DNA from: Gerris lacustris
Taxonomy: Eukaryota > Arthropoda > Insecta > Hemiptera > Gerridae
DNA: 64,000 nt
Direction of reading: 5' to 3'
Assembly (NCBI GenBank): GCA_951217055.1
Contig: OX578276.1
Span: forward strand, 158,688,010-158,752,009
Shown here: positions 1 to 64,000 of the stretch, in pieces
Layout of the letters: the number at the start of each line of letters is the position of its first letter
How positions within the stretch are numbered: position 1 is the stretch's first letter
Program-made: the position numbers and the translations under genes
The notes under the pieces: generated by a model
Told to the model about the DNA's origin: nothing
Seen by the model: the letters and a program-made list of their open reading frames with translations, nothing else
The model's database searches: none

Positions 1-1689
1 ACTGGATGTAAAACAATTTGAAGAGAAAACTATATCAGAAATAATCGGTAAAAATGGATCGACAAAAAAAGCAATGAAAGAAAATTCTGGGAGCAAAAAA
101 AACTGGATATTAAAATTACAAAAGGAGAACAACGCCTTAACTAATAACAGAGATGAAATAATAAATCAGGCAACCACATACTATGAACAACTTTACAATA
201 GTGGCGGGGAAACAAAAAAGTACATAATAGACCCAGATGAAACCTATGATATACCCCAGATAGAAGGGCAAGGCACTAGGAGATGACGGGTTACAGAATG
301 AACTAATTCAGCTTGCAGGGGAAGCATTAATAAACCCTTTATGTCAACTGTTTAATAAGATCCTAAATAGTGGTGAAATCCCAGAAGAATGGGAGACAAG
401 TCAAATTATTTTACTTTACAAGAAAGGTAATAAGGAAAACATAAACAATTACAGACCCATCAGCCTTACACCTGCTATATACAAAATCTTCACAAAAATA
501 TTGCAAAAAAGAATAATAAATCGCATTTACGAGAACCACTCGCTTATCCAAGCAGGGTTTAGACCAGGATTTTCTACAATAGACCACCTTCAAACTTTGG
601 GACAACTTATAGAAAAAAGTAGAGAATATAGTATAAAGCTATATATTTGCTTCATAGATTTCTACAAAGCATTTGACTCCGTTGAGCATAACGACATCTG
701 GCTGTCACTTAAAGAGATGGGAATCAGTAGCACATATGTAAGAGTCATTCAACAAATATATGCAAACTCTAAAGCATATATTGCATTAGAGAATAATGGA
801 CAGAAATTCAAAGTAAATAGAGGAATGAGGCAAGGCTGCCCTCTCTCCCCAATTTTATTTAATTGTGTATTAGAGTCAGTGTTCAAACATCTAGATTGGG
901 GAAAAAAAGGTTTGAACATACAAGGGACTTTCCTCAACAATCTTAGGTTCGCAGACGACATAGTAGTTTTTGCAGAAAATCCTCACCAACTAGAAGAAAT
1001 GGTCAACGACTTAAGTACTCAGTGTCAGAGGGTCGGACTGAGCATTAATTGGAAAAAACTAAAGTACTCACAAACTCATTGAAACCCATAATTAAGTGTG
1101 GAGATACAATAATTGCTTATGAAGATGAATACATATATTTAGGACAACGTATATCCCTTACTAATAACTGTAGTCAAGGAGAAATAAACAGGAGGATAAA
1201 AATAGGATGGAAAAAGTATTGGTCTCTTAAAAAAGTTTTTAAAGGGAATCTGTCAATTGATATCAAAATTAAAGTGCTAGAAAGCTGTGTGTTCCCTTCA
1301 TTGCTATACGGACGCCAAACTTGGAAGCTCACAGCTCAACAAAGCAAAAAGCTTAACACATCTCAAATGAGCATGCTCAGGAGCATATATAGCATTAAAA
1401 AAATACAACAATAAAAAACCAGGATATTATGAAAAAACACCGAACGAAAAACCTGCAGACTCAAGCACACCAACTTAAATGGAACTGGGCCGGACATGTG
1501 GCCAGACTGCCTACAGACAGATGGGCTAAAATCTCAACAGACTGGACACCTTTGAACTATTCAAGAAGGAGAGGAAGACCTAGGAGGAGATGGAGGGATG
1601 AAATAGTGGAGAAACTAGGCATTTTGTGGCAAAGAACAGCACAGGATAGGAATTGCTGGAACAAAGTTATCCAAAATATATATAATTAG
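1..1689 (+). pseudogene. RTE-like non-LTR retrotransposon, 3' part, decayed
   Basis: Reverse transcriptase pieces lie in several frames. The best stretch, 501-1082, shows the RT palm motifs in order: FIDFYKAFDSV, RGMRQGCPLSP and LRFADDIVVFAE (the FADD catalytic box). It continues in another frame at 1049-1414 (thumb region with LLYGRQTW) and 1429-1689, which has the Arg-rich RRRGRPRRRWRDE tail typical of RTE-type 3' ends. Frame changes near 290, 1060 and 1415 and a missing 5' part (it runs off the left edge) show that it is dead. The RTE assignment rests on motif style; a neighbouring non-LTR clade is possible. Confidence 0.8.
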
Positions 1690-1697
1690 AAGAGGAA

Positions 1698-1970
1698 TTG
1701 ATGAACTGCTTTTTTATTTTTGTTATTTATAATTTACTGTTTATAATTTTCTTGCCACAAAACTTCGCGGGCGGAGGTTTTTTCTTCGCAAGAAGTGTCA
1801 ATGGAGCTATTTTCATTTTCATTTTCATTTTCAGATTAAATTCGTTATACATAATAGAAAGAAAAACAAGTAAGGCGCGCTTCACGTAATTACGTGGGGC
1901 GATAATCGCCGGTTTCTGTACATTAAAGTTAAAATTATTAAGTGTAATATAATTACACTAATTTTAATAG
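1698..1970. other. AT-rich spacer
   Basis: Downstream of the RTE-like tail. It holds a short tandem of attttc near 1811-1832 and no coding signal that I can support. Confidence 0.5.
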
Positions 1971-2310
1971 TAATATTCTTTTTCTACTCTTCAAGACTAA
2001 ATTGATGTATAACATGTTATGGTAACTGAAACAATGTTTAGTCACCCGCCATCTTAAAACTTTTAAGTGTAAACTTTTAATAATTACATATTCTTTTTAT
2101 ACACTTCAAGACCATTAAGTTGATGTATAACATGTTATGGTGACTAAAACTTGTTTTTATTCACCCACCATATTGGCCGCCATCTTGACAATATTATGTG
2201 TGAAATTTTAATAGTTGCATATTCTTTTTCTTCATTTCAAGACCTTTAAATTGATATTTAACATGTCATGGTGACTAAAAACTTGTTTTTATTCTTAATT
2301 ATTAAACTGT
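1971..2310 (+). repeat. Three diverged tandem units of about 125 bp
   Basis: Each unit carries a variant of attctttttc, then ttcaagac, then ttgatgtataacatgttatg, then gtgactaaaac, ending near a gccatctt block. Units start near 1971, 2088 and 2218. They differ by many substitutions and small indels, so this is an old array. Confidence 0.6.
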
Positions 2311-2439
2311 CTTTGCACAACATCTTAAAAATCTATTTTCTCCACATCCCGATATAATTGACCTTGATCATGTAAACCTTATAATTAAAGACCTCTTGAA
2401 TCCATTACAATTATCCCCACCTCTTAAAGCCTTTAATCC

Positions 2440-3530
2440 CTTTCCTTTATGCTATTAAGCAACTTCCTCCACGAAAATCTCCCGGTTACGACCTCATTAC
2501 CTCCGAAATCCTTAAACACCTTCCAAGGAAAGGTATCCTATTTCTCACCTACATATTCAACTCCGTCCTTAGAAATCCACTTCCCAACTCAATGGAAATT
2601 CGCCACCATTATTGTGTTCCCTAAACCTTCAAAACTGTGTGTGCTGGAGTACCTCAGGGCAGTATCCTAGGACCTCTTTTGTGTTCCTTTTTTACTCTCG
2701 ACATCCCTCAACATCCTTCCTCGGTCCTTGCCACCTTTGCAGATGACAAGGCTATCCTATCTGTCCACGAAAACCCACAAACCGCCACAATAACACCCAA
2801 AGCCACCTTCTCCTTCTGGAACCTTGGTTAAGGAAATGGAGGATACGAATTAACGAACAGAAAAGTGTTCGTGTCATTTCTACTCTTCGTCATAGCACCT
2901 GTCCTCCAGTCATTCTTAACTAAGTTCTTATTCCTCAATCCAACACAGTCCGTTACCTTGGCCTCAATCTCGATAGACGACTCACTAGGCAACATCATAC
3001 AAAAACTAAACGTACGGACATTACAAGACGATACAAGTGGCTGCTTCGTCATCTGGATCGAAGGTTCAGTCTTATTTTGAATAACAAACTTCGAATTTAC
3101 AATGTAATCTTAAAACCAGCTTGGACCTACGGTCTAGATTCTAGACCGTAGGTCCAAGCTGGTTTTAAGATTACATTATAAATTCGAAGTTTGTTATTCA
3201 AAATAAGACTGAACTTCTAGACTCTAGAAGTATGGGATAGTACCAAGCCGTCCAACATCCGTCGAATCCAAACACTACAATCCAAGATCCTTAGAAAAAT
3301 CACAGACGCCCCGTGCTACGTCTCTAACCTCAATCTACACAACGATCTCAATATTTTTTTGTCCGAGACCTATCAGTATCCCGGTATCATACATTCCACG
3401 AATCTTTATCCAATCACCCAAATCCTCTAGTAGAACCCCTTGCATCCCATATTATCCCTGTTAACTCACCCAGCCGCCTGAAAAGGCAGTGGCCTAGAGA
3501 TTTACTCATTTCATAAGGTTTATTGTCAAT
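2440..3530 (+). pseudogene. Jockey-like RT remnant
   Basis: This is a decayed relative of the intact element at 49.4-53.9 kb. Translated pieces match its RT: a PPRKSPGYDLIT-like block near 2470, GVPQGSILGPLL at 2643-2680 and ATFADDKAILS near 2731-2765. After 3215 the thumb (TLQSKILRKITDAP) follows, and the stop context KRQWPRDLL comes near 3485. Frames change several times, an RT segment is deleted between about 2620 and 2640, and a hairpin duplication interrupts it at 3064-3214. The tail to about 3755 ends in a purine-rich aagaagaagaag tract. Confidence 0.8.
3064..3214. repeat. Near-perfect palindrome with 75-bp arms
   Basis: Arms 3064-3138 and 3140-3214 are reverse complements apart from about one mismatch, around a single central base. 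The centre reads GGTCTAGA t TCTAGACC. The left arm is Jockey-like RT coding sequence, so this is an inverted duplication of element sequence with no loop. Confidence 0.9.
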
Positions 3531-3539
3531 CACCATTTA

Positions 3540-4318
3540 TTATGGCTATTATCAAATACTTATTATCTTATTTATTTATTTACTTTCAATAATTATAATT
3601 AACCGATTGTAAGCGAACACGGCCGAAAGGAATAGTCACTGGATTATTATCTTTCTCATGTAATACTCTGTCAACAAAACAATTATCTTTAACACTTATA
3701 ACATATACAATTATGTAGTTGTATTAATCAATAAAGATAAAAAAAGAAGAAGAAGCTCTAAATTTGGGGTCGCTACTCTCCAATAACAGAATAAAAATTT
3801 AAAAAACTATTTATCATTTCCCGAAAATATATCCTACTAATTTGATTAAAATGCTAAAATTTGGTACATTTAAATTTCAAATACATATTTGGTACATTCA
3901 AATTTCACTAAAGATGGAGAAACTATGTACATGAGAAAGTTTATTACGAGATAAAACTCTTAATAAACTTAACGGACCCCCCCCCCCCCCTCCCTACAAT
4001 CTGTATTTAATCATGAAATGTGGCTTCAATTATCCGTTTGAAATGTGTACAAAGTGTTCTCTGGGTGGTTGTTTTTGTTGCGAGATTCTCACGTACACTT
4101 GTTAGTTAAGAGTAATCAAGCAGTAGGTATCTGTTTCTTTTCATTAGTTGTAATCTGCTCGGCTCGCTGGTGTATCTGTGCTTCTGTTTGTCTTACGCTA
4201 GCTTTTTAATCACTTAAGGCTATATTGATCCAGAGAAGTAATTATCAAACGCTAGCTGTTACCTCTCTCTCTTAAATCTAACACACATACACACATAATA
4301 TAATATATATACTACCTG
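3540..4318. other. Non-coding, AT-rich
   Basis: It contains a C-homopolymer run at about 3976-3990 and short microsatellite-like tracts near 4280-4310 (acacac, tatata). No gene or known RNA is supported. Confidence 0.5.
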
Positions 4319-4404
4319 GTTACCCGTGCTTCGCTACGGAGTGTTATTTTAATTTGATAAGTTTATAAACGACCATCAAGAAACATTTAATACCGCATTG
4401 ACGC
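4319..4404 (+). repeat. Dispersed repeat headed by CCCGTGCTTCGCTACGG
   Basis: The head taccCGTGCTTCGCTACGGaGTG, followed by a gataagtttataaacgaccatc-type block, recurs at 62,787-62,880 (+) and inverted at 61,640-61,895. Shared ends in three places mark a mobile family whose class I cannot name. The segment runs into a tandem array at 4405. Confidence 0.6.
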
Positions 4405-4754
4405 ATTCGCGCTCGTGACTCGCCTCGTGGTTCGCCAGCACTAGTGAGGCCTATTGGTCCGTCCACACGTCCCCACAACGCAAGTGACCGTTTATACATT
4501 CGCCCTCGTGACTCGCCTCGTGGTTCGCCAGCACTAGTGAGGCCTATTGGTCCACACGTCCCCACAACGCAAGTGACCGTTTATACATTCGCCCTCGTGA
4601 CTCGCCTCGTGGTTCGCCAGCACTAGTGAGGCCTATTGGTCCGTCCACACGTCCCCACTTCGCAAGTGACCGTTTATACATTCGCCCTCGTGACTCGCCT
4701 CGTGGTTCGCCAGCACTAGTGAGGCCTATTGGTCCACACGTCCCCACAACGCAA
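4405..4754. repeat. Four tandem units with alternating 93/89-bp lengths
   Basis: Units start at 4405, 4498, 4587 and 4680. Each has attcgccctcgtgactcgc, a ttcgccagcactagtgagg block and a tattggtcc block. Odd units carry an extra gtcc (ggtccgtccacacg against ggtccacacg), so the true period is a 182-bp dimer. The long frames through it on both strands are low-complexity artefacts. Confidence 0.85.
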
Positions 4755-5637
4755 TAGCTTGGCAATAGGAGTATGAAAAAAAAAAAAAAAAAACCGGTGG
4801 AGAGCGGGCATCGGCCATGTCTCACCAATTATGGTGGACAATGTGATTTTCATGATCCTGAGTACAGAATTAATTAGTAGACCGAAAATCAAGCTGATGT
4901 TAGTTTGTCCCTTGACAGGTGACCACGTTGACTTGTAGTAATATTTGAATAACTAAGTGTAACACTAACCTATCAAGTGTGAAAATAACATTGACTTGAT
5001 TTTCGGTCTACTAACTAATTCTGTACTCAGGATCATGAAAATCACATTGTCCACCATAACTGGTGAGACATGGCCGATGCCCGCTCTCCACCGGTTTTTT
5101 TTTTTCGCTCTCCACTCCAGGTTTGTTTTTTTCAAACGCCTATTGCCAAACTATGTCCCGCAGACGTACTTAGCCGACCACGACATATTCCTAAAAAGCG
5201 TTAAAAGATTGACTTGTATACAAAATTCTAGCTTGATGTTAGTCAGACACTTTTTTGCACGCTATCTCCTGGACTATAATAATTAGATCGCTTTTATTAG
5301 ATATTTTAAATCATACTCCATTTCAGGGGTGCCCATCCCCCCAAGGCTCATGACGCAAATTCCCTCCAAAACTGAGTAAAACGTAATTCCCTCCCGGTAA
5401 TTTTTGTAACTTTGCTCATTCAAATAAAGATTTTATGCCTCTTTGAGTCTTAAAATCCAGATAAATTTTTAGCTTTGTTTCGAGAGTAATTTTAACATTT
5501 TGTAAAACTTTACTTACTTTGGAAAGTTTATTAGTTAATTGTTTTGCACTTTGTTTATTCAGGACTGAAAAAGGAAGAAACAAAACCTGTTAGTTTCTTT
5601 CTGTATTAGCAACTAGAACAGTTTAAATATATTTATT

Positions 5638-5970
5638 ACATATTACTTTGCTTTGTAAGTTTCATCGGACATTTCCGTTTCCCCAATTTTGAACTACTTC
5701 CCGTGATTCAATCTTCCCCAAATTTTGCACATAGAAACAACTATGGTGAAGAATACAGAAACCAAAAAAAAAAAAAAAAAAAAATGGCGTCAAATTTATT
5801 TGCTTTTTAAGTTTCATCGCACACCTATTACCCCAATTTTGAACAATTACCGTCATTCAATCTTCCCCAAATTTTGCACATAGATAAAACTAAGGTGAAT
5901 AATACAGAAACAAAAAAAAGTGAAAATAAGACCAGTTTTGAAAAATGGCATTTTTATATTAATTATTTTT
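5638..5970 (+). mobile_element. Short mobile module with two 165-bp internal tandem units
   Basis: It begins acatattactttgctttgt and ends in a ttaattatttttatttattt tail. Inside are two tandem units (caattttgaac, ttcaatcttccccaaatttt and gcacataga blocks) separated by a poly-A run. The right arm of the surrounding fold-back lacks it exactly (near 7245-7255) and so acts as an empty site. ATTTATT flanks it on both sides (5631-5637 and 5971-5977), consistent with a target duplication. A reverse-oriented copy with the same ends and three units lies at about 54,066-54,621. Confidence 0.7.
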
Positions 5971-6431
5971 ATTTATTTAATATACTTTATATTCCTCCAA
6001 GGAAATATACAGTTAATTTCTATATGCTGTATAACTATATGCTGTAGTTAGAGTTTTACATTACTCATATTAAAACAAATGTAAAGTGATAGTAAAAAGA
6101 CACAGTTTAGAACAGAAAACTTTTATTGTTAATACTCTATCTTCAGATACTTGCAGACTTCTTGTTACGTTCCCAAAAACGTCAATTATATTACTGTTAT
6201 TGATTTTTAGCAAAATATAATTTTTATTGACGAAAGAATCATCGTATTAGAAAGCCATGAATCACTCATACTATGAACGCAGACGGATCTTTATTATTTA
6301 CCTTTCTGCAGAGCAACCAGTAACGGGCAGAGATAATTTTTTGTACATTTCATTCAAATTTGGAAATCCAAGAGAACTGTGACAGGTACCTGTAGAGCTT
6401 TATCCATTCCCACTGTCTTGAGTGTCACTTT

Positions 6432-6832
6432 CTACATCATCTGCACTTCTTCTTCGGCATCATCACGTTCTTTACTTACTTCATCAGTCTCGAATTCCCT
6501 AATGTTGGTTTTTTTTAATGTTGGTAATAGATAATCAACGGAAGTTTTCTTTAGTAAAGAAGCATATAGTTGACTGAAGTGGTTAAGTTCCTCACTCACT
6601 CGATCGTAGTCAAGTGCATAATGTTCACGCAATTCCTTTACATCTTTTGATCAGCAACTTGCAAGTTTATCACTCGGTTGTGGCTGAAGCAAGCCATTTG
6701 TTTATCCATTGCTAGTGAGTGATCAGAGAAACGCTCTTTCATCTGAGAGTGCAGAGAGTCAATAACTTTGTAAAACACTTCAACCTTTAGCCTTCTTTTG
6801 ACATCTAAAGTTACCTTGTTCACTGAAAACAC
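6432..6832 (-). pseudogene. hAT-like (TTF/ZMYM-type) transposase fragment
   Basis: Two adjacent minus-strand frames (6638-6832 and 6432-6632) read as one decayed piece. The first has KVIDSLHSQMKERF, the second LDYDRVSEELNHFSQLY. An 'ild.l..el..RF' block followed by a helical region is usual in the middle of hAT transposases annotated as ZMYM1-like. Neither catalytic ends nor zinc fingers are present. It sits at the centre of the fold-back. Confidence 0.5.
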
Positions 6833-8205
6833 TCAAACAACTTATACATGTATCAACAGACTATTACTATTGGTGGTGCGAGAAGAATGAAATTACTTAA
6901 TTATGGTACAATAAATGTGTAATATAGCACCTCAGTATTCTATATAGAGTGATTCATGGCTTTCTAATACGATGATTCTTTCTTCAATAAAAAATTATAT
7001 TTTGCTAAAAATCAATAACAGTAATATAATTGACGTTTTTGGGAACGTAACAAGAAGTCGGTAAGCATCTGAAGATAGAGTATTATCAATAAAAGTTTTC
7101 TGTTCTAAACTGTGTCTTTTTACTATAACTTTACATTTGTTTTAGTATGAGTAATGTAAAACTCTAACTACAGCATATAGTTATACAGCATATAGAAATT
7201 AACTGTATATTTCCTTGGAGGAATATAAAGTATATTAAATAAATAAATATGTTTAAACTGTTCTAGTTGCTAATACAGAAAGAAACTAACAGGTTTTGTT
7301 TCTTCCTTTTTCAGTCCTTAATAAACAAAGTGCAAAACAATTAACTAATAAACTTTCCAAAGTAAGTAAAGTTTTACAAAATGTTAAAATTACTCTCGAA
7401 ACAAAGCTAAAAATTTATCTGGATTTTAAGACTCAAAGAGGCATACAATCGTTATTTGAATGAGCAAAGTTACAAAAATTACCGGGAGGGAATTACGTTT
7501 TACTCAGTTTTGGGGGGAATTTGCGTCATGAGCCTTGGGGGGATGGGCACCCCTGAAATGGAGTATGCTTTAAAATATCTAATAAAAGGGATCTAATTAT
7601 TATAGTCGAGGAGATAGCTTGCAAAAAAGTGTCTGACTAACATCAAGCTAGAATTTTGTATACAAGTCAATCTTTTAGCGCTTTTTAGGAATATGTGGTC
7701 GGCTAAGTACGTCTGCGGGACATAATTTGGGAATAGGCGTTTGAAAAAAACAAACCTGGAGTGGAGAGCGACCATGTCTCACCAGTTATGGTGGACAATG
7801 TGATTTTCATGATCCTGAGTACAGAATTAGTTAGTAGACCGAAAATCAAGTCAATGTTATTTTCACACTTGATAGGTTAGTGTTACACTTAGTTATTCAA
7901 ATATTACTAAAAATCAACGTGGTCACCTGTCAAGGGACAAACTAATATCAACTTGATTTTCGGTCTACTAACTAATTCTGTACTCAGGATCATGAAAATC
8001 ACATTGTCCACCATAATTGGTGAGACATGGCCGCTCTCCACCGGTTTGTTTTTTCAAACGCCTATTGCCAAGCTATGTCCTGCAGACGAACTTAGCCGAC
8101 CATATATTTTTAAAAGGCACTAAAAGATTGACATGTATACAAAATTCTAGCTTGATGTTTTTCAGACACTTTTTTTCACGCTATCTCCTGGACTATTATT
8201 AATTT

Positions 8206-10234
8206 CGTAAGAGATAAATTAGTTATTTAAGATAAGTCTTTCTGTTGGTTCATAATAATTAAAGAGTACTAGATAGTAAAGACAATGCAATTTACAAATT
8301 ATTGTTATAAGTAATCTCTTCCCTATTATCTTGTTAAACGAAATATGTATAAGTAAAGGGTAGAGTAAAGAGGGTTAAAAGAATAAGTGTTTAAAGTTGT
8401 AGAGGAGTGTGGTAGACTGTAGAGCGGACCCGATCATTCCCGAGTGAGATTCGACTTTCTTCGACGAGTTTCTTTTTGGGTCCCTAACGTCTAGTGCGCC
8501 GTGCACTCCACACCTCTTGAAACGGCCCATAAAACTATCAACTTGAACCTCAGACAGTGTGAAACTAATGGTAGAAATCCTAGCGCTATTCTGGCCAAAT
8601 AGACAGATACTGGAAGACTTATCCGGAGTTGTCGGAATTTCCAATTTCCGAATGATAACGGTGCACGATTACCTTCAACTGTACTTTAAAAGAAAAGAGA
8701 TTCACAAGTTTTTGCCTTTTGTGCTCCGACAATACACCAATAATGAGCCAACATCTACTGGAATGTATTCTCTTCTCTGTGAAGTACATTTTAAAACAAG
8801 ATAGTCAGACATGAAGGAACTGCCTTCACTCATTGGACTACACACCCAAAAAATGGCTCAAAGCCAAATTACATATAATCAGTATTGAAAAAATTAATGT
8901 AATAAACATGCATGTCAAACAAAAAACAACGAAAAAGAAAAATATTATCGCTACAGTAACGTTACCTCGAAAACAACATGTTTCCCGAAGAAACGACGAA
9001 TCTGGTATTAATGCAATACCCTTGAAATTTTGCTTTCAAGCTTACCAAAGTTTAAGTAAGCATTGTGATCATTTTTAGTCTCGTGTCGGTCTGTCGGTTT
9101 GTCGTTCAACATATTTGCCAATCACCATAACTTAAAAAACAAAATTAAAAAAAAACCGAAATTTAGATAGTAGGTCATAATAAGCCCACTGTTGATTCTA
9201 TATTAATTTCAACATTATTTTTTGCTTCCGAGCTTAGCGAAAGGTAACTAGGTAGCTATATATTCGTTCTAAAGAGCAAAATATATTTAGGTCTCCGATT
9301 TCAATAATTCCAAGACAGAAATCCGTTTCCGACATCAGGCAACATTTTTGGTTCCCTGTCTGTCTGTCGGTTAATCGCTTAATTTTTGCGGACCAACACA
9401 TCTTAAAAACTACTCGTCCGATTTTATTGAAATTTGGGTGGTAGGTCATAATTAGCCCATTGTTGGTCCCATATAAGTTTCAACTTTCTGCTCCCATTTG
9501 TTTCACTTATACATGCGATCTAACATACATTTATTTACACCTATATTTTCAAAAGTAGTAATCTGATTTTTATGAAGTTTTGATGGTTTGTCTGAAAGTA
9601 GCCCGCAGATAGCCCCAGATTAATTTAACCGTCTGCGCTCTTTAAATTTTGCTAAATTGAGACTTTAATACATGTAAAAAATCAAAACAATTTTGACTTA
9701 TTTGAAAAAATGGGGGGGGGATGAAATAAACTGGATAATAATGGGTTTTAAAAGCATGAAATCATTAAATTTTACGAAATAAGAAGCGAGGAAGCTATGT
9801 GCCCCACTAATGGGCTGTATCTTGTGGGCTATTTATCTTTTTAATACATAAATTATAAATGTTTAAATTGATATCTCATTCTTTTTCGGAAGGTGAATTA
9901 CTTGATGGGTTTCCCCTTAATTTTAAAGGAGGATTAAAGCCCTACCTGGAAATACTGATTGAAAAGGATTAAAGTTGAGGTGTGTTATTGTGGACTGTGA
10001 ACAATAGTACGAAGTGAATTTAATTTGGAATGTTTTATCCGGCTTAAGTAGGCAGAGAGCACAAAGATGAGTTCGTCTGGAAGGTAAGACTTAATGCTAG
10101 GACTTACCTGGAATCTACCCGTTTTGGGTTTAGTACAGTTGATGAAAGATGCCGAGTTAAGAAGGCACGACGAAGTACCAAAGTAACTTGAAACTAAAAT
10201 AATTGAAGCGAGCTTCATACATTCAGCAAAATAT
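8206..10234. other. No recognisable gene; old dispersed repeats
   Basis: Short open frames here look like chance: AT-biased composition and no motif. Two stretches (about 9085-9200 and 9350-9500) share ctgtctgtcgg plus a taggtcataattagccca block and are two copies of one repeat; a related stretch lies near 12,040-12,210. A G-run repeat lies at 9600-9830. Confidence 0.5.
9600..9830. repeat. G-run dispersed repeat, copy 1
   Basis: The block ttaaattttgctaaattg, then aatcaaaacaattttgact, then a G run, then aaaagcatgaaatcat and gaggaagctatgtgcc recurs at 14,140-14,320. A shorter relative with a very long G run lies at 10,920-11,060. No coding content. Confidence 0.6.
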
Positions 10235-10440
10235 ACATCCTGTCTGTCTGTGTGTAACGTTTACGTGTCCGACTATAACTTGAGTAAAATTGACCGATTT
10301 AGTTGAAATTTGGTATACACATTCCTTTTACTAATACTCAGGCTAAGTTCGTTGGACAGCGGGATTCGTCCAAGAGTTCGCGCGCAATGCTCGCGTAAAC
10401 GTGAGCTTCAAATTTAAAATTGGAATTTCAGGACGGGGAA
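10235..10440 (+). repeat. Dispersed 'cttgagtaaaa' repeat, copy 1
   Basis: It shares an ordered set of blocks with 47,990-48,260, 59,603-59,880 and 62,395-62,640: tataacttgagtaaaa, cgatttagttgaaa, gttcgttggacaacg-like and ctcgcgtaaacgt. This copy lacks the upstream cccgggagt block. Confidence 0.7.
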
Positions 10441-10619
10441 AGATTCTATTCACTTGAATGAGAAAAAGAAAGAACTGATTAAAACAAATTTATGATAAGA
10501 AATGATAAGGTTTATAACTTTTAACCTTTTTTTTTTAAATAGTTCTTTCTTTTCTCACTCACTTAAAGCTTGATTAATTATTAATATCTAGAATTAATTA
10601 TTAATATGTAATCCCATAT

Positions 10620-10870
10620 TAAGTAGATCTCTGGGCCACTGCCTCTTCTGGTGGAGAGGTGGGTTTTCAGGGATGGATTGGGATGAAAGGAGTTCCACTA
10701 AAGGATTAGGGATATTGAATAAGGTATGATTAAAATATAGATAGGCCACGGACAAAAGGAACATTGGGATGATTGAGTGGGGTGAGGTTAGATATACATA
10801 TAATAGTGTTAGGTTGGATATATCTATAGTAGTCTATGGGATTTGGAAGAGTTAGTGAAGTGCTACTCCA
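10620..10870 (-). pseudogene. Jockey-like 3' fragment
   Basis: On the minus strand it resembles the extreme 3' coding end of the intact element at 49.6 kb; both share ggccactgcctcttc and the following ggattttcagg-type block. It is short and interrupted, so only a 5'-truncated relic. Confidence 0.55.
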
Positions 10871-11639
10871 AACCGCCTCTTCAGATTGTAAAATACAAAG
10901 GCGATTTTGACTTAAAATTAATAGGTTGTCAAAAGTAGCCCACAGATGGGCCTATATTATTTTTAAGCGTCGCAAATTTAATGTAAGAGAGGGGGGGGGG
11001 GGGGGGCAAAATAGAAAAACAGGAAGAAAATGGTTTTTAATTAAAAATTAGAAATATTACTATTTTTGATCCGATTTCAACTGTTTATAAATAAAAATGT
11101 TTATTGTTTAAGATTAAAATGGACGCTCAGCTCAATATTGCAAGCAGACAACTGCATTGCACACCTACTTATGCATGATACTGATATTGATATTGGTGCG
11201 GAATCTTTAATAAAGCGTGGAATCTGGTGGCTTTGTCGTCAAAGCTATTATTAGTTTGAACCTCCCAAACTCTGTTAATTAGGCTCAAGATTTACCCTTG
11301 ATTTTCTAAGTATTTTAATCAAGTCAAAGTTCGTTAGAATATGCAGTCAAATATTATCCCTTACAACACGTAAATAAGTTTTCTTAAAATTACCGCTTAG
11401 TCACAGGTGGTGTCTTAATTACCGCTTACGCACTGATGACATGAAAGGTTGAAAGCGCTTTAAAGCGCAATAAAATATTCACTCAGAGAATTGTGGTGTG
11501 TTCGCTAACTATGGTACTGAATCTGCGCCAATTTTCGGCAATTTATACACAAAATTTAAATTGAAGGAAATAAGCCACTAGTCAAGCCAGAGGGCAGCGC
11601 TCTTCCTCCATACTAAACATTTTTATTAACCAAGTTGTA

Positions 11640-11841
11640 AATTAATTTAAATATTTTATAGGAAAGATGTTGTGTGGCCGTGTCTAGTCTGACTGCGGGT
11701 GTTTCGAGAAAGGCAAAGTGTTTTCTTTAAAAATGTAGTTTGGCATTTTTCTACTTGGTCGTGGTTTAGGGGAGCCCAAACCGCAGAACAATAGAGAACG
11801 GAATTTAGTACCAGCTTGAAACTTATTGTTGGGACCAACAA
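11640..11841 (-). pseudogene. Non-LTR RT thumb-region fragment
   Basis: One 61-codon frame reads LVLNSVLYCSAVWAP followed by QVEKCQTTFLKKTLCL. This matches the block after the RT catalytic core of I/Loa/R1-like elements ('SvllYg.evW..... e.vq..Flk..L'). Nothing flanking extends it. Confidence 0.5.
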
Positions 11842-12409
11842 TATGCTAATTATGACTTACCATAAAAATTTCATTCACAGTCCGACAGAATTTCGGCAAT
11901 CGGAGACATAATTTTTTTTCATTCCATAGAACGATCTTGCAGCTTCCGTTTTCCTCGGTAAGCTTGGAAGCAAAATAAAGTTTGGGGAAGCAATTCCAAA
12001 ATTTCAACTATTCAAGAAAAAAGTATTCTTTATAATTTTTTTTGTTTCCGAGCTTACCGAAGGTAACGGAAACTATGTGATCGTTTTGAAATAAAATCGT
12101 ATCCGATTTTAAAAATTCTACGACAGAAATCCGTATCAGACGTCTGTGTCTGTCTGTCGGTTTGTGAATAATAGTTGAATGGTAGGTTATAATTCGCCTA
12201 TTGTAGGTCTTTTGTAAAATCATTAAAATTCTAAATGAATTAAGTTTACGAAATAGGACGCGACATGTTATTTGGAGACTATTTTAGGCAGTGGCGTAAA
12301 TAGCGCCCCCGCCAACCCCGCGGCGCGGAGGGCGCCTGCTCTAGGGGGCGCCGAAAAATGAATCAACAATAATATTTATTTAGTAATTTTGCTAGGTGTA
12401 CCCTGTAGT

Positions 12410-13278
12410 AATATTTTGATGTCGTAGGCGGATCCTTTAAGGGTAATGTGTAAGAAGAAATATACTCTAATTCATGTTTACTCTGGCAACGTTTCGGCTA
12501 TTACCAGCCATTTTCGAGCCTAAAAATAACAATTTATTTATTGCAAGCATGACAAAATAACAATGATTAACAATCAAAAATCACAAGAAAAACGCTACAA
12601 TGTAATACCTGTCTAGTCTAATTGAGCCCTCAGGCTAACGAGTCAGAAAATACGAAAAATTTTTCCTCTAACGTCAAAGATTTTGAAAAGGATTTGGGAA
12701 CTGGTAGTTCACCACGTCTAATCCTAGAACCATAAAAGCACACTTGGTAGTTACTTTGCTAGTCCTAAATAGTGAAGCATATCAGAGTAATAAACAAAAT
12801 ATAATTCCCAATAGGAAGAGCTGGATATTTAATGTTAATGTATAAGGTGTGTGTTTACCATATGTACGAATTAATCCTATTAACCAACGTTGGTTTATTA
12901 CTCTGATATGCTTCACTATTTAGAACTAGCAAAGTAACTACCATGTGTGCTTTTATGGTTCTAGGATTAGACGTGGTGAACTACCAGTTCCCAAATCCTT
13001 TTCAAAATCTTTGACGTTAGAGGAAACTTTTCATAATTTTTTACTCGTTAGCCTGAGGGCTCAATTAGACTAGACAGGTATTACATTGTAGCGTTTTTCT
13101 TGTGAATTTTGATTGTTAATCATTGTTATTTTGTCATGCTTGCAATAAATAAATTGTTATTTTTAGGCTCGAAAATGGCTGGTAATAGCCGAAACGTTGC
13201 CAGAGTAAACATGAATTAGAGTATATTTCTTCTTACACATTACCCTTAAAGGATCCGCCTACGACATCAAAATAATAT
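12410..13278. repeat. Fold-back element with 385-bp arms
   Basis: Arms 12,410-12,794 and 12,893-13,278 are near-identical reverse complements around a 98-bp loop. Outer ends read attttgatgtcgtaggcgg and its complement; inner ends read gtttattactctgatatg. It carries no frame of note and no clear target duplication, and it lies entirely within the hAT element. Confidence 0.85.
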
Positions 13279-14139
13279 TTATATTTAATAATAAAAATTA
13301 ATAGAAACTCTATGTGGGCGGAATTATTTTAATAAAATTATTTTTGGGAGATAGAAATAAATGAGAGATAAACAAATAATAGAATTTAATCAGGGTGAGA
13401 ATGATATGAGATGTTATGGTTTAGAGCGTATTGCTCAGTTTGGTTTTCTAGTTAAGTGTCACTATACCTATAATAATATGGGTAAGTATACCGGACTCCC
13501 TTCTTTATTTTCGACTGGCAGGAGATCAAAGTGTTTATTACAACTAAAAGTTATCTTATCTAATCCGGTTTTAGCTGTAATAGATAAGAAAATCTGTTCC
13601 AAACTTTAACAAGTTATACTTCCATCTCTTTCTCTACCGCTTGTCTTTGCTATACAATATTTATTTCCCTTTCTTTCTTAACCCGCCCTTATTTCTTCTT
13701 CCCTATCACAACCTCTTTATATTTAGTTTCTAACTCTTTTCTTACCTAGCTAATTTTACCTCCCTTTAGAGTTGTTATCTTTTCTACCCTTCCCTTAATT
13801 TAAGAATTGTTATCTATTAATCACATTTATCAAGCTCAGTTCTGTTCAGTTATAGCTCTCGTGCGGGGTGGTTGTGTCATTTGCTGTGAACTTTAACTTT
13901 CCTTTTGCTAGAAAGCTCTGCTATTTTTTATTTCTTATTCTACGTTCAGTTATTTTGTGCGTAAAATTAAATTATTTTGGTGAAGAATTCATTTGAAAAG
14001 GTGAGTGCATTTTCCAGACTATCATAATATAGCCGTCAGGACTCTAGAGGAGCCCCGTCACGTCTAATTGTTAATAACTGAAATATCTTCATCTTCCTCC
14101 TCCTCCAGTAGCAGTAGCAAACACTTTTTTCAACCGTTA
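13279..14139. other. hAT interior, no gene supported
   Basis: One 82-codon frame (13,361-13,609) has no recognisable motif. The rest is pyrimidine-rich. It may be captured host sequence inside the hAT element; I cannot assign it. Confidence 0.4.
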
Positions 14140-14944
14140 GCACTAATTAAATTTTGCTAAATTGCTACTTTATTTCATGTTAAATTAATCAAAACAATTT
14201 TGATTAATTTAAAATCAATAGGGGGGAAAATGAAATAAATTCAACAATAATAAGTTTTAAAAGCATAAAATCATCAAAGAATACAAAATAAGACGCGAGG
14301 AAGCTATGTGCCACATTAATTAATTGGCAGATAGATGTGCATAGTTGTATATTGTATTTTAGTTTCTTAATTAGGTATTCAGTGGCTTTATTTGCATTTG
14401 TATATATGTGAATAAGATATTCCAATTCAAGTCTTCAAGCAAGGAACAAGGTTGTTGATTTGTTTTCATCATATTTATATTATAATTTTACTTCTTTTAT
14501 TAAGGAATAAAAATAAAATAATTACTGTAATAGTACTGTACACGAGCATTTAAAAAAATAGAAAATAATAATCTGTTTGCAAAATAAATTATTTTTACAA
14601 AAAGAAGTAGGGGGGGGGAGCTATAGGAGGCGCATTTTCAAAAGCTGCGGGGGGGGGGGCGCCGGATTTCTTAGTTACGCTACTGATTTTAGGTGCCTTT
14701 CTAAGTTTCTTTTTCATGTAAAATTTTCGAAAATCGAATTTGAAAAATAACACCACAAAATTAAATTCACTCTATGAGACGTTTTAATGGCGGGGGGGGG
14801 GAGGAATTCGATAGCTTCTATTTTCGACATTTCTACGAGGAAAAGTTACTTAGAATGCACCTACAAAAAATATAACTAACACTTTTTTCTTCAATAGTCG
14901 AAATTTGGTCCTTTTTGGGTAAAGGGTAAATTTTGATCAAAAAG

Positions 14945-15885
14945 TAAGACTCCTTACCTACTTACTTACTTTTAAGGGCGTCTCCACTCTTCAGCGGTTG
15001 CTCTGTATTCCCGAAGACCAGGTTTGACGGTCTTCCCAGTCGCCATCTTGTAGGTCGAAAGTCCGCATTGCCTGGCTGACTCCACCTCACCAAGACGCTC
15101 TGGAACGTCCTCGCTTCCTCCTTCCAGGAGGAGACCATTCCATAACCCTATGAGGCCATCTTCCTTCGCCCATTCTCCGGATATGGCCATACCAACAAAG
15201 TGTTCGCTTCTCTATACGCTGGACCACGCTCTCTTATTGTTCCATGCCACGACGAATGTAATCATTTGTCTTTCTGTCCAACCTGGAAACGCGCATAGCT
15301 CTTTTTAGACCATCCATTTCAACCGCATTGAGCTTAATTTTTTGGCGGTCAGTCAGGGTCCATGCATCAGCTCCATAGATCAAAATGGACTCGACAATAA
15401 CTCACAGTATCATTTTCTTTGTTGCATTCCGAACAGACGAACTCTATAAAACTCCATTCAGGATCCCAATAGTCTGCCTCGCCTGTATCAACATCCGCTT
15501 GACATGTTCCAGACTCATCAATGATGGAGCCTAAATACTTAAATCTTTCTACTGCTTCAATAACACCTTGATCGAGTACTATATCCCTTCCTTTGCCACC
15601 AACAACTAGGTACTTAGTTTTAGTAAGTAAATTGACAAAGAGACATGCCTTGTCATCGACATCCAATAACTTTCTAAGCATATACTTCACATCATCTCTA
15701 TCCAATGCTACAAGAACCTGAAACGTCTGCGAACAACAATGAATGAATCACTTGGTCTTCTAGCTGTACTCCCATACCACAAGCTCTGTTCCATACACTA
15801 AGTACGTCCTGGACATATGCTTTAAAAAGGGTCGGAGCCACCCCGCAACCCTGTCCCAAACCTTTAGTAGTTGGAAAGTGATTAG
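14945..15885 (-). pseudogene. RTE-like RT C-terminal fragment
   Basis: On the minus strand, 15,367-15,705 contains KTKYLVVGGKGRD and VERFKYLGSIIDESG, the block just after the RT core in RTE-clade elements. Further 3' (14,972-15,250) is the Arg/Trp-rich tail (GEGRWPHR- and RRKRG-like words in mixed frames). Frame breaks make it a relic. It is a different subfamily from the copy at 1-1689. Confidence 0.75.
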
Positions 15886-16220
15886 AAAGATACTTACTCC
15901 TTACCTACTTAACCCTTCATTTAAGAACTAGCAGAAGATTTTAAGAAGAGTAACTTTTCTTCGGAAAATAACATTTTTTTTTTGTCATTGCAAGTATTAT
16001 CACCCCGATCCGAGGACACCCTATATATCAATTAATTCCTATTTCATAATTTAATATTCCTAAGGAAACTTAGCATATTTATAATTATAATTATCTTTTT
16101 AAAACAGTATTAATTAGTTATATAATATATTATATTGATTCCCCTGACTCAAACCGAGAAGTGTTATTTAATGTTATAATGGAATACGTTAGTAGTCATT
16201 GGGGCACTTGAGCCAGACGC

Positions 16221-16228
16221 TGACGTCA
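16221..16228. promoter_or_regulatory. CRE/ATF palindrome, left TIR
   Basis: TGACGTCA sits 31 bp from the terminus inside a longer palindrome GCTGACGTCAGC, near a second palindrome TGGCGCCA (16,236-16,243). Full CRE sites bind CREB/ATF dimers; the function here is inferred. Confidence 0.5.
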
Positions 16229-16372
16229 GCAAGACTGGCGCCAAGTGAACTACCCTACCGCAACCCCCCACCCCTTGTCTAGGTCAAGTTCTTGACCTAC
16301 CTCACCCCCTGACCTACCTCAACCTTGTTGTTGTTTTGATTTTTGGTGCCTTCCCCCTCCCCTCCTACTTTT

Positions 16373-16600
16373 CGTATTTATTATTTTTGAATTTGCCGGG
16401 TTACCCCCCTCTGTGCCCCCCTCTTACGTCACGTGTCGGCCATGCTGGATTCTGAATTTTCGTATTTATTATTTTTGAATTTGCCGGGTTACCCCCCTCT
16501 GAGCCCCCCTCTTACGTCACGTGTCGGCCATGCTGGATTCTGAATTTTCGTATTTATTATTTTTGAATTTGCCGGGTTACCCCCCTCCTAGACTACCTAG
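16373..16600. repeat. 88-bp tandem repeat in left TIR (2.6 copies)
   Basis: Unit starts at 16,373, 16,461 and 16,549, each reading cgtatttattatttttgaat then gccgggttacccccctc. The first two full units carry TTACGTCACGTG, which overlaps a CRE half-site and an E-box. The long frame through it (16,521-16,739) is not a gene: it simply crosses the repeat and the tRNA-like unit. Confidence 0.85.
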
Positions 16601-16673
16601 TACGTCAATTACTTTTATTATTTTCAATTTGAATATAGCGCCCTCGCCTCTGAACCTGGGGCCTGTAAACGTT

Positions 16674-16752
16674 AAAAATGTATATCTGGGATTTGAACCC
16701 CGACTTCCCAGGTGCCGAGCGAACGCTCTATCGACTTAGACATTTGACCGCT
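16674..16752 (-). ncRNA. tRNA-like Pol III unit, left TIR
   Basis: Minus-strand mirror of the right unit. B box GGTTCAAATCC lies at 16,689-16,699, A-box-like TGTCTAAGTCGA at 16,731-16,742, and the T5 terminator at 16,674-16,678. The direction is outward, toward the element end. The acceptor stem does not pair, so it is tRNA-derived, not a working tRNA. Confidence 0.6.
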
Positions 16753-16975
16753 TGGAAAACAATGTACAAATGCATCTATAAGAGAGAACAGAGGTCGACA
16801 TTTTCATACTCTCTTTCTCTTTCCTATACCTTATAAGGAGTAGAGAGAGAGGGAAGTAGAGCGAAGGCAAGGCTAACGGAAACGGCACGTGTTTTTTCCA
16901 TTGTATTATTTTTTTGCTGACAAGCTTAGATCTCTCATAATAATTTTATTAAATCAAATAATTTTATTTTTAGTT

Positions 16976-16978
<3 letters not shown>

Positions 16979-17073
<95 letters not shown>

Positions 17074-17205
17074 CTGTATTTTCTTTCTTTGTCACTCTAC
17101 AACTCTAGATATATTTAATGATAAACTGAAAATTGTTAAAAACAATTTATTATATTATATATAAGTATTTAAGCAACTAACTATATAACACTTACACACA
17201 TACAC

Positions 17206-17254
<49 letters not shown>
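16979..17254. repeat. TA and CA microsatellites in left TIR
   Basis: (TA) runs from 16,979 to 17,060 with a short (TG) tail, and (CA) from about 17,207 to 17,254. The open frame spanning 16,889-17,164 is just Tyr-Ile repeats from this tract. The mirror tracts in the right TIR (29,079-29,116 and 29,266-29,333) are shorter. Confidence 0.9.
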
Positions 17255-17259
<5 letters not shown>

Positions 17260-17486
17260 ACGTATAACATATCCTTTAGTGTTAGTGTATCTCTTTGTAA
17301 TTTATCTATCACAAGTTAAAATTATATTATGTTAAAAAATACACAATACATTTTGTATTTAAATGCATATAGAATAATCTATAGTATGTAAGCATTTTTT
17401 ATACACAGTTTGTGTAACAAAAGCTAGAGAAAGATATTTAATCGATGATTTTTTACAACTAAGATCAGTTGATTACTGTCTACATA

Positions 17487-18230
17487 ATGACGTACAATGT
17501 GTTAGCCGATTTAATTAGTTCCAAATACAATTTGAGAGCCAAGTATTACAAGAATAAATTGTTTAAAAATGATAAAATACGAAATATGCTTGATTTCTAT
17601 GTACCTTTTATTCAATTATTAGATGTAGGTTTGAAAGGCAAGAAAAATCTCCCAAAGTCAGTTTCGAACGTATCTACTTCTACAGATATTGACGATTCTC
17701 AAACAGAAACCCAAAATACTGATCAAACGAAATTTCTGGAGGACAATGAAATTGTGGAATACAATCCAGAAAAATCTGTGCAGGATATATTTGCAGAACA
17801 ATCTTATTTAGAAAAATCACAGTTACTAGATGAACTCCCAGACATAGCTAGATCTTTTATCGAAATGCTTTTGACAAACGACCCTACATTAGATCATGTT
17901 TACGGTATAAGTTTAAATGAAAATAACGAGCTTCAAATCGGTCAGACAATTGTGGAGATAGATCGTTTAGGGGGTGATATATTACTAAAAAGAAATACAG
18001 AAGATGATAGTGGAAATATTCTGAGTGAAACAATAGCAGAATATGAGGGGACCCATGGATTATATGCATTGTTATTTAAAAAGAATCCTGGTTACTATAC
18101 CGAGAATGATAAAAATAACTATAATAATATTTTACATTTATCTGGCGCTATAAAAAATGCGTATAAAGGAGTTAACCGTTTTTCTCACAAGTTCAAAACG
18201 GTTGTTAACAGTTTTTTGACAAATCAATAA
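17487..18230 (+). CDS. DUF8207-like protein A (straddles the TIR boundary)
   Basis: A 247-residue protein from the ATG at 17,487; an in-frame TTG lies 18 bp upstream. The N-terminal half is charged and Ser/Thr-rich. The C-terminal half (about residues 135-225) carries DHVYGISLNE, an IGQTIVEID-like strand, GTHGLYALLFKKNPGYYTE and DKNNYNNILHLSGA. This is the layout of the DUF8207 domain often found in arthropod Polinton-linked proteins, and it aligns block by block with the protein at 22,720-23,532. Function unknown. The first 114 codons lie in the TIR, so a truncated second copy exists at the other end. An AATAAA lies 31 bp after the stop. Confidence 0.75.
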   Translation: MTYNVLADLISSKYNLRAKYYKNKLFKNDKIRNMLDFYVPFIQLLDVGLKGKKNLPKSVSNVSTSTDIDDSQTETQNTDQTKFLEDNEIVEYNPEKSVQDIFAEQSYLEKSQLLDELPDIARSFIEMLLTNDPTLDHVYGISLNENNELQIGQTIVEIDRLGGDILLKRNTEDDSGNILSETIAEYEGTHGLYALLFKKNPGYYTENDKNNYNNILHLSGAIKNAYKGVNRFSHKFKTVVNSFLTNQ

Positions 18231-18861
18231 GGTTGCTCTAGGGTATTTTTTATATTGTTAAATAAAACATTTACAACTATACCCTATATCAAGGATATAG
18301 GGGGAAGCATCAGAAATGAACTGCTGAACAACTTTGCATATTTCCTGCAAATGATCTTGGAAGTTTCGTACCACTGTATCGCACCAAGAATATGTTTTAC
18401 CCCTGTATAAACTATTACATTTCTTAACTGTGTAACACTTAACTTAAGAATAAATTATAAAATATGTATTTTGCTTGTTTAATTTAATAAAAAAATCACC
18501 TTTATCCTACTTTTTTAAAATAGTAAAAAATCTTACTTTAAAAGACTCTACAGGTCTATACAGTACCCTAAAATGTATAATGATACAATAAACAGAATAG
18601 AGATTTACACTGTTAAACAACAGGACAATAATTATTCAAGGAACCTAATTAAAATAAAAAAAACAACAACTTCAAAGTTATTTTTTTTTTTTACAAAAAA
18701 AAAAATTTATTATATTACAATATTATACATGCATTAAATATATCAAATTATTTTAACAATTAGACTAGGAGACATTTAGGCGAACACCATTTGTGATGCT
18801 CGCTATTATTTGTACAGTTAGATATATACCTCATAATTATATTACAAAAAAAAATTATAAT
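18231..18861. other. Non-coding gap between converging genes
   Basis: It holds the poly(A) signal AATAAA at 18,261 for the rightward gene, then AT-rich sequence with T and A runs near 18,680-18,705. No coding sequence is supported. Confidence 0.6.
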
Positions 18862-19818
18862 TTAAAAATCGATAGAGTCTTGTGGTTCCTTAGGGGTAAT
18901 TTGTAGGTCTTGTAAAACATTGTTTGTATCCTCTGGAGTTTTAACACTGTTTTCCCTACACGCTAGCTCATGTTTTAGCTTTTGTATACTACGTTCCGTT
19001 TCTCTGAGTTTTTCATCGGTAGATTCTAATTCCTCTGTTATGAGTTGTAAACAATCTTCAGTAGCCTTAATACCATGGGTCGTAGAATTTATTTCGTATA
19101 TTAATCGATTTATATAGTCTTCCGTAGACTCGTGCTCTTGTGGAGGATCTTCTATAGACGACGATTCGGGTAAAATTTGAATAGTAGGTACATCCTCTTG
19201 AAACATGTCATGTGTAGATCTTAACTCTTGCAGGGCATCCAAAGGGTTGTACATGGCATCTACAGGATCGTGTGTAGTAACATTAGAACTCTTGGTAATG
19301 AATCCAACGGAGCTGGGGTTATTGTAGATCCAAGTAGCAAGGCTCTTTGCTATAGCGTGTGTACAGCTAGTATACGGGCTATGGACGGTATGAAATATAC
19401 AATTATCGAAACTGCTAGGGAAATTATACTGAAACCCTTCTAAAGCAGCAATATTTATTACGGGTTTCCGTATAATCCTTTCAATCAGTTCTATGTTACC
19501 ATATGCCAATACGACTCGCGCCTTGTCGACATGATTCGGTAAAGTTTCGTTGAACTTGGTTAAAGATGTAGTTGAGTAAGGTCTTATCTCATTTCTTCTT
19601 GTCTTGTAAGCGTAGCAGTTATCGTATTGTGTCATGTTACTGGGGATGCGTAATATGTAGTGAAATGTTGTTTCAGGGGTGGTGATAGTAAGCTCTTTGG
19701 GAAGTTGTTGGTCTTCTGGTCCGGGTATAGATTCAAGACAAACAATCACCCAGGGATAACTGTAGTCAATTTTTCCTCTCATACCGGCAAATTTGTAAGA
19801 TTTCTTGACAGGAGCCAT
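18862..19818 (-). CDS. Accessory protein with Cys/His (exonuclease-like fold?) domain and coiled coil
   Basis: 318 residues. The N-terminal 165 residues include YPWVIVCLES, a PKELTI segment, ARVVLAYGNIELIERII, PVINIAAL and CIFHTVHSPYTSC (C140, H143, C152), then LATWI. The order 'strand, G..E, strand, C..H..C, L..W' matches the N-terminal part of the BIR protein at 27,660 and resembles the decayed DEDDh/Maelstrom-like nuclease domain seen in many arthropod transposon proteins. That resemblance is tentative. Residues 230-295 form a Glu/Lys-rich coiled coil. The protein begins MAPVKK. It is transcribed toward the DUF8207-like gene. Role unknown; a nucleic-acid-binding or scaffold part is possible. 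Confidence 0.65.
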   Translation of the reverse strand: MAPVKKSYKFAGMRGKIDYSYPWVIVCLESIPGPEDQQLPKELTITTPETTFHYILRIPSNMTQYDNCYAYKTRRNEIRPYSTTSLTKFNETLPNHVDKARVVLAYGNIELIERIIRKPVINIAALEGFQYNFPSSFDNCIFHTVHSPYTSCTHAIAKSLATWIYNNPSSVGFITKSSNVTTHDPVDAMYNPLDALQELRSTHDMFQEDVPTIQILPESSSIEDPPQEHESTEDYINRLIYEINSTTHGIKATEDCLQLITEELESTDEKLRETERSIQKLKHELACRENSVKTPEDTNNVLQDLQITPKEPQDSIDF

Positions 19819-20409
19819 AGTGTCTCAGAGTATTAACTATTGATAACTGAACGTTAAAACACTTTCCTCTCCACACCAAATCAAAAATAAATCAAATTCG
19901 ACTTTAAATATATAGTGAATTGAAATACGGTAGAAATTTATTTTAGAATAAAAAAAATGCTGACTGTTAATATTGCACGTGCAGACGAAAAGTATACGGG
20001 GTGTTTGATCGAAAAATAGGTCGATTCCCCCTCCACAGATTTTTTTTTTTACTTTTTTTGTATTACTACAAATATCAAACGAATGTTTAATTTTTAACTG
20101 TATTTCAACAACACCTCTAATTAGCACTACCATCTCTAAACAGCTCTAAGGTATTTACACTCACATTATTACAATTAACTTAATTAATTTAATCAAATAA
20201 AAGTAGTTCATATTGTATCATATATTCATTTTTATTATTAGAAATAAGTAGTGTTAATTATCCTTTTTTTTTAATAATAATATAACTTAATTTTTGTAAT
20301 TAAATCAATAATTCATTTGCAAACCCTGTTCTCAATGTAAAGGCTGTGTTAGTGTAATATCATAATATAATATGTTAGTATCTGTATAGAATTTATTTTT
20401 ATTTTGCAG
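19819..20409. other. Divergent intergenic region, likely promoters
   Basis: It separates the leftward gene at 18,862-19,818 from the rightward spliced gene. It ends in tttttattttgcag directly before the ATG at 20,410. This is a good 3' splice site, so the rightward transcript may carry a spliced 5' leader. No TATA element is convincing. Confidence 0.5.
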
Positions 20410-20861
20410 ATGTCTTCACTTGCTAAAAAATTAAATGATTCTAAACTAAACGCAAGGTTTATAAAAGTTACTGAACTACATGCAAACCATTGCTACAGTA
20501 TACTGAGGTTTCAGAAAGTCGGTAGTAAATTTGGACCGTGCCTCCTGGCTGAAATACGAATAGATGAAATCCCCACCTTTGTTTGTCTACCAGCAAGATT
20601 TGAGGATAGACTTAGCGCTGAGGAACTTAAAACTTATAACGGTGAGTTATAATAATAAATTTGCTTTCTTATTAAAAACAAAAACAAAAAACAAACTTAG
20701 TTTTAATAAATATTTTAAATTTTAATGTATATTTTATTGTATATTGTTTAGAAACTACGCCGTGTACTCTTGATCTGATATTTCGAGGCATCGGTACGAA
20801 TGCGAAAAATCAGAAAATTCATCTTGTAGATATTGAAGATACCCCTCTCGAAGATCAATAA
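20410..20861 (+). CDS. Small spliced OB-like protein (two exons)
   Basis: Exon 1 is 20,410-20,641 and exon 2 is 20,752-20,861. The 110-bp intron starts GTGAGT and ends TTGTTTAG, and the frame is kept across it, giving 113 residues. The protein has NARFIKVTELHANHCYSILR, FQKVGSKFGPCLLAEI, a VCLPARF strand and LIFRGIG. This pattern ('vtEL..n..Y.Il.f..v.tkfG......ei.....vfLP.Rf...l') recurs in small arthropod Polinton-linked proteins and would fit an OB-type single-strand DNA-binding fold, which is inference. Transcription is rightward, away from the 18,862 gene. The start was taken at the ATG, since the upstream in-frame TTG lies in the splice acceptor. Confidence 0.7.
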
Positions 20862-21070
20862 CATTAATGAAAAAGTAAAAATGTTTAAAGAAACAACAAC
20901 TATTGTATATTTTTTAGAAATTGATATGAATAAAAAGCCTGTAAATAATACTTATTTATTTCTTTACCTTATATCTATAATTAGTATAAGAATAGTAGTT
21001 AAGATATCTTATAAATAATGAATAAAATAAAACTCTTTTAATTTTATGATTTATTAATTAACAATTACAT

Positions 21071-21162
<92 letters not shown>

Positions 21163-21301
21163 GTAAGTAAGTTATTTTCTAACCTTTAAATTAGAACATT
21201 ATTTGTTAAGAGAAAAAATAATAATTTAAAAATAACAAACATAAACGTTTTGAACAGTAACACTATGTTAAAACAATTTACACATAGTTTATACTAATTT
21301 A
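20862..21301. other. Non-coding with TA microsatellite
   Basis: Gap between the converging spliced gene and the integrase gene. A (TA) run of about 84 bp fills 21,073-21,156. Short frames here are AT-rich noise. Confidence 0.7.
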
Positions 21302-22225
21302 TTAATATGCTTGTTTCATTTTAGTGATGCTCTCCCAGGTGTTTTCTCTGGAAGATAAACCAAGCCATTTAATGTATAATTTTCTACCTTTCTTTTTTAA
21401 AATCGATTCTACAAGGTAAGAATCGGGGTATTTAACAGAAGTTAACTCTTGCTCGTAAAAGGACCCTACAATGGGGTTTCCTCTAGAATCTTGAAGCATA
21501 TATGTCACAGGAAAGGTTTTGTTTTTAATTTCAAGAATTTGAAATATCTCAGTGCTAAAATTTGCATGGTAACCTTTTGTAAAAACATTCTTGTGTTTTG
21601 AAATTCTCACATGGTCCCCTACAGAGAATCTAGGAGGGCGTTTGTCAAGTTTTATTTTTCTGTACAGGTTAACCGGAGTCTCAGGACCCACCTCAATAGG
21701 TTTCAATTTTGTTGTAGAATGAATAGTGTTATTATATTCTTTAACGAGTTCCGGTAGTATTTCTATCCATCTAAAACTTCCTTGAATAGCAAACTTCTTC
21801 CACATTTTAGTTTTTAGAGTTCTATTGAAACGTTCTACTATAGTAGCTTTTAGACCAGAATGAGTGATGTAATGATTAATACCAAGATTATCAATCAGGT
21901 CTTTAAACGTTTTGTTAAAAAATTCAGTTCCCTTGTCTGTATGGAGATTCTTGGGTGTTTGTTCTTTAAATATTTTTCTAATTGCGTCTGTCACAAGAGC
22001 ACCTGATTTATTCTTGAGAGGTACAGCCCAGGCGTACTTAGAATATGCGTTGATAACTGTTAGTATATAATTGAATCGATCATTAACTCGAGCGTATGCA
22101 TTCATCTGAACTAAGTCAGCTTCAAATAAATCGTCATAACCCTTTATTTTAACTTTACGTCTAACAAACTTTTTTCTTGCCGGACGATATATTTCATTAA
22201 CTATTTGTTCTTTTACCCTGTCCAT
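21302..22225 (-). CDS. DDE integrase (rve) with C-terminal chromodomain
   Basis: A 307-residue retroviral-type integrase that would insert the element and make the 6-bp duplication. The catalytic triad is visible: D37 in EADLVQM, D97 in HTDKGTEF and E131 in VERFNR, with about 33 residues between the last two. IYRPARKKF near residues 12-20 resembles the usual Polinton entry. An SH3-like region follows (PRFSVGDHVRISK), then a chromodomain-like end (YLVESILKKKGRKLYIKWLG, ENTWES), which may bias targeting to chromatin. No N-terminal zinc-binding HHCC module is present in this frame. It is the last gene of the leftward block. The start is the only good ATG. Confidence 0.95.
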   Translation of the reverse strand: MDRVKEQIVNEIYRPARKKFVRRKVKIKGYDDLFEADLVQMNAYARVNDRFNYILTVINAYSKYAWAVPLKNKSGALVTDAIRKIFKEQTPKNLHTDKGTEFFNKTFKDLIDNLGINHYITHSGLKATIVERFNRTLKTKMWKKFAIQGSFRWIEILPELVKEYNNTIHSTTKLKPIEVGPETPVNLYRKIKLDKRPPRFSVGDHVRISKHKNVFTKGYHANFSTEIFQILEIKNKTFPVTYMLQDSRGNPIVGSFYEQELTSVKYPDSYLVESILKKKGRKLYIKWLGLSSRENTWESITKMKQAY

Positions 22226-22243
22226 TTAAAAGTAGACTGATGT

Positions 22244-22684
22244 TTATACTACTTCGTCAGGTATTTTTATACGCTCGGTTTTGAATGTTATGTTAAACAT
22301 ATGCGACATAAATCTTAAAAATTCACCCCACACTATGGTTTGATTGTCATCAAAATTAATAATCATAGTTCTACCTGCATCATCTTTTGCGAGAGAGCGT
22401 AATCTTAAAAAATTATTATCTACGTAATTCTTAGTTGCAGTATCAAACATTTCAACTGGATCTCCTACATGACTCAGGCGTTTTCCGTCGAAATCAAACA
22501 CATCATTTTTTATATACTTTGTATCAAATGATTCACTGATCAAAATGTCTTTAAGATATTCAAGATTAACGGCATCGCTGTTTTCTTGAGGATTGCTTAC
22601 GTTTATAATACGCTGATGTCTAGCATCAATATCTCCAGAGTGATAGTTCTGGAGATAATGGCGTCCGTACTTATCCACGGGCAT
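22244..22684 (-). CDS. Fibre-like repeat protein
   Basis: 146 residues. Two repeats have the form seen in trimeric phage tail-fibre shafts ('rI.nv..P....DAv...Yl'): RHQRIINVSNPQENSDAVNL-type at residues 23-45 and RLSHVGDPVEMFDTATKNYV near 69-88. This suggests a trimeric fibre or vertex spike on the capsid, perhaps for host attachment, which is an inference from repeat style. It sits between integrase and DUF8207-like protein B in the leftward block, 18 bp upstream of the integrase start and 35 bp downstream of the DUF8207-like stop. There is no signal peptide or membrane segment. Confidence 0.65.
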   Translation of the reverse strand: MPVDKYGRHYLQNYHSGDIDARHQRIINVSNPQENSDAVNLEYLKDILISESFDTKYIKNDVFDFDGKRLSHVGDPVEMFDTATKNYVDNNFLRLRSLAKDDAGRTMIINFDDNQTIVWGEFLRFMSHMFNITFKTERIKIPDEVV

Positions 22685-22719
22685 TGTGAGACTGATACAT
22701 TTTCTGTCAAGTTTTCAAA

Positions 22720-23532
22720 TTAATATATGACTCCCTGAATCTTTAAAGAAGTGATTATCGACTGTATCTCTTCTGCATGTGAGTTCCCTGATTCTTCAGA
22801 GTTCCATAATAATTCAAGTCGGTATAGCATGTCTAAAATGTTGTTTGAACACGGCTTATAGACTCCTAGTTCCAAACCTCTCCCGAATAACGGAGCAATA
22901 ATCTTTGAGTATTTGTAACCCTTATTTGCGTTAATTGATTTATCTGCGGTATATGTTTTTTTGTGTGCATTTGTTTGCACCAGTATAGATTTATAGTTAT
23001 CCAAGTCCTCCTGATCATAGTGTTTCGGTTTATTCCGTGTTAACAATTGTAACAATCCTTCTGTATACTTATATCTGGAATCACCAATTCTTAAGTGTCT
23101 CTTTCCTAAACGTAACTGTGTATCTCCGATCCAGAATTTACTACCGTCAAATCTGGGGCCATAAATTCGATCACTTTTCTTATCCTCGGTCAACTCGAGA
23201 AAGTCCTTAACATCAAATATTTTCTTTTCGGAATATTCCTCTGTCGGTTCCTCCTCCTCCATCGCTACGGTATTGATTTCTTTAACAGTTTTTTCTACTT
23301 TATCGTCTTCGGTATTAGTTACTTCAATGACAGGCTTTTTTAACTCTTCTACTTTAACCCCTTTGGATGCAATTTCACCTGCTATTGTATCCAGAGGTTC
23401 TTTAAGGAGTGCCACCTGTCTTTTAATTATTTCCTTTTGTTCTGCTAAATCATTTTTCAGCGATTGCATTTTCAGTCTAACTGTCTCAGCCATTTTAGCG
23501 ATTTTTTCTGTCATTACACGCTCAGTCTCCAT
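22720..23532 (-). CDS. DUF8207-like protein B
   Basis: 270 residues beginning METERVMTEK. Residues 1-75 form a heptad-rich coiled coil (KIAKMAETVRLKMQSLKNDL). A Glu-rich linker (EEEEPTEEYSEK) follows. The domain at about 120-205 reads DRIYGPRFDGSKFWIGDTQL, RYKYTEGLLQLLTRNKPKHY and DLDNYKSILVQTNAHK, the DUF8207 pattern shared with protein A. Family members are frequent in arthropod Polinton-linked loci; their role is unknown. Structural or DNA-linked roles are both possible. The ATPase gene ends 6 bp before its start, so the two are probably co-transcribed. Confidence 0.75.
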   Translation of the reverse strand: METERVMTEKIAKMAETVRLKMQSLKNDLAEQKEIIKRQVALLKEPLDTIAGEIASKGVKVEELKKPVIEVTNTEDDKVEKTVKEINTVAMEEEEPTEEYSEKKIFDVKDFLELTEDKKSDRIYGPRFDGSKFWIGDTQLRLGKRHLRIGDSRYKYTEGLLQLLTRNKPKHYDQEDLDNYKSILVQTNAHKKTYTADKSINANKGYKYSKIIAPLFGRGLELGVYKPCSNNILDMLYRLELLWNSEESGNSHAEEIQSIITSLKIQGVIY

Positions 23533-23538
23533 TGCAAA

Positions 23539-24249
23539 CTAACTATGACTTTCAAAATCATCAGGTATTATATATTGATCCAAGTTACGACGATACCTTC
23601 CATTATGTATTTCGAATTCGGGGATAATTGTTAAAAATGAATACTTACCTCCTGACCATGCATAGTTACATATTTTAACAAACTTGTCAAAACCCATATC
23701 AAAAATATGATTCTGAAATGCGTGACGTAAATTGAGATGGTCCTGTGGAAATAAAATACACATGTTTGCATTGTCTCTTATCATACGTTTAGGTATTTTA
23801 GAATATGTTTGACAAAGGTAAAAACTATCTACATGACGATGCCTGCCCATTGAAAAGAAATCCAATATTTTCTCCTGTTTTGCACTAGCGATATCATCAA
23901 ATATAAACACAGAATTTGGTTTAGCGTCTTGAGTAGAAACTACTTCCTGATCATTTGAATATGTAAAGTATCCCATCTCAGGTATTTGTTCGAATATCTG
24001 TTTTAATAAATTAAATTTCGGTTGGAATAGAGAATGAGAAAAAACGTAAACATTCTCGAAACGTAGACCTTTTGGGTGTGTCAATAGTACTACAACTACA
24101 TTTGTTTTACCGCAGTTTGACGGACCACTAATGAGACAACGTATGCTATTAGGAAGTAGGGGAGAATGACGGATCAACGATTGCTCATATTCGCTAAACG
24201 GTAAAACATCTTCGATCTTTAGTGACACATCCTGTTGTTCCAACTTCAT
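23539..24249 (-). CDS. FtsK/HerA-type DNA-packaging ATPase
   Basis: 236 residues. Walker A GPSNCGKT is at 42-49 and Walker B SVFIFDD at 113-119, followed by a sensor-like LCQTYSKIPKRMIRDNANMC region. Length and motif spacing fit the A32-like packaging ATPases of Polintons, virophages and adenovirus-like viruses, which pump genomic DNA into preformed capsids. The region around LISGPSNCGKTNVVVVLL is strongly hydrophobic, as usual for the P-loop strand. It is the first gene of the leftward block and diverges from the PLA2 gene across 50 bp. Confidence 0.92.
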   Translation of the reverse strand: MKLEQQDVSLKIEDVLPFSEYEQSLIRHSPLLPNSIRCLISGPSNCGKTNVVVVLLTHPKGLRFENVYVFSHSLFQPKFNLLKQIFEQIPEMGYFTYSNDQEVVSTQDAKPNSVFIFDDIASAKQEKILDFFSMGRHRHVDSFYLCQTYSKIPKRMIRDNANMCILFPQDHLNLRHAFQNHIFDMGFDKFVKICNYAWSGGKYSFLTIIPEFEIHNGRYRRNLDQYIIPDDFESHS

Positions 24250-24320
24250 GTTTTCAACTGTGTTTGAGACTAATTTTACTATAGTATAAATAGATAGACA
24301 TGAATCGTTACAACCACAGT
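24250..24320. promoter_or_regulatory. Compact bidirectional promoter
   Basis: TATAAATA (24,285-24,292) lies between the divergent ATPase and PLA2 genes. It reads TATTTATA on the other strand, about 36 bp from the ATPase ATG, a fitting TATA distance for the leftward transcript. On the plus strand it is only 8 bp from the first PLA2 ATG but 29 bp from an in-frame ATG at codon 8 (24,321). Confidence 0.55.
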
Positions 24321-25052
24321 ATGACTCTATCTGTTAAAGGCTTAGGATTAATAAACAGCGCTATCAATAAACTACCGTTTGAATTACATCTGCCTTCATA
24401 TAATTATTGTGGTCCAGGTACTAAATTGGCCAAACGTTTAAAGAGAGGAGACAAACCTGTAAACGAATTAGATCGTGCATGTTTAGAACACGATATAGCG
24501 TATTCAAAAAGTAAAGAGGTTAGTGACAGACATAAACCCGATAAGACTCTTATAGAAAAGGCTTGGAGTCGTGTGAAAGCTGCTGATTCATCGTTAGCTG
24601 AAAAAACCTCTGCATATCTGGTAACAAATATAATGAAAGGTAAAGTCAAAGTTGGAGGCAAATTAGGAAACAAGGCTAAACCTAAAAAGAAGAAGACAGG
24701 TGGAGGAGTTAGCAAGAAGAAGAAACAGAATGAACAACAAGTGACGGCTGCCGTACGTACCGTTAAGAAAGTTGTAAAACGAAAACCTCGTTTATTAAAA
24801 AATCCTACAAAAGGGGGGTTTTTGCCCCTAGTTTTAGCAGGGCTTGGAGCGTTAGGCAGTCTTGTCGGTGGTTCGTCTGCGGCTTTGAAAGCCTACAATG
24901 ACTCTAAGACTGCACAAAAAACTCTAGAAGAGGTAGCCCGACACAATAGAGTTTTAGAACATCAATCCGTAGGTAATGGATTCTACTTGGCACCGTATAA
25001 AGTTGGTTCGGCAGTACACAGGACCAAACATCGTAAGACACAAAAAAACTAA
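24300..25052 (+). CDS. Parvovirus-like phospholipase A2 / minor virion protein
   Basis: 250 residues. The PLA2 core shows a calcium loop NYCGPGT at 35-41 and the catalytic pair CLEHD at 61-65 (H64, D65), followed by IAYS. This matches the secreted-PLA2-like domain of parvovirus VP1, which opens endosomal membranes during entry. Residues 115-165 are Lys-rich. Residues 172-198 form a Gly/Ala/Leu hydrophobic segment (GGFLPLVLAGLGALGSLVGG) recalling adenovirus core or membrane-lytic proteins. The C-terminus is basic. Given the TATA position, initiation at M8 (MTLSVKGLGL) is plausible. The stop overlaps the protease start (TAATG). Confidence 0.9.
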   Translation: MNRYNHSMTLSVKGLGLINSAINKLPFELHLPSYNYCGPGTKLAKRLKRGDKPVNELDRACLEHDIAYSKSKEVSDRHKPDKTLIEKAWSRVKAADSSLAEKTSAYLVTNIMKGKVKVGGKLGNKAKPKKKKTGGGVSKKKKQNEQQVTAAVRTVKKVVKRKPRLLKNPTKGGFLPLVLAGLGALGSLVGGSSAALKAYNDSKTAQKTLEEVARHNRVLEHQSVGNGFYLAPYKVGSAVHRTKHRKTQKN

Positions 25053-25435
25053 TGTCTTTGCTCCCTGTAAATGCAATGTCTAATTACGATCTAGATCTTT
25101 ACGCTAAAATTCTACGCATACCCAATTATCGTGGGACGTTTATGCAAAATAACTTACCCAACAAGCGTAAACCTTTAGAATGTTTGATATATAATCTCGA
25201 TAACAGACAAAATGGACAGGGAACCCATTGGGCCTGTGTTATAGTTTACGAGCCTATATCGCTAGTGTTTGATAGTTACGGATTACCCCCACCACCATCC
25301 GTAAAAGAATATTTACGAGGGAGCTGTATATTTTTTAACGAAGAGCAAGTGCAATTTGACGGAGAACTGTGCGGTCCGCTTTGTCTAGCGTTTCTTTATA
25401 TGGTGATGTTTACGTTAGTTGACAGTCAGAAATGA
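25052..25435 (+). CDS. Adenain-like cysteine protease
   Basis: 127 residues. Catalytic elements in order are H59 in GTHWACVIV, D74 in VFDSYG, a Gln near 99-101, and C107 in ELCGPLCLAF. This is the H-D/E-Q-C arrangement of adenovirus protease and the Ulp1-related enzymes of Polintons and virophages. They cut capsid and core precursors during particle maturation. It is short compared with adenain (about 200) but complete around all catalytic residues. The ATG overlaps the PLA2 stop by one base and its own stop overlaps the penton start by four (ATGA). Confidence 0.9.
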   Translation: MSLLPVNAMSNYDLDLYAKILRIPNYRGTFMQNNLPNKRKPLECLIYNLDNRQNGQGTHWACVIVYEPISLVFDSYGLPPPPSVKEYLRGSCIFFNEEQVQFDGELCGPLCLAFLYMVMFTLVDSQK

Positions 25436-26169
25436 ATTATACGTTCACTCTAACGGGTACGAGCTCTGAACTCGTATCAGATATTTTTCCACCAGTTGAA
25501 TTAAATAATGAAAATTATTCTATAGCAGTCGTAAGTTTTACCGGTTATAATTCGTTCCCTAACGTCATTGAAAATGTTAATAATAAATTGCATATTATAG
25601 ATAACAACGGGGTTACAGACGTCATAGAGTTTCCAACAGGATCCTATGAAATTACAGGACTAAACTCATATTTAAGCAAACAACTTGAAAGAAGAAATTA
25701 CTCTATAAAATTTATCGGAAATAATAATACTCTAAAGACTGAAATTAAGTCGAATGTACAAATTGATTTTTCCAAACCTCATTCTATCGGTTCTCTAATA
25801 GGGTTTGACCCTGTAATGAAAAAACTGAAAAACTCCCGTTTGGAAGCTGATCGTATTGTAGACATATCACCTGTTCAAATTGTACAAGTTGAATGTAATA
25901 TAGCTGAAGGTGTATATAGCAATGCACTGCGTAACGATAATGCCAGTGTACGAACCCATGTCATTCATTCGTTTGCACCAAAGGTAGCGCCAGGGTATAA
26001 ATTATTGGACACTCCTAGTAAACTTATTTATTACCCTGTCAGGACTCATAGAGTAGACAACATAAAACTTCGCTTGTTAGATCAAAATTTTAGATTATTG
26101 GACTTTAGAGGAGAACGTGCTACTGTAGTATTGCATATGACTAACAATAACAATGGCTCTGGATTTTAG
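25432..26169 (+). CDS. Penton-like minor capsid protein (single jelly roll)
   Basis: 245 residues, beta-rich. It has FTLTGTSSELVSDIFPPVEL, NYSIAVVSFTGYNSFPNV, IEFPTGSYEI, then VQVECNIAEGVYSN, PKVAPGYKLLDTPSKLIYYP and NIKLRLLDQNFRLLDF. This conserved order is that of Polinton/adintovirus-type penton proteins, which form pentameric vertices. The protein ends NNNNGSGF. Position between protease and capsid gene fits. The stop overlaps the start of the small basic protein by 17 nt. Confidence 0.85.
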   Translation: MNYTFTLTGTSSELVSDIFPPVELNNENYSIAVVSFTGYNSFPNVIENVNNKLHIIDNNGVTDVIEFPTGSYEITGLNSYLSKQLERRNYSIKFIGNNNTLKTEIKSNVQIDFSKPHSIGSLIGFDPVMKKLKNSRLEADRIVDISPVQIVQVECNIAEGVYSNALRNDNASVRTHVIHSFAPKVAPGYKLLDTPSKLIYYPVRTHRVDNIKLRLLDQNFRLLDFRGERATVVLHMTNNNNGSGF

Positions 26170-26299
26170 TAGTTATAAAATACGTAGAGGTTCGAAGAAG
26201 ACCGTTCACGGTTCAGGTCTTATTCAATATATTCCAACGAGGTTCGTAAATTTGTTGGAACGTAAAGGATACAATGTGCGGTCTACATGGATGTTTTAA
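26153..26299 (+). CDS. 48-residue basic protein
   Basis: This short frame overlaps the penton 3' end. It begins MALDFSSYKIRRGSKK, has HGSGLIQYIPTRFVNLLERK and ends TWMF. It is about 20 percent Arg/Lys, which would suit a small core or DNA-condensing peptide. I do not recognise a named family. The overlap with penton and the intact frame support it; the small size keeps confidence moderate. Confidence 0.55.
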   Translation: MALDFSSYKIRRGSKKTVHGSGLIQYIPTRFVNLLERKGYNVRSTWMF

Positions 26300-26305
26300 A
26301 AACGA

Positions 26306-26313
26306 TATAAATA
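26306..26313 (+). promoter_or_regulatory. TATA box for the major capsid gene
   Basis: TATAAATA, same octamer as at 24,285. It is followed 22-30 bp later by tacacagtt, an initiator-like position, and the capsid ATG lies at 26,364. Together these suggest a separate transcript for the capsid gene. Confidence 0.55.
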
Positions 26314-26363
26314 CTCTGGTTAGAATGAGCTAGTACACAGTTACGGCTGAACCTCTTTACACT

Positions 26364-27590
26364 ATGGACCTGTTGGATATTGCTCAACCTCCTACGTTTC
26401 AAGAGGAGATAACCCGTTATCAATGGCATACTTTTAATCCGTATGTAACAAGTGGTGAATATGCAAACAACGATGAAATTCGCATTGCCGCTCACTCTCA
26501 AGACATTCTCACTCATCCGGAGAAAAGTTATATTGCTGTGGATGTGTCTGTTACATCGGAGACTACAGGGGGAGCAGCAGATCTTAAAACACAACTCGTA
26601 AACAATGCAATGGCTCATTTGTTCAGTGAAATAAGATACGAATTAAATGGCGTAGAGGTTGATTCTGTTAGAAATTTAGGTGTCGCTAGCACTCTAAAAG
26701 GTCTAGTATCGCTGAATCCCGAACACTCTAAAGCTTTAAGTAACGCTTGTTGGCTGAGTGAACCTAATAAAACGATAGCTATTAACGGAAAATATTCATT
26801 TTTAATTCCTTTAAAGCAATTACTCGGTTTTGCCGAATTTTACCAAAGGATTGTAATACATATGAAACAAGAACTTATTTTAGTGCGTGCTCAGTCTAAC
26901 AACGAGGCTATACTTCGAAAACAGGGAGTAGAGGACAAGACATTTTCTTTAAAAATAGTCAAAGTATCATGGCTTTTACCTGTCGTAGAGTTGGACGATC
27001 GCTCCCGGCTTAAAATGCTCACAATCTTACAAAGAGATCAACCTATAACAATGGCTTTCCGTAGTTGGGAGTGTTTGTACTATCCCACTTTACCAGTAAC
27101 AGACAGGCAAACATGGTCCGTAAAACTTTCCAACAGTCTGGAAAAACCCCGCTTTGTATTATTAGCTTTTCAAACCGATCGTAGAAATAATATTCATAAA
27201 AATTCCAGTATGTTTGATCACTGCGACCTACGTAACATTAAATTATATTTGAACGGAGAAACGTACCCTTACGACGATTTAAACCTCAATTTTAACACAA
27301 ATGGTTACGCTATGCTTTATGAAATGTATAGTCAATTTCAAACATCTTATTACCAGAAGCAAAATCCTAAACCGTTATTGACCCCAGAAGAATTTAAAAA
27401 TTTAGCCCCCATCATAGTAATTGATTGTAGCAAACAAAAAGATGCAGTGAAACCTTCTTCTGTTGACGTTCGCTTAGAATTTTCTGCCAGATCAAATTTC
27501 CCTCCCAATACTAGTGCATATTGTCTAATACTTCATGATCGTTTAGTTCAATATACTCCGTCGGACGGTAGAATACAAAAATTAGTATAA
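26364..27590 (+). CDS. Hexon-like major capsid protein (double jelly roll)
   Basis: 408 residues. The N-terminus (MDLLDIAQPPTFQEEITRYQ) and strands such as ATSSYIAVDVSV-type SYIAVDVSVTSE, MAHLFSEIRYELNGVEVDSV and NKTIAINGKYSFLIPLKQLLGF are the conserved first-barrel words of Polinton/adintovirus-type capsid proteins. The second half has MAFRSWECLYYP and RNIKLYLNGETYPYDDLNL. Such proteins trimerise into pseudohexameric capsomers. Length suits a compact member. The frame is intact, so the element could build a shell. It is preceded by its own TATA box. Confidence 0.88.
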   Translation: MDLLDIAQPPTFQEEITRYQWHTFNPYVTSGEYANNDEIRIAAHSQDILTHPEKSYIAVDVSVTSETTGGAADLKTQLVNNAMAHLFSEIRYELNGVEVDSVRNLGVASTLKGLVSLNPEHSKALSNACWLSEPNKTIAINGKYSFLIPLKQLLGFAEFYQRIVIHMKQELILVRAQSNNEAILRKQGVEDKTFSLKIVKVSWLLPVVELDDRSRLKMLTILQRDQPITMAFRSWECLYYPTLPVTDRQTWSVKLSNSLEKPRFVLLAFQTDRRNNIHKNSSMFDHCDLRNIKLYLNGETYPYDDLNLNFNTNGYAMLYEMYSQFQTSYYQKQNPKPLLTPEEFKNLAPIIVIDCSKQKDAVKPSSVDVRLEFSARSNFPPNTSAYCLILHDRLVQYTPSDGRIQKLV

Positions 27591-27659
27591 AAGAAAAAGA
27601 GAAAATCTAGTAGACAACGAACATTCGAGCCGATAACATCTCTCTCTCTAGTTTCCAAC

Positions 27660-28310
27660 ATGACGACCGGTATTTTTGATATTCAATTCTATCACGGTTC
27701 ACGTATGGTTCGCGAAATTGCATTGCTAGAACTGCCGTGTAAACTAGTGTTTCATCTAACTTTCTCTCAGGATGACTCTATATACTTGCCGGACTTTGAA
27801 ACTAAAATTTTCTCTGATTATCCTGAACATAATTTTACACATATGAATAATCTATTGTACCATCTATTAGATCTATATTTTCGTAAGTACGATTTCATTT
27901 TAATGAAAGGAAAGGACAAATTCATGTATCTACGACATTTATTCACAAAACATCAGATTTACATGTTGGATTCATTTAACTGCCCTAGAGTGAAACATTT
28001 GGATAATAATGAGTACCATTGTTTTACACATAAAGAGAAGATTGCATGTGCTGTATCTAGAGTTTTTGCATTGGGTAACTGGTGTGTGGAAAATGACTTA
28101 AGTTTATATAACATGACAACCAGATTGCAGACTTTTAAGAACTGGGGGGTAAACATAGAACCGGAAAAACTAGCTGCTAACGGTATGATCCAGTGGAATA
28201 AAAATATTACACGTTGTGTATACTGCAAAGAATATATAAACGGGTGGGATAATTGTACAAATATTAACGATCATCACAAATGGAGTTCACCAGATTGTCT
28301 TCTAGTCTAA
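27660..28310 (+). CDS. BIR-domain (IAP-like) protein with Cys/His N-domain
   Basis: 216 residues. The C-terminal domain (155-213) has RLQTFKNWG, a GMIQW block, then C186-x2-C189-x16-H206-x6-C213, the exact BIR zinc spacing of inhibitor-of-apoptosis proteins, with GWDNC in the usual W-D position. There is no RING, so it may bind caspases or IAP antagonists without ubiquitin-ligase activity. The N-terminal 145 residues (FDIQFYHGSRMVREIALLEL, FILMKGKDKFMYLR, C121-x2-H124-x5-C130, then LGNW) match the N-domain of the protein at 18,862-19,818 and look like a degraded nuclease-type fold. It is the last gene of the capsid block, with AATAAA at 28,362. Confidence 0.8.
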   Translation: MTTGIFDIQFYHGSRMVREIALLELPCKLVFHLTFSQDDSIYLPDFETKIFSDYPEHNFTHMNNLLYHLLDLYFRKYDFILMKGKDKFMYLRHLFTKHQIYMLDSFNCPRVKHLDNNEYHCFTHKEKIACAVSRVFALGNWCVENDLSLYNMTTRLQTFKNWGVNIEPEKLAANGMIQWNKNITRCVYCKEYINGWDNCTNINDHHKWSSPDCLLV

Positions 28311-28476
28311 CTAATTGTTGAATAATTTGATGTATTTAATACATGTATAATATTGTAATATAATAAAAAAAAATATAACTTTGAAGTTGTTGTTTATATT
28401 TTTTAATTAGGTTCCTCAAAACTTAGTAATATTGTTCAATATCTAATTTACTCTAGTGTAGAATAAGTAGGTTTTT

Positions 28477-28848
28477 CTAATAGAGACATAAGTTAAATAC
28501 AACGAATAGTAACTGTGATTTTTCTAAATAAGATTGTTCTGCAAATATATCCTGCACAGATTTTTCTGGATTGTATTCCACAATTTCATTGTCCTCCAGA
28601 AATTTCGTTTGATCAGTATTTTGGGTTTCTGTTTGAGAATCGTCAATATCTGTAGAAGTAGATACGTTCGAAACTGACTTTGGGAGATTTTTCTTGCCTT
28701 TCAAACCTACATCTAATAATTGAATAAAAGGTACATAGAAATCAAGCATATTTCGTATTTTATCATTTTTAAACAATTTATTCTTGTAATACTTGGCTCT
28801 CAAATTGTATTTGGAACTAATTAAATCGGCTAACACATTGTACGTCAT
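28477..28848 (-). pseudogene. Truncated TIR copy of DUF8207-like protein A
   Basis: 123 codons from the ATG at 28,848. The first 114 are the same as in the left copy because they lie in the TIR. After the TIR edge at 28,507 the frame adds nine unrelated residues and stops. The DUF8207 domain is missing. It might still be made as a short N-domain protein, since its upstream sequence is identical to that of the full gene. Confidence 0.7.
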
Positions 28849-29075
28849 TATGTAGACAGTAATCAACTGATCTTAGTTGTAAAAAATCATCGATTAAATA
28901 TCTTTCTCTAGCTTTTGTTACACAAACTGTGTATAAAAAATGCTTACATACTATAGATTATTCTATATGCATTTAAATACAAAATGTATTGTGTATTTTT
29001 TAACATAATATAATTTTAACTTGTGATAGATAAATTACAAAGAGATACACTAACACTAAAGGATATGTTATACGT

Positions 29076-29119
<44 letters not shown>

Positions 29120-29251
29120 GTGTATGTGTGTAAGTGTTATATAGTTAGTTGCTTAAATACTTATATATAATATAATAAATTGTTTTTAACAATTTTCAGT
29201 TTATCATTAAATATATCTAGAGTTGTAGAGTGACAAAGAAAGAAAATACAG

Positions 29252-29337
<86 letters not shown>

Positions 29338-29560
29338 AACTAAAAATAAAATTATTTGATTTAATAAAATTATTATGAGAGATCTAAGCTTGTCAGCAAA
29401 AAAATAATACAATGGAAAAAACACGTGCCGTTTCCGTTAGCCTTGCCTTCGCTCTACTTCCCTCTCTCTCTACTCCTTATAAGGTATAGGAAAGAGAAAG
29501 AGAGTATGAAAATGTCGACCTCTGTTCTCTCTTATAGATGCATTTGTACATTGTTTTCCA

Positions 29561-29639
29561 AGCGGTCAAATGTCTAAGTCGATAGAGCGTTCGCTCGGCA
29601 CCTGGGAAGTCGGGGTTCAAATCCCAGATATACATTTTT
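29561..29639 (+). ncRNA. tRNA-like Pol III unit, right TIR
   Basis: A-box-like TGTCTAAGTCGA (29,571-29,582) matches 10 of 12 consensus positions. B box GGTTCAAATCC (29,614-29,624) matches 10 of 11. The spacing is tRNA-like, and TTTTT at 29,635-29,639 gives a Pol III stop, so the predicted RNA is about 70-80 nt. The T arm folds (4 of 5 pairs around TTCAAAT), the D arm is weak, and the acceptor stem does not pair. It could be a SINE head or tRNA relic, or a small viral RNA gene. Confidence 0.6.
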
Positions 29640-29712
29640 AACGTTTACAGGCCCCAGGTTCAGAGGCGAGGGCGCTATATTCAAATTGAAAATAATAAAA
29701 GTAATTGACGTA

Positions 29713-29940
29713 CTAGGTAGTCTAGGAGGGGGGTAACCCGGCAAATTCAAAAATAATAAATACGAAAATTCAGAATCCAGCATGGCCGACACGTGACGTA
29801 AGAGGGGGGCTCAGAGGGGGGTAACCCGGCAAATTCAAAAATAATAAATACGAAAATTCAGAATCCAGCATGGCCGACACGTGACGTAAGAGGGGGGCAC
29901 AGAGGGGGGTAACCCGGCAAATTCAAAAATAATAAATACG
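29713..29940. repeat. 88-bp tandem repeat in right TIR
   Basis: Mirror of the left array with the same copy number and the same two CACGTGACGTAA motifs. Confidence 0.85.
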
Positions 29941-30084
29941 AAAAGTAGGAGGGGAGGGGGAAGGCACCAAAAATCAAAACAACAACAAGGTTGAGGTAGG
30001 TCAGGGGGTGAGGTAGGTCAAGAACTTGACCTAGACAAGGGGTGGGGGGTTGCGGTAGGGTAGTTCACTTGGCGCCAGTCTTGC

Positions 30085-30092
30085 TGACGTCA
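30085..30092. promoter_or_regulatory. CRE/ATF palindrome, right TIR
   Basis: Mirror copy of the left site, again 31 bp from the terminus within GCTGACGTCAGC. Confidence 0.5.
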
Positions 30093-30128
30093 GCGTCTGG
30101 CTCAAGTGCCCCAATGACTACTTACGTT

Positions 30129-30741
30129 TTCAACACAATTAGCGTAATTATACATTTAACTTTCAAAAATTTTTTTTTTTTATTTAAAGTTGGGCTGATT
30201 TCTCAAATTAATTTAGGTATAATTTTTTCTGTACTTGACATTTGAAATGCTAAATTAATTATTTAGTTTTGTTGGATACACTGAGTAATTGTTATTTTTT
30301 ATAATTATTTTAACAGCTTTAATTATTTTTTTTTACAGTGATGTTTTTCGTTTTTAATATGATAATTGTTTATTAAAGTACAGATGGAACGGACGTGTAT
30401 GTATTATAATGTTGGTACAAATATAACAATCAATGAGCTTAGAAGGGGTGGGGGAGAGAAGTCCAACAAAGCCCCTGGCTTTAAAAAGTTGTGTAAAACT
30501 TTAGAAAAACAGGAGGCGCTTTCAAGAAGCAAAATATTCTAAACCAGCGTTTCCCAACCCTATGGTCGCCACCCAAAATAGAGTCACGTAGAATATTTTA
30601 GGGTCGCGAAGATTCTTTGAAATTAAATACATAAATTAAAAGACCGTGTCTACGAACAGAACCAGATAGAGTGACACTTTTATAAGATCTGAATAGGAAT
30701 GATATTGATCCACTGCCTGAGAAGGCAGTTTTAAAAACTTT
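30129..30741. other. Flank of the Maverick-type element
   Basis: AT-rich with T runs. No recognised gene. Near 30,540-30,605 it has a caaccctatggtcgccaccc-type stretch that looks like an old repeat. Confidence 0.4.
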
Positions 30742-30936
30742 TTGAGAATGGCAAGCAATGACTTTGAACATTTGATACTTCAAGTAGGACCGAAAATTTC
30801 TAAGACCGCCACAAATTGGCGATTAGCCTTTCTCGTAAAAGAAAAACTGGCATTGACAATGCGTTTTTTAGCCAGTGGAGATTCTTATGCAAGTCTTAGT
30901 TATTTATTTAAAATATCCAAAAGTCATATTATTTAG
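30742..30936 (+). pseudogene. PIF/Harbinger (HARBI1-like) nuclease fragment
   Basis: The frame reads DFEHLILQVGPKISK, then ATNWRLAFLVKEKLALTMRF and LASGDSYASLSYLFKISKSH. This is the conserved N-terminal part of Harbinger transposases ('..FeeLL..v.p.i.k..t..R..i....rL...LrfLatG.sy.sls..F.is.st'). The DDE catalytic part is absent. It abuts the left edge of the tandem duplication. Confidence 0.8.
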
Positions 30937-30974
30937 TATGATTTTTCTGAACATGTGAGCTTGTATGAGCTTTT

Positions 30975-31188
30975 TATTGAAATGAGTGCTTTAAGTTAGC
31001 AAGTAAAAACCACTGCGCTAGTTGGTACTGAATAAGTCAGTTTTATTTAACATAACATTATCAAGAGAACACAAACACTCGACTAAGAATACAAAACTAT
31101 CAAAGGTAATATTTATATAAACTTGAGTGACATCTATCATGTCATAAATAAACAAATAATAAATAAATGAAGCATTGCCACCTCAACA
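30975..31188 (-). repeat. Copia 3' LTR
   Basis: 214 bp. On the minus strand it starts TGTTGAGGTGG after the purine tract (31,189-31,197). Confidence 0.9.
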
Positions 31189-31230
31189 CCTCTTCTCAAT
31201 GCTGATTATCTTGAGCCACCTCTTCTTCAT

Positions 31231-34200
31231 CTAAGTCGCCAGACCAATCTTCTTTAAAAGTTGAAGTAGTCTAGTATGACCCAGAGGCTTGGTTAAAAAA
31301 TCTGCCAGCATGTTTTCTGTTGGGCAATACTCAAAGTTAATAAGATTCTTATTCTTTAAATCTTTTATAAAATTATATTTTGTATCAATATGCTTGGTCC
31401 TGTCACTAATTTTTTCCATACTCAAAAGCTTTAAACACGACTGGTTGTCTTCGTATATTTTAATACCTTTCACTTTTTCTCCTAGATCTTCAAGAACATT
31501 TCTAATAAATATAGCTTGCTGGCATGTCTCGGACAAAGCTATAAATTCGGCTTCGGTCGACGATAGTGCCACACAGTCTTGTTTTCTACTCCTCCAATCG
31601 ATCATAACTCCGTTCCAGAAAAATAAGTAACCAGAATTCGACTTCCTGTCACGTCTGTCATCAGCCCAGTCAGCGTCGGAATATCCATAAAGTATGTCAT
31701 CATTGTTTGTATCACTTTTAAGTCTAATTTTGTAGTTCATGGTTGTCTTCAAATATTTCAAAATTCTCTTTACTTCAGTCCAATCGTGAATAGTCGGTTC
31801 GTTAACTTTTCTAGCAAGTATTGATGTAAATACTGCTATATCTGGTCTTGTATTTACAGTTAAATATAATAACGCCCCTATAGCACTCCGATATAGATCT
31901 TTGTTTTCGAAAGTTTTCTTTTCTTTAAGGTTCAAAGAATTTTTATTATATCCAGTGTCCAATGGTAATGTAGATCCTTTTGCCTCTTCCAAACCGAATT
32001 TCATGAGTAATTTTTCAATGTAAGTTTTCTGCCAAAGTTGAATTCCTCCCAAATTATCATAGCCAATTTGAATTCCCAAGTAGTATCTAAGATTTCCTAG
32101 ACATTTTATTTCAAATTTATTTTTAATTTCAGTGACTACCTGCTTTATAAGTTGGTTACTTTCACTTGCCACAAGCATGTCATCCACATATATCAGAACG
32201 TAGATTACAGTTTTATTTTCATCTTCCTTCTTGTAAACACATTGATCATAGTTACCTCTTCTGAATCCCAGTTCTTCTAGTAAATTATTTATTGTTTGGT
32301 TCCAAATTCTCGCATCTTGCTTAAGTCCATAGAGTCCCTTCTTCAACTTGCATACCAACTTCTTGCCATTATCATCTGCTTCATAACCTTTAGGTTGACG
32401 CATATATATTTCACCTTCTAGTACTCCGTTTAGAAAAGCAGTTTTAAAATCATAATGAAAAATGTTTAAACCTTTTTTAGAAGCTAATGCCAAAAATAAA
32501 CGCAAAGTGGTCTGACGAACAACTGGTGCAAAAACTTCATCATAGTCTTGACCAAACTTTTGAGAAAAACCTTGGGCCACGATTCTCGCTTTATATTTAC
32601 TCGGTTTTCCATTCTCATCCGATTTAATTTTGAACACCCACTTGCAACCAACTATGTTTTTATTTTCAGGAATTTTCACTAACTCCCATGTCTGATTAGA
32701 CTTCATGGCAGCTATTTCCTCGTCCATGGCTTCAATCCACTTAGCTGAATCTTTTCTCTTTAAGGCTTCTTCTCTACTTCTTGGCTCAATCTGTATTTTA
32801 TCATCACAGCAAAATCGCTGTGCTGCTATTCCTTTACACGTCCTCAGAGATCTTCGAGCTCCAGGGGTTTCAGTTTGAATATCTCCAGATTTAGTTTCTG
32901 TATTTTCATTATTTATTAACAAATAATTTTCAGTTTCTGTAATTTCATTATTTATTAACAAATCATTTTCAGTCTCTGTAATTTCATTATTAATCAAAAA
33001 ATTATTTTCACTCACGCTTTCAGTGTTTTTCTGTTTACAGATATTTTTATTTTCAGTTTCAAAAACAACTTCTACAAAATTTTCTTGATTATCATCAACT
33101 TTCAATTCATTATTTACTTTTTCATTTTTATTTTCTTCAAAATTTTGATGATTTTCTTCCAAAAACTTCACATCCCTACTAATATGGATGCTATCATTAC
33201 TTTTATCTAATAACCTGTAGGCATTTGAACCTTCCTCATATCCGACAAATATTAGTCTTTTAGCCTTGTCGTCTAACTTCTTTCGTTTTTCACGTGGTAT
33301 ATGCATAAACACTTCACTCCCGAAAACTCTAAAGAAACTCACAGAAACTCTTTTGTTGTTCCACAGTTCTGATGCTATTTTACCAGTAGATCTAGACGGT
33401 AAACAGTTCTGGATATAATTAGCTGTCATGAGTGCCTCTCCCCAATACTTATTTGGAAGATTAGCATCATCAAGCATACACCTGGTCATTTCCACAAGAT
33501 ATCGATTTTTCCTTTCCGCCACTCCGTTTTGCTGTGGGGAATATGGAGCTGTTATTTGATGAAATATACCTTGAGATTTTAAAAACCTTTTAAACTCATT
33601 TCCAGAATATTCACCACCGGCCATCGGTTCTTAAAGTTTGTGGTTTCCTTCCAAACTTATTTTCTACAAAGTTAACATATTCTTTAAATCTATCGTGAGT
33701 TTCATTTTTTGAATTTAGTAAGTATACAATGCAATATTTACTGAAATCATCAATAAATGTGAGAAAATATTTTTTCTTACCTGGTGTAAGTGTTTGCATA
33801 GGTCCACATAAATCCCTGTGTACCAGTTCCATTACAAATGTCGTAGATTTTTTTGAATTTGAAAATGGCATTCGTGTCATCTTGCCTCGTAGACACGATT
33901 TACACGTTGAAGATGTTAAGCGATTACAATTTGTTAGAATAGCACCATCTACCAAGTTATTTTTCAACATACCCTTGACTAAATTTATATCTCGATGTCC
34001 AAACCGTTTATGCCATAGGTGAATGCAGCCTTCTAATTTTGAGTTGTTAATTGCACAAACCTTTTCAGTATTTCCTGCTAAACAAAGATTATATAGTTTT
34101 TTCTTAATTTTCCATAAGCATATATTTCACCATTGTATGCAATTTCACATTCATCACCACAAAATTGTACATTGAATCCAAGCTGTGTCAGCTTCGGCAC

Positions 34201-34480
34201 AGATAATAAGCTTGTTTCCAGATCAGGAACATGCAGAACATTCTTGACAACAATTTCTTTAATTTCACCATTTTTAAGAAGACATTTTAATTTTCCTTCT
34301 CCAGATCCGGTAGAGACAATTTTCCTACCATCTGCCATTTCAACCAGTGATTTACATTTATTATATAATTGGAAAAACTTTATATTATTTTTCAAGTGTG
34401 TACTTGCGCCTGAGTCAATGTACCAATCTCCAGAAGAAACATTATTCGTTGTTAAGTTGAAGCACATTTCCTTATTTGCG
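31231..34480 (-). pseudogene. Copia pol (protease, integrase, RT, RNase H), frameshifted
   Basis: Order along the minus strand: protease DSGASTHL; integrase with HRDLCGP, the second Asp in RTDG and NGVAERKNR; RT with KTAFLNGVLEGE, GLYGLKQDARIWNQ and YVDDMLVA; RNase H with SDADWADDRR and ALSSTEAEFIAL; and a C-terminus ADFLTKPLG. The main frame is 31,231-33,624. Two breaks disable it: near 33,615 between the second Asp and the GGEYSG block, and near 34,100 between protease and integrase. The upstream join to gag is lost because BEL/Pao inserted at 34,481. Confidence 0.9.
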
Positions 34481-34481
34481 G

Positions 34482-34836
34482 TGTAGGAAAAGGGGAGAGG
34501 GTAGAGGGAGAGGTAGAGAAAGAAAAGAAGGGAGAAGAGGCTTACTTGGTGCTGCGTAGGTCGTGAGGTGGTGATGTCCCAGGCCTGGGGTCGGTGGCAG
34601 ATGAAGTTCACTTCGGTGACACAACACAACTGTCTAGCACTTTGAAGGAAAATGAATTTAAATGGGTTTGATTATTTAAGTTAACTTTAACTCGGAAAAA
34701 AAACTAGAGAGGAAGAGGTACGGTGCGGGCATGGTTAGAGAGAGGAAGCGAAGGGAAGGGAATAGGGAGGTTATAGATGGCGAACGAAAAAGCGCCGCCA
34801 CTGAGGAGGCGGGAAAATTAAATCCAAAACCCAACA
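34482..34836 (-). repeat. BEL/Pao 3' LTR (complete)
   Basis: 355 bp, ends TGTTGGG and CCTACA on the minus strand. Two partial copies exist: 42,001-42,225 (first part, same strand) and 38,507-38,603 (last part, opposite strand). Confidence 0.85.
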
Positions 34837-35096
34837 TTTCCCCCCACCGAAACGGAAGGTTTCAGAAAGAAAAGAAAAGAAAAGAGACTTCAACAAAGTA
34901 AAAAAATACTTGAAGAGAGAAAGAAGAGAAAATCATATCGTCGAAGAGAAAAAAAATAGTTGAACTCTTATCTTCGAGGGGTGGCTGCACCAAACTAAAG
35001 AAAATAATTATTTGAGAAAAAGAAAGAAAACTACTTACAAGAAAAAAAAAAAAAAGGAACTGCTGGAGTAAGAAAAAAAAATCAAAAAGGAAATGA
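34837..35096. other. BEL/Pao 3' untranslated region
   Basis: Lies between the pol stop and the 3' LTR. It is extremely A/G-rich on the plus strand (many aagaaaagaaa tracts), with the polypurine tract next to the LTR on the coding strand. No frame. Confidence 0.7.
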
Positions 35097-38000
35097 TTAA
35101 GCGCCGGGTAACGGGGCCAGTTTTAGAACTGGGCGCTTAAATAACCCATCGGCAGTGCGGATAGTCGCGACTCGGACTGTCCCATCAGATCCTGGATGGA
35201 CTTCTTCAACGCGAGCAAGAGGCCAACAGCGTGGGGGAGTCTTTTCGTTGTTGAGAAGAACGAGATCGCCCACTTTGAGATTAGGACAGCTAGTTGTCCA
35301 TTTTTGACGCTGCATGAGGGTTAAAAGGTACTCTTTTGCGCCAGCGATCCCAGAAGGTCTGATACATTTGGCGGAGAAGTTGCCACTGGGTTAGTCGATT
35401 TTGAGAGACATCGGTAAGATCCAGTTCAGGGACACTGTTCAAAGGACTTCCGATTAACAAGTGGCCGGGAGTAAGAGAGGTTAGATCAGAAGGATCTGAA
35501 GAGATCGGACAGAGGGGCCTTGAATTCATGACGGCTTCGACTTTGATGAAGAGTGTGGTGAGCTGTTCAAAGGTAAGAACATGGTTTCCTATAACTTTAC
35601 GAAGTAAGTGTTTCGCAGACTTTATCCCTGCCTCATAAATACCTTCAAAATGAGGCGCACCAGGACAAGATAGGATCCATTTTATAGAGTGGTTAGAAAA
35701 ATAATTGTGAACCTTTTCACTATTTTGGGGTTGAGAGAGAAGTTGGTGTATCTCAGAAAGATAACGGTTAGCGCTGACATAATTCGTGCCGCAGTCGCTG
35801 TAAACTGTGGAGCATAACCCACGCCGACTCGTGAAGCGATCAAAGGCAGCCAAAACGCTTCGGTTGAGAGATCAGAGACCACCTCTAAATGCACAGCCTT
35901 AGAAATAAAACAGACAAAGAGACACAAGTAGGCTTTGTAAGTCTTAGCGTTTCGTCGAGTACTTTCTCGAACAAGAAAAGGGCCACCGTAGTCAGTTCCC
36001 ACAACAAGAAACGGGCGTGCCTTTTGCACGCGTGAAAGAGGAAGATCGCTCATTTTAGGTTGGATAAACTGAGCACGCACTCTAAAACATTTTAAACACT
36101 TACTTAATCGCGATCTAATGGCTTGACGCCCAGAAATGATCCAAAACGTTTGCTGGATAGTGGCTATCAAACTACGAGGTCCTACGTGTAAGTCACGTAC
36201 ATGAAAATAATCGATGACAAGAGAGGTGAACTTGCTTGTTTTTGGAAGTAAAAGAGGATGCTTGGTTTCATATGGCAATTTAGATCGACTAAGTCTGCCC
36301 CCCACCCTGAGGAGACCGGAGGCGTCGAGAAAGGGAGAGAGAGATTGTAAACGCCGAGAATATTCTCCTCTTTTTATAAGTGCTATATCGAGAGAGAAAT
36401 GATGTTGCTGAACTAATTTAACAAGATAGTGAAGAGCTGATTTTAGTTCACTGGTGGAAAGAGGACCGACTAATCGAATTTTAGAGGAAGAGCTAGAACT
36501 GAGATTATTAATAGCCCTGAGGATCCACGCTGTAACACGCAATAAACGCTGATACGAAGAATATCGCTCGAAAATAAAACACTCTTCTTTAGTTTCAACC
36601 TTCGCAACGAAGGACTCCTTTAAAGGTTTCAGTTCGGGTATTTCTGTGAGAGATATACTAGTAGATATGGGCCAGTTAGAAAATTCAGAAGCGAGCCAGG
36701 GGGGCCCAGAGAACCAAAGCTTGTGTTGTACAATCTCTGCTGGTAGCAGACCACGAGAAGCACAATCCGCAGGGTTGTCGTGAGTGCTAACATGATACCA
36801 ACTGTCAGGACTAAGGATGGATGTTGTTTCGACAACTCGATTTGCGACAAAGGATTTAAGCAAGTGAGGAGAAGTTTTAAGCCACGACAAAACAACCGTA
36901 GAGTCTGTGAACGCCAGCGTGTTTGAAATTTTTACTTTAGAAGAGAGAAGAGGAAGAATTGATTTGAAAAGTTGAGACAACAATACTGCGCCGCAGAGCT
37001 CTAATCGAGGGACAGATAAGGACTTAAGAGGAGCTACACGTGATTTAGCTAATATTATGTGAGTAGAGGGGTCGGAATGAGGTGAGATGACATGAAGATA
37101 AATTACAGCAGCGAATCCACGTTCACTCGCATCAGAAAACCCAACGAGGTAGTATTCAGAATTATCGGATTTGAAAATAAGTCTAGGAACTCTAACTTGA
37201 GTAAGAAAAGAAAATTGTTCAACAAAAGCGCACCAAAGCTTTTGTAAATCAGAGGGAATAGTATCATCCCAACCAATACCTGTAGTCCACAACTTTTGAA
37301 TTAAAGATTTGGCTGTCAGAACGACGGGGGAGAGCCAGCCCATAGGGTCAAATAACTTGGATATATCTGATAGGATTTCTCGTTTAGTCGAGCGAACTTC
37401 AAGATTGACTATCCGATAACTAAAATCATCTGAAGAGGGGTTCCACTGGAGACCGAGTACTTTGGTATGGTTATCTTCTTCTGAGGTAAAGACCAGAGGT
37501 GTCTGGACATGTTCAGGAGGTACAGTAGAGAGGAGAGAATTACTATTACTACTCCACTTTCGGAGTTCAAATCCACCTTTAGAGAAAACAGAGATAAGAT
37601 CTGATTGCAACTGAAGAGCTTCTTTAAGAGAGGGTGCTCCAGAGATGACGTCATCGATGTAAGTTTCTTCCTTAATGACAGCTCTGACACGAGGCAACGA
37701 GTGAGCTTCATCGTCAGCAAGTTGGTGTAGGGTTCGACAAGCGAGGTAAGAAGATGAGCGAAGACCCCACGTTACAACTGAGAGCTGATAAACAGATACT
37801 GGGTCTTGCGGCGAGTATCTCCATAATATATTTTGAAACTTAGTATCTTCATCGAGTACACATATTTGCCGGTACATCTTGCAAATGTCTGCGGTGAAAG
37901 CAACTAAATGAAATCGAAATGCGGTAATAATCATAATTATGTTTCCTTGTAATTTTGGACCAGTATAAAGTACATCATTGAGGGAGACGCCTGATTTAGA

Positions 38001-38456
38001 GATAGCAGAACCGTTAAAAACAACACGTATTTTGGTAGTAGTGCTAGAGGGATTATACACAGCGTGATGAGGGATGTAGAAAGAATTAGGGAGAGGTGAT
38101 TCAAGTTTTCTCATATGACCAGTTTCTTCATAATCACGCATGAAATCGTCATAAGAAGTTTTTAGTGTAGGGTTTTTAGCCAGTCTACGTTCGGTGTTAA
38201 AGAGGCAACGTAGAGCATAACCGTAAGAACCACTTAGTTCAGAGTGATTGTCCTTTAGGAGAAGAGGGACGACATAACGACCGTCTGGGTTTCGTTTATG
38301 GCGAGAAACAAAAATATTTTCGCATGCTTCATCTTCAGGAGCAGGAATATTCAGAGAGGGAGGTTGTTCTATTTCCCAGAACTGCCTTAACACCTGGTCG
38401 AGATTAGATTCTCCGAAAAAGGCAGAGTACCGAAGAGTAGGAGAGACCGGACCCAT
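35097..38456 (-). pseudogene. BEL/Pao pol, RT to integrase end, frameshifted
   Basis: The main frame (35,682-38,456) starts within pol at MGPVSPTLRYSAFFGESNL. RT blocks are KIRVVFNGSAISKSGVSLND, FTADICKMYRQICV and ETYIDDVISG; RNase H has VGFSDASERGFAAVIY and FTDSTVVLSWL. The integrase zinc module (HVRDLHVG, then KCLKCFR) and first Asp VGTDYGG follow. Frame breaks near 35,850 and 35,305 move the rest into two further frames (SDCGTNYV; then LKVGDLVLL and TVRVATIRTADG, the C-terminal tail). Upstream of 38,456 about 390 bp of protease region is deleted. Confidence 0.88.
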
Positions 38457-38506
38457 AATTATCCATCCGAAAATAGAAGAACTCTAGCAGGCACGAAAGC
38501 ACCTGT

Positions 38507-38603
38507 GACATCACCACCTCACGACCTACGCAACACCAAGTAAGCCTCTTCTCTCTTCTTTTCTTTCTCTACCTCTCCCTCTACCCTCTCCCCTTTTCCT
38601 ACA
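38507..38603 (+). repeat. BEL/Pao LTR fragment on the plus strand
   Basis: The last 97 bp of the LTR in reversed direction, followed by the natural 5' leader. At its left edge gacatcacc is shared between LTR and pol, so the join to pol at 38,507-38,515 is a microhomology joint. Confidence 0.8.
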
Positions 38604-39372
38604 TTAAAATTGGTCCTTTATGGCGGATTTATCTAGAAATTCAGCACCTCTTTTCTTACAGTTACTTTGCTGCTAAATTTTGCTACCTCTCTAAAGCTCA
38701 ACCTCTCTTCCCACCTCTTTTACGGGTCGTTATTTTGTGTAATTGGTCTATATTATTTAATATTTTCTTTTCTTTTATTTCGCAGAATAAAGTATATTTA
38801 TTATCGTTTAACTCTTTGCAGCATTTTTTACACTTACTGCAGCAATCTCTGCAGATAGCGTGGGTTTTTAAGATTCTTCTTCTTTTTCTTAGATTCTTCT
38901 TCTTTTTCATGGCCGTTAAATCTGTAGTCTCTACGTCATCAGGTGTCACATTACGTCATTAGCTGTCAATGTCATGTGTGAGTGACACGCCCTCTTACCT
39001 CTCAGCGGTCCAGTTTATTAGTAAACAAAGCAATCCACGTCTGGTCTTATCTCTTATCTATAGCCTTTCCTTTAATTCATTGTTTACCAAAACATATGAT
39101 ATCAATTAAATTATTCTTTATCTCATTCCTAGATATTTATTTCGAGTCGATTATCATTTATTTCACGTCTAATAAATACGACTTTTATTTTCTCTATATT
39201 TCCTCAACCGCTCAACAGAATTTATTGAATCAAATTTATTGTTGCTCATCTCTTCAAGATCTTTCCAACGAATGGTCACTCGCCCTAGTTTATTTTTTCT
39301 ATTTTTTACTTTCTTTATTTCTCTCTCTCTCTCTAAGTAATTTGTTCTCTCTTTTTTCTTTCTTTTTCTATA
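38604..39372 (+). other. BEL/Pao 5' leader
   Basis: Non-coding, T-rich sequence between the LTR fragment and gag. The frames here, on either strand, are low-complexity and not supported. Confidence 0.6.
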
Positions 39373-42060
39373 ATGGCAACAGAAGCAAACGCTGAAAAGA
39401 ATCTTAAGCTTTACCAATCACGGCGTGAGACTCTTTTTCGTCGCCTTCAAATAGCTTATGATTCAATTAAGACTCTAAACCCTAATGAGCCCAAAACGAT
39501 AAGAGCATTTAAAGTAAGATGTGCCGATCTCGAAGAGACTAGGGCTAACTTCAATGATATTGTTGAAAATATTAATGAGCTAACTTTAGAACTAGATCCT
39601 AAAGCAACAATTAATCATAGTTCAATATCGGCCTTCGACGATTTATTTTATTCTTGTCAGGAAGCCTTGCAACAAATAAATGCTATCTCCGACAACTCTA
39701 ATTCATAAGCTATTCAAAACCACTCCTCTGATATTTCTTTCAAACTTCCTAAAATTCCGCTACGTACTTTTTCAGGAGATTTATCCGATTTTATCCCCTG
39801 GTATAATTTATTCTGTTCAGTTATAAATCAATCTGCTATTTCTAAAGTTCAAAAACTCTTATATCTGCAAAGCTGCCTCGATGGTGAACCCCTTTCATTA
39901 GTTAAGCATCTTCCTGCCACAGATGCTAACTACGACGTCGCTATTAAAATATTGTTAGAGAGATATAACTCTAAGCGACAACTTGCCTCTACTCATGTTG
40001 AGAAACTACTGAACTTATAATCCATGAACATGGAGTCTTACAGTAAACTTCGTTCGTTTCATGAAACCCTTACTGAACAATACTCTGCTCTTGAAGCACT
40101 CCAGTTACCTAACTTAGCGGACTTCATATTATTTTTCATAACTTTTAGAAAGCTTCCTCCTCTTACTCGGAAAACATTTGAGACTCAGTCAAAGGCGAGT
40201 TGTACTACCCAAGCTAGTTTGGACTCTCTTCCGACTTTTAACGAGTTGCTTAAATTCTTAGGTTCACAGTGTCAGATTTTAGAAACATCTCTTATGACTA
40301 GAAATCAAAAGCCTGATTCTAACTCATCTAATTCCTCTCGTTCTTCTCCTAATTGGCGCATTAGACCTTCTTATACACCAGCCAAAAAACAACTCTCGCC
40401 TCCAGAGAGGGCTCAACGCTCGTATGTTGCTACTGCTAATGTTAAACACTCTCAGCCAACTAATAACACCACTTGTCCTATATGTGATAAAATTCACTCT
40501 ATCTATACTTGCGTACAACTCAGATCTCTTTCTATTCCTGAACGTAGAAATAAAATAAAAGCTCTAGACCGTTGTCAAAACTGTTTAGGCAACCATTTAA
40601 GCTCTAAATGTAATTCTAAGTCGAAATGCATGAAATGTAACGGGTCTACTGGTAATCACCATACATTGCTGCATCTTGACGATGTTTCTACTCCCTCAAC
40701 ATCTGCCTCTCCTTCTCAAACTGATGTATTTAGCTCTGTGGCCCAAGCTCCTGAGCCGGCAACTGTACTTCTAGGTACTGCTATCGCTCATGTTCGTGAT
40801 GTCACAGGTGCTTTCGTGCCTGCTAGAGTTCTCATAGACTCAGGTAGCCAGTGCTCCTTCCTCTCTAAAGACTTCTTTCTTAAACTTCGTCTTCAATACA
40901 AGAAAACTGATGTCCATATTACTGGTCTAGGTTCAACTACAGTAAATCAACCTAAAGCTGTAGCTTGTATTGAGTTCAAACCCCCTACTTATAATGAACC
41001 TCTCCTCTCTACTCAGGTCGTGGTCCTGGAAAAGCTTGCTGGTGCTCTTCCCTCTCAGCCTCTCAGTACTAAACTTAAGGAGCATTTCTCACATCTTCCT
41101 CTAGCTGACCCGGAGTTTTGTACCCCTCCTCCTCTTGACGGAATCCTCGGTATGGACGTTTTCCCTCTTATATGTAGTGGTGCCCCTCGGAATGTTGGAC
41201 CAGGATTGCCTAGTGCTCTTCCTTCTATTTTCGGATGGATAATTATGGGTCCGGTCTCTCCTACTCTTCGGTACTCTGCCTTTTTCGGAGAATCTAATCT
41301 CGACCAGGTGTTAAGGCAGTTCTGGGAAATAGAACAACCTCCCTCTCTGAATATTCCTGCTCCTGAAGATGAAGCATGCGAAAATATTTTTGTTTCTCGC
41401 CATAAACGAAACCCAGACGGTCGTTATGTCGTCCCTCTTCTCCTAAAGGACAATCACTCTGAACTAAGTGGTTCTTACGGTTATGCTCTACGTTGCCTCT
41501 TTAACACCGAACGTAGACTGGCTAAAAACCCTACACTAAAAACTTCTTATGACGATTTCATGCGTGATTATGAAGAAACTGGTCATATGAGAAAACTTGA
41601 ATCACCTCTCCCTAATTCTTTCTACATCCCTCATCACGCTGTGTATAATCCCTCTAGCACTACTACCAAAATACGTGTTGTTTTTAACGGTTCTGCTATC
41701 TCTAAATCAGGCGTCTCCCTCAATGATGTACTTTATACTGGTCCAAAATTACAAGGAAACATAATTATGATTATTACCGCATTTCGATTTCATTTAGTTG
41801 CTTTCACCGCAGACATTTGCAAGATGTACCGGCAAATATGTGTACTCGATGAAGATACTAAGTTTCAAAATATATTATGGAGATACTCGCCGCAAGACCC
41901 AGTATCTGTTTATCAGCTCTCAGTTGTAACGTGGGGTCTTCGCTCATCTTCTTACCTCGCTTGTCGAACCCTACACCAACTTGCTGACGATGAAGCTCAC
42001 TCCGGTGACACAACACAACTGTCTAGCACTTTGAAGGAAAATGAATTTAAATGGGTTTGA
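39373..42060 (+). pseudogene. BEL/Pao gag-protease-RT, inverted copy with two in-frame stops
   Basis: One frame runs from the ATG at 39,373 to 42,060, broken by TAA at 39,706 and TAA at 40,018. Gag begins MATEANAEKNLKLYQSRRE. Gag zinc motifs CPICDKIHSIYTC, RCQNCLGNHLSSKC and KCMKCNGSTGNHH are BEL-type. Protease shows VLIDSGSQCSFLS and GILGMDVFP. The RT part then repeats the sequence found on the minus strand up to ADDEAHS, after which the frame enters LTR sequence and stops. The tail after 42,000 is not pol. Confidence 0.85.
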
Positions 42061-42225
42061 TTATTTAAGTTAACTTTAACTCGGAAAAAAAACTAGAGAG
42101 GAAGAGGTACGGTGCGGGCATGGTTAGAGAGAGGAAGCGAAGGGAAGGGAATAGGGAGGTTATAGATGGCGAACGAAAAAGCGCCGCCACTGAGGAGGCG
42201 GGAAAATTAAATCCAAAACCCAACA
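42001..42225 (-). repeat. BEL/Pao 5' LTR, truncated
   Basis: Same as 34,612-34,836. Truncated at gatgaagctcactccggtga, where pol and LTR share a near-identical stretch. Confidence 0.85.
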
Positions 42226-42230
42226 TGCGG

Positions 42231-42991
42231 CAACTTCAGATTTATTATCAGCCACAGCTACATTTGCTTTTTTTGTTGTTTTTATTGAAGAAGCAATTTT
42301 GTTTTAAATGACCCTTCTTCTTACAAATATGACAAACTTTGTCACATTTATTATAATTACTAGGCTGGAACTTGGACTGATATCTGTTATTGACTTTCAA
42401 AACAGATTCTCTATCATTAGGAAAAGAATTTTCATTTTTTCTTTTGTACTCCTGAAGTAATTTTTCTTTTACCAGTTCTATAGTTAGGTCCGCTTCGGGC
42501 CTACCTTCCAGAGCTGTTTCTAAATTGTCATAACTCTCGGGAAGACTACTGAGGAGAAACGCTACTTGAAGATTATCCGCTAGATTTTCTCCTAGGGTAG
42601 ATAACTGATGTATTAAATCGGTCATAATCATAATATGCTCCTCCATACTTCCTCCTTGTATAAGTTTTAAGCGACATAATCTTTTTAACAAATGAACTTT
42701 GTTAGATAAAGAGGATTTTTGGTGATATTTTTGTAGAGTTACCCATGCTTCTCTAGCCGATTTCGTATTTCTAATATGATATATTTGGTTATCTTCCAAC
42801 AATAGACCGATTGTGGCCTTCGCCTTTCCATCGCGTAGTTCCCATTCAGCTGTTTTAGGAACTGGTGGAGGATTTGTTACTACATCCCATAATTCTTCTT
42901 TTAGAAGAAGCAGTTCCACTTTATATTTCCACACCTGATAATTTTTACCATTTAATTTTGCTAAATTATACGTTTTAAATGTATCTGTCAT
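42231..42991 (-). pseudogene. Copia gag, cut by the BEL/Pao insertion
   Basis: The frame begins MTDTFKTYNLAKLNGKNYQV. Gag-type blocks LREAW-like SAREAWVTL, LLSSLPESYDN and a CCHC knuckle CHICKKKGHLKQNC follow; after the knuckle the reading frame slips and stops at 42,248. The BEL/Pao element starts a few bases beyond, with duplication TGCGG at 42,226-42,230 and 34,477-34,481. Confidence 0.85.
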
Positions 42992-43119
42992 TTCTTACCT
43001 TTCAATTTATTTTCAATGTTTTGTTTACTTTTCAACTTTTCTTCTCGAATGTTCCTTTTTAACTTTTTTCTTCTTGATTGTTTCAACTTAAACAGATTAC
43101 CAACTCTGGGCCCATAACC

Positions 43120-43333
43120 TATTGAAATGAGTGCTTTAAGTTAGTAAGTAAAAACCACTGCGCTAGTTGGTACTGAATAAGTCAGTTTTATTTAACATAA
43201 CATTATCAAGAGAACACAAACACTCGACTAAGAATACAAAACTATCAAAGGTAATATTTATATAAACTTGAGTGACATCTATCATGTCATAAATAAACAA
43301 ATAATAAATAAATGAAGCATTGCCAACTCAACA
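43120..43333 (-). repeat. Copia 5' LTR
   Basis: 214 bp, nearly identical to the 3' LTR. The primer-binding site lies at 43,104-43,119. Confidence 0.9.
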
Positions 43334-43340
43334 CTTTTAT

Positions 43341-43512
43341 GGCCCCCATACACGGTCAAAATGTTTGCACAAACAAAACATCATGTTTGTTCAAACATTT
43401 TGACCGTGTATGGGGGCTGTTTGATGTTTGCGCAAACATGATGTTTGACGTGTATGGCCTAAATTTGCCCGACATTAGGTTGGCACAAAATGTTTGATCG
43501 TGTATGGGGGCC
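43341..43512. mobile_element. MITE with GGCCCCCATACACG termini, copy 1
   Basis: Starts GGCCCCCATACACGGTCAAA and ends with the inverted form TGTATGGGGGCC. Internal gtttgcgcaaac-type palindromes. 38 bp shorter than copy 2 (49,086-49,295). Terminal style suggests a Harbinger-like MITE; a HARBI1-like fragment lies upstream of the duplication. Confidence 0.75.
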
Positions 43513-43570
43513 TTTAAACTGGGGGCAAATAAACTGTAGAGACACCCATTTCAATATTGTGATCTGAAAT

Positions 43571-44745
43571 AGATACACTCTTTGTATAATACATATATGA
43601 GAATGTAAAAACTCATAATCAACGCTGCGCATGCAAAGAGCAGTATCTTTAATTCCTATCCGATGTAAATGTTTCATTAGATAGTCATGCCCGGTAAGTA
43701 TTCTGAAGCATGCCACAGCCTGATTTCTTGGGAGATTCATTGGGATGCAGTTTTTTCTTGTCTACGAGCGCTTCCCATTTTCTGCCTAGAGCAATTATAT
43801 TTTCCACCCAACTTGTGTGCTGTTTTGCGGCTTGGAGCTTGGACTATGGTTCTCTTTGCAGTGGCATAAGTCAGCGGATGTTCAATTTGTTGCATTTGTG
43901 ATCCATTGCGAGAGAGCTGGTCTCCCTCTTCATTTCCGTAAATATCACAGTGCCCTGGGGTCCACTGGAGAATCACCTTGCGTCCTTGATTTAACAAAAA
44001 GGTCTATAGCAATTTTGCTCTCCTCTACGATATTTGTCTTGGTTGGCTTCAGTGCTTGGTTGGCTAGTAAGCGCGGTGATGGCTGCTTAAAAATCCACCA
44101 AGATGACGATCTGGTCCAAATCTCGTGTAAGGCACTCAGCTATTGCCAACTTGATTGCCTGTACTTCCCCATCAAAGTTTGTGGCAGTTATCCCAACCGG
44201 TGTTTCTATTTGAAAAAGGGGAGAGTAGACTCCAGCTCCTGCATTTTTAGTGGCATTTTGGGCAGATCCATCTGTGTATATATGATACCATAGAGGTGAT
44301 GGGTAGCGTGAGTAGATGGTTTCTAATAGAAGCGCCTTTAGCTCGTACACCGGTGCATCCTTTTTTTTTATCGGTCTTACTAGATCTAGCTTCCCTTCTG
44401 CTAGAAGCAGGGAGAGGCCAAGGTGTTTCTGCTGAAATATTTCTCTAGGCTCAAGTGAAAGAGAGTATTAGTTTCTGAAAGATTCCACTGCAGTGGTGAA
44501 GGTAGTCTGTGTTTTTAGCCTCTTGTTTGAATTTATGCTACAGTTCCAGTGTTCAATGCCTGTCCTTTTCACCCTTTCTACCAGACACATGGCCGCAACC
44601 TCTCGTCTTTTGTTAAGCGGTTGGATATCAATTTGCAACTCCATAGCACTTATTGGCGTTGACTTAGATGCACCAGTTATAAGCTGAGGCTCATATTCTG
44701 AACCTGATCTACTTTTTTCTGGCAAGCCTCTGACGGTGTTATAAA
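43571..44745 (-). pseudogene. Loa/I-like non-LTR element, RT end and RNase H, copy 1
   Basis: On the minus strand: RT thumb LQIDIQPLNKRREVAAMCLV (44,468-44,745); RNase H with YTDGSAQNATKNAGAGVYSP and FDGEVQAIKLAIAECL (44,087-44,350); WTPGHCDIYGNEEGDQLSRN (43,737-43,997); and a tail CFRILTGHDYLMKHLHRIGI (43,640-43,740). RNase H after RT is typical of Loa/I/R1-group elements. Several frame breaks. Interrupted upstream by the fold-back; its earlier RT piece continues at 45,902-46,135. Confidence 0.8.
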
Positions 44746-45901
44746 CAGGGTGTGGCAAAAGTTCGGCAACGGCTAATTATCTCCGTTAATATTTGAGATA
44801 TCAAACTGCGGTTTGTTGCAATCAATATCATGCATAAAAAACTACTTTTTTTGTGGATACCCATTTTCCCGCCATTTTGGTTGCCGCCATATTGGATTCA
44901 ACTTTAAAATTTCAAATTGGAACCCCTATACTGTGATACATATTTGGAAAGGCCTTGAAAAAAGAAAACATTTGCCCTAAACCAGAGCTTTTTATCTTTC
45001 ACCGTTTTAAAATGGCCGCCAGTTGAAATTACGAAATTGACATTTTTGACGTTTAATTACGGCAAAAGTAAAGGTTTTAGGGGAAAAAGTGCAAGAGTAA
45101 ATTTGTCTTATTTTTATTTTAGGGTAAAAAATAAAAGTTCAATGCTATTTTTTCCAAATTCATATTTTTATTATTATTTGGTTGCTATAGCAACCAGTAT
45201 TTATATTAATAAAGAAGCAACTTCTTCGTAACTTCTTACTCTATTTCCATATCTTCATCATAAGTAGAGAGAGTAATCCTTTCTTGATCAGTCAAATGCA
45301 TTGCATTTGCAACTTTAAAATGGCGGTTGATGAAAATTTTATAATTGCCATTTTCAACGCTTGATTGCTGCTAAAATAAGGCATTAAGAGAAAAAAAATA
45401 GGAATAAAATTATCCTTTTTTAAACTCAAAAATTCAAAATTGGTTTAAACAAAATTAATAATTATATTTTCGGTTACGAAAGTAAAATGACTACGTGCGG
45501 TGCTCTATAGCAACCAACTAATAATAAAAATAAGAATTTGGAAAAAACTCTTGCATTTTTTCCCCTAAAACCTTTACTTTTGCCGTAATTAAACGTCAAA
45601 AATGTAAATTTTGTCATTTCAACTGGCCGCCATTTTGAAACGGTGAAAGATAAAAAGCTCTGGTTTGGTGCAAATGATTTCTTTTTTCAAGGTCTTTTCA
45701 AATATGTATCACAGTATAGGGGTTCCAATTTGAAATTTTAAAGATGAAGCCAATATGGCGGCAACCAAAATGGCGGGAAAATGGGTACCCACCAAAAAAA
45801 ATTAGTTTTTTATGCATGATAATGATTGCAACCAACCACAGTTTGATATCTCAAATATTAACGGAGATAATTAGCCGTTGCCGAACTTTTGCCACACCCT
45901 G
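44746..45901. mobile_element. Fold-back element CAGGGTGTGGCAAAAG, copy 1
   Basis: Arms about 440 bp (44,746-45,190 and 45,506-45,901) around a 310-bp loop; the ends are CAGGGTGTGGCAAAAGTTCG and its complement. It splits the Loa-like RT frame at YGGEIY / NTVRGL. Copy 2 has TATA on both sides, so a TA-type (mariner-like) duplication is likely. Confidence 0.8.
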
Positions 45902-46135
45902 TATATCTCTCCTCCATATTGCAATACTGGTCTGACATAAGCTTTATATGTGAGAGCCAGTACGTCAGGGGTTGCTCCCCATGTCGTACCCGTCATCCTT
46001 TTCATCATGTTCATACGTTTAAGGACTTCTTCCCGGATCATATGAGCATGACTTGTCCAATTAAGTGTTTATCAAACTTAACACCGAGGTAAACGGCTTC
46101 ATCTATGAGTGGTTGAGAAAGGTATTTCAAATTAA
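45902..46135 (-). pseudogene. Loa/I-like RT piece, copy 1
   Basis: Mixed-frame minus-strand words VYLGVKFDKHL, EVLKRMNMMKRM and LALTYKAYVRPVLQYGGEIY form the RT thumb. They continue directly into 44,745 once the fold-back is disregarded. Confidence 0.7.
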
Positions 46136-46209
46136 AAATAAATAATGATAAATGTAGCTAGAGGTGAAATGAGATACTAATTAATTAAATAAATAAGAGA
46201 TAGCAGGAT

Positions 46210-47520
46210 AATTACAGATTTTATACGTGTATATTTAATAATTGCCTAGGCCACTGTCTGTTCAGACGTCGAGGAGGGTTGTCTGGTATAGATTGAACTA
46301 GAGGATTAGGATGATTTAATAAGGATTCATGGAATGTGTGATATCCGGATATGGATAGATCTCGAACCAAGGCAGCGTTGAGATCATTAAGGCGGAAATA
46401 CACATGCTAGTAAAAAAGCATGACAATGGCGAGTTACTAGCACGTCAGTAGCTGGCATGCTGCAAACGCTGTGTACATTTGCCAGTGAAACAGCATGCTA
46501 GTATCGTCCGGATGATAGGTCTGGTGCGAGCTACTAGCACATGACAATACACATTCCAGTCACAGTTCTAGTTTTGAAACAGGCACACGTTTCTTGCCTT
46601 CTCTTAGCCGAAATAAATTATGAAATAATTGTATTTGATTTAATTAATTTTGATGGTTTTATTAATTGTTTCAATGTACCTTATGAATGTATCGGTGCGG
46701 AATGAAATTAACCAGATTGTTCTGTTACTTGCAAAGAACTGTGTTTTAAAACATTTGAAAAATAATAAAAAGACACGAAGAGTGTGAGTAAAGATTGGAT
46801 AGCTAGAAGGGAATTAGGTACATGGAGCGAGTCAGTGCCTACTAAATGAAATGCGGTTCGAATCAATTGCGAATGCTTCCAGAGAAAGTTGATGAGTTGT
46901 TGTCAGATACCCGCGAAAGGAAGGAACGCAACTGAAGACTGAAGGGCTGAGGGAGACTCGTGCTAGCTACTAGCAACCTTGCGCTGGCAGGCCTGTTTAT
47001 ACGTGCCTTATCAGTTCCCTCTCCCATCGACTTGTGCCACTGGCAAGACAAAAATCAAATCTCGTGCGATTTACTCGCATGCTATTAATTTGATGTATAC
47101 ACATGCCAGTAGCTCCCTTCTGCGAGCTACTCGTATGTTTTTGTGCGAGTAACTAGCATGTGTATTTCCGCCTTTATGGAGAGTGAGATTTGAGACATAG
47201 AATGGAGCATCAGTGATTTTTCTTAGGATCTTGGATTGGATGATTTGGAGACGACGGGAGTTGGAAGGTTTGGTGCTACCCCACACTTCCAGGCCGTAGG
47301 TCCAAACTGGTTTTAGGACTACGTTATAAATTTTAAGCTTGTTATTAAGAGAAAGCTTGGAACTATGGTCCAGAAGACGAAGCAGTAACCTGTAATAAGT
47401 CCCTAGGCCACTTGTGTCAGTACGTTTTGTTTTGGTGTGGTGTTGCCTAGCAAGACGTCTATCAAGAATAAGTCAAAGGTATCGGACTGAATCGGATTGA
47501 GGAATAGGGGCTAACTATTA
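46210..47520 (-). pseudogene. Jockey-like RT 3' end, copy 1
   Basis: Reads VWGSTKPSNSRRLQIIQSKI and LRKITDAPFYVSNLTLH at 47,170-47,290, then after a nested MITE LNDLNAALVRDLSISGY and RRLNRQWPRQLLN at 46,221-46,390. This is the same family as the intact element at 49.4 kb, 5'-truncated and decayed upstream of 47,290. Confidence 0.8.
46390..47173. mobile_element. 784-bp Harbinger-type MITE, copy 1
   Basis: Termini AGGCGGAAATACACATGCTA and its complement, flanked by TTA (46,387-46,389 and 47,174-47,176), the 3-bp duplication of PIF/Harbinger elements. Subterminal regions hold repeated gcgagttactagca / gcgagctactagcac words in both orientations, likely transposase-binding sites. The frame at 46,863-47,051 is not a supported gene. 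Confidence 0.85.
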
Positions 47521-47989
47521 TTATCGGATATAACTATTATTTGGTGGTTTACACATGGAAGTGATTTGCATTTGGTAATGTTATGGTGATTTAACTATGT
47601 TAGCGTTAGGTTAGGATACTAGTAAAGATAGCTCTACCAGTTAATAAGGTTAGTAGAATTATTTAAGTCGGTATAGAAGGGTCAATGAAAACTGAATCAG
47701 CTGAACTACCTCGGGTTTGTCTAAATGTTGTACTGGCAGCGTTATGTTTCCACGTGGTTCTGGTCATAATGGCGAGGTTTATAAATGTTTCACTGCCAAC
47801 AGGCTCTCTCTTATTTACCTCTAGTTTAGAGTTTCCTCTGTTTACTCTCCTTTTCGTAGGCTTGCCCTAAGTACATAACAATTAATAGTTACTTGTGCAG
47901 CAAATTAACTTCTTCTATGGAATAGCATATTTACCGGTATTACCTTTTCTACTAAATTATGAAACACTAAAAGTGAGATAATTTAGATT
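47521..47989. other. Unassigned, identical in both duplicate copies
   Basis: A 61-codon frame (47,685-47,870) is identical in translation to 59,299-59,484, but this follows from the DNA identity of the duplication and is not evidence of coding. Confidence 0.4.
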
Positions 47990-48260
47990 TTTGGAGCGAA
48001 GTTCCATACGTTACGTTACAGCGTCTGGGCCCCGGGAGTAAATCCGAAAAAAACAACTGTCACAAAACCGAACGTCACGAAATCGACCGATGACGATAAC
48101 TTGAGTAAAAGTTAACCGATTTAGTTGAAACTTGGTACACATGTTCATTTTACCAATGCCCAGAATGAGTTCGTTGGACAACGTTATCCGCTCATGCGTT
48201 CACTCGCAACGCTCGCGTAAACGTAAGCTTCAAATGTAGAATTGAAATTTTAGGACAGGA
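47990..48260 (+). repeat. Dispersed 'cttgagtaaaa' repeat, copy 2
   Basis: Includes gcgaagttccatacg, ccccgggagtaaatccgaaa, gataacttgagtaaaagtta and cgctcgcgtaaacgtaagct. Matches 59,603-59,880 and, more distantly, 62,395-62,640 and 10,235-10,440. Confidence 0.75.
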
Positions 48261-49049
48261 ATAAATTCTAACTTCATCTATTTAATGAGACAAAAACTTT
48301 TTTTAAATATTTTTTTTTAGTAAAACGAACACTGACACTGCTATGAAGTGATAAAGATCGCTTTATTAAAGCGGACCTAACATTTAAAATAAAGAAAACA
48401 AGGTTTTTACCGATATCTTAACTAGTGCCTTGTGTGTTGCAAGATGGTTCCGTGTTTTACGAAGCAACAACTAATTTCTTTGGCTTTAGCTACTGTCACT
48501 GTCTCTTGGGTACATAACAATGTGGGCAACGTCAAGCATTGCATCTTCTTTTTTTTTCGAGATTAGTTCATACTTTCTTGTTCATAGTTTCATTGTAGGT
48601 ATATTGTGAACATCCCACAAACAACGGTACTGCTCCATGCATTCTAACATTGCCACCGTCATACTTTTTTTATCATTAGTAATTTGCGACGTCAAAACAA
48701 AAGCAACCTGTTCGGATGACTGCTCTTGGTAAAATGAGTTGTGTCGGGTTTAGGAGTCGGCCGACAACGGTACGCACGAACCAACTTGACAAGAATCGAG
48801 GGTGGGTTGGTTTGGTCGTACGAGACGACAGTTTAAGTCTGCCACAAGCCTACACACGCTCCAACCGTCGGTACCAACGGGGTTGGACCCGTTGGGCAAT
48901 TGGGTGGTCGTAGCGGGGGAATTAAGCGCTTTAAATAATTCAAAACTGGTATAATTCAAAATACTGGGTGGGCCAAAAGAAAACCGCACTTTTTTGAACA
49001 CTTAAAGCTGAGCTTCTGTAATAGATATACATATGGGATTTGCGGGGTA
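48261..49049. other. Unassigned end of duplicate copy 1
   Basis: Includes a GC-richer block 48,715-48,915 with opposed words (gtcggccgac, ggttggtttggtcg, accgtcggtaccaacgg) suggestive of an old fold-back. No gene supported. Mirrors 59,881-60,668. Confidence 0.4.
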
Positions 49050-49085
49050 ATTTAGTATGATTTTTCTGAACATGTGAGCTTGTAT

Positions 49086-49295
49086 GGCCCCCATACACGG
49101 TCAAAATGTTTGCACAAACAAAACATCATGTTTGTTCAAACATTTTGACCGTGTATGGGGGCTGTTTGATGTTTGCGCAAACATGTGCGTAAATATGTTT
49201 GACGTGTATGGTAAATTTATATTGTATCCTAAATTTGCCCGACATTAGGTTTGCGCAAACATTTTGCTCAAAATGTTTGATCGTGTATGGGGGCC
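49086..49295. mobile_element. MITE with GGCCCCCATACACG termini, copy 2
   Basis: 210 bp, fuller version of the copy at 43,341, with intact inverted ends and internal gtttgcgcaaac palindromes. Confidence 0.75.
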
Positions 49296-49353
49296 TTTAA
49301 ACTGGGAACAAATAAACTGTAGAGACACCCCTTTCAATATTGAGATCTGAAAT

Positions 49354-49402
<49 letters not shown>

Positions 49403-49577
49403 TATTTGAGTACTGCAACTACAATACATACTAATTGTTTTAAGCAGTAATGATCAAAGAATGTGTGACTTGAATTACATGATGTAAGAAACTATCCAGT
49501 GATAGCACTTACTGAATTATATAGGTTTTATTGATATAAAGAAAATATACTAACTCGATCAAATTAATATACATATA

Positions 49578-52283
49578 TCAGTTATCTAAGAGGTCGCGCG
49601 GCCACTGCCTCTTCAGACGTCTTGTAGGATTTTCAGGAATGGACCGGGAAAACAGACTGTGGACTAGTGGATTAGAATGGTCGGAAAGGGAATCGTGGAA
49701 GGATTTGTATCTGGATATGGCTAGATCTCGGACAAAGGGTACTTTGAGGTCGTTGTGGAGGATAAAATTGTATACATAGAAGGGAGCGTCAGCTATTTTT
49801 CTTAGGATTTTGGATTGGAGAGATTGGATTCGATAGGAATTGGAGGGCTTGGTGCAACCCCAGAGTTCTATACCATATGTCCATATAGGCTTAATTATTG
49901 TGTTATAAATAAGTACTTTGTTCTGCATGTTGAGTTTAGATGTGTTGTGTAAGAGTCTATGTAAGAGTTTGTAGCGTGTATTGCATGTTTGGCGTATATG
50001 TTTAGTGTGGTGTGCCCATGTTAGACGACGATCTAAGTGTAGCCCCAGGTAGCGGATGGAATTGTAATGAGGAATAAGGATTTGGTTAAGGGTAACTGGT
50101 TCACACATACCGTGCCTTAGAGCGAAGGTCACGTGGGAGCTTTTTGTTTCATTTACTTTTATTCGCCATTTCTTAAACCAGGTTTCCAGGAGAAGAAGGT
50201 GCTGTTGGACATGATCGGAGGCTGTACGAGGAGACTTATTTGAGGATAGGATACATTTATCGTCGGCGAAGGAAGCAAGAACTGTTGAAGGATGCTGGGG
50301 AACATCGGAAGTATAAATGGAATAAAGGATAGGACCTAAAATGCTACCTTGGGGCACCCCTGCTTCTACAGGGAGGATAGAAGAGATCGAGGAGTTATAG
50401 GAGACTTGGAAGGAACGGTTTTCCAGGAAGGATTTTAGGATGAGGTAATAGGTGAAAGGAAGGATACTCTTGAGCTTCCAAAGTAAGCCGGCGTGCCATA
50501 CCCTATCAAAAGCCTGAGCTTCATCTAAGAAGACAGCCGAACAATACTTTTTTTGCTCAAGAGCAGAGGAAATCACATCCACAACTCTGTGACACTGTTG
50601 GACGGTGGAGTGGAGGGAACGGAAGCCAAGCTGGTGATCAGGAATGATTTTGAGGGATTCTATTACAGGGTTTATGCGGCGTAGGAGAAGCTTTTCGAGG
50701 ATTTTTCCTAGTATAGGGAGGAGGCTGATAGGGCGGTAGGAAGAAGGTAGATGAGTTGGTTTATGAGGTTTAGGTATCATTATTATTTTGGCAAACTTCC
50801 ACAGAAGTGGGAAATGTGTGGTTCTAAGGACGGCATTATATATATATGTGAGGTACAGGACTGCTTTTTTTGGGAGGTGTTTGAGGATGTAAGAGGTGAT
50901 TAAGTCATATCCTGGAGCTTTGTTGGAAGGAAGCTTGTTTATTATGTACCAAACATCAGAGGGGTGGAAACATTTTGGGGGAGGGGATAATTGTAAAGGG
51001 ATTGATAGGTCGTCTGTTATTTTCTGGGAGTGATTAGGTTCGTGGATATCAGGATGAGGAGTGAACTGCTTGGAGAGGAAATGAGCAAAGACCTCTGATT
51101 TATCATCATCACTCTTTGCCCAGGACAGGTCAGGTTTTTGAAGGGGAGAAGGGATTATTTTGTGTTTTAGGATTTTTTGGGTTGCATGCCAAAGGGATTT
51201 GTCTTTAGTGGTTAGTTTGTTGGTATAGTCTGTGAACCGTTGTGAGTTATACGTCTTAAGTGCTATAGTCAGTTGTCTACTTAGTCTGTTAAAAGTCTGT
51301 TTGTCAGTTCGGGTCCTGGTCCGTTGCCACCGTCCTCTAGCTCGTCGTTTGTCACCTATTAATGTCCGTATAGTAAGTGGTAGTTGTAAGTCAGTAGAAG
51401 TCCGTTGTTGCTTAAAAGGTCTTGTAGAGTCCCAAATGCTTGTCTGTATTGTCTCAGTCAATTTTTGTACAGCTGTATCTATCTCGTCAGAGGTTTTCAG
51501 TGACACTCGTAAGTCTAGTCTGTCTTCTGTCAGTTGTCGAAATGAGTCCCAGTCAACAAGTCCGTTAATTAACGTTTGTCTAGAAGGTATAGGGGAAGGG
51601 TGAAGTTCTAGGAGTAGTAGGACAGCGCTGTGGTCTGAGGAGAGGTCGTGAAGGTTCATAACAGTAGGGTTTAGATGGGTTATTGGAGAGGTAATAAAGA
51701 AATCCAGGAGGTCAGGGAGTTTTTGAGGATCAGATGGCCAGTAGGTGTAATCAGGAGGTGTTTGGACTTGGTAGTTAGAGGATAGAAGGGTGGGAAGAAG
51801 AGCAGTAGATCCTCGGGGATTTCTAGTTCTACAGCCCCACTGGGGATGTTTAGCGTTGTAATCCCCACCTGCTATAAACCTGGGACCGAAGGAGCGGAAA
51901 AGGGAGGAAAAATCTTGGTGGGAAACGTGTTTACTAGGAGGGCAGTAGATGGATGAGATAGTGAAATCAAGGGGAGCAGTGTTTAAAGTTATGGATGCGG
52001 ACTGAAGTGATTCCGTGGGATCGGAAGGGAGGAGGAAGTGGGAGAGCGTATTTCTAACTAATATTGCACTACCCCCTTGTGCAGTGTTATTTGGATGGTC
52101 CGTTCTGTACGTAATGTAGTCTCGTATGTGAAAGTGTGATCGTGTTGTGAAGTGTGTTTCTGTTATTAGTGCAATATCTATTCTTTTATCATGAAGCAGA
52201 GTATCTAGTTCCTGTTTATGTTGGGTTGCACCATTAGCGTTCCAAAGAAGGATGGCTAAGGAATTATGGTTCGGGGAATTCAT
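49578..52283 (-). CDS. Jockey-like ORF2: endonuclease and reverse transcriptase
   Basis: 901 residues. The APE-type endonuclease (about 1-230) shows LLWNANG, ITETHF, GGDYNAKHPQWG and SDHSAVLL, which nick target DNA. RT (about 460-730) shows KAPGYDLIT, YRPISLLPILGKILEKLL, FLDEAQAFDRVWH, GVPQGSILGPILYS and the catalytic SFADDKCIL. The thumb and C-terminus follow (YGIELWGCTKPSN, RLKRQWPRDLL). No stop or shift interrupts it, so it may be functional. Its ATG overlaps the ORF1 stop as ATGA, suggesting coupled re-initiation. No RNase H domain. Length is normal for Jockey-group ORF2. Confidence 0.92.
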   Translation of the reverse strand: MNSPNHNSLAILLWNANGATQHKQELDTLLHDKRIDIALITETHFTTRSHFHIRDYITYRTDHPNNTAQGGSAILVRNTLSHFLLPSDPTESLQSASITLNTAPLDFTISSIYCPPSKHVSHQDFSSLFRSFGPRFIAGGDYNAKHPQWGCRTRNPRGSTALLPTLLSSNYQVQTPPDYTYWPSDPQKLPDLLDFFITSPITHLNPTVMNLHDLSSDHSAVLLLLELHPSPIPSRQTLINGLVDWDSFRQLTEDRLDLRVSLKTSDEIDTAVQKLTETIQTSIWDSTRPFKQQRTSTDLQLPLTIRTLIGDKRRARGRWQRTRTRTDKQTFNRLSRQLTIALKTYNSQRFTDYTNKLTTKDKSLWHATQKILKHKIIPSPLQKPDLSWAKSDDDKSEVFAHFLSKQFTPHPDIHEPNHSQKITDDLSIPLQLSPPPKCFHPSDVWYIINKLPSNKAPGYDLITSYILKHLPKKAVLYLTYIYNAVLRTTHFPLLWKFAKIIMIPKPHKPTHLPSSYRPISLLPILGKILEKLLLRRINPVIESLKIIPDHQLGFRSLHSTVQQCHRVVDVISSALEQKKYCSAVFLDEAQAFDRVWHAGLLWKLKSILPFTYYLILKSFLENRSFQVSYNSSISSILPVEAGVPQGSILGPILYSIYTSDVPQHPSTVLASFADDKCILSSNKSPRTASDHVQQHLLLLETWFKKWRIKVNETKSSHVTFALRHGMCEPVTLNQILIPHYNSIRYLGLHLDRRLTWAHHTKHIRQTCNTRYKLLHRLLHNTSKLNMQNKVLIYNTIIKPIWTYGIELWGCTKPSNSYRIQSLQSKILRKIADAPFYVYNFILHNDLKVPFVRDLAISRYKSFHDSLSDHSNPLVHSLFSRSIPENPTRRLKRQWPRDLLDN

Positions 52284-53604
52284 TTCTGGGTAAAGGCAGG
52301 GATTATAGAGGCAAGGGATGAAAATGTCTGAAGGATGGTTAGAAGAGGTTGAAAGATGGCTTTCAGGTCAGTAAGGAAGGCTTGAAGTGTAGCGGTTAAG
52401 TCTGCACTATTAGTTGGAGGTGGAATATAGGTTGGTAGGTGCCTTTGAGGAGGTGGATTTATAGTACCTGTAGATGCAGCAGCCGCGTAACTAAGGTTTA
52501 GTGGAGTTGTAGATGTAGTAGGTTGCTGGGTTTGTGTTGCTGAAGGTAATGAAGGGAATTGTGCAATGGTTGAGTTGGCGAGTCTCTGAGGTCCCATCAT
52601 CGGTTGTCGAGAATTGTTGAGTGGTGTGGTTTTAGCAGATTGAGTCCTATAGTTACGCTGTAGAGTTTTGTGGACTTCACAGCCTTTATAGTTGGCCGGA
52701 TGAGCGCCGCCACAGAGGGCGCAAGTGGCTGGTTGAGTTCGGTCCGTCTTCTTACATTCAGAAGTAGGGTGGGGGCCTGAACATTTTACACATCTATAAG
52801 CGTGATTGCAGTATCTCTGAGTGTGAAGGTAATTCTGGCACCGTTTACATTGGACAATCTCTTGTCTTTTGTGTGGTTCTTCTATTTTTATTTTGCAGTA
52901 GTATAGCTCCGTAATTTCAAATATTGTTTTGTTTTTTGGATCCGGCTCTAGATCTACAAAAAACAGCGGCAATTTATTTTTTGTAACGGGGTGTATGACG
53001 TTTGTCACGTTACGAGCCTTAAATCCCAGCTTCTCCAGCTCTTCTGTTATTATTTTCGGCTGGGTAGACGGATGGAGATGGCGAATCACCACTCTAAAAG
53101 TTTTGTCTTGTTTCAGTTGATAGGTATGAAACTTTATGTTGTTTGCCTTTAGGTGGTGAACGGCTATTTTAAAGACGTCCGAGTTGTTTGTTTGTATGAC
53201 CACGTCCGAGGATCGAGCCTTACAAACAAAGTTTCCTTTTCCAAGGATTGTAGTCAAGGTAGTAATTAGATTATTAAAATTTGTAATGTTTTTAACAAAT
53301 AAGGGGGGTGGCTTAACATTATCGGCGTATTCTACTATTTTGTCTGCCTGTAGAACACCAAAAGGATTCTGGGTGAGGAAACTCGGACCTGGCATATTGT
53401 CGGTTGATGTAGACTGGGTTTGTAACGGCGCGGGCGGGGTATTTATTCCGCCGGGCGAAGGAGTAGTTTGTAGAGAGAGCGGAGTGATCGGTGAGTCCGA
53501 GGCATGAATGGGCCGCTTGGCTGCCCCCTCCACTGACGAGTCTGAATCAACAGACTGAGTGAGGGAGTGAGCTCTCTTCTTATTCTTTTTTTGTTGTTAG
53601 GCAT
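52280..53604 (-). CDS. Jockey-like ORF1: nucleic-acid-binding protein with CCHC knuckles
   Basis: The open frame from 53,533 downward encodes about 417 residues. A Pro/Thr-rich N-terminus precedes an RRM-like region (FRVVIRHLHPSTQPKIITEE, GFKARNVTNV). Three zinc knuckles follow: CKRCQNYLHTQRYC, CVKCSGPHPTSEC and CALCGGAHPANYKGC. The product would bind element RNA. The frame has no ATG at its open end; the nearest ATG (53,604) is in another frame and separated by a 7-A run, so one A may have been lost or miscounted. Confidence 0.85.
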
Positions 53605-53908
53605 CTGAGAAGAAATAAAAGTTTGTTTACCTTTTAAAGGTCCCGGCCTGATAAGATTAGGCCGACCCGGTGCACCTCGACCGGCCAGCCTTGTCTAACT
53701 ATATTTAACTTTTTTTAAACTTTCAATTAAATAAAATAATAAAGATCTTCGATAAAAAAATAACTAGTAATATGTACAGAAAATAAAAAATGGAACTCCG
53801 TGGTATAAAAATAAAACTTAAAACACTGATTTACACTTGTGAAAAAGAGGAAAAACAGAGAGCCGATGCGCACGTGACAAGGTATGGAATCGAACTCTGC
53901 TGAAATAA

Positions 53909-54065
53909 ATAAATAAAAATAAACCTTTATTTCCATCATGTAAAAAAACAAAAAAACCACTACAACATACAAAATATAAGTTAATCTTATGATGCACCCC
54001 CAAGTAAGCAAAGCTTGAGGAAGGGGGTGACTTTGGCTCTAAAAAAGGAAGTAATAGAAAAAAAA
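53909..54065. other. AT-rich simple-sequence stretch
   Basis: Tracts of aaataaat; no gene. Confidence 0.5.
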
Positions 54066-54141
54066 TAATAATAAAAAATAAATAAATAAATAAATAAAAT
54101 AATTAATATAAAAATGCCATTTTTCAAAACTGGTCTTATTT

Positions 54142-54202
<61 letters not shown>

Positions 54203-54621
54203 CACCTTAGTTGTATCTATGTGCAAAATTTGGGTAAGATTGAATGACGGTAAGTGGTTCAAAATTGGGGTAATAGGTGTGCGATGAAACTTGAAAACCA
54301 AATAAATTTGACGCCATTTTTTTTTTTCATTTTTTAATTTTTTGTTTCTGTATTCTTCACCTTAGTTTTATCTATGTGCAAAATTTGGGGATAATTGAAT
54401 CACGGTAAGTGGTTCAAAATTGGGGTAATAGGTGTGCGATGAAACTTGAAAACCAAATAAATTTGACGCCATTTTTTTTTTTAATTTTTTAATTTTTGGT
54501 TTCTGTATTGTTCGCCTAAGTTGTATCTATGTGCAAAATTTGAGGAAGATTGAATCACGGGAAGTGGTTCAAAATTGGGGAAACGGAAATGTGCGATGAA
54601 ACTTACAAAGCAAAGTAATAT
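54066..54621 (-). mobile_element. Short mobile module, second copy with three internal units
   Basis: Reverse-oriented relative of 5638-5970. Three tandem units of about 165 bp (gtgcaaaatttggg, gtggttcaaaattgggg and gtgcgatgaaacttgaaaac blocks) separated by T runs, the first of about 55 nt. The ends match the first copy: ttacaaagcaaagtaatat on one side, an aaaatgccatttttcaaaac block plus a ttta-type tail on the other. Confidence 0.7.
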
Positions 54622-54786
54622 AAGACCAGCAATAATAAAAAATAAAAATAAAAATAGAAATAAATAAATAAAAAGTAAAATAAAATAAAAGAATCAAGTT
54701 AAATTATTTATAGATAATCTCAATAAATTCTATTTATATTTTAATTTACTGATGTATCACCAGAAATATAAGATAAAGTAGTCTCA

Positions 54787-55197
54787 TCAAATTTGAATGT
54801 GCTGTATCAAGCTTTTTCTGAAAGCAGGATAAGATGGTGCAGACTTGATGGATTGAGGGAGCTGAGTGTATAGTCGAGGCCCGATATAACACGTGTGACT
54901 CAACACACCTGATCTAGTAAAACTTGGCTCTGCCAACATCTCACCAACATTTCTCCTAGTAGCATAGTTGTGTCCGAGAGACGCAGCCAATAAGTCTTTC
55001 CTTTTCCAAACGAATGATAACCGAGATAACTTTATACTCTGGTCTATATTCAGAACATTAAATTCCTTATAAAGCACATCACTTGGGAACCTTACATTCC
55101 TTCTTAGGCAAATTTTAATAAGTAGTTTATGTGTGATTTTGAGAGGTTCCAGATGAGCTTGATTTGCACATCCCCACCCTATGATACCATAATAAAT
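54787..55197 (-). pseudogene. CR1/L2-like RT 3' end
   Basis: The frame reads IYYGIIGWGCANQAHLEPLK, then a helical KLLIKICLRRNVRFPSDVLY stretch, and ends PRLYTQLPQSIKSAPSYPAF. The pattern 'YGii.WG...... l.pL...qk..lRii....r..s..L......l....LP..ik......Fk..l' is the 3' end of CR1/L2-type elements. It is absent from duplicate copy 1. Confidence 0.7.
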
Positions 55198-56325
55198 AGA
55201 TACACTCTTTGTATAATACATATATGAGAATGTAAAAACTCATAATCAGCGCTGCGCATGCAAAGGGCAGTATCTTTAATTCCTATCCGATGTAAATGTT
55301 TCATTAGGTAGTCATGCCCGGTAAGTACTCTGAAGCATGCCACAGCCTGATTTCTTGGCAGATTAATTGGGATGCGGTTTTTTCTTGTCTACGAGCGCTT
55401 CCCATTTTCTGCCTAGAGCAATTATATTTTCCACCAAACTTGTGTGCTGTTTTACGGCTTGGAGCTTGGACTATGGTTCTCTTTGCAGTGGCATAAGTCA
55501 GCGGATGTTCAATTTGTTGCATTTGTGATCCATTGCGAGAGAGCTGGTCTCCCTCTTCATTTCCGTAAATATCACAGTGCCCTGGGGTCCACTGGAGAAT
55601 CACCTTGCGTCCTTGATTTAATAAAAGGTCTTTAGCAATTTTGCTCTCCTCTACGATATTGTCTTGGTTGGCTTCAGTGCTAGTAAGCGCGGTGATGGCT
55701 GCTTGAGAATCCGCCAAGATGATCTGGTCCAGATCTCGTGTAAGGCACTCGTCTATTGCCAACTTGATTGCCTGTACTTCCCCATCAATGCTTCTATTTG
55801 AAAAAGGGGAGAGTAGACTTCAGCTCCTGCGTTTTTAGTGGCATTTTGGGCAGATCCATCTGTGTATATATGATAACATGAAGGTGATGGGTAGCGTGAG
55901 TAGATGGTTTCTAATGCAAGCGCCTTTGCACCGGTGCATCCTTTTTTTTATCGGTCTAACTAGATCTAGCTTCCCTTCTGCTAAAAGCAGGGAGAGGCCA
56001 AGGTGTTTCTGCTGAAATATTTCTCTAGGCTTAAGTGAAAGAGAGTATTTGTTTCTGAAAGATTCCACTGCAGTGGTGAAGGTAGTCTGTGTTTTTAGCC
56101 TCTTGTTTGAATTTATGCTACAGTTCCAGTGTTCAATGCCTGTCCTTTTCACCCTTTCTACCAGACACATGGCCGCAACCTCTCGTCTTTTGTTAAGCGG
56201 TTGGATATCAGTTTGCAACTCCATAGCACTTATTGGCGTTGACTTAGGTGCACCAGTTATAAGCTGAGGCTCATATTCTGAACCTGATCTACTTTTTTCT
56301 GGCAAGCCTCTGACGGTGTTATATA
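55198..56325 (-). pseudogene. Loa/I-like element, copy 2
   Basis: Duplicate of 43,571-44,745. RNase H tail WTPGHCDIYGNEEGDQLSRN at 55,304-55,762 with DSQAAITAL; RT thumb LQTDIQPLNKRREVAAMCLV at 55,835-56,325. Small indels relative to copy 1, for example in the YTDGS region near 55,870. Confidence 0.8.
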
Positions 56326-57515
56326 CAGGGTCTGGCAAAAGTTCGGCAACGGCTAATTATCTCCGTTAATATTTGAGATATCAAACTGCTGTTTGTTGCA
56401 ATCATTATCATGCATAAAAAACTACTTTTTTTGGTGGGTACCCATTTTCCCGCCATTTTGGTTGCCGCCATATTGGATTCAACTTTAAAATTTCAAATTG
56501 GAACCCCTATACTGTGATACATATTTGGAAAGGCCTTGAAAAAAGAAAACATTTGCCCTAAACCAGAGCTTTTTATCTTTCACCGTTGTAAAATGGCCGC
56601 CAGTTAAATTACAAAATTGACATTTTTGACGTTTAATTACGGCAAAAGTAAAGGTTTTAGGGGAAAAAATGCAAGAGTAAATTTGTCATTATTATTTTAG
56701 GGTAACAAATAAAAGTTCAACTCTATTTTTTCCAAATTCTTATTTTTTATTATTATTTGGTTGCTATAGCAACCAGTATTTATATTAATAAAGAAGCAAC
56801 TTTTCGTAACTTCTCACTCTATTTCCATATCTTTATCGTAAGTAGAGAGAGTAATCCTTTCTTGATCAGTCAAATGCATTGCATTTGCAACTTTAAAATG
56901 GCGGTTGATGAAAATTTTATAATTGCCATTTTCAACGCTTGATTGCTGCTAAAATAAGGCATTAAAAGAAAAAAAAAATAGGAGTAAAATTGTCCTTTTT
57001 TAAACTCAAAAATTCAAAATTGGTTTAAACAAAATTAATAATTACATTTTCGGTTACGAAAGTAAAATGACTACGTGCGGTGCTCTATAGCAACCATCTA
57101 ATAATAAAAATAAGAATTTGGAAAAAATAGAGTTGAACTTTTATTTACTCAAGACAAATTTACTCTTGCATTTTTCCCCTAAAACCTTTACTTTTGCCGT
57201 AATTAAACGTCAAAAATGTAAATTTTGTCATTTCAACTGGCCGCCATTTTGAAACGGTGAAAGATAAAAAGCTCTGGTTTGGTGCAAATGATTTCTTTTT
57301 TCAAGGTCATTTCAAATATGTATCACAGTATAGGGGTTCCAATTTGAAATTTTAAAGTTGAATCCAATATGGCGGCAACCAAAATGGCGGGAAAATGGGT
57401 ACCCACCAAAAAAAAGTAGTTTTTTATGCATAATAATGATTGCAACAAACCACAGTTTGATATCTCAAATATTAACGGAGATAATTAGCCGTTGCCGAAC
57501 TTTTGCCACAACCTG
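56326..57515. mobile_element. Fold-back element CAGGGTCTGGCAAAAG, copy 2
   Basis: Duplicate of 44,746-45,901. TATA precedes the left end (56,322-56,325) and TATA follows the right end (57,516-57,519). Confidence 0.8.
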
Positions 57516-57750
57516 TATATCTCTCCTCCATATTGCAATACTGGTCTGACATAAGCTTTATATGTGAGAGCCAGTACGTCAGGGGTTGCTACCCATGTCG
57601 TACCCGTCATCCTTTTCATCATGTTCATACGTTTAAGGACTTTTTCCCGGATCATATGAGCATGACTTGTCCAATTAAGTGTTTATCAAACTTAACACCG
57701 AGGTAAACGGCTTCATCTATGAGTGGTTGAGAAAGGTATTTCAAATTAAA
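57516..57750 (-). pseudogene. Loa/I-like RT piece, copy 2
   Basis: Duplicate of 45,902-46,135 with the same RT thumb words. Confidence 0.7.
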
Positions 57751-57824
57751 AATAAATAATGATAAATGTAGCTAGAGGTGAAATGAGATACTGATTAATT
57801 AAATAAATAAGAGATAGCAGGATA

Positions 57825-59130
57825 ATTACAGATTTTATACGTGTATATTTAATAAGTGCCAAGGCCACTGTCTGTTCAGACGTCGAGGAGGGTTGTCTGG
57901 TATAGATTGAACTAGAGGATTAGGATGATCTAATAAGGATTCATGGAATGTGTGATATCCGGATATGGATAGATCTCGAACCAAGGCAACGTTGAGATCA
58001 TTAAGGCGGAAATACACATGCTAGTAAAAAAGCATGACAATGGCGAGTTACTAGCACGTCAGTAGCTGGCATGCTGCAGACGCTGTGTACATTTGCCAGT
58101 GAAACAGCATGCTAGTATCGTCCGGATGATAGGTCTGGTGCGAGCTACTAGCACATGACAATACACATTCCAGTCACAGTTCTAGTTTTGAAACAGGCAC
58201 ACGTTTCTTGCCTTCTCTTAGCCGAAATAAATTATGAAATAATTGTATTTGATTTAATTAATTTTGATAGTTTTATTAATTGTTTCAATGTACCATATGA
58301 ATGTATCGGTGCGGAATAAAATTAACCAGATTGTTCTGTTACTTGCAAAGAACTGTATTTTAAAATATTTGAAAAATAATAAAAAGACACGAAGAGTGTG
58401 AGTAAATATTGGATAGCTAGAAGGGAATTAGGTACATGGAGCGAGTCAGTGCCTACTAAATGAAATGCGGTTCGAATCAATTGCGAATGCTTCCAGAGAA
58501 AGTTGATGAGTTGTTGTCAGATACCCGCGAAAGGAAGGAACGCAACTGAAGACTGAAGGGCTGAGGGAGACTCGTGCTAGCTACTAGCAACCTTGCGCTG
58601 GCAGGCCTGTTTATACGTGCCTTATCAGTTCCCTCTCCCATCGACTTGTGCCACTGGCAAGACAAAAATCAAATCTCGTGCGATTTACTCGCATGCTATT
58701 AATTTGATGTATACACATGCCAGTAGCTCCCTTCTGCGAGCTACTCGTATGTTTTTGTGCGAGTAACTAGCATGTGTATTTCCGCCTTTATGGAGAGTGA
58801 GATTTGAGACATAGAATGGAGCATCAGTGATTTTTCTTAGGATCTTGGATTGGATGATTTGGAGACGACGGGAGTTGGAAGGTTTGGTGCTACCCCACAC
58901 TGCCAGGCCTTAGGTCCAAACTGGTTTTAAGACTACATTATAAAGTTTAAGCTTGTTATTAAAAGAAAGCTTGGAACTACGGTCCAGAAGACGAAGCAGT
59001 AACTTGTAATAAGTGCCTAGGCCACTTGTGTCAGTACGTTTTGTTTTGGTGTGGTGTTGCCTAGCAAGACGTCTATCAAGGATAAGTCAAAGGTATCGGA
59101 CTGAATCGGATTGAGGAATAGGGGCTAACT
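57825..59130 (-). pseudogene. Jockey-like RT 3' end, copy 2
   Basis: Duplicate of 46,210-47,520, split by the same MITE at the same base. Confidence 0.8.
58004..58787. mobile_element. 784-bp Harbinger-type MITE, copy 2
   Basis: Same length, termini and flanking TTA (58,001-58,003 and 58,788-58,790) as copy 1, showing that it inserted before the tandem duplication. Confidence 0.85.
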
Positions 59131-59602
59131 ATTATTATCGGATATAACTATTATTTTGTGGTTTACACATGGAAGTGATTTGCATTTGGTAATGTTATGG
59201 TGATTTAACTATGTTAGCGTTAGGTTAGGATACTAGTAAAGATAGCTCTACCAGTTAATAAGGTTAGTAGAATTATTTAAGTCGGTATAGAAGGGTCAAT
59301 GAAAACTGAATCAGCTGAACTACCTCGGGTTTGTCTAAATGTTGTACTGGCAGCGTTATGTTTCCACGTGGTTCTGGTCATAATGGCGAGGTTTATAAAT
59401 GTTTCACTGCCAACAGGCTCTCTCTTATTTACCTCTAGTTTAGAGTTTCCTCTGTTTACTCTCCTTTTCGTAGGCTTGCCCTAAGTACATAACAATTAAT
59501 AGTTACTTGTGCAGCAAATTAACTTCTTCTATGGAATAGCATATTTACCGGTATTACCTTTTCTACTAAATTATGAAACACTAAAAGTGAGATAATTTAG
59601 AT

Positions 59603-59880
59603 TTTTGGAGCGAAGTTCCATACGTTACGTTACAGCGTCTGGGCCCCGGGAGTAAATCCGAAAAAAACAACTGTCACAAAACCGAACGTCACGAAATCGA
59701 CCGATGACGATAACTTGAGTAAAAGTTAACCGATTTAGTTGAAACTTGGTACACATGTTCATTTTACCAATGCCCAGAATGAGTTCGTTGGACAACGTTA
59801 TCCGCTCATGCGTTCACTCGCAACGCTCGCGTAAACGTAAGCTTCAAATGTAGAATTGAAATTTTAGGACAGGAATAAAT
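59603..59880 (+). repeat. Dispersed 'cttgagtaaaa' repeat, copy 3
   Basis: Duplicate of 47,990-48,260. Confidence 0.75.
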
Positions 59881-60828
59881 TCTAACTTCATCTATTTAAT
59901 GAGACAAAAACTTTTTTTAAATATTTTTTTTTAGTAAAACGAACACTGACACTGCTATGAAGTGATAAAGATCGCTTTATTAAAGCGGACCTAACATTTA
60001 AAATAAAGAAAACAAGGTTTTTACCGATATCTTAACTAGTGCCTTGTGTGTTGCAAGATGGTTCCGTGTTTTACGAAGCAACAACTAATTTCTTTGGCTT
60101 TAGCTACTGTCACTGTCTCTTGGGTACATAACAATGTGGGCAACGTCAAGCATTGCATCTTCTTTTTTTTTCGAGATTAGTTCATACTTTCTTGTTCATA
60201 GTTTCATTGTAGGTATATTGTGAACATCCCACAAACAACGGTACTGCTCCATGCATTCTAACATTGCCACCGTCATACTTTTTTTATCATTAGTAATTTG
60301 CGACGTCAAAACAAAAGCAACCTGTTCGGATGACTGCTCTTGGTAAAATGAGTTGTGTCGGGTTTAGGAGTCGGCCGACAACGGTACGCACGAACCAACT
60401 TGACAAGAATCGAGGGTGGGTTGGTTTGGTCGTACGAGACGACAGTTTTAGTCTGGCGACAAGCCTACACACGCTCCAACCGTCGCGTCGGTACCAACGG
60501 GGTTGGACCCGTTGGGCAGTTGGGTGGTCGTAGCGGGGGAATTAAGCGCTTTATATAATTCAAAACTGGTATCATTCAAAATACTGGGTGGGCCAAAAGA
60601 AAACCGCACTTTTTTGAACACTTAAAGCTGAGCTTCTGTAATAGATATACATATGGGATTTGCGGGGTCTGAAAACTACATTCTTCTACTTTACATTTCA
60701 TATCTATAACTTAACAAACTATTGGGTGAAAGCTGTGCAATGGTTTGAAATAGGGTCTTGATAAAAGTCGTTGTCCGGGTAGTAATCTTGTCTGGTATTA
60801 TAGTTTTGATAGAATAAATTACCATATG
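59881..60828. other. End of duplicate copy 2 and right flank
   Basis: Up to 60,668 it repeats 48,261-49,048, with ttttag / gtctggcga differences near 60,450. After 60,668 the sequence is unique. No gene supported. Confidence 0.4.
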
Positions 60829-61070
60829 GTGGGAGGGGGGGGAGTCCCTCAGTGTTATATATAACCAACATTAAAGATGTGTTAAGCACAATGTTGCCTG
60901 AAATTGAAGATCAAATGCTAAATTACACGTTTATGCAAGATGTTACCCCGTGCCGTCGCTCCTTGCAAACAATTCAATACTTGCAAGAGAATTGACCAGA
61001 CTTCATCAGGCAACATTGTGCTTAACCCATCTTCAATGTTTGTTATTATACCGAGGGACTCCTCCCACTT
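60829..61070. repeat. Inverted repeat with arms of about 70 bp
   Basis: The left arm tgggagg...gtccctcagtg through caacattaaagatgtgttaagcacaatgttgcctga pairs with the right arm caggcaacattgtgcttaac through gagggactcctccca. The loop is about 100 bp. A fold-back or MITE-like relic. Confidence 0.75.
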
Positions 61071-61639
61071 ACCTACAAGAACGGATTAAAAGGAAAACGC
61101 TGGTCCATTGTACCTCGGTATAATAGTACATTACGCATCTAGTGCAGAAAGTAGCATTTTGTATGCGAGTGTGGAGTTTGCACCCGAGCGACAGCAAGGG
61201 TAGTAAAACCACACGAGCAAAGCGAAATGAAGTTTTCGCACGAGTTGCGTACCGCACTTCATCTACGATTGTTGGATTTTAATAATAAATACAGTAAAAA
61301 CTTGATAAAAACAGTTACTTTAATTAAACAATCAGCAAATTAGTTTTGATAAATGTAAACAAACACTCAAATCGTGCGATTAGGAGAAGAATTCTTCATA
61401 AGGTGAAAAAAAAGAGGAATTATGAAACGCGCATGCGCAATGAATACAACTACGAAAAGAATCACTTTCTACGCATCTAAACAAAGATAAATTGTTTATA
61501 TTTCGAATCAATCGTAGAAAAACTATTTTAATAGTTATGTGTTATGTGATATCCTTAGCAGATTGTTTGTGAAATAAAAAGTTCCTTATTGTATTAAAAA
61601 TACAGTTTTTAACATTTAAATTTTCTGAATAATCTATAT
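61071..61639. other. No gene supported
   Basis: Contains words typical of old repeats (cgagcgacagcaagggtag, cacgagttgcgtaccgcac). The minus-strand frame 61,069-61,257 has no motif. Confidence 0.4.
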
Positions 61640-61895
61640 ACATATATAAAAGTCAACGTATGTGTGTGTGTGTTCTTTATACAAATCTACAGTTTTAAAC
61701 TGATCTCAATGACAATTTGCCCACTTGACCTTCAAAGCAAGGGGAAAATCACAGCTCACATAAATTTTAGGAATTTAAATTTGGTACACAGGGGTATGGT
61801 ACAAGTAATGAATACGGGATAGTTAATGAATAGCTTATAAACTTATCAAATTATAATAACACTCCGTAGCGAAGCACGGGTACCCAGCTAGTATC
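61640..61895 (-). repeat. Dispersed repeat headed by CCCGTGCTTCGCTACGG, inverted copy
   Basis: On the minus strand it starts ctagctgggtaccCGTGCTT and runs through the ggtacacaggggt and ttgaccttcaaagcaaggg blocks to a cacacacata tail. It may be a near-complete short copy. Confidence 0.65.
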
Positions 61896-62394
61896 TTAAT
61901 AAATTATTTCTTCGTACAGGAGAGTTTACTATTCAACTTCTTACTGCCACTAGATCATTTTTTGCTTAAGCAAAATCGAAAGAAAAATAAGGTCACAATG
62001 ATTTTTTTGAAAGTTAAATTCTTACGTTATAAATCTTAGTAGAGCTGGCCAGTAGCGAAGTAAAATCCTTCCTTCCTTGCCAGTTTTTATTCTCTTTTTT
62101 CCGTCTCTAATATTTTTCTTTTGGTCATATTTTTGGCGCGGTAAACGATATTTTTGGCGGGAGTTCTGGTGAAATAGGAAGGATCCATAAATTAATTATA
62201 TTATGATTTCCAAGATGGTTTTCTTCCGACAGTGAAGATAATGTGAATTTATTTTCTCAATTTTTCCTTCTATGAGAATTTCTTTTATTTATTTTGTATA
62301 CTTCGATTTTAATTTGTTACATAATAGTTATACAACCAGGAACCAATGATAAGTTATTAAACTTCTTTCAACATAAATGTTTCTACAATTAAAA

Positions 62395-62640
62395 TATTTT
62401 TGGAACGAAGTTCCTTATGGCAAGTTCTGGAGCCCGGGAGTGAATCCGAAAAAAAACCACTGTCACAAAACCAAGCATCACGAAATCTATCGATGACGAT
62501 AACTTGAGTAAAAGATGACCGAGTTTGTTGAAATTTAGTACACATGTTCATTTTACCAATGCCCAGGCTAAGTTCGTTGGACAACGTTATCCGCCCAAGC
62601 GTTCACGCTCAATGCTCGCGTAAACGTAAGCAGAATTAAG
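62395..62640 (+). repeat. Dispersed 'cttgagtaaaa' repeat, copy 4
   Basis: Blocks gaacgaagttcctta, gcccgggagtgaatccgaaa, gataacttgagtaaaagatg and gctcgcgtaaacgtaagc match copies 2 and 3 in order, with more divergence. Confidence 0.7.
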
Positions 62641-62786
62641 ATCATTTCGTTTAGTTTGCAATTTTTTTGTTACAGTACTTTACATACTAAAATTTCAAGA
62701 TAAAAAGAACTTTTTATATACTACGTTTTTAAATTTCCTGTTGAATCGTATGTAATGTTGATAATATAATTATTATTGTTATATAA
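62641..62786. other. AT-rich spacer
   Basis: Nothing recognisable. Confidence 0.4.
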
Positions 62787-63780
62787 TATACTAGCTGAAT
62801 ACCCGTGCTTCGCTACGGGGTGTTTTATTTTCAATTTAATGGATTTATAAACTACCATCAAGAAACATTTAAATTATTTTACAAAGCGAGTATATCTAGA
62901 TTCTATCCCTCCTCCTTATTTCTATACCCCCTCCCCATTGATAAGATAATTTGCTATTATCCCAAATTAGTAATTCATTCCGACTAAATTTTTAAAAACT
63001 AAAAGCAGTGGTATTTTCCTTCCGTTCTCAGCTCCATATAAAGCTACCAAATCGTTTTATATCCTTTATCAACCGCAGAATTAAGCTTAACATTGTACCC
63101 AAGAACCCTTAAAATCTATTCAGCCATTTGGACGTGATTGACGCACAGACAGACAGATATAAAATTTTCTAAACTTAAATTCGTTGTCAGGACTACTCAT
63201 TCAGTGGAAATACCCCATATTCTCTCTTCACGGCTCGGGGCTCCATGTTCTCTAGTGGAGAGATAACCTTATGTAGAGCTAAAATGTAAAATCAATAAAA
63301 TAGATAAATTGATGCAATAAAATATTATTTATTTATTAATATGTTTTATTCAATAAAGGTATTTTAAAAAAAATAAAAATAAATAAATGAATAAATACAA
63401 AATTTTAGCCCAATCGGATAAATGTACAGACACAACAATTATTAGTTTTGTTTAGATATAGATATATTTTTCCATTTTACCCCCCTAAATGTACATAACA
63501 ATAATTCTACAGCACTCTTAAAGAGCTTTTCAACGGTATGCATCGTGAAGGGTTTTCATTACATACTTTGACATTTGTACCCCGTACCCCTGTGTACCAA
63601 AAACAAAATTTCGAAAATGCATGAAGTCAGTGATCTTCCCCTTTTCCCCTTGCTTTGAAGGTCAAGTGTGCAAATATCATTGAAATCGGAATAAAACGGT
63701 AGATTTGAATAAAGAACACACACACACGCGCCCGTTCGCGCGCGCGCACACACACACTTACGTTGACATTTCCTTTTTAC
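62787..63780 (+). repeat. Dispersed repeat headed by CCCGTGCTTCGCTACGG, longer copy
   Basis: Starts actagctgaatacCCGTGCT. The block gacgcacagacagacagata lies near 63,140. The ttgaccttcaaagcaaggg block seen at 61,725 recurs near 63,645-63,665 (inverted), with a cacaca/cgcgcg tail at 63,716-63,757. This suggests the longer family member spans most of the segment, possibly with a nested second copy. Confidence 0.5.
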
Positions 63781-64000
63781 CCCTCTCTTAAATGACAATA
63801 ATGACAAAAACGCACTTTTCTCTTAAAGAGCCTTTAACGATATGCATCTTAAAGGGTACCTATCAATTACTTTGACATTTGTACCCCGTACTCCTGTGTA
63901 CCAACATTTTAACTTTATAATCTCATGTAAGCAGTACACTCATAGACACTCTTCATTTATATAAGATAAAAGACACTCAAAGACACTCTTCATTTATATA
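63781..64000. repeat. Partial repeat at the window edge
   Basis: Repeats words from 63,470-63,600 (acccctctta, cttaaagagc, ttgtaccccgtac, cctgtgtacca), so this is another partial copy of the same repeat, running off the edge. A 26-bp direct repeat (agacactcttcatttatata) closes the window. Confidence 0.5.

Follow-up and report, generated by a model that had tools for sequence, protein, structure and literature searches.

A Maverick-like element of Gerris lacustris with capsid and integrase genes and no detectable DNA polymerase B

The genome of Gerris lacustris contains a 13,932-bp Maverick-like element, here called A, which carries capsid and integrase genes and has no recognizable DNA polymerase B (PolB). 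It occupies positions 16191-30122 of the window, the whole 64,000-nucleotide stretch of DNA that was analysed. Another element of the same genome, C44, has nearly the same ends and encodes a PolB. The relation between A and C44, the one TIR-matched PolB-bearing unit that was read, looks complementary rather than one-sided because C44 has no detectable capsid or integrase gene. We see an even chance that A is one member of a trans-complementing set of elements joined by common ends. A would itself be an intact provirus or transposon of the Maverick type that has lost its own replicase. A C44-like PolB, presumably protein-primed like others of its family, would start at the termini common to C44 and A and copy A in trans. 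An A-like integrase would insert C44 and the gene-poor elements, and an A-like capsid may package them. The reciprocal, bipartite-like part of this scheme is something that we infer.

Termini and genes of element A

The first-pass annotation of the window described a complete and recent Maverick without PolB, having exact termini, the target-site duplication (TSD) TACGTT and terminal inverted repeats (TIRs) of 1.6 kb. This description holds for the termini, TSD and TIRs (Table 1), as well as for the PolB profile search reported below. Polinton TIRs begin with AG; both termini of A start with AGTAGTCATTGGGGC, and the flanking 6-bp TSD is perfect. The two TIRs are 98.6% identical; a single mismatch and two gap openings separate them. 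The left TIR contains 88-bp repeats at 16369-16632 and a TA/CA microsatellite, and the length difference between the repeats resides in the microsatellite region. The thirteen coding units counted at first correspond to 12 different genes and, on the right, a truncated second copy of TIR253, the gene that spans the TIR. The longest gap between genes (18231-18861) is 631 bp, in line with the earlier figure of about 630 bp. This gap contains an inverted echo of the tail of the BIR gene, which is probably what is left of an earlier inverted repeat of greater length.

The integrase, the packaging ATPase and the major capsid protein (MCP) that had been named from the sequence are supported by Pfam matches, whereas the protease and the minor capsid protein stay putative; the protease has no match in Pfam or among PDB sequences. 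Families B and D have a homologue of TIR253 at their left end, and family C has one on its right side; the TIR253 protein partly resembles P270, which is encoded in the capsid module. The C terminus of P270 is common to proteins of capsid-less elements, which we take to be HTH-like. P318 has homologues in families C and D and in a PolB-bearing element, P. Its predicted fold has a mean pLDDT of 46.7, too low to be used, and a likeness to the BIR protein seen by eye was rejected, since BLASTP gives it no support. Exon 1 of the small two-exon protein, presumably OB-like, is similar to one gene in element P and to another that lies close to PolB in family F.

Table 1. Features of element A and its flanks, in window coordinates
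Feature	Position	Strand	Evidence or remark
TSD, left	16185..16190	.	TACGTT, read from sequence
Left TIR	16191..17828	+	1638 bp, starts AGTAGTCATTGGGGC
TIR253, TIR-spanning gene, 253 aa	17469..18230	+	
Inverted echo of BIR gene tail (28250-28416)	18640..18821	-	79%-like; inside largest gap
P318, 318 aa	18862..19818	-	Coiled-coil-like C terminus
Small two-exon protein	20410..20861	+	Exons 20410-20641 and 20752-20861, splice reading by eye
Integrase, rve core and chromodomain	21302..22225	-	Pfam PF00665 7.2e-13, PF00385 1.3e-5
P146, 146 aa	22244..22684	-	Weak match to phage T7 tail-fibre N terminus, PF03906 1.4e-5
P270, 270 aa	22720..23532	-	
A32-type packaging ATPase	23539..24249	-	PF04665 2.3e-6
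Phospholipase A2-like protein	24300..25052	+	PF08398 2.3e-15
Putative adenain-like cysteine protease	25052..25435	+	Motif by eye and position
Putative minor capsid protein (penton)	25432..26169	+	Position alone; no significant match in Pfam scan
Double jelly-roll (DJR) MCP	26364..27590	+	PF21738 1.9e-115
Protein with C-terminal BIR (inhibitor-of-apoptosis) domain	27660..28310	+	PF00653 9.6e-9
Right TIR	28507..30122	-	1616 bp; contains truncated TIR253 copy
TSD, right	30123..30128	.	TACGTT, read from sequence

Absence of polymerase B and elements with the same ends

Pfam scans of the 13 open reading frames (ORFs) of A recognized no PolB family and no replication protein, helicase or primase. 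A PolB profile was built from six PolB frames of fetched loci in the same genome. It gives 374-1712 bits on seven PolB frames in these loci, six of which are those that built it. The seventh, a 1133-residue frame of family C, scores 434 bits, though Pfam finds nothing in it. A six-frame search of 16191-30122 with this profile, as had been proposed, returned nothing significant, the best match (E=0.54) being on the integrase.

Family C (27 MCP places at 72%, 411-residue frame) was itself considered polymerase-less, a reading that was rejected when its 1133-residue frame proved to be a PolB. This frame is at the same place in all three further copies of C that were tried. Because the profile scored it, family C has both PolB and capsid, and the PolB lists made with PF03175 miss some PolBs. 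For that reason the proximity counts based on these lists (PolB within 20 kb of a listed MCP, 14/88; MCP within 20 kb of a listed PolB, 15/102) are biased and were dropped. A PDB sequence search with the PolB of family B found no match.

Of 77 candidate places for the first 180 bp of A, 40 were scored; they match it at 97-100% identity and form 16 inverted pairs. Three pairs enclose an A-type MCP. Two, C44 and C1:8103762-8139811 (36 kb), have a PolB and no MCP among the matches listed, and the commonest class, 11 of the 16, has neither among the matches listed, the PF03175 list missing at least the PolB of family C. Ten of these 11 were sampled by 1.0-1.2 kb each; the eleventh, of which a long part was read, is gene-poor. 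The TSD is perfect in seven of nine evaluable pairs, namely the third A copy and six of eight pairs without listed PolB or MCP, and is absent at C1:51.8 Mb and C6:58.2 Mb. The C3 element has a TSD and no detected integrase. The finding named at the outset as contrary to a polymerase-less element, a sister copy that shares the TIRs and carries PolB where A shows a deletion scar, did not turn up among the 16 pairs (40 of 77 candidates scored). One pair, C1:4600120-4630655, contains an A capsid gene as well as a PolB. We read this PolB as probably part of another Maverick nested in the right TIR of A, since at the near end of the insertion the TIR breaks off at the very point where a new AGTAG terminus begins.

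C44 is the TIR-matched PolB element that the first-pass annotation had suggested looking for. It is 14,056 bp long and is flanked by a perfect TSD, AAGGTC. Its TIR aligns, with gaps, to that of A along about 1.45 kb at 91-98% identity, apart from a 114-bp piece at 85%. It holds an open frame of 1275 residues for a predicted PolB, 42-48% identical to the PolB of family B. No capsid or integrase match was found in the parts read, which cover the element except for about 1.4 kb within the PolB gene. The earlier proposal that A is a satellite of a polymerase-bearing relative thus gains support from the existence of such a relative, although the relation looks complementary rather than one-sided, given the gene content of C44.

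Copies, related families and competing explanations

The search for sister copies yielded two more; the three A-type copies, spread over two chromosome-size contigs, do not differ in their MCP. The second copy (L021, L022), of which 16 kb were read, shows the layout of A, again without polymerase, and is 99.4% identical in DNA over 9.4 kb. The third has its own perfect TSD, so that TSDs are perfect at two of the three copies, the two whose flanks were read. The integrase frame is open in both copies whose integrase was read.

Judged by capsid, the nearest family is B (90-91%), which does have a PolB. Its capsid-module gene order is that of A, and its outermost 20 bp or so resemble those of A; beyond them the TIR likeness amounts to 371 bp at 73%, in the TIR253 gene, and pieces of 45-81 bp. 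Between A and B, dN/dS is 0.04-0.20 over ten genes and lowest in the ATPase and MCP, which counts for the trans-complementing set, although these values mix selection before and after polymerase loss; dS is uneven, from 0.25 (penton) to 1.55 (TIR253). Copies of A differ too little for such estimates, and the values for A with C and D are mostly saturated. Lack of a polymerase recurs in family D, a 10.8-kb element with TIRs and the TSD TTTGGC, whose one copy read gave no significant match to the PolB profile. Sixteen D pairs, from 40 scored places out of 129 candidates, revealed no PolB partner sharing the TIRs of D. An MCP subgroup at 70-71%, outside the TIR set of D, occupies 26 places (E 6.6e-208 to 1.6e-204, e.g. 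C1:158767297). Among viral contigs, 29 stretches had a pattern match and none was a relative. PolB and capsid coexist in families B, C, F and G, read at least in part, and in family E (46-47%), as judged by coordinates. Elements of B, C, E, F and G could serve A, a possibility that counts against a scheme centred on C44.

In the strongest competing explanation, A and the gene-poor elements related to it arose by deletion or recombination and are mobilized by whichever complete Maverick the cell contains (B, C, F, G or an exogenous virus), C44 being a further non-autonomous derivative that kept PolB by chance. The presence of such complete families, the likeness of B to A in module order and outermost 20 bp, the uneven A-B divergence, as mosaics would show, and the prevalence of pairs without listed PolB or MCP all argue for it. 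However, C44 matches the TIR of A far more extensively than B does, and a pure parasite needs no open capsid and integrase genes, both of which A retains. We consider this explanation unlikely, though deserving of weight. Only slightly less probable is a split, bipartite-like virus, in which A would be the capsid and integrase unit, C44 the replicase unit and other elements cargo units, all with common TIRs and mutually obligate; polymerase-less capsid units would then have arisen at least twice, in A and in D.

Replication by host polymerases, the integrase of A sufficing for insertion, is improbable. It agrees with the open integrase frame and with the lack of a replicase found in A, but C44 and the C3 element have TSDs without a detectable integrase, so that supply in trans seems to occur. 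Furthermore, end replication of the protein-primed kind would be in keeping with long, homogenised TIRs. An assembly collapse, or a dead relic left by a chance PolB deletion in one copy, might be suggested by the degraded BIR echo in the left interior as a sign of past rearrangement, but it is very improbable, being already contradicted by the identical MCP of the sister copies, by the matching layout of the second copy and by perfect TSDs at two of the three copies.

Comparison with known systems

Trans-complementation within a set of like-ended elements remains our preferred reading, and if it is true, A and C44 would show how virus-like transposons break up into units dependent on others, which may be one way for satellites and multipartite viruses to arise and could be tested within one genome. 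Functions are split over separately moving units in satellite viruses, virophages and multipartite viruses such as the bidnaviruses. The units described here are, by contrast, all inserted in the chromosomes of an animal, and packaging of the partner is a conjectural step.

Polintons are described as self-replicating, encoding their own PolB and integrase. A has in common with the Polintons and Mavericks (Polintoviricetes) the rve integrase, packaging ATPase, DJR capsid, long TIRs and 6-bp TSDs; unlike them, A and its second copy lack the protein-primed PolB, and the near-same-ended C44 has a PolB and no detectable capsid or integrase. Adintoviruses, which are animal Maverick-like viruses recognized by PolB together with integrase, share the integrase, ATPase, capsid and phospholipase A2-like genes with A, from which PolB is absent. 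No description of a capsid- and integrase-bearing Polinton without PolB was found in the available portions of the literature, including PMC11071308, PMC6035795, PMC6431247, PMC2871265 and PMC4028283.

Polinton-like viruses (PLVs), according to the accessible part of their description, mostly lack both the protein-primed PolB and the RVE integrase and have other replication proteins instead (PMC11071308). A is similarly devoid of PolB, but it has an RVE integrase and no replication protein among its 13 ORFs, and so does not belong with the PLVs as described there. Finally, in the portion available of the survey by Krupovic et al. (2014), 9 of 72 Polintons have no MCP, protease or ATPase (PMC4028283). 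Those elements have lost the capsid set, the opposite of the loss of PolB by A.

Element A and its copies

Element A, the Maverick-type element at window positions 16191-30122, is 13,932 bp long. Both ends are bordered by TACGTT and read inward as AGTAGTCATTGGGGC. Its TIRs (1638 and 1616 bp) have two gap openings and one mismatch between them, and the element contains 12 different genes (see the table). A decayed inverted copy of the tail of the BIR (apoptosis-inhibitor) gene lies on its left side, at 18640-18821, and is a sign that the inverted repeat was once longer. Beside the element (31231-53533) there are Copia, Pao and LINE-like reverse transcriptase frames; a Maverick with a 71% capsid protein lies past the window, at C1:158767297 of the host assembly G000.

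The first-pass annotation had described a complete, recent element lacking DNA polymerase B (PolB), either a satellite or host-replicated. The lack of PolB was borne out by both searches. Pfam scans of the 13 ORFs gave no polymerase, and a profile made from six PolB pieces of the host genome (families B, F and G, and element C44) found none in the six frames of the element, its best match (E=0.54) falling on the integrase. The profile was run on all six-frame pieces of at least 20 aa from element A and 26 fetched loci (L021-L046). It reaches past its own members, because it found the family C PolB, missed by Pfam, at 434 bits.

The host genome (937 Mb, 69 contigs) has at least 104 matches to the DJR major capsid protein (MCP); 102 of 313 first-look candidates were scored, so that all MCP counts are lower bounds. 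Nine species-named MCP relatives among the best 120 of 1283, at 43-47% identity, are from wasps and a sawfly, all Hymenoptera. The MCP is identical in three copies of A, including that in the window, and a 98% fragment occurs at one further place. Copy 2 (C1:4610329; 16 kb read) is 99.4% identical to the window copy over 9.4 kb of DNA, has the same gene order and gave no PolB with the profile. Copy 3 (C4:25141113-25155054) is flanked by a different TSD, AACAGA. Element A is therefore more than one broken copy.

The right TIR of copy 2 ends after 45 bp, precisely at the start of a new AGTAG terminus, and probably hosts another element, a likely case of Maverick-in-Maverick nesting. The surrounding TIR pair spans 30.5 kb and includes a PolB frame, which we take, because of the new terminus, to belong to another Maverick nested in A.

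Features of element A and of related elements
Feature	Location	Description
TIR-spanning gene (TIR253)		253 aa
P318 gene		318 aa
Small gene		two exons
Integrase		with chromodomain
146-aa gene
P270 gene		270 aa
ATPase		A32-type
PLA2-like gene
Putative protease		from position and motif, not profile match
Putative penton		from position, not profile match
DJR capsid gene
BIR-domain gene	window 27660-28310	right end
Element C44	C44:212820-226875	TSD AAGGTC
AGTAG-ended interruption, right TIR of copy 2	L022:2146-2191 = G000 C1:4612474-4612519
HTH-like/P270-tail fusion	L039 (reverse strand); L046:3646-4845
Divergent capsid pairs, 46% families	C1:97090172/97097959; C7:9908418/9915577; C1:145992377/146001814 (L035, L036)

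Elements with the ends of A

The first 180 bp of A gave 77 candidates and 40 scored matches, which we arranged into 16 inverted pairs and 8 singles. A lies within three pairs. Besides C44, a second pair (C1:8103762-8139811, 36 kb) contains PolB by listed coordinates, and 11 have neither MCP nor PolB among the matches listed. TSDs are perfect in seven of nine evaluable pairs (copy 3 and six of the eight others).

The two TIRs of C44 share 98% identity, and most of their length is 91-98% similar to the TIRs of A; for these stretches the comparison was limited to DNA and open frames. Its PolB frame is open over 1275 aa and an HTH-like remnant is present; no match to the A capsid proteins, ATPase or integrase was found in the sequence read, which covers the element except for some 1.4 kb inside the PolB gene.

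One gene-poor element, on contig C3, is near-palindromic and has no match to capsid, PolB or integrase in the 9.5 kb read. It contains a 96-aa CHHC zinc-finger frame (PF05253, 1.6e-4; L043:4957-5244 = G000 C3:86744156-86744443), which is U11-48K-like, reminiscent of the piRNA factor GTSF1, and possibly a host gene captured against silencing. The remaining 10 gene-poor pairs, sampled by 1.0-1.2 kb apiece, gave no match to A proteins or PolBs there. Eight have a C3-like interior; the others are on C6 (repeats) and at C1:12.17 Mb (an unrelated 256-aa frame).

Other Maverick families of the host genome

The family B MCP, 90-91% like that of A, occurs at three places, with PolB 7.8-8.5 kb away at each. 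The copy read (TSD AGATTT) contains TIR253, PolB (PF03175, 9.4e-43), the capsid module, BIR and an integrase whose coding sequence falls into two frames. Family C has both capsid gene and PolB; its element ends were looked for and not found. Copies of this family that are identical over 4.2 kb show that Mavericks were recently active in this genome, though here with their own PolB. Families F and G have PolB and capsid within TIRs bordered by TSDs, the family F PolB being split across two frames. The family F element also carries a matrix-metalloprotease gene (L032:1725-2672; PF00413, 2.7e-25).

Family E (46-47% MCP identity, 444-aa frame) has PolB within about 6 kb at four places, and two 46% places that were read (L029/L030 and L035/L036) gave no match to the PolB profile. 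The 46% families show divergent capsid-gene pairs 7-9 kb apart. The inverted arms of L035/L036, with MCP, protease, integrase and P270, are a palindromic Maverick design.

The one family D copy read (C2:25001616-25012402, 10.8 kb, TSD TTTGGC) gave no significant match to the PolB profile. From 40 scored of 129 candidates, 16 D-TIR pairs were obtained, which we matched with the MCP and PolB listings. A full-length D capsid gene lies inside eight of them (10.8-11.3 kb each). Another, of 13.6 kb, has a piece of a capsid gene, and the remaining seven (9.5-12.3 kb) show no MCP or PolB among the matches listed. In the 5.5 kb read of one of these seven there is a protein combining an HTH-like part with the P270 tail, and neither PolB nor capsid.

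Element P (C4:30344238) matches family B at the left end (100% over 362 bp) and along a portion of the right end (98% over 465 bp). The parts read contain PolB, integrase and the 146-aa gene; the 8 kb past PolB have no match to A capsid-module proteins except the P270 tail. In the elements at L039 and L046, which show no capsid gene in the parts read, a protein that we take to be HTH-like is joined to the C-terminal part of P270, itself a capsid-module protein.

Between A and B, dN/dS is 0.04-0.20 in ten genes. Such purifying selection would fit function, although part of it may predate the loss of the polymerase. The two A copies differ by too few changes to judge selection (P270 dN/dS is 1.04), and saturation affects most of the comparisons that involve C and D. 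P318 has no match in the family B stretches read; its dN/dS against C, D and P is 0.16-0.21, at dS >1.5.

Proposed mechanism and known elements

The host genome thus contains elements that share their ends, complement each other in gene content and are flanked by 6-bp TSDs. We propose that a C44-like PolB would prime at the common ends and copy A, that an A-like integrase would insert all units, and that an A-like capsid would package them.

Polintons without the capsid set were described by Krupovic et al. 2014 (PMC4028283), and PLVs are mostly without both pPolB and RVE integrase (PMC11071308). Searches of one open-access library yielded no capsid- and integrase-bearing Polinton without PolB beside a same-ended PolB element, and this combination tentatively appears new. 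Polintons are described in PMC6431247 as self-replicating and encoding their own protein-primed PolB and DDE integrase, whereas element A has an integrase and no detectable PolB.
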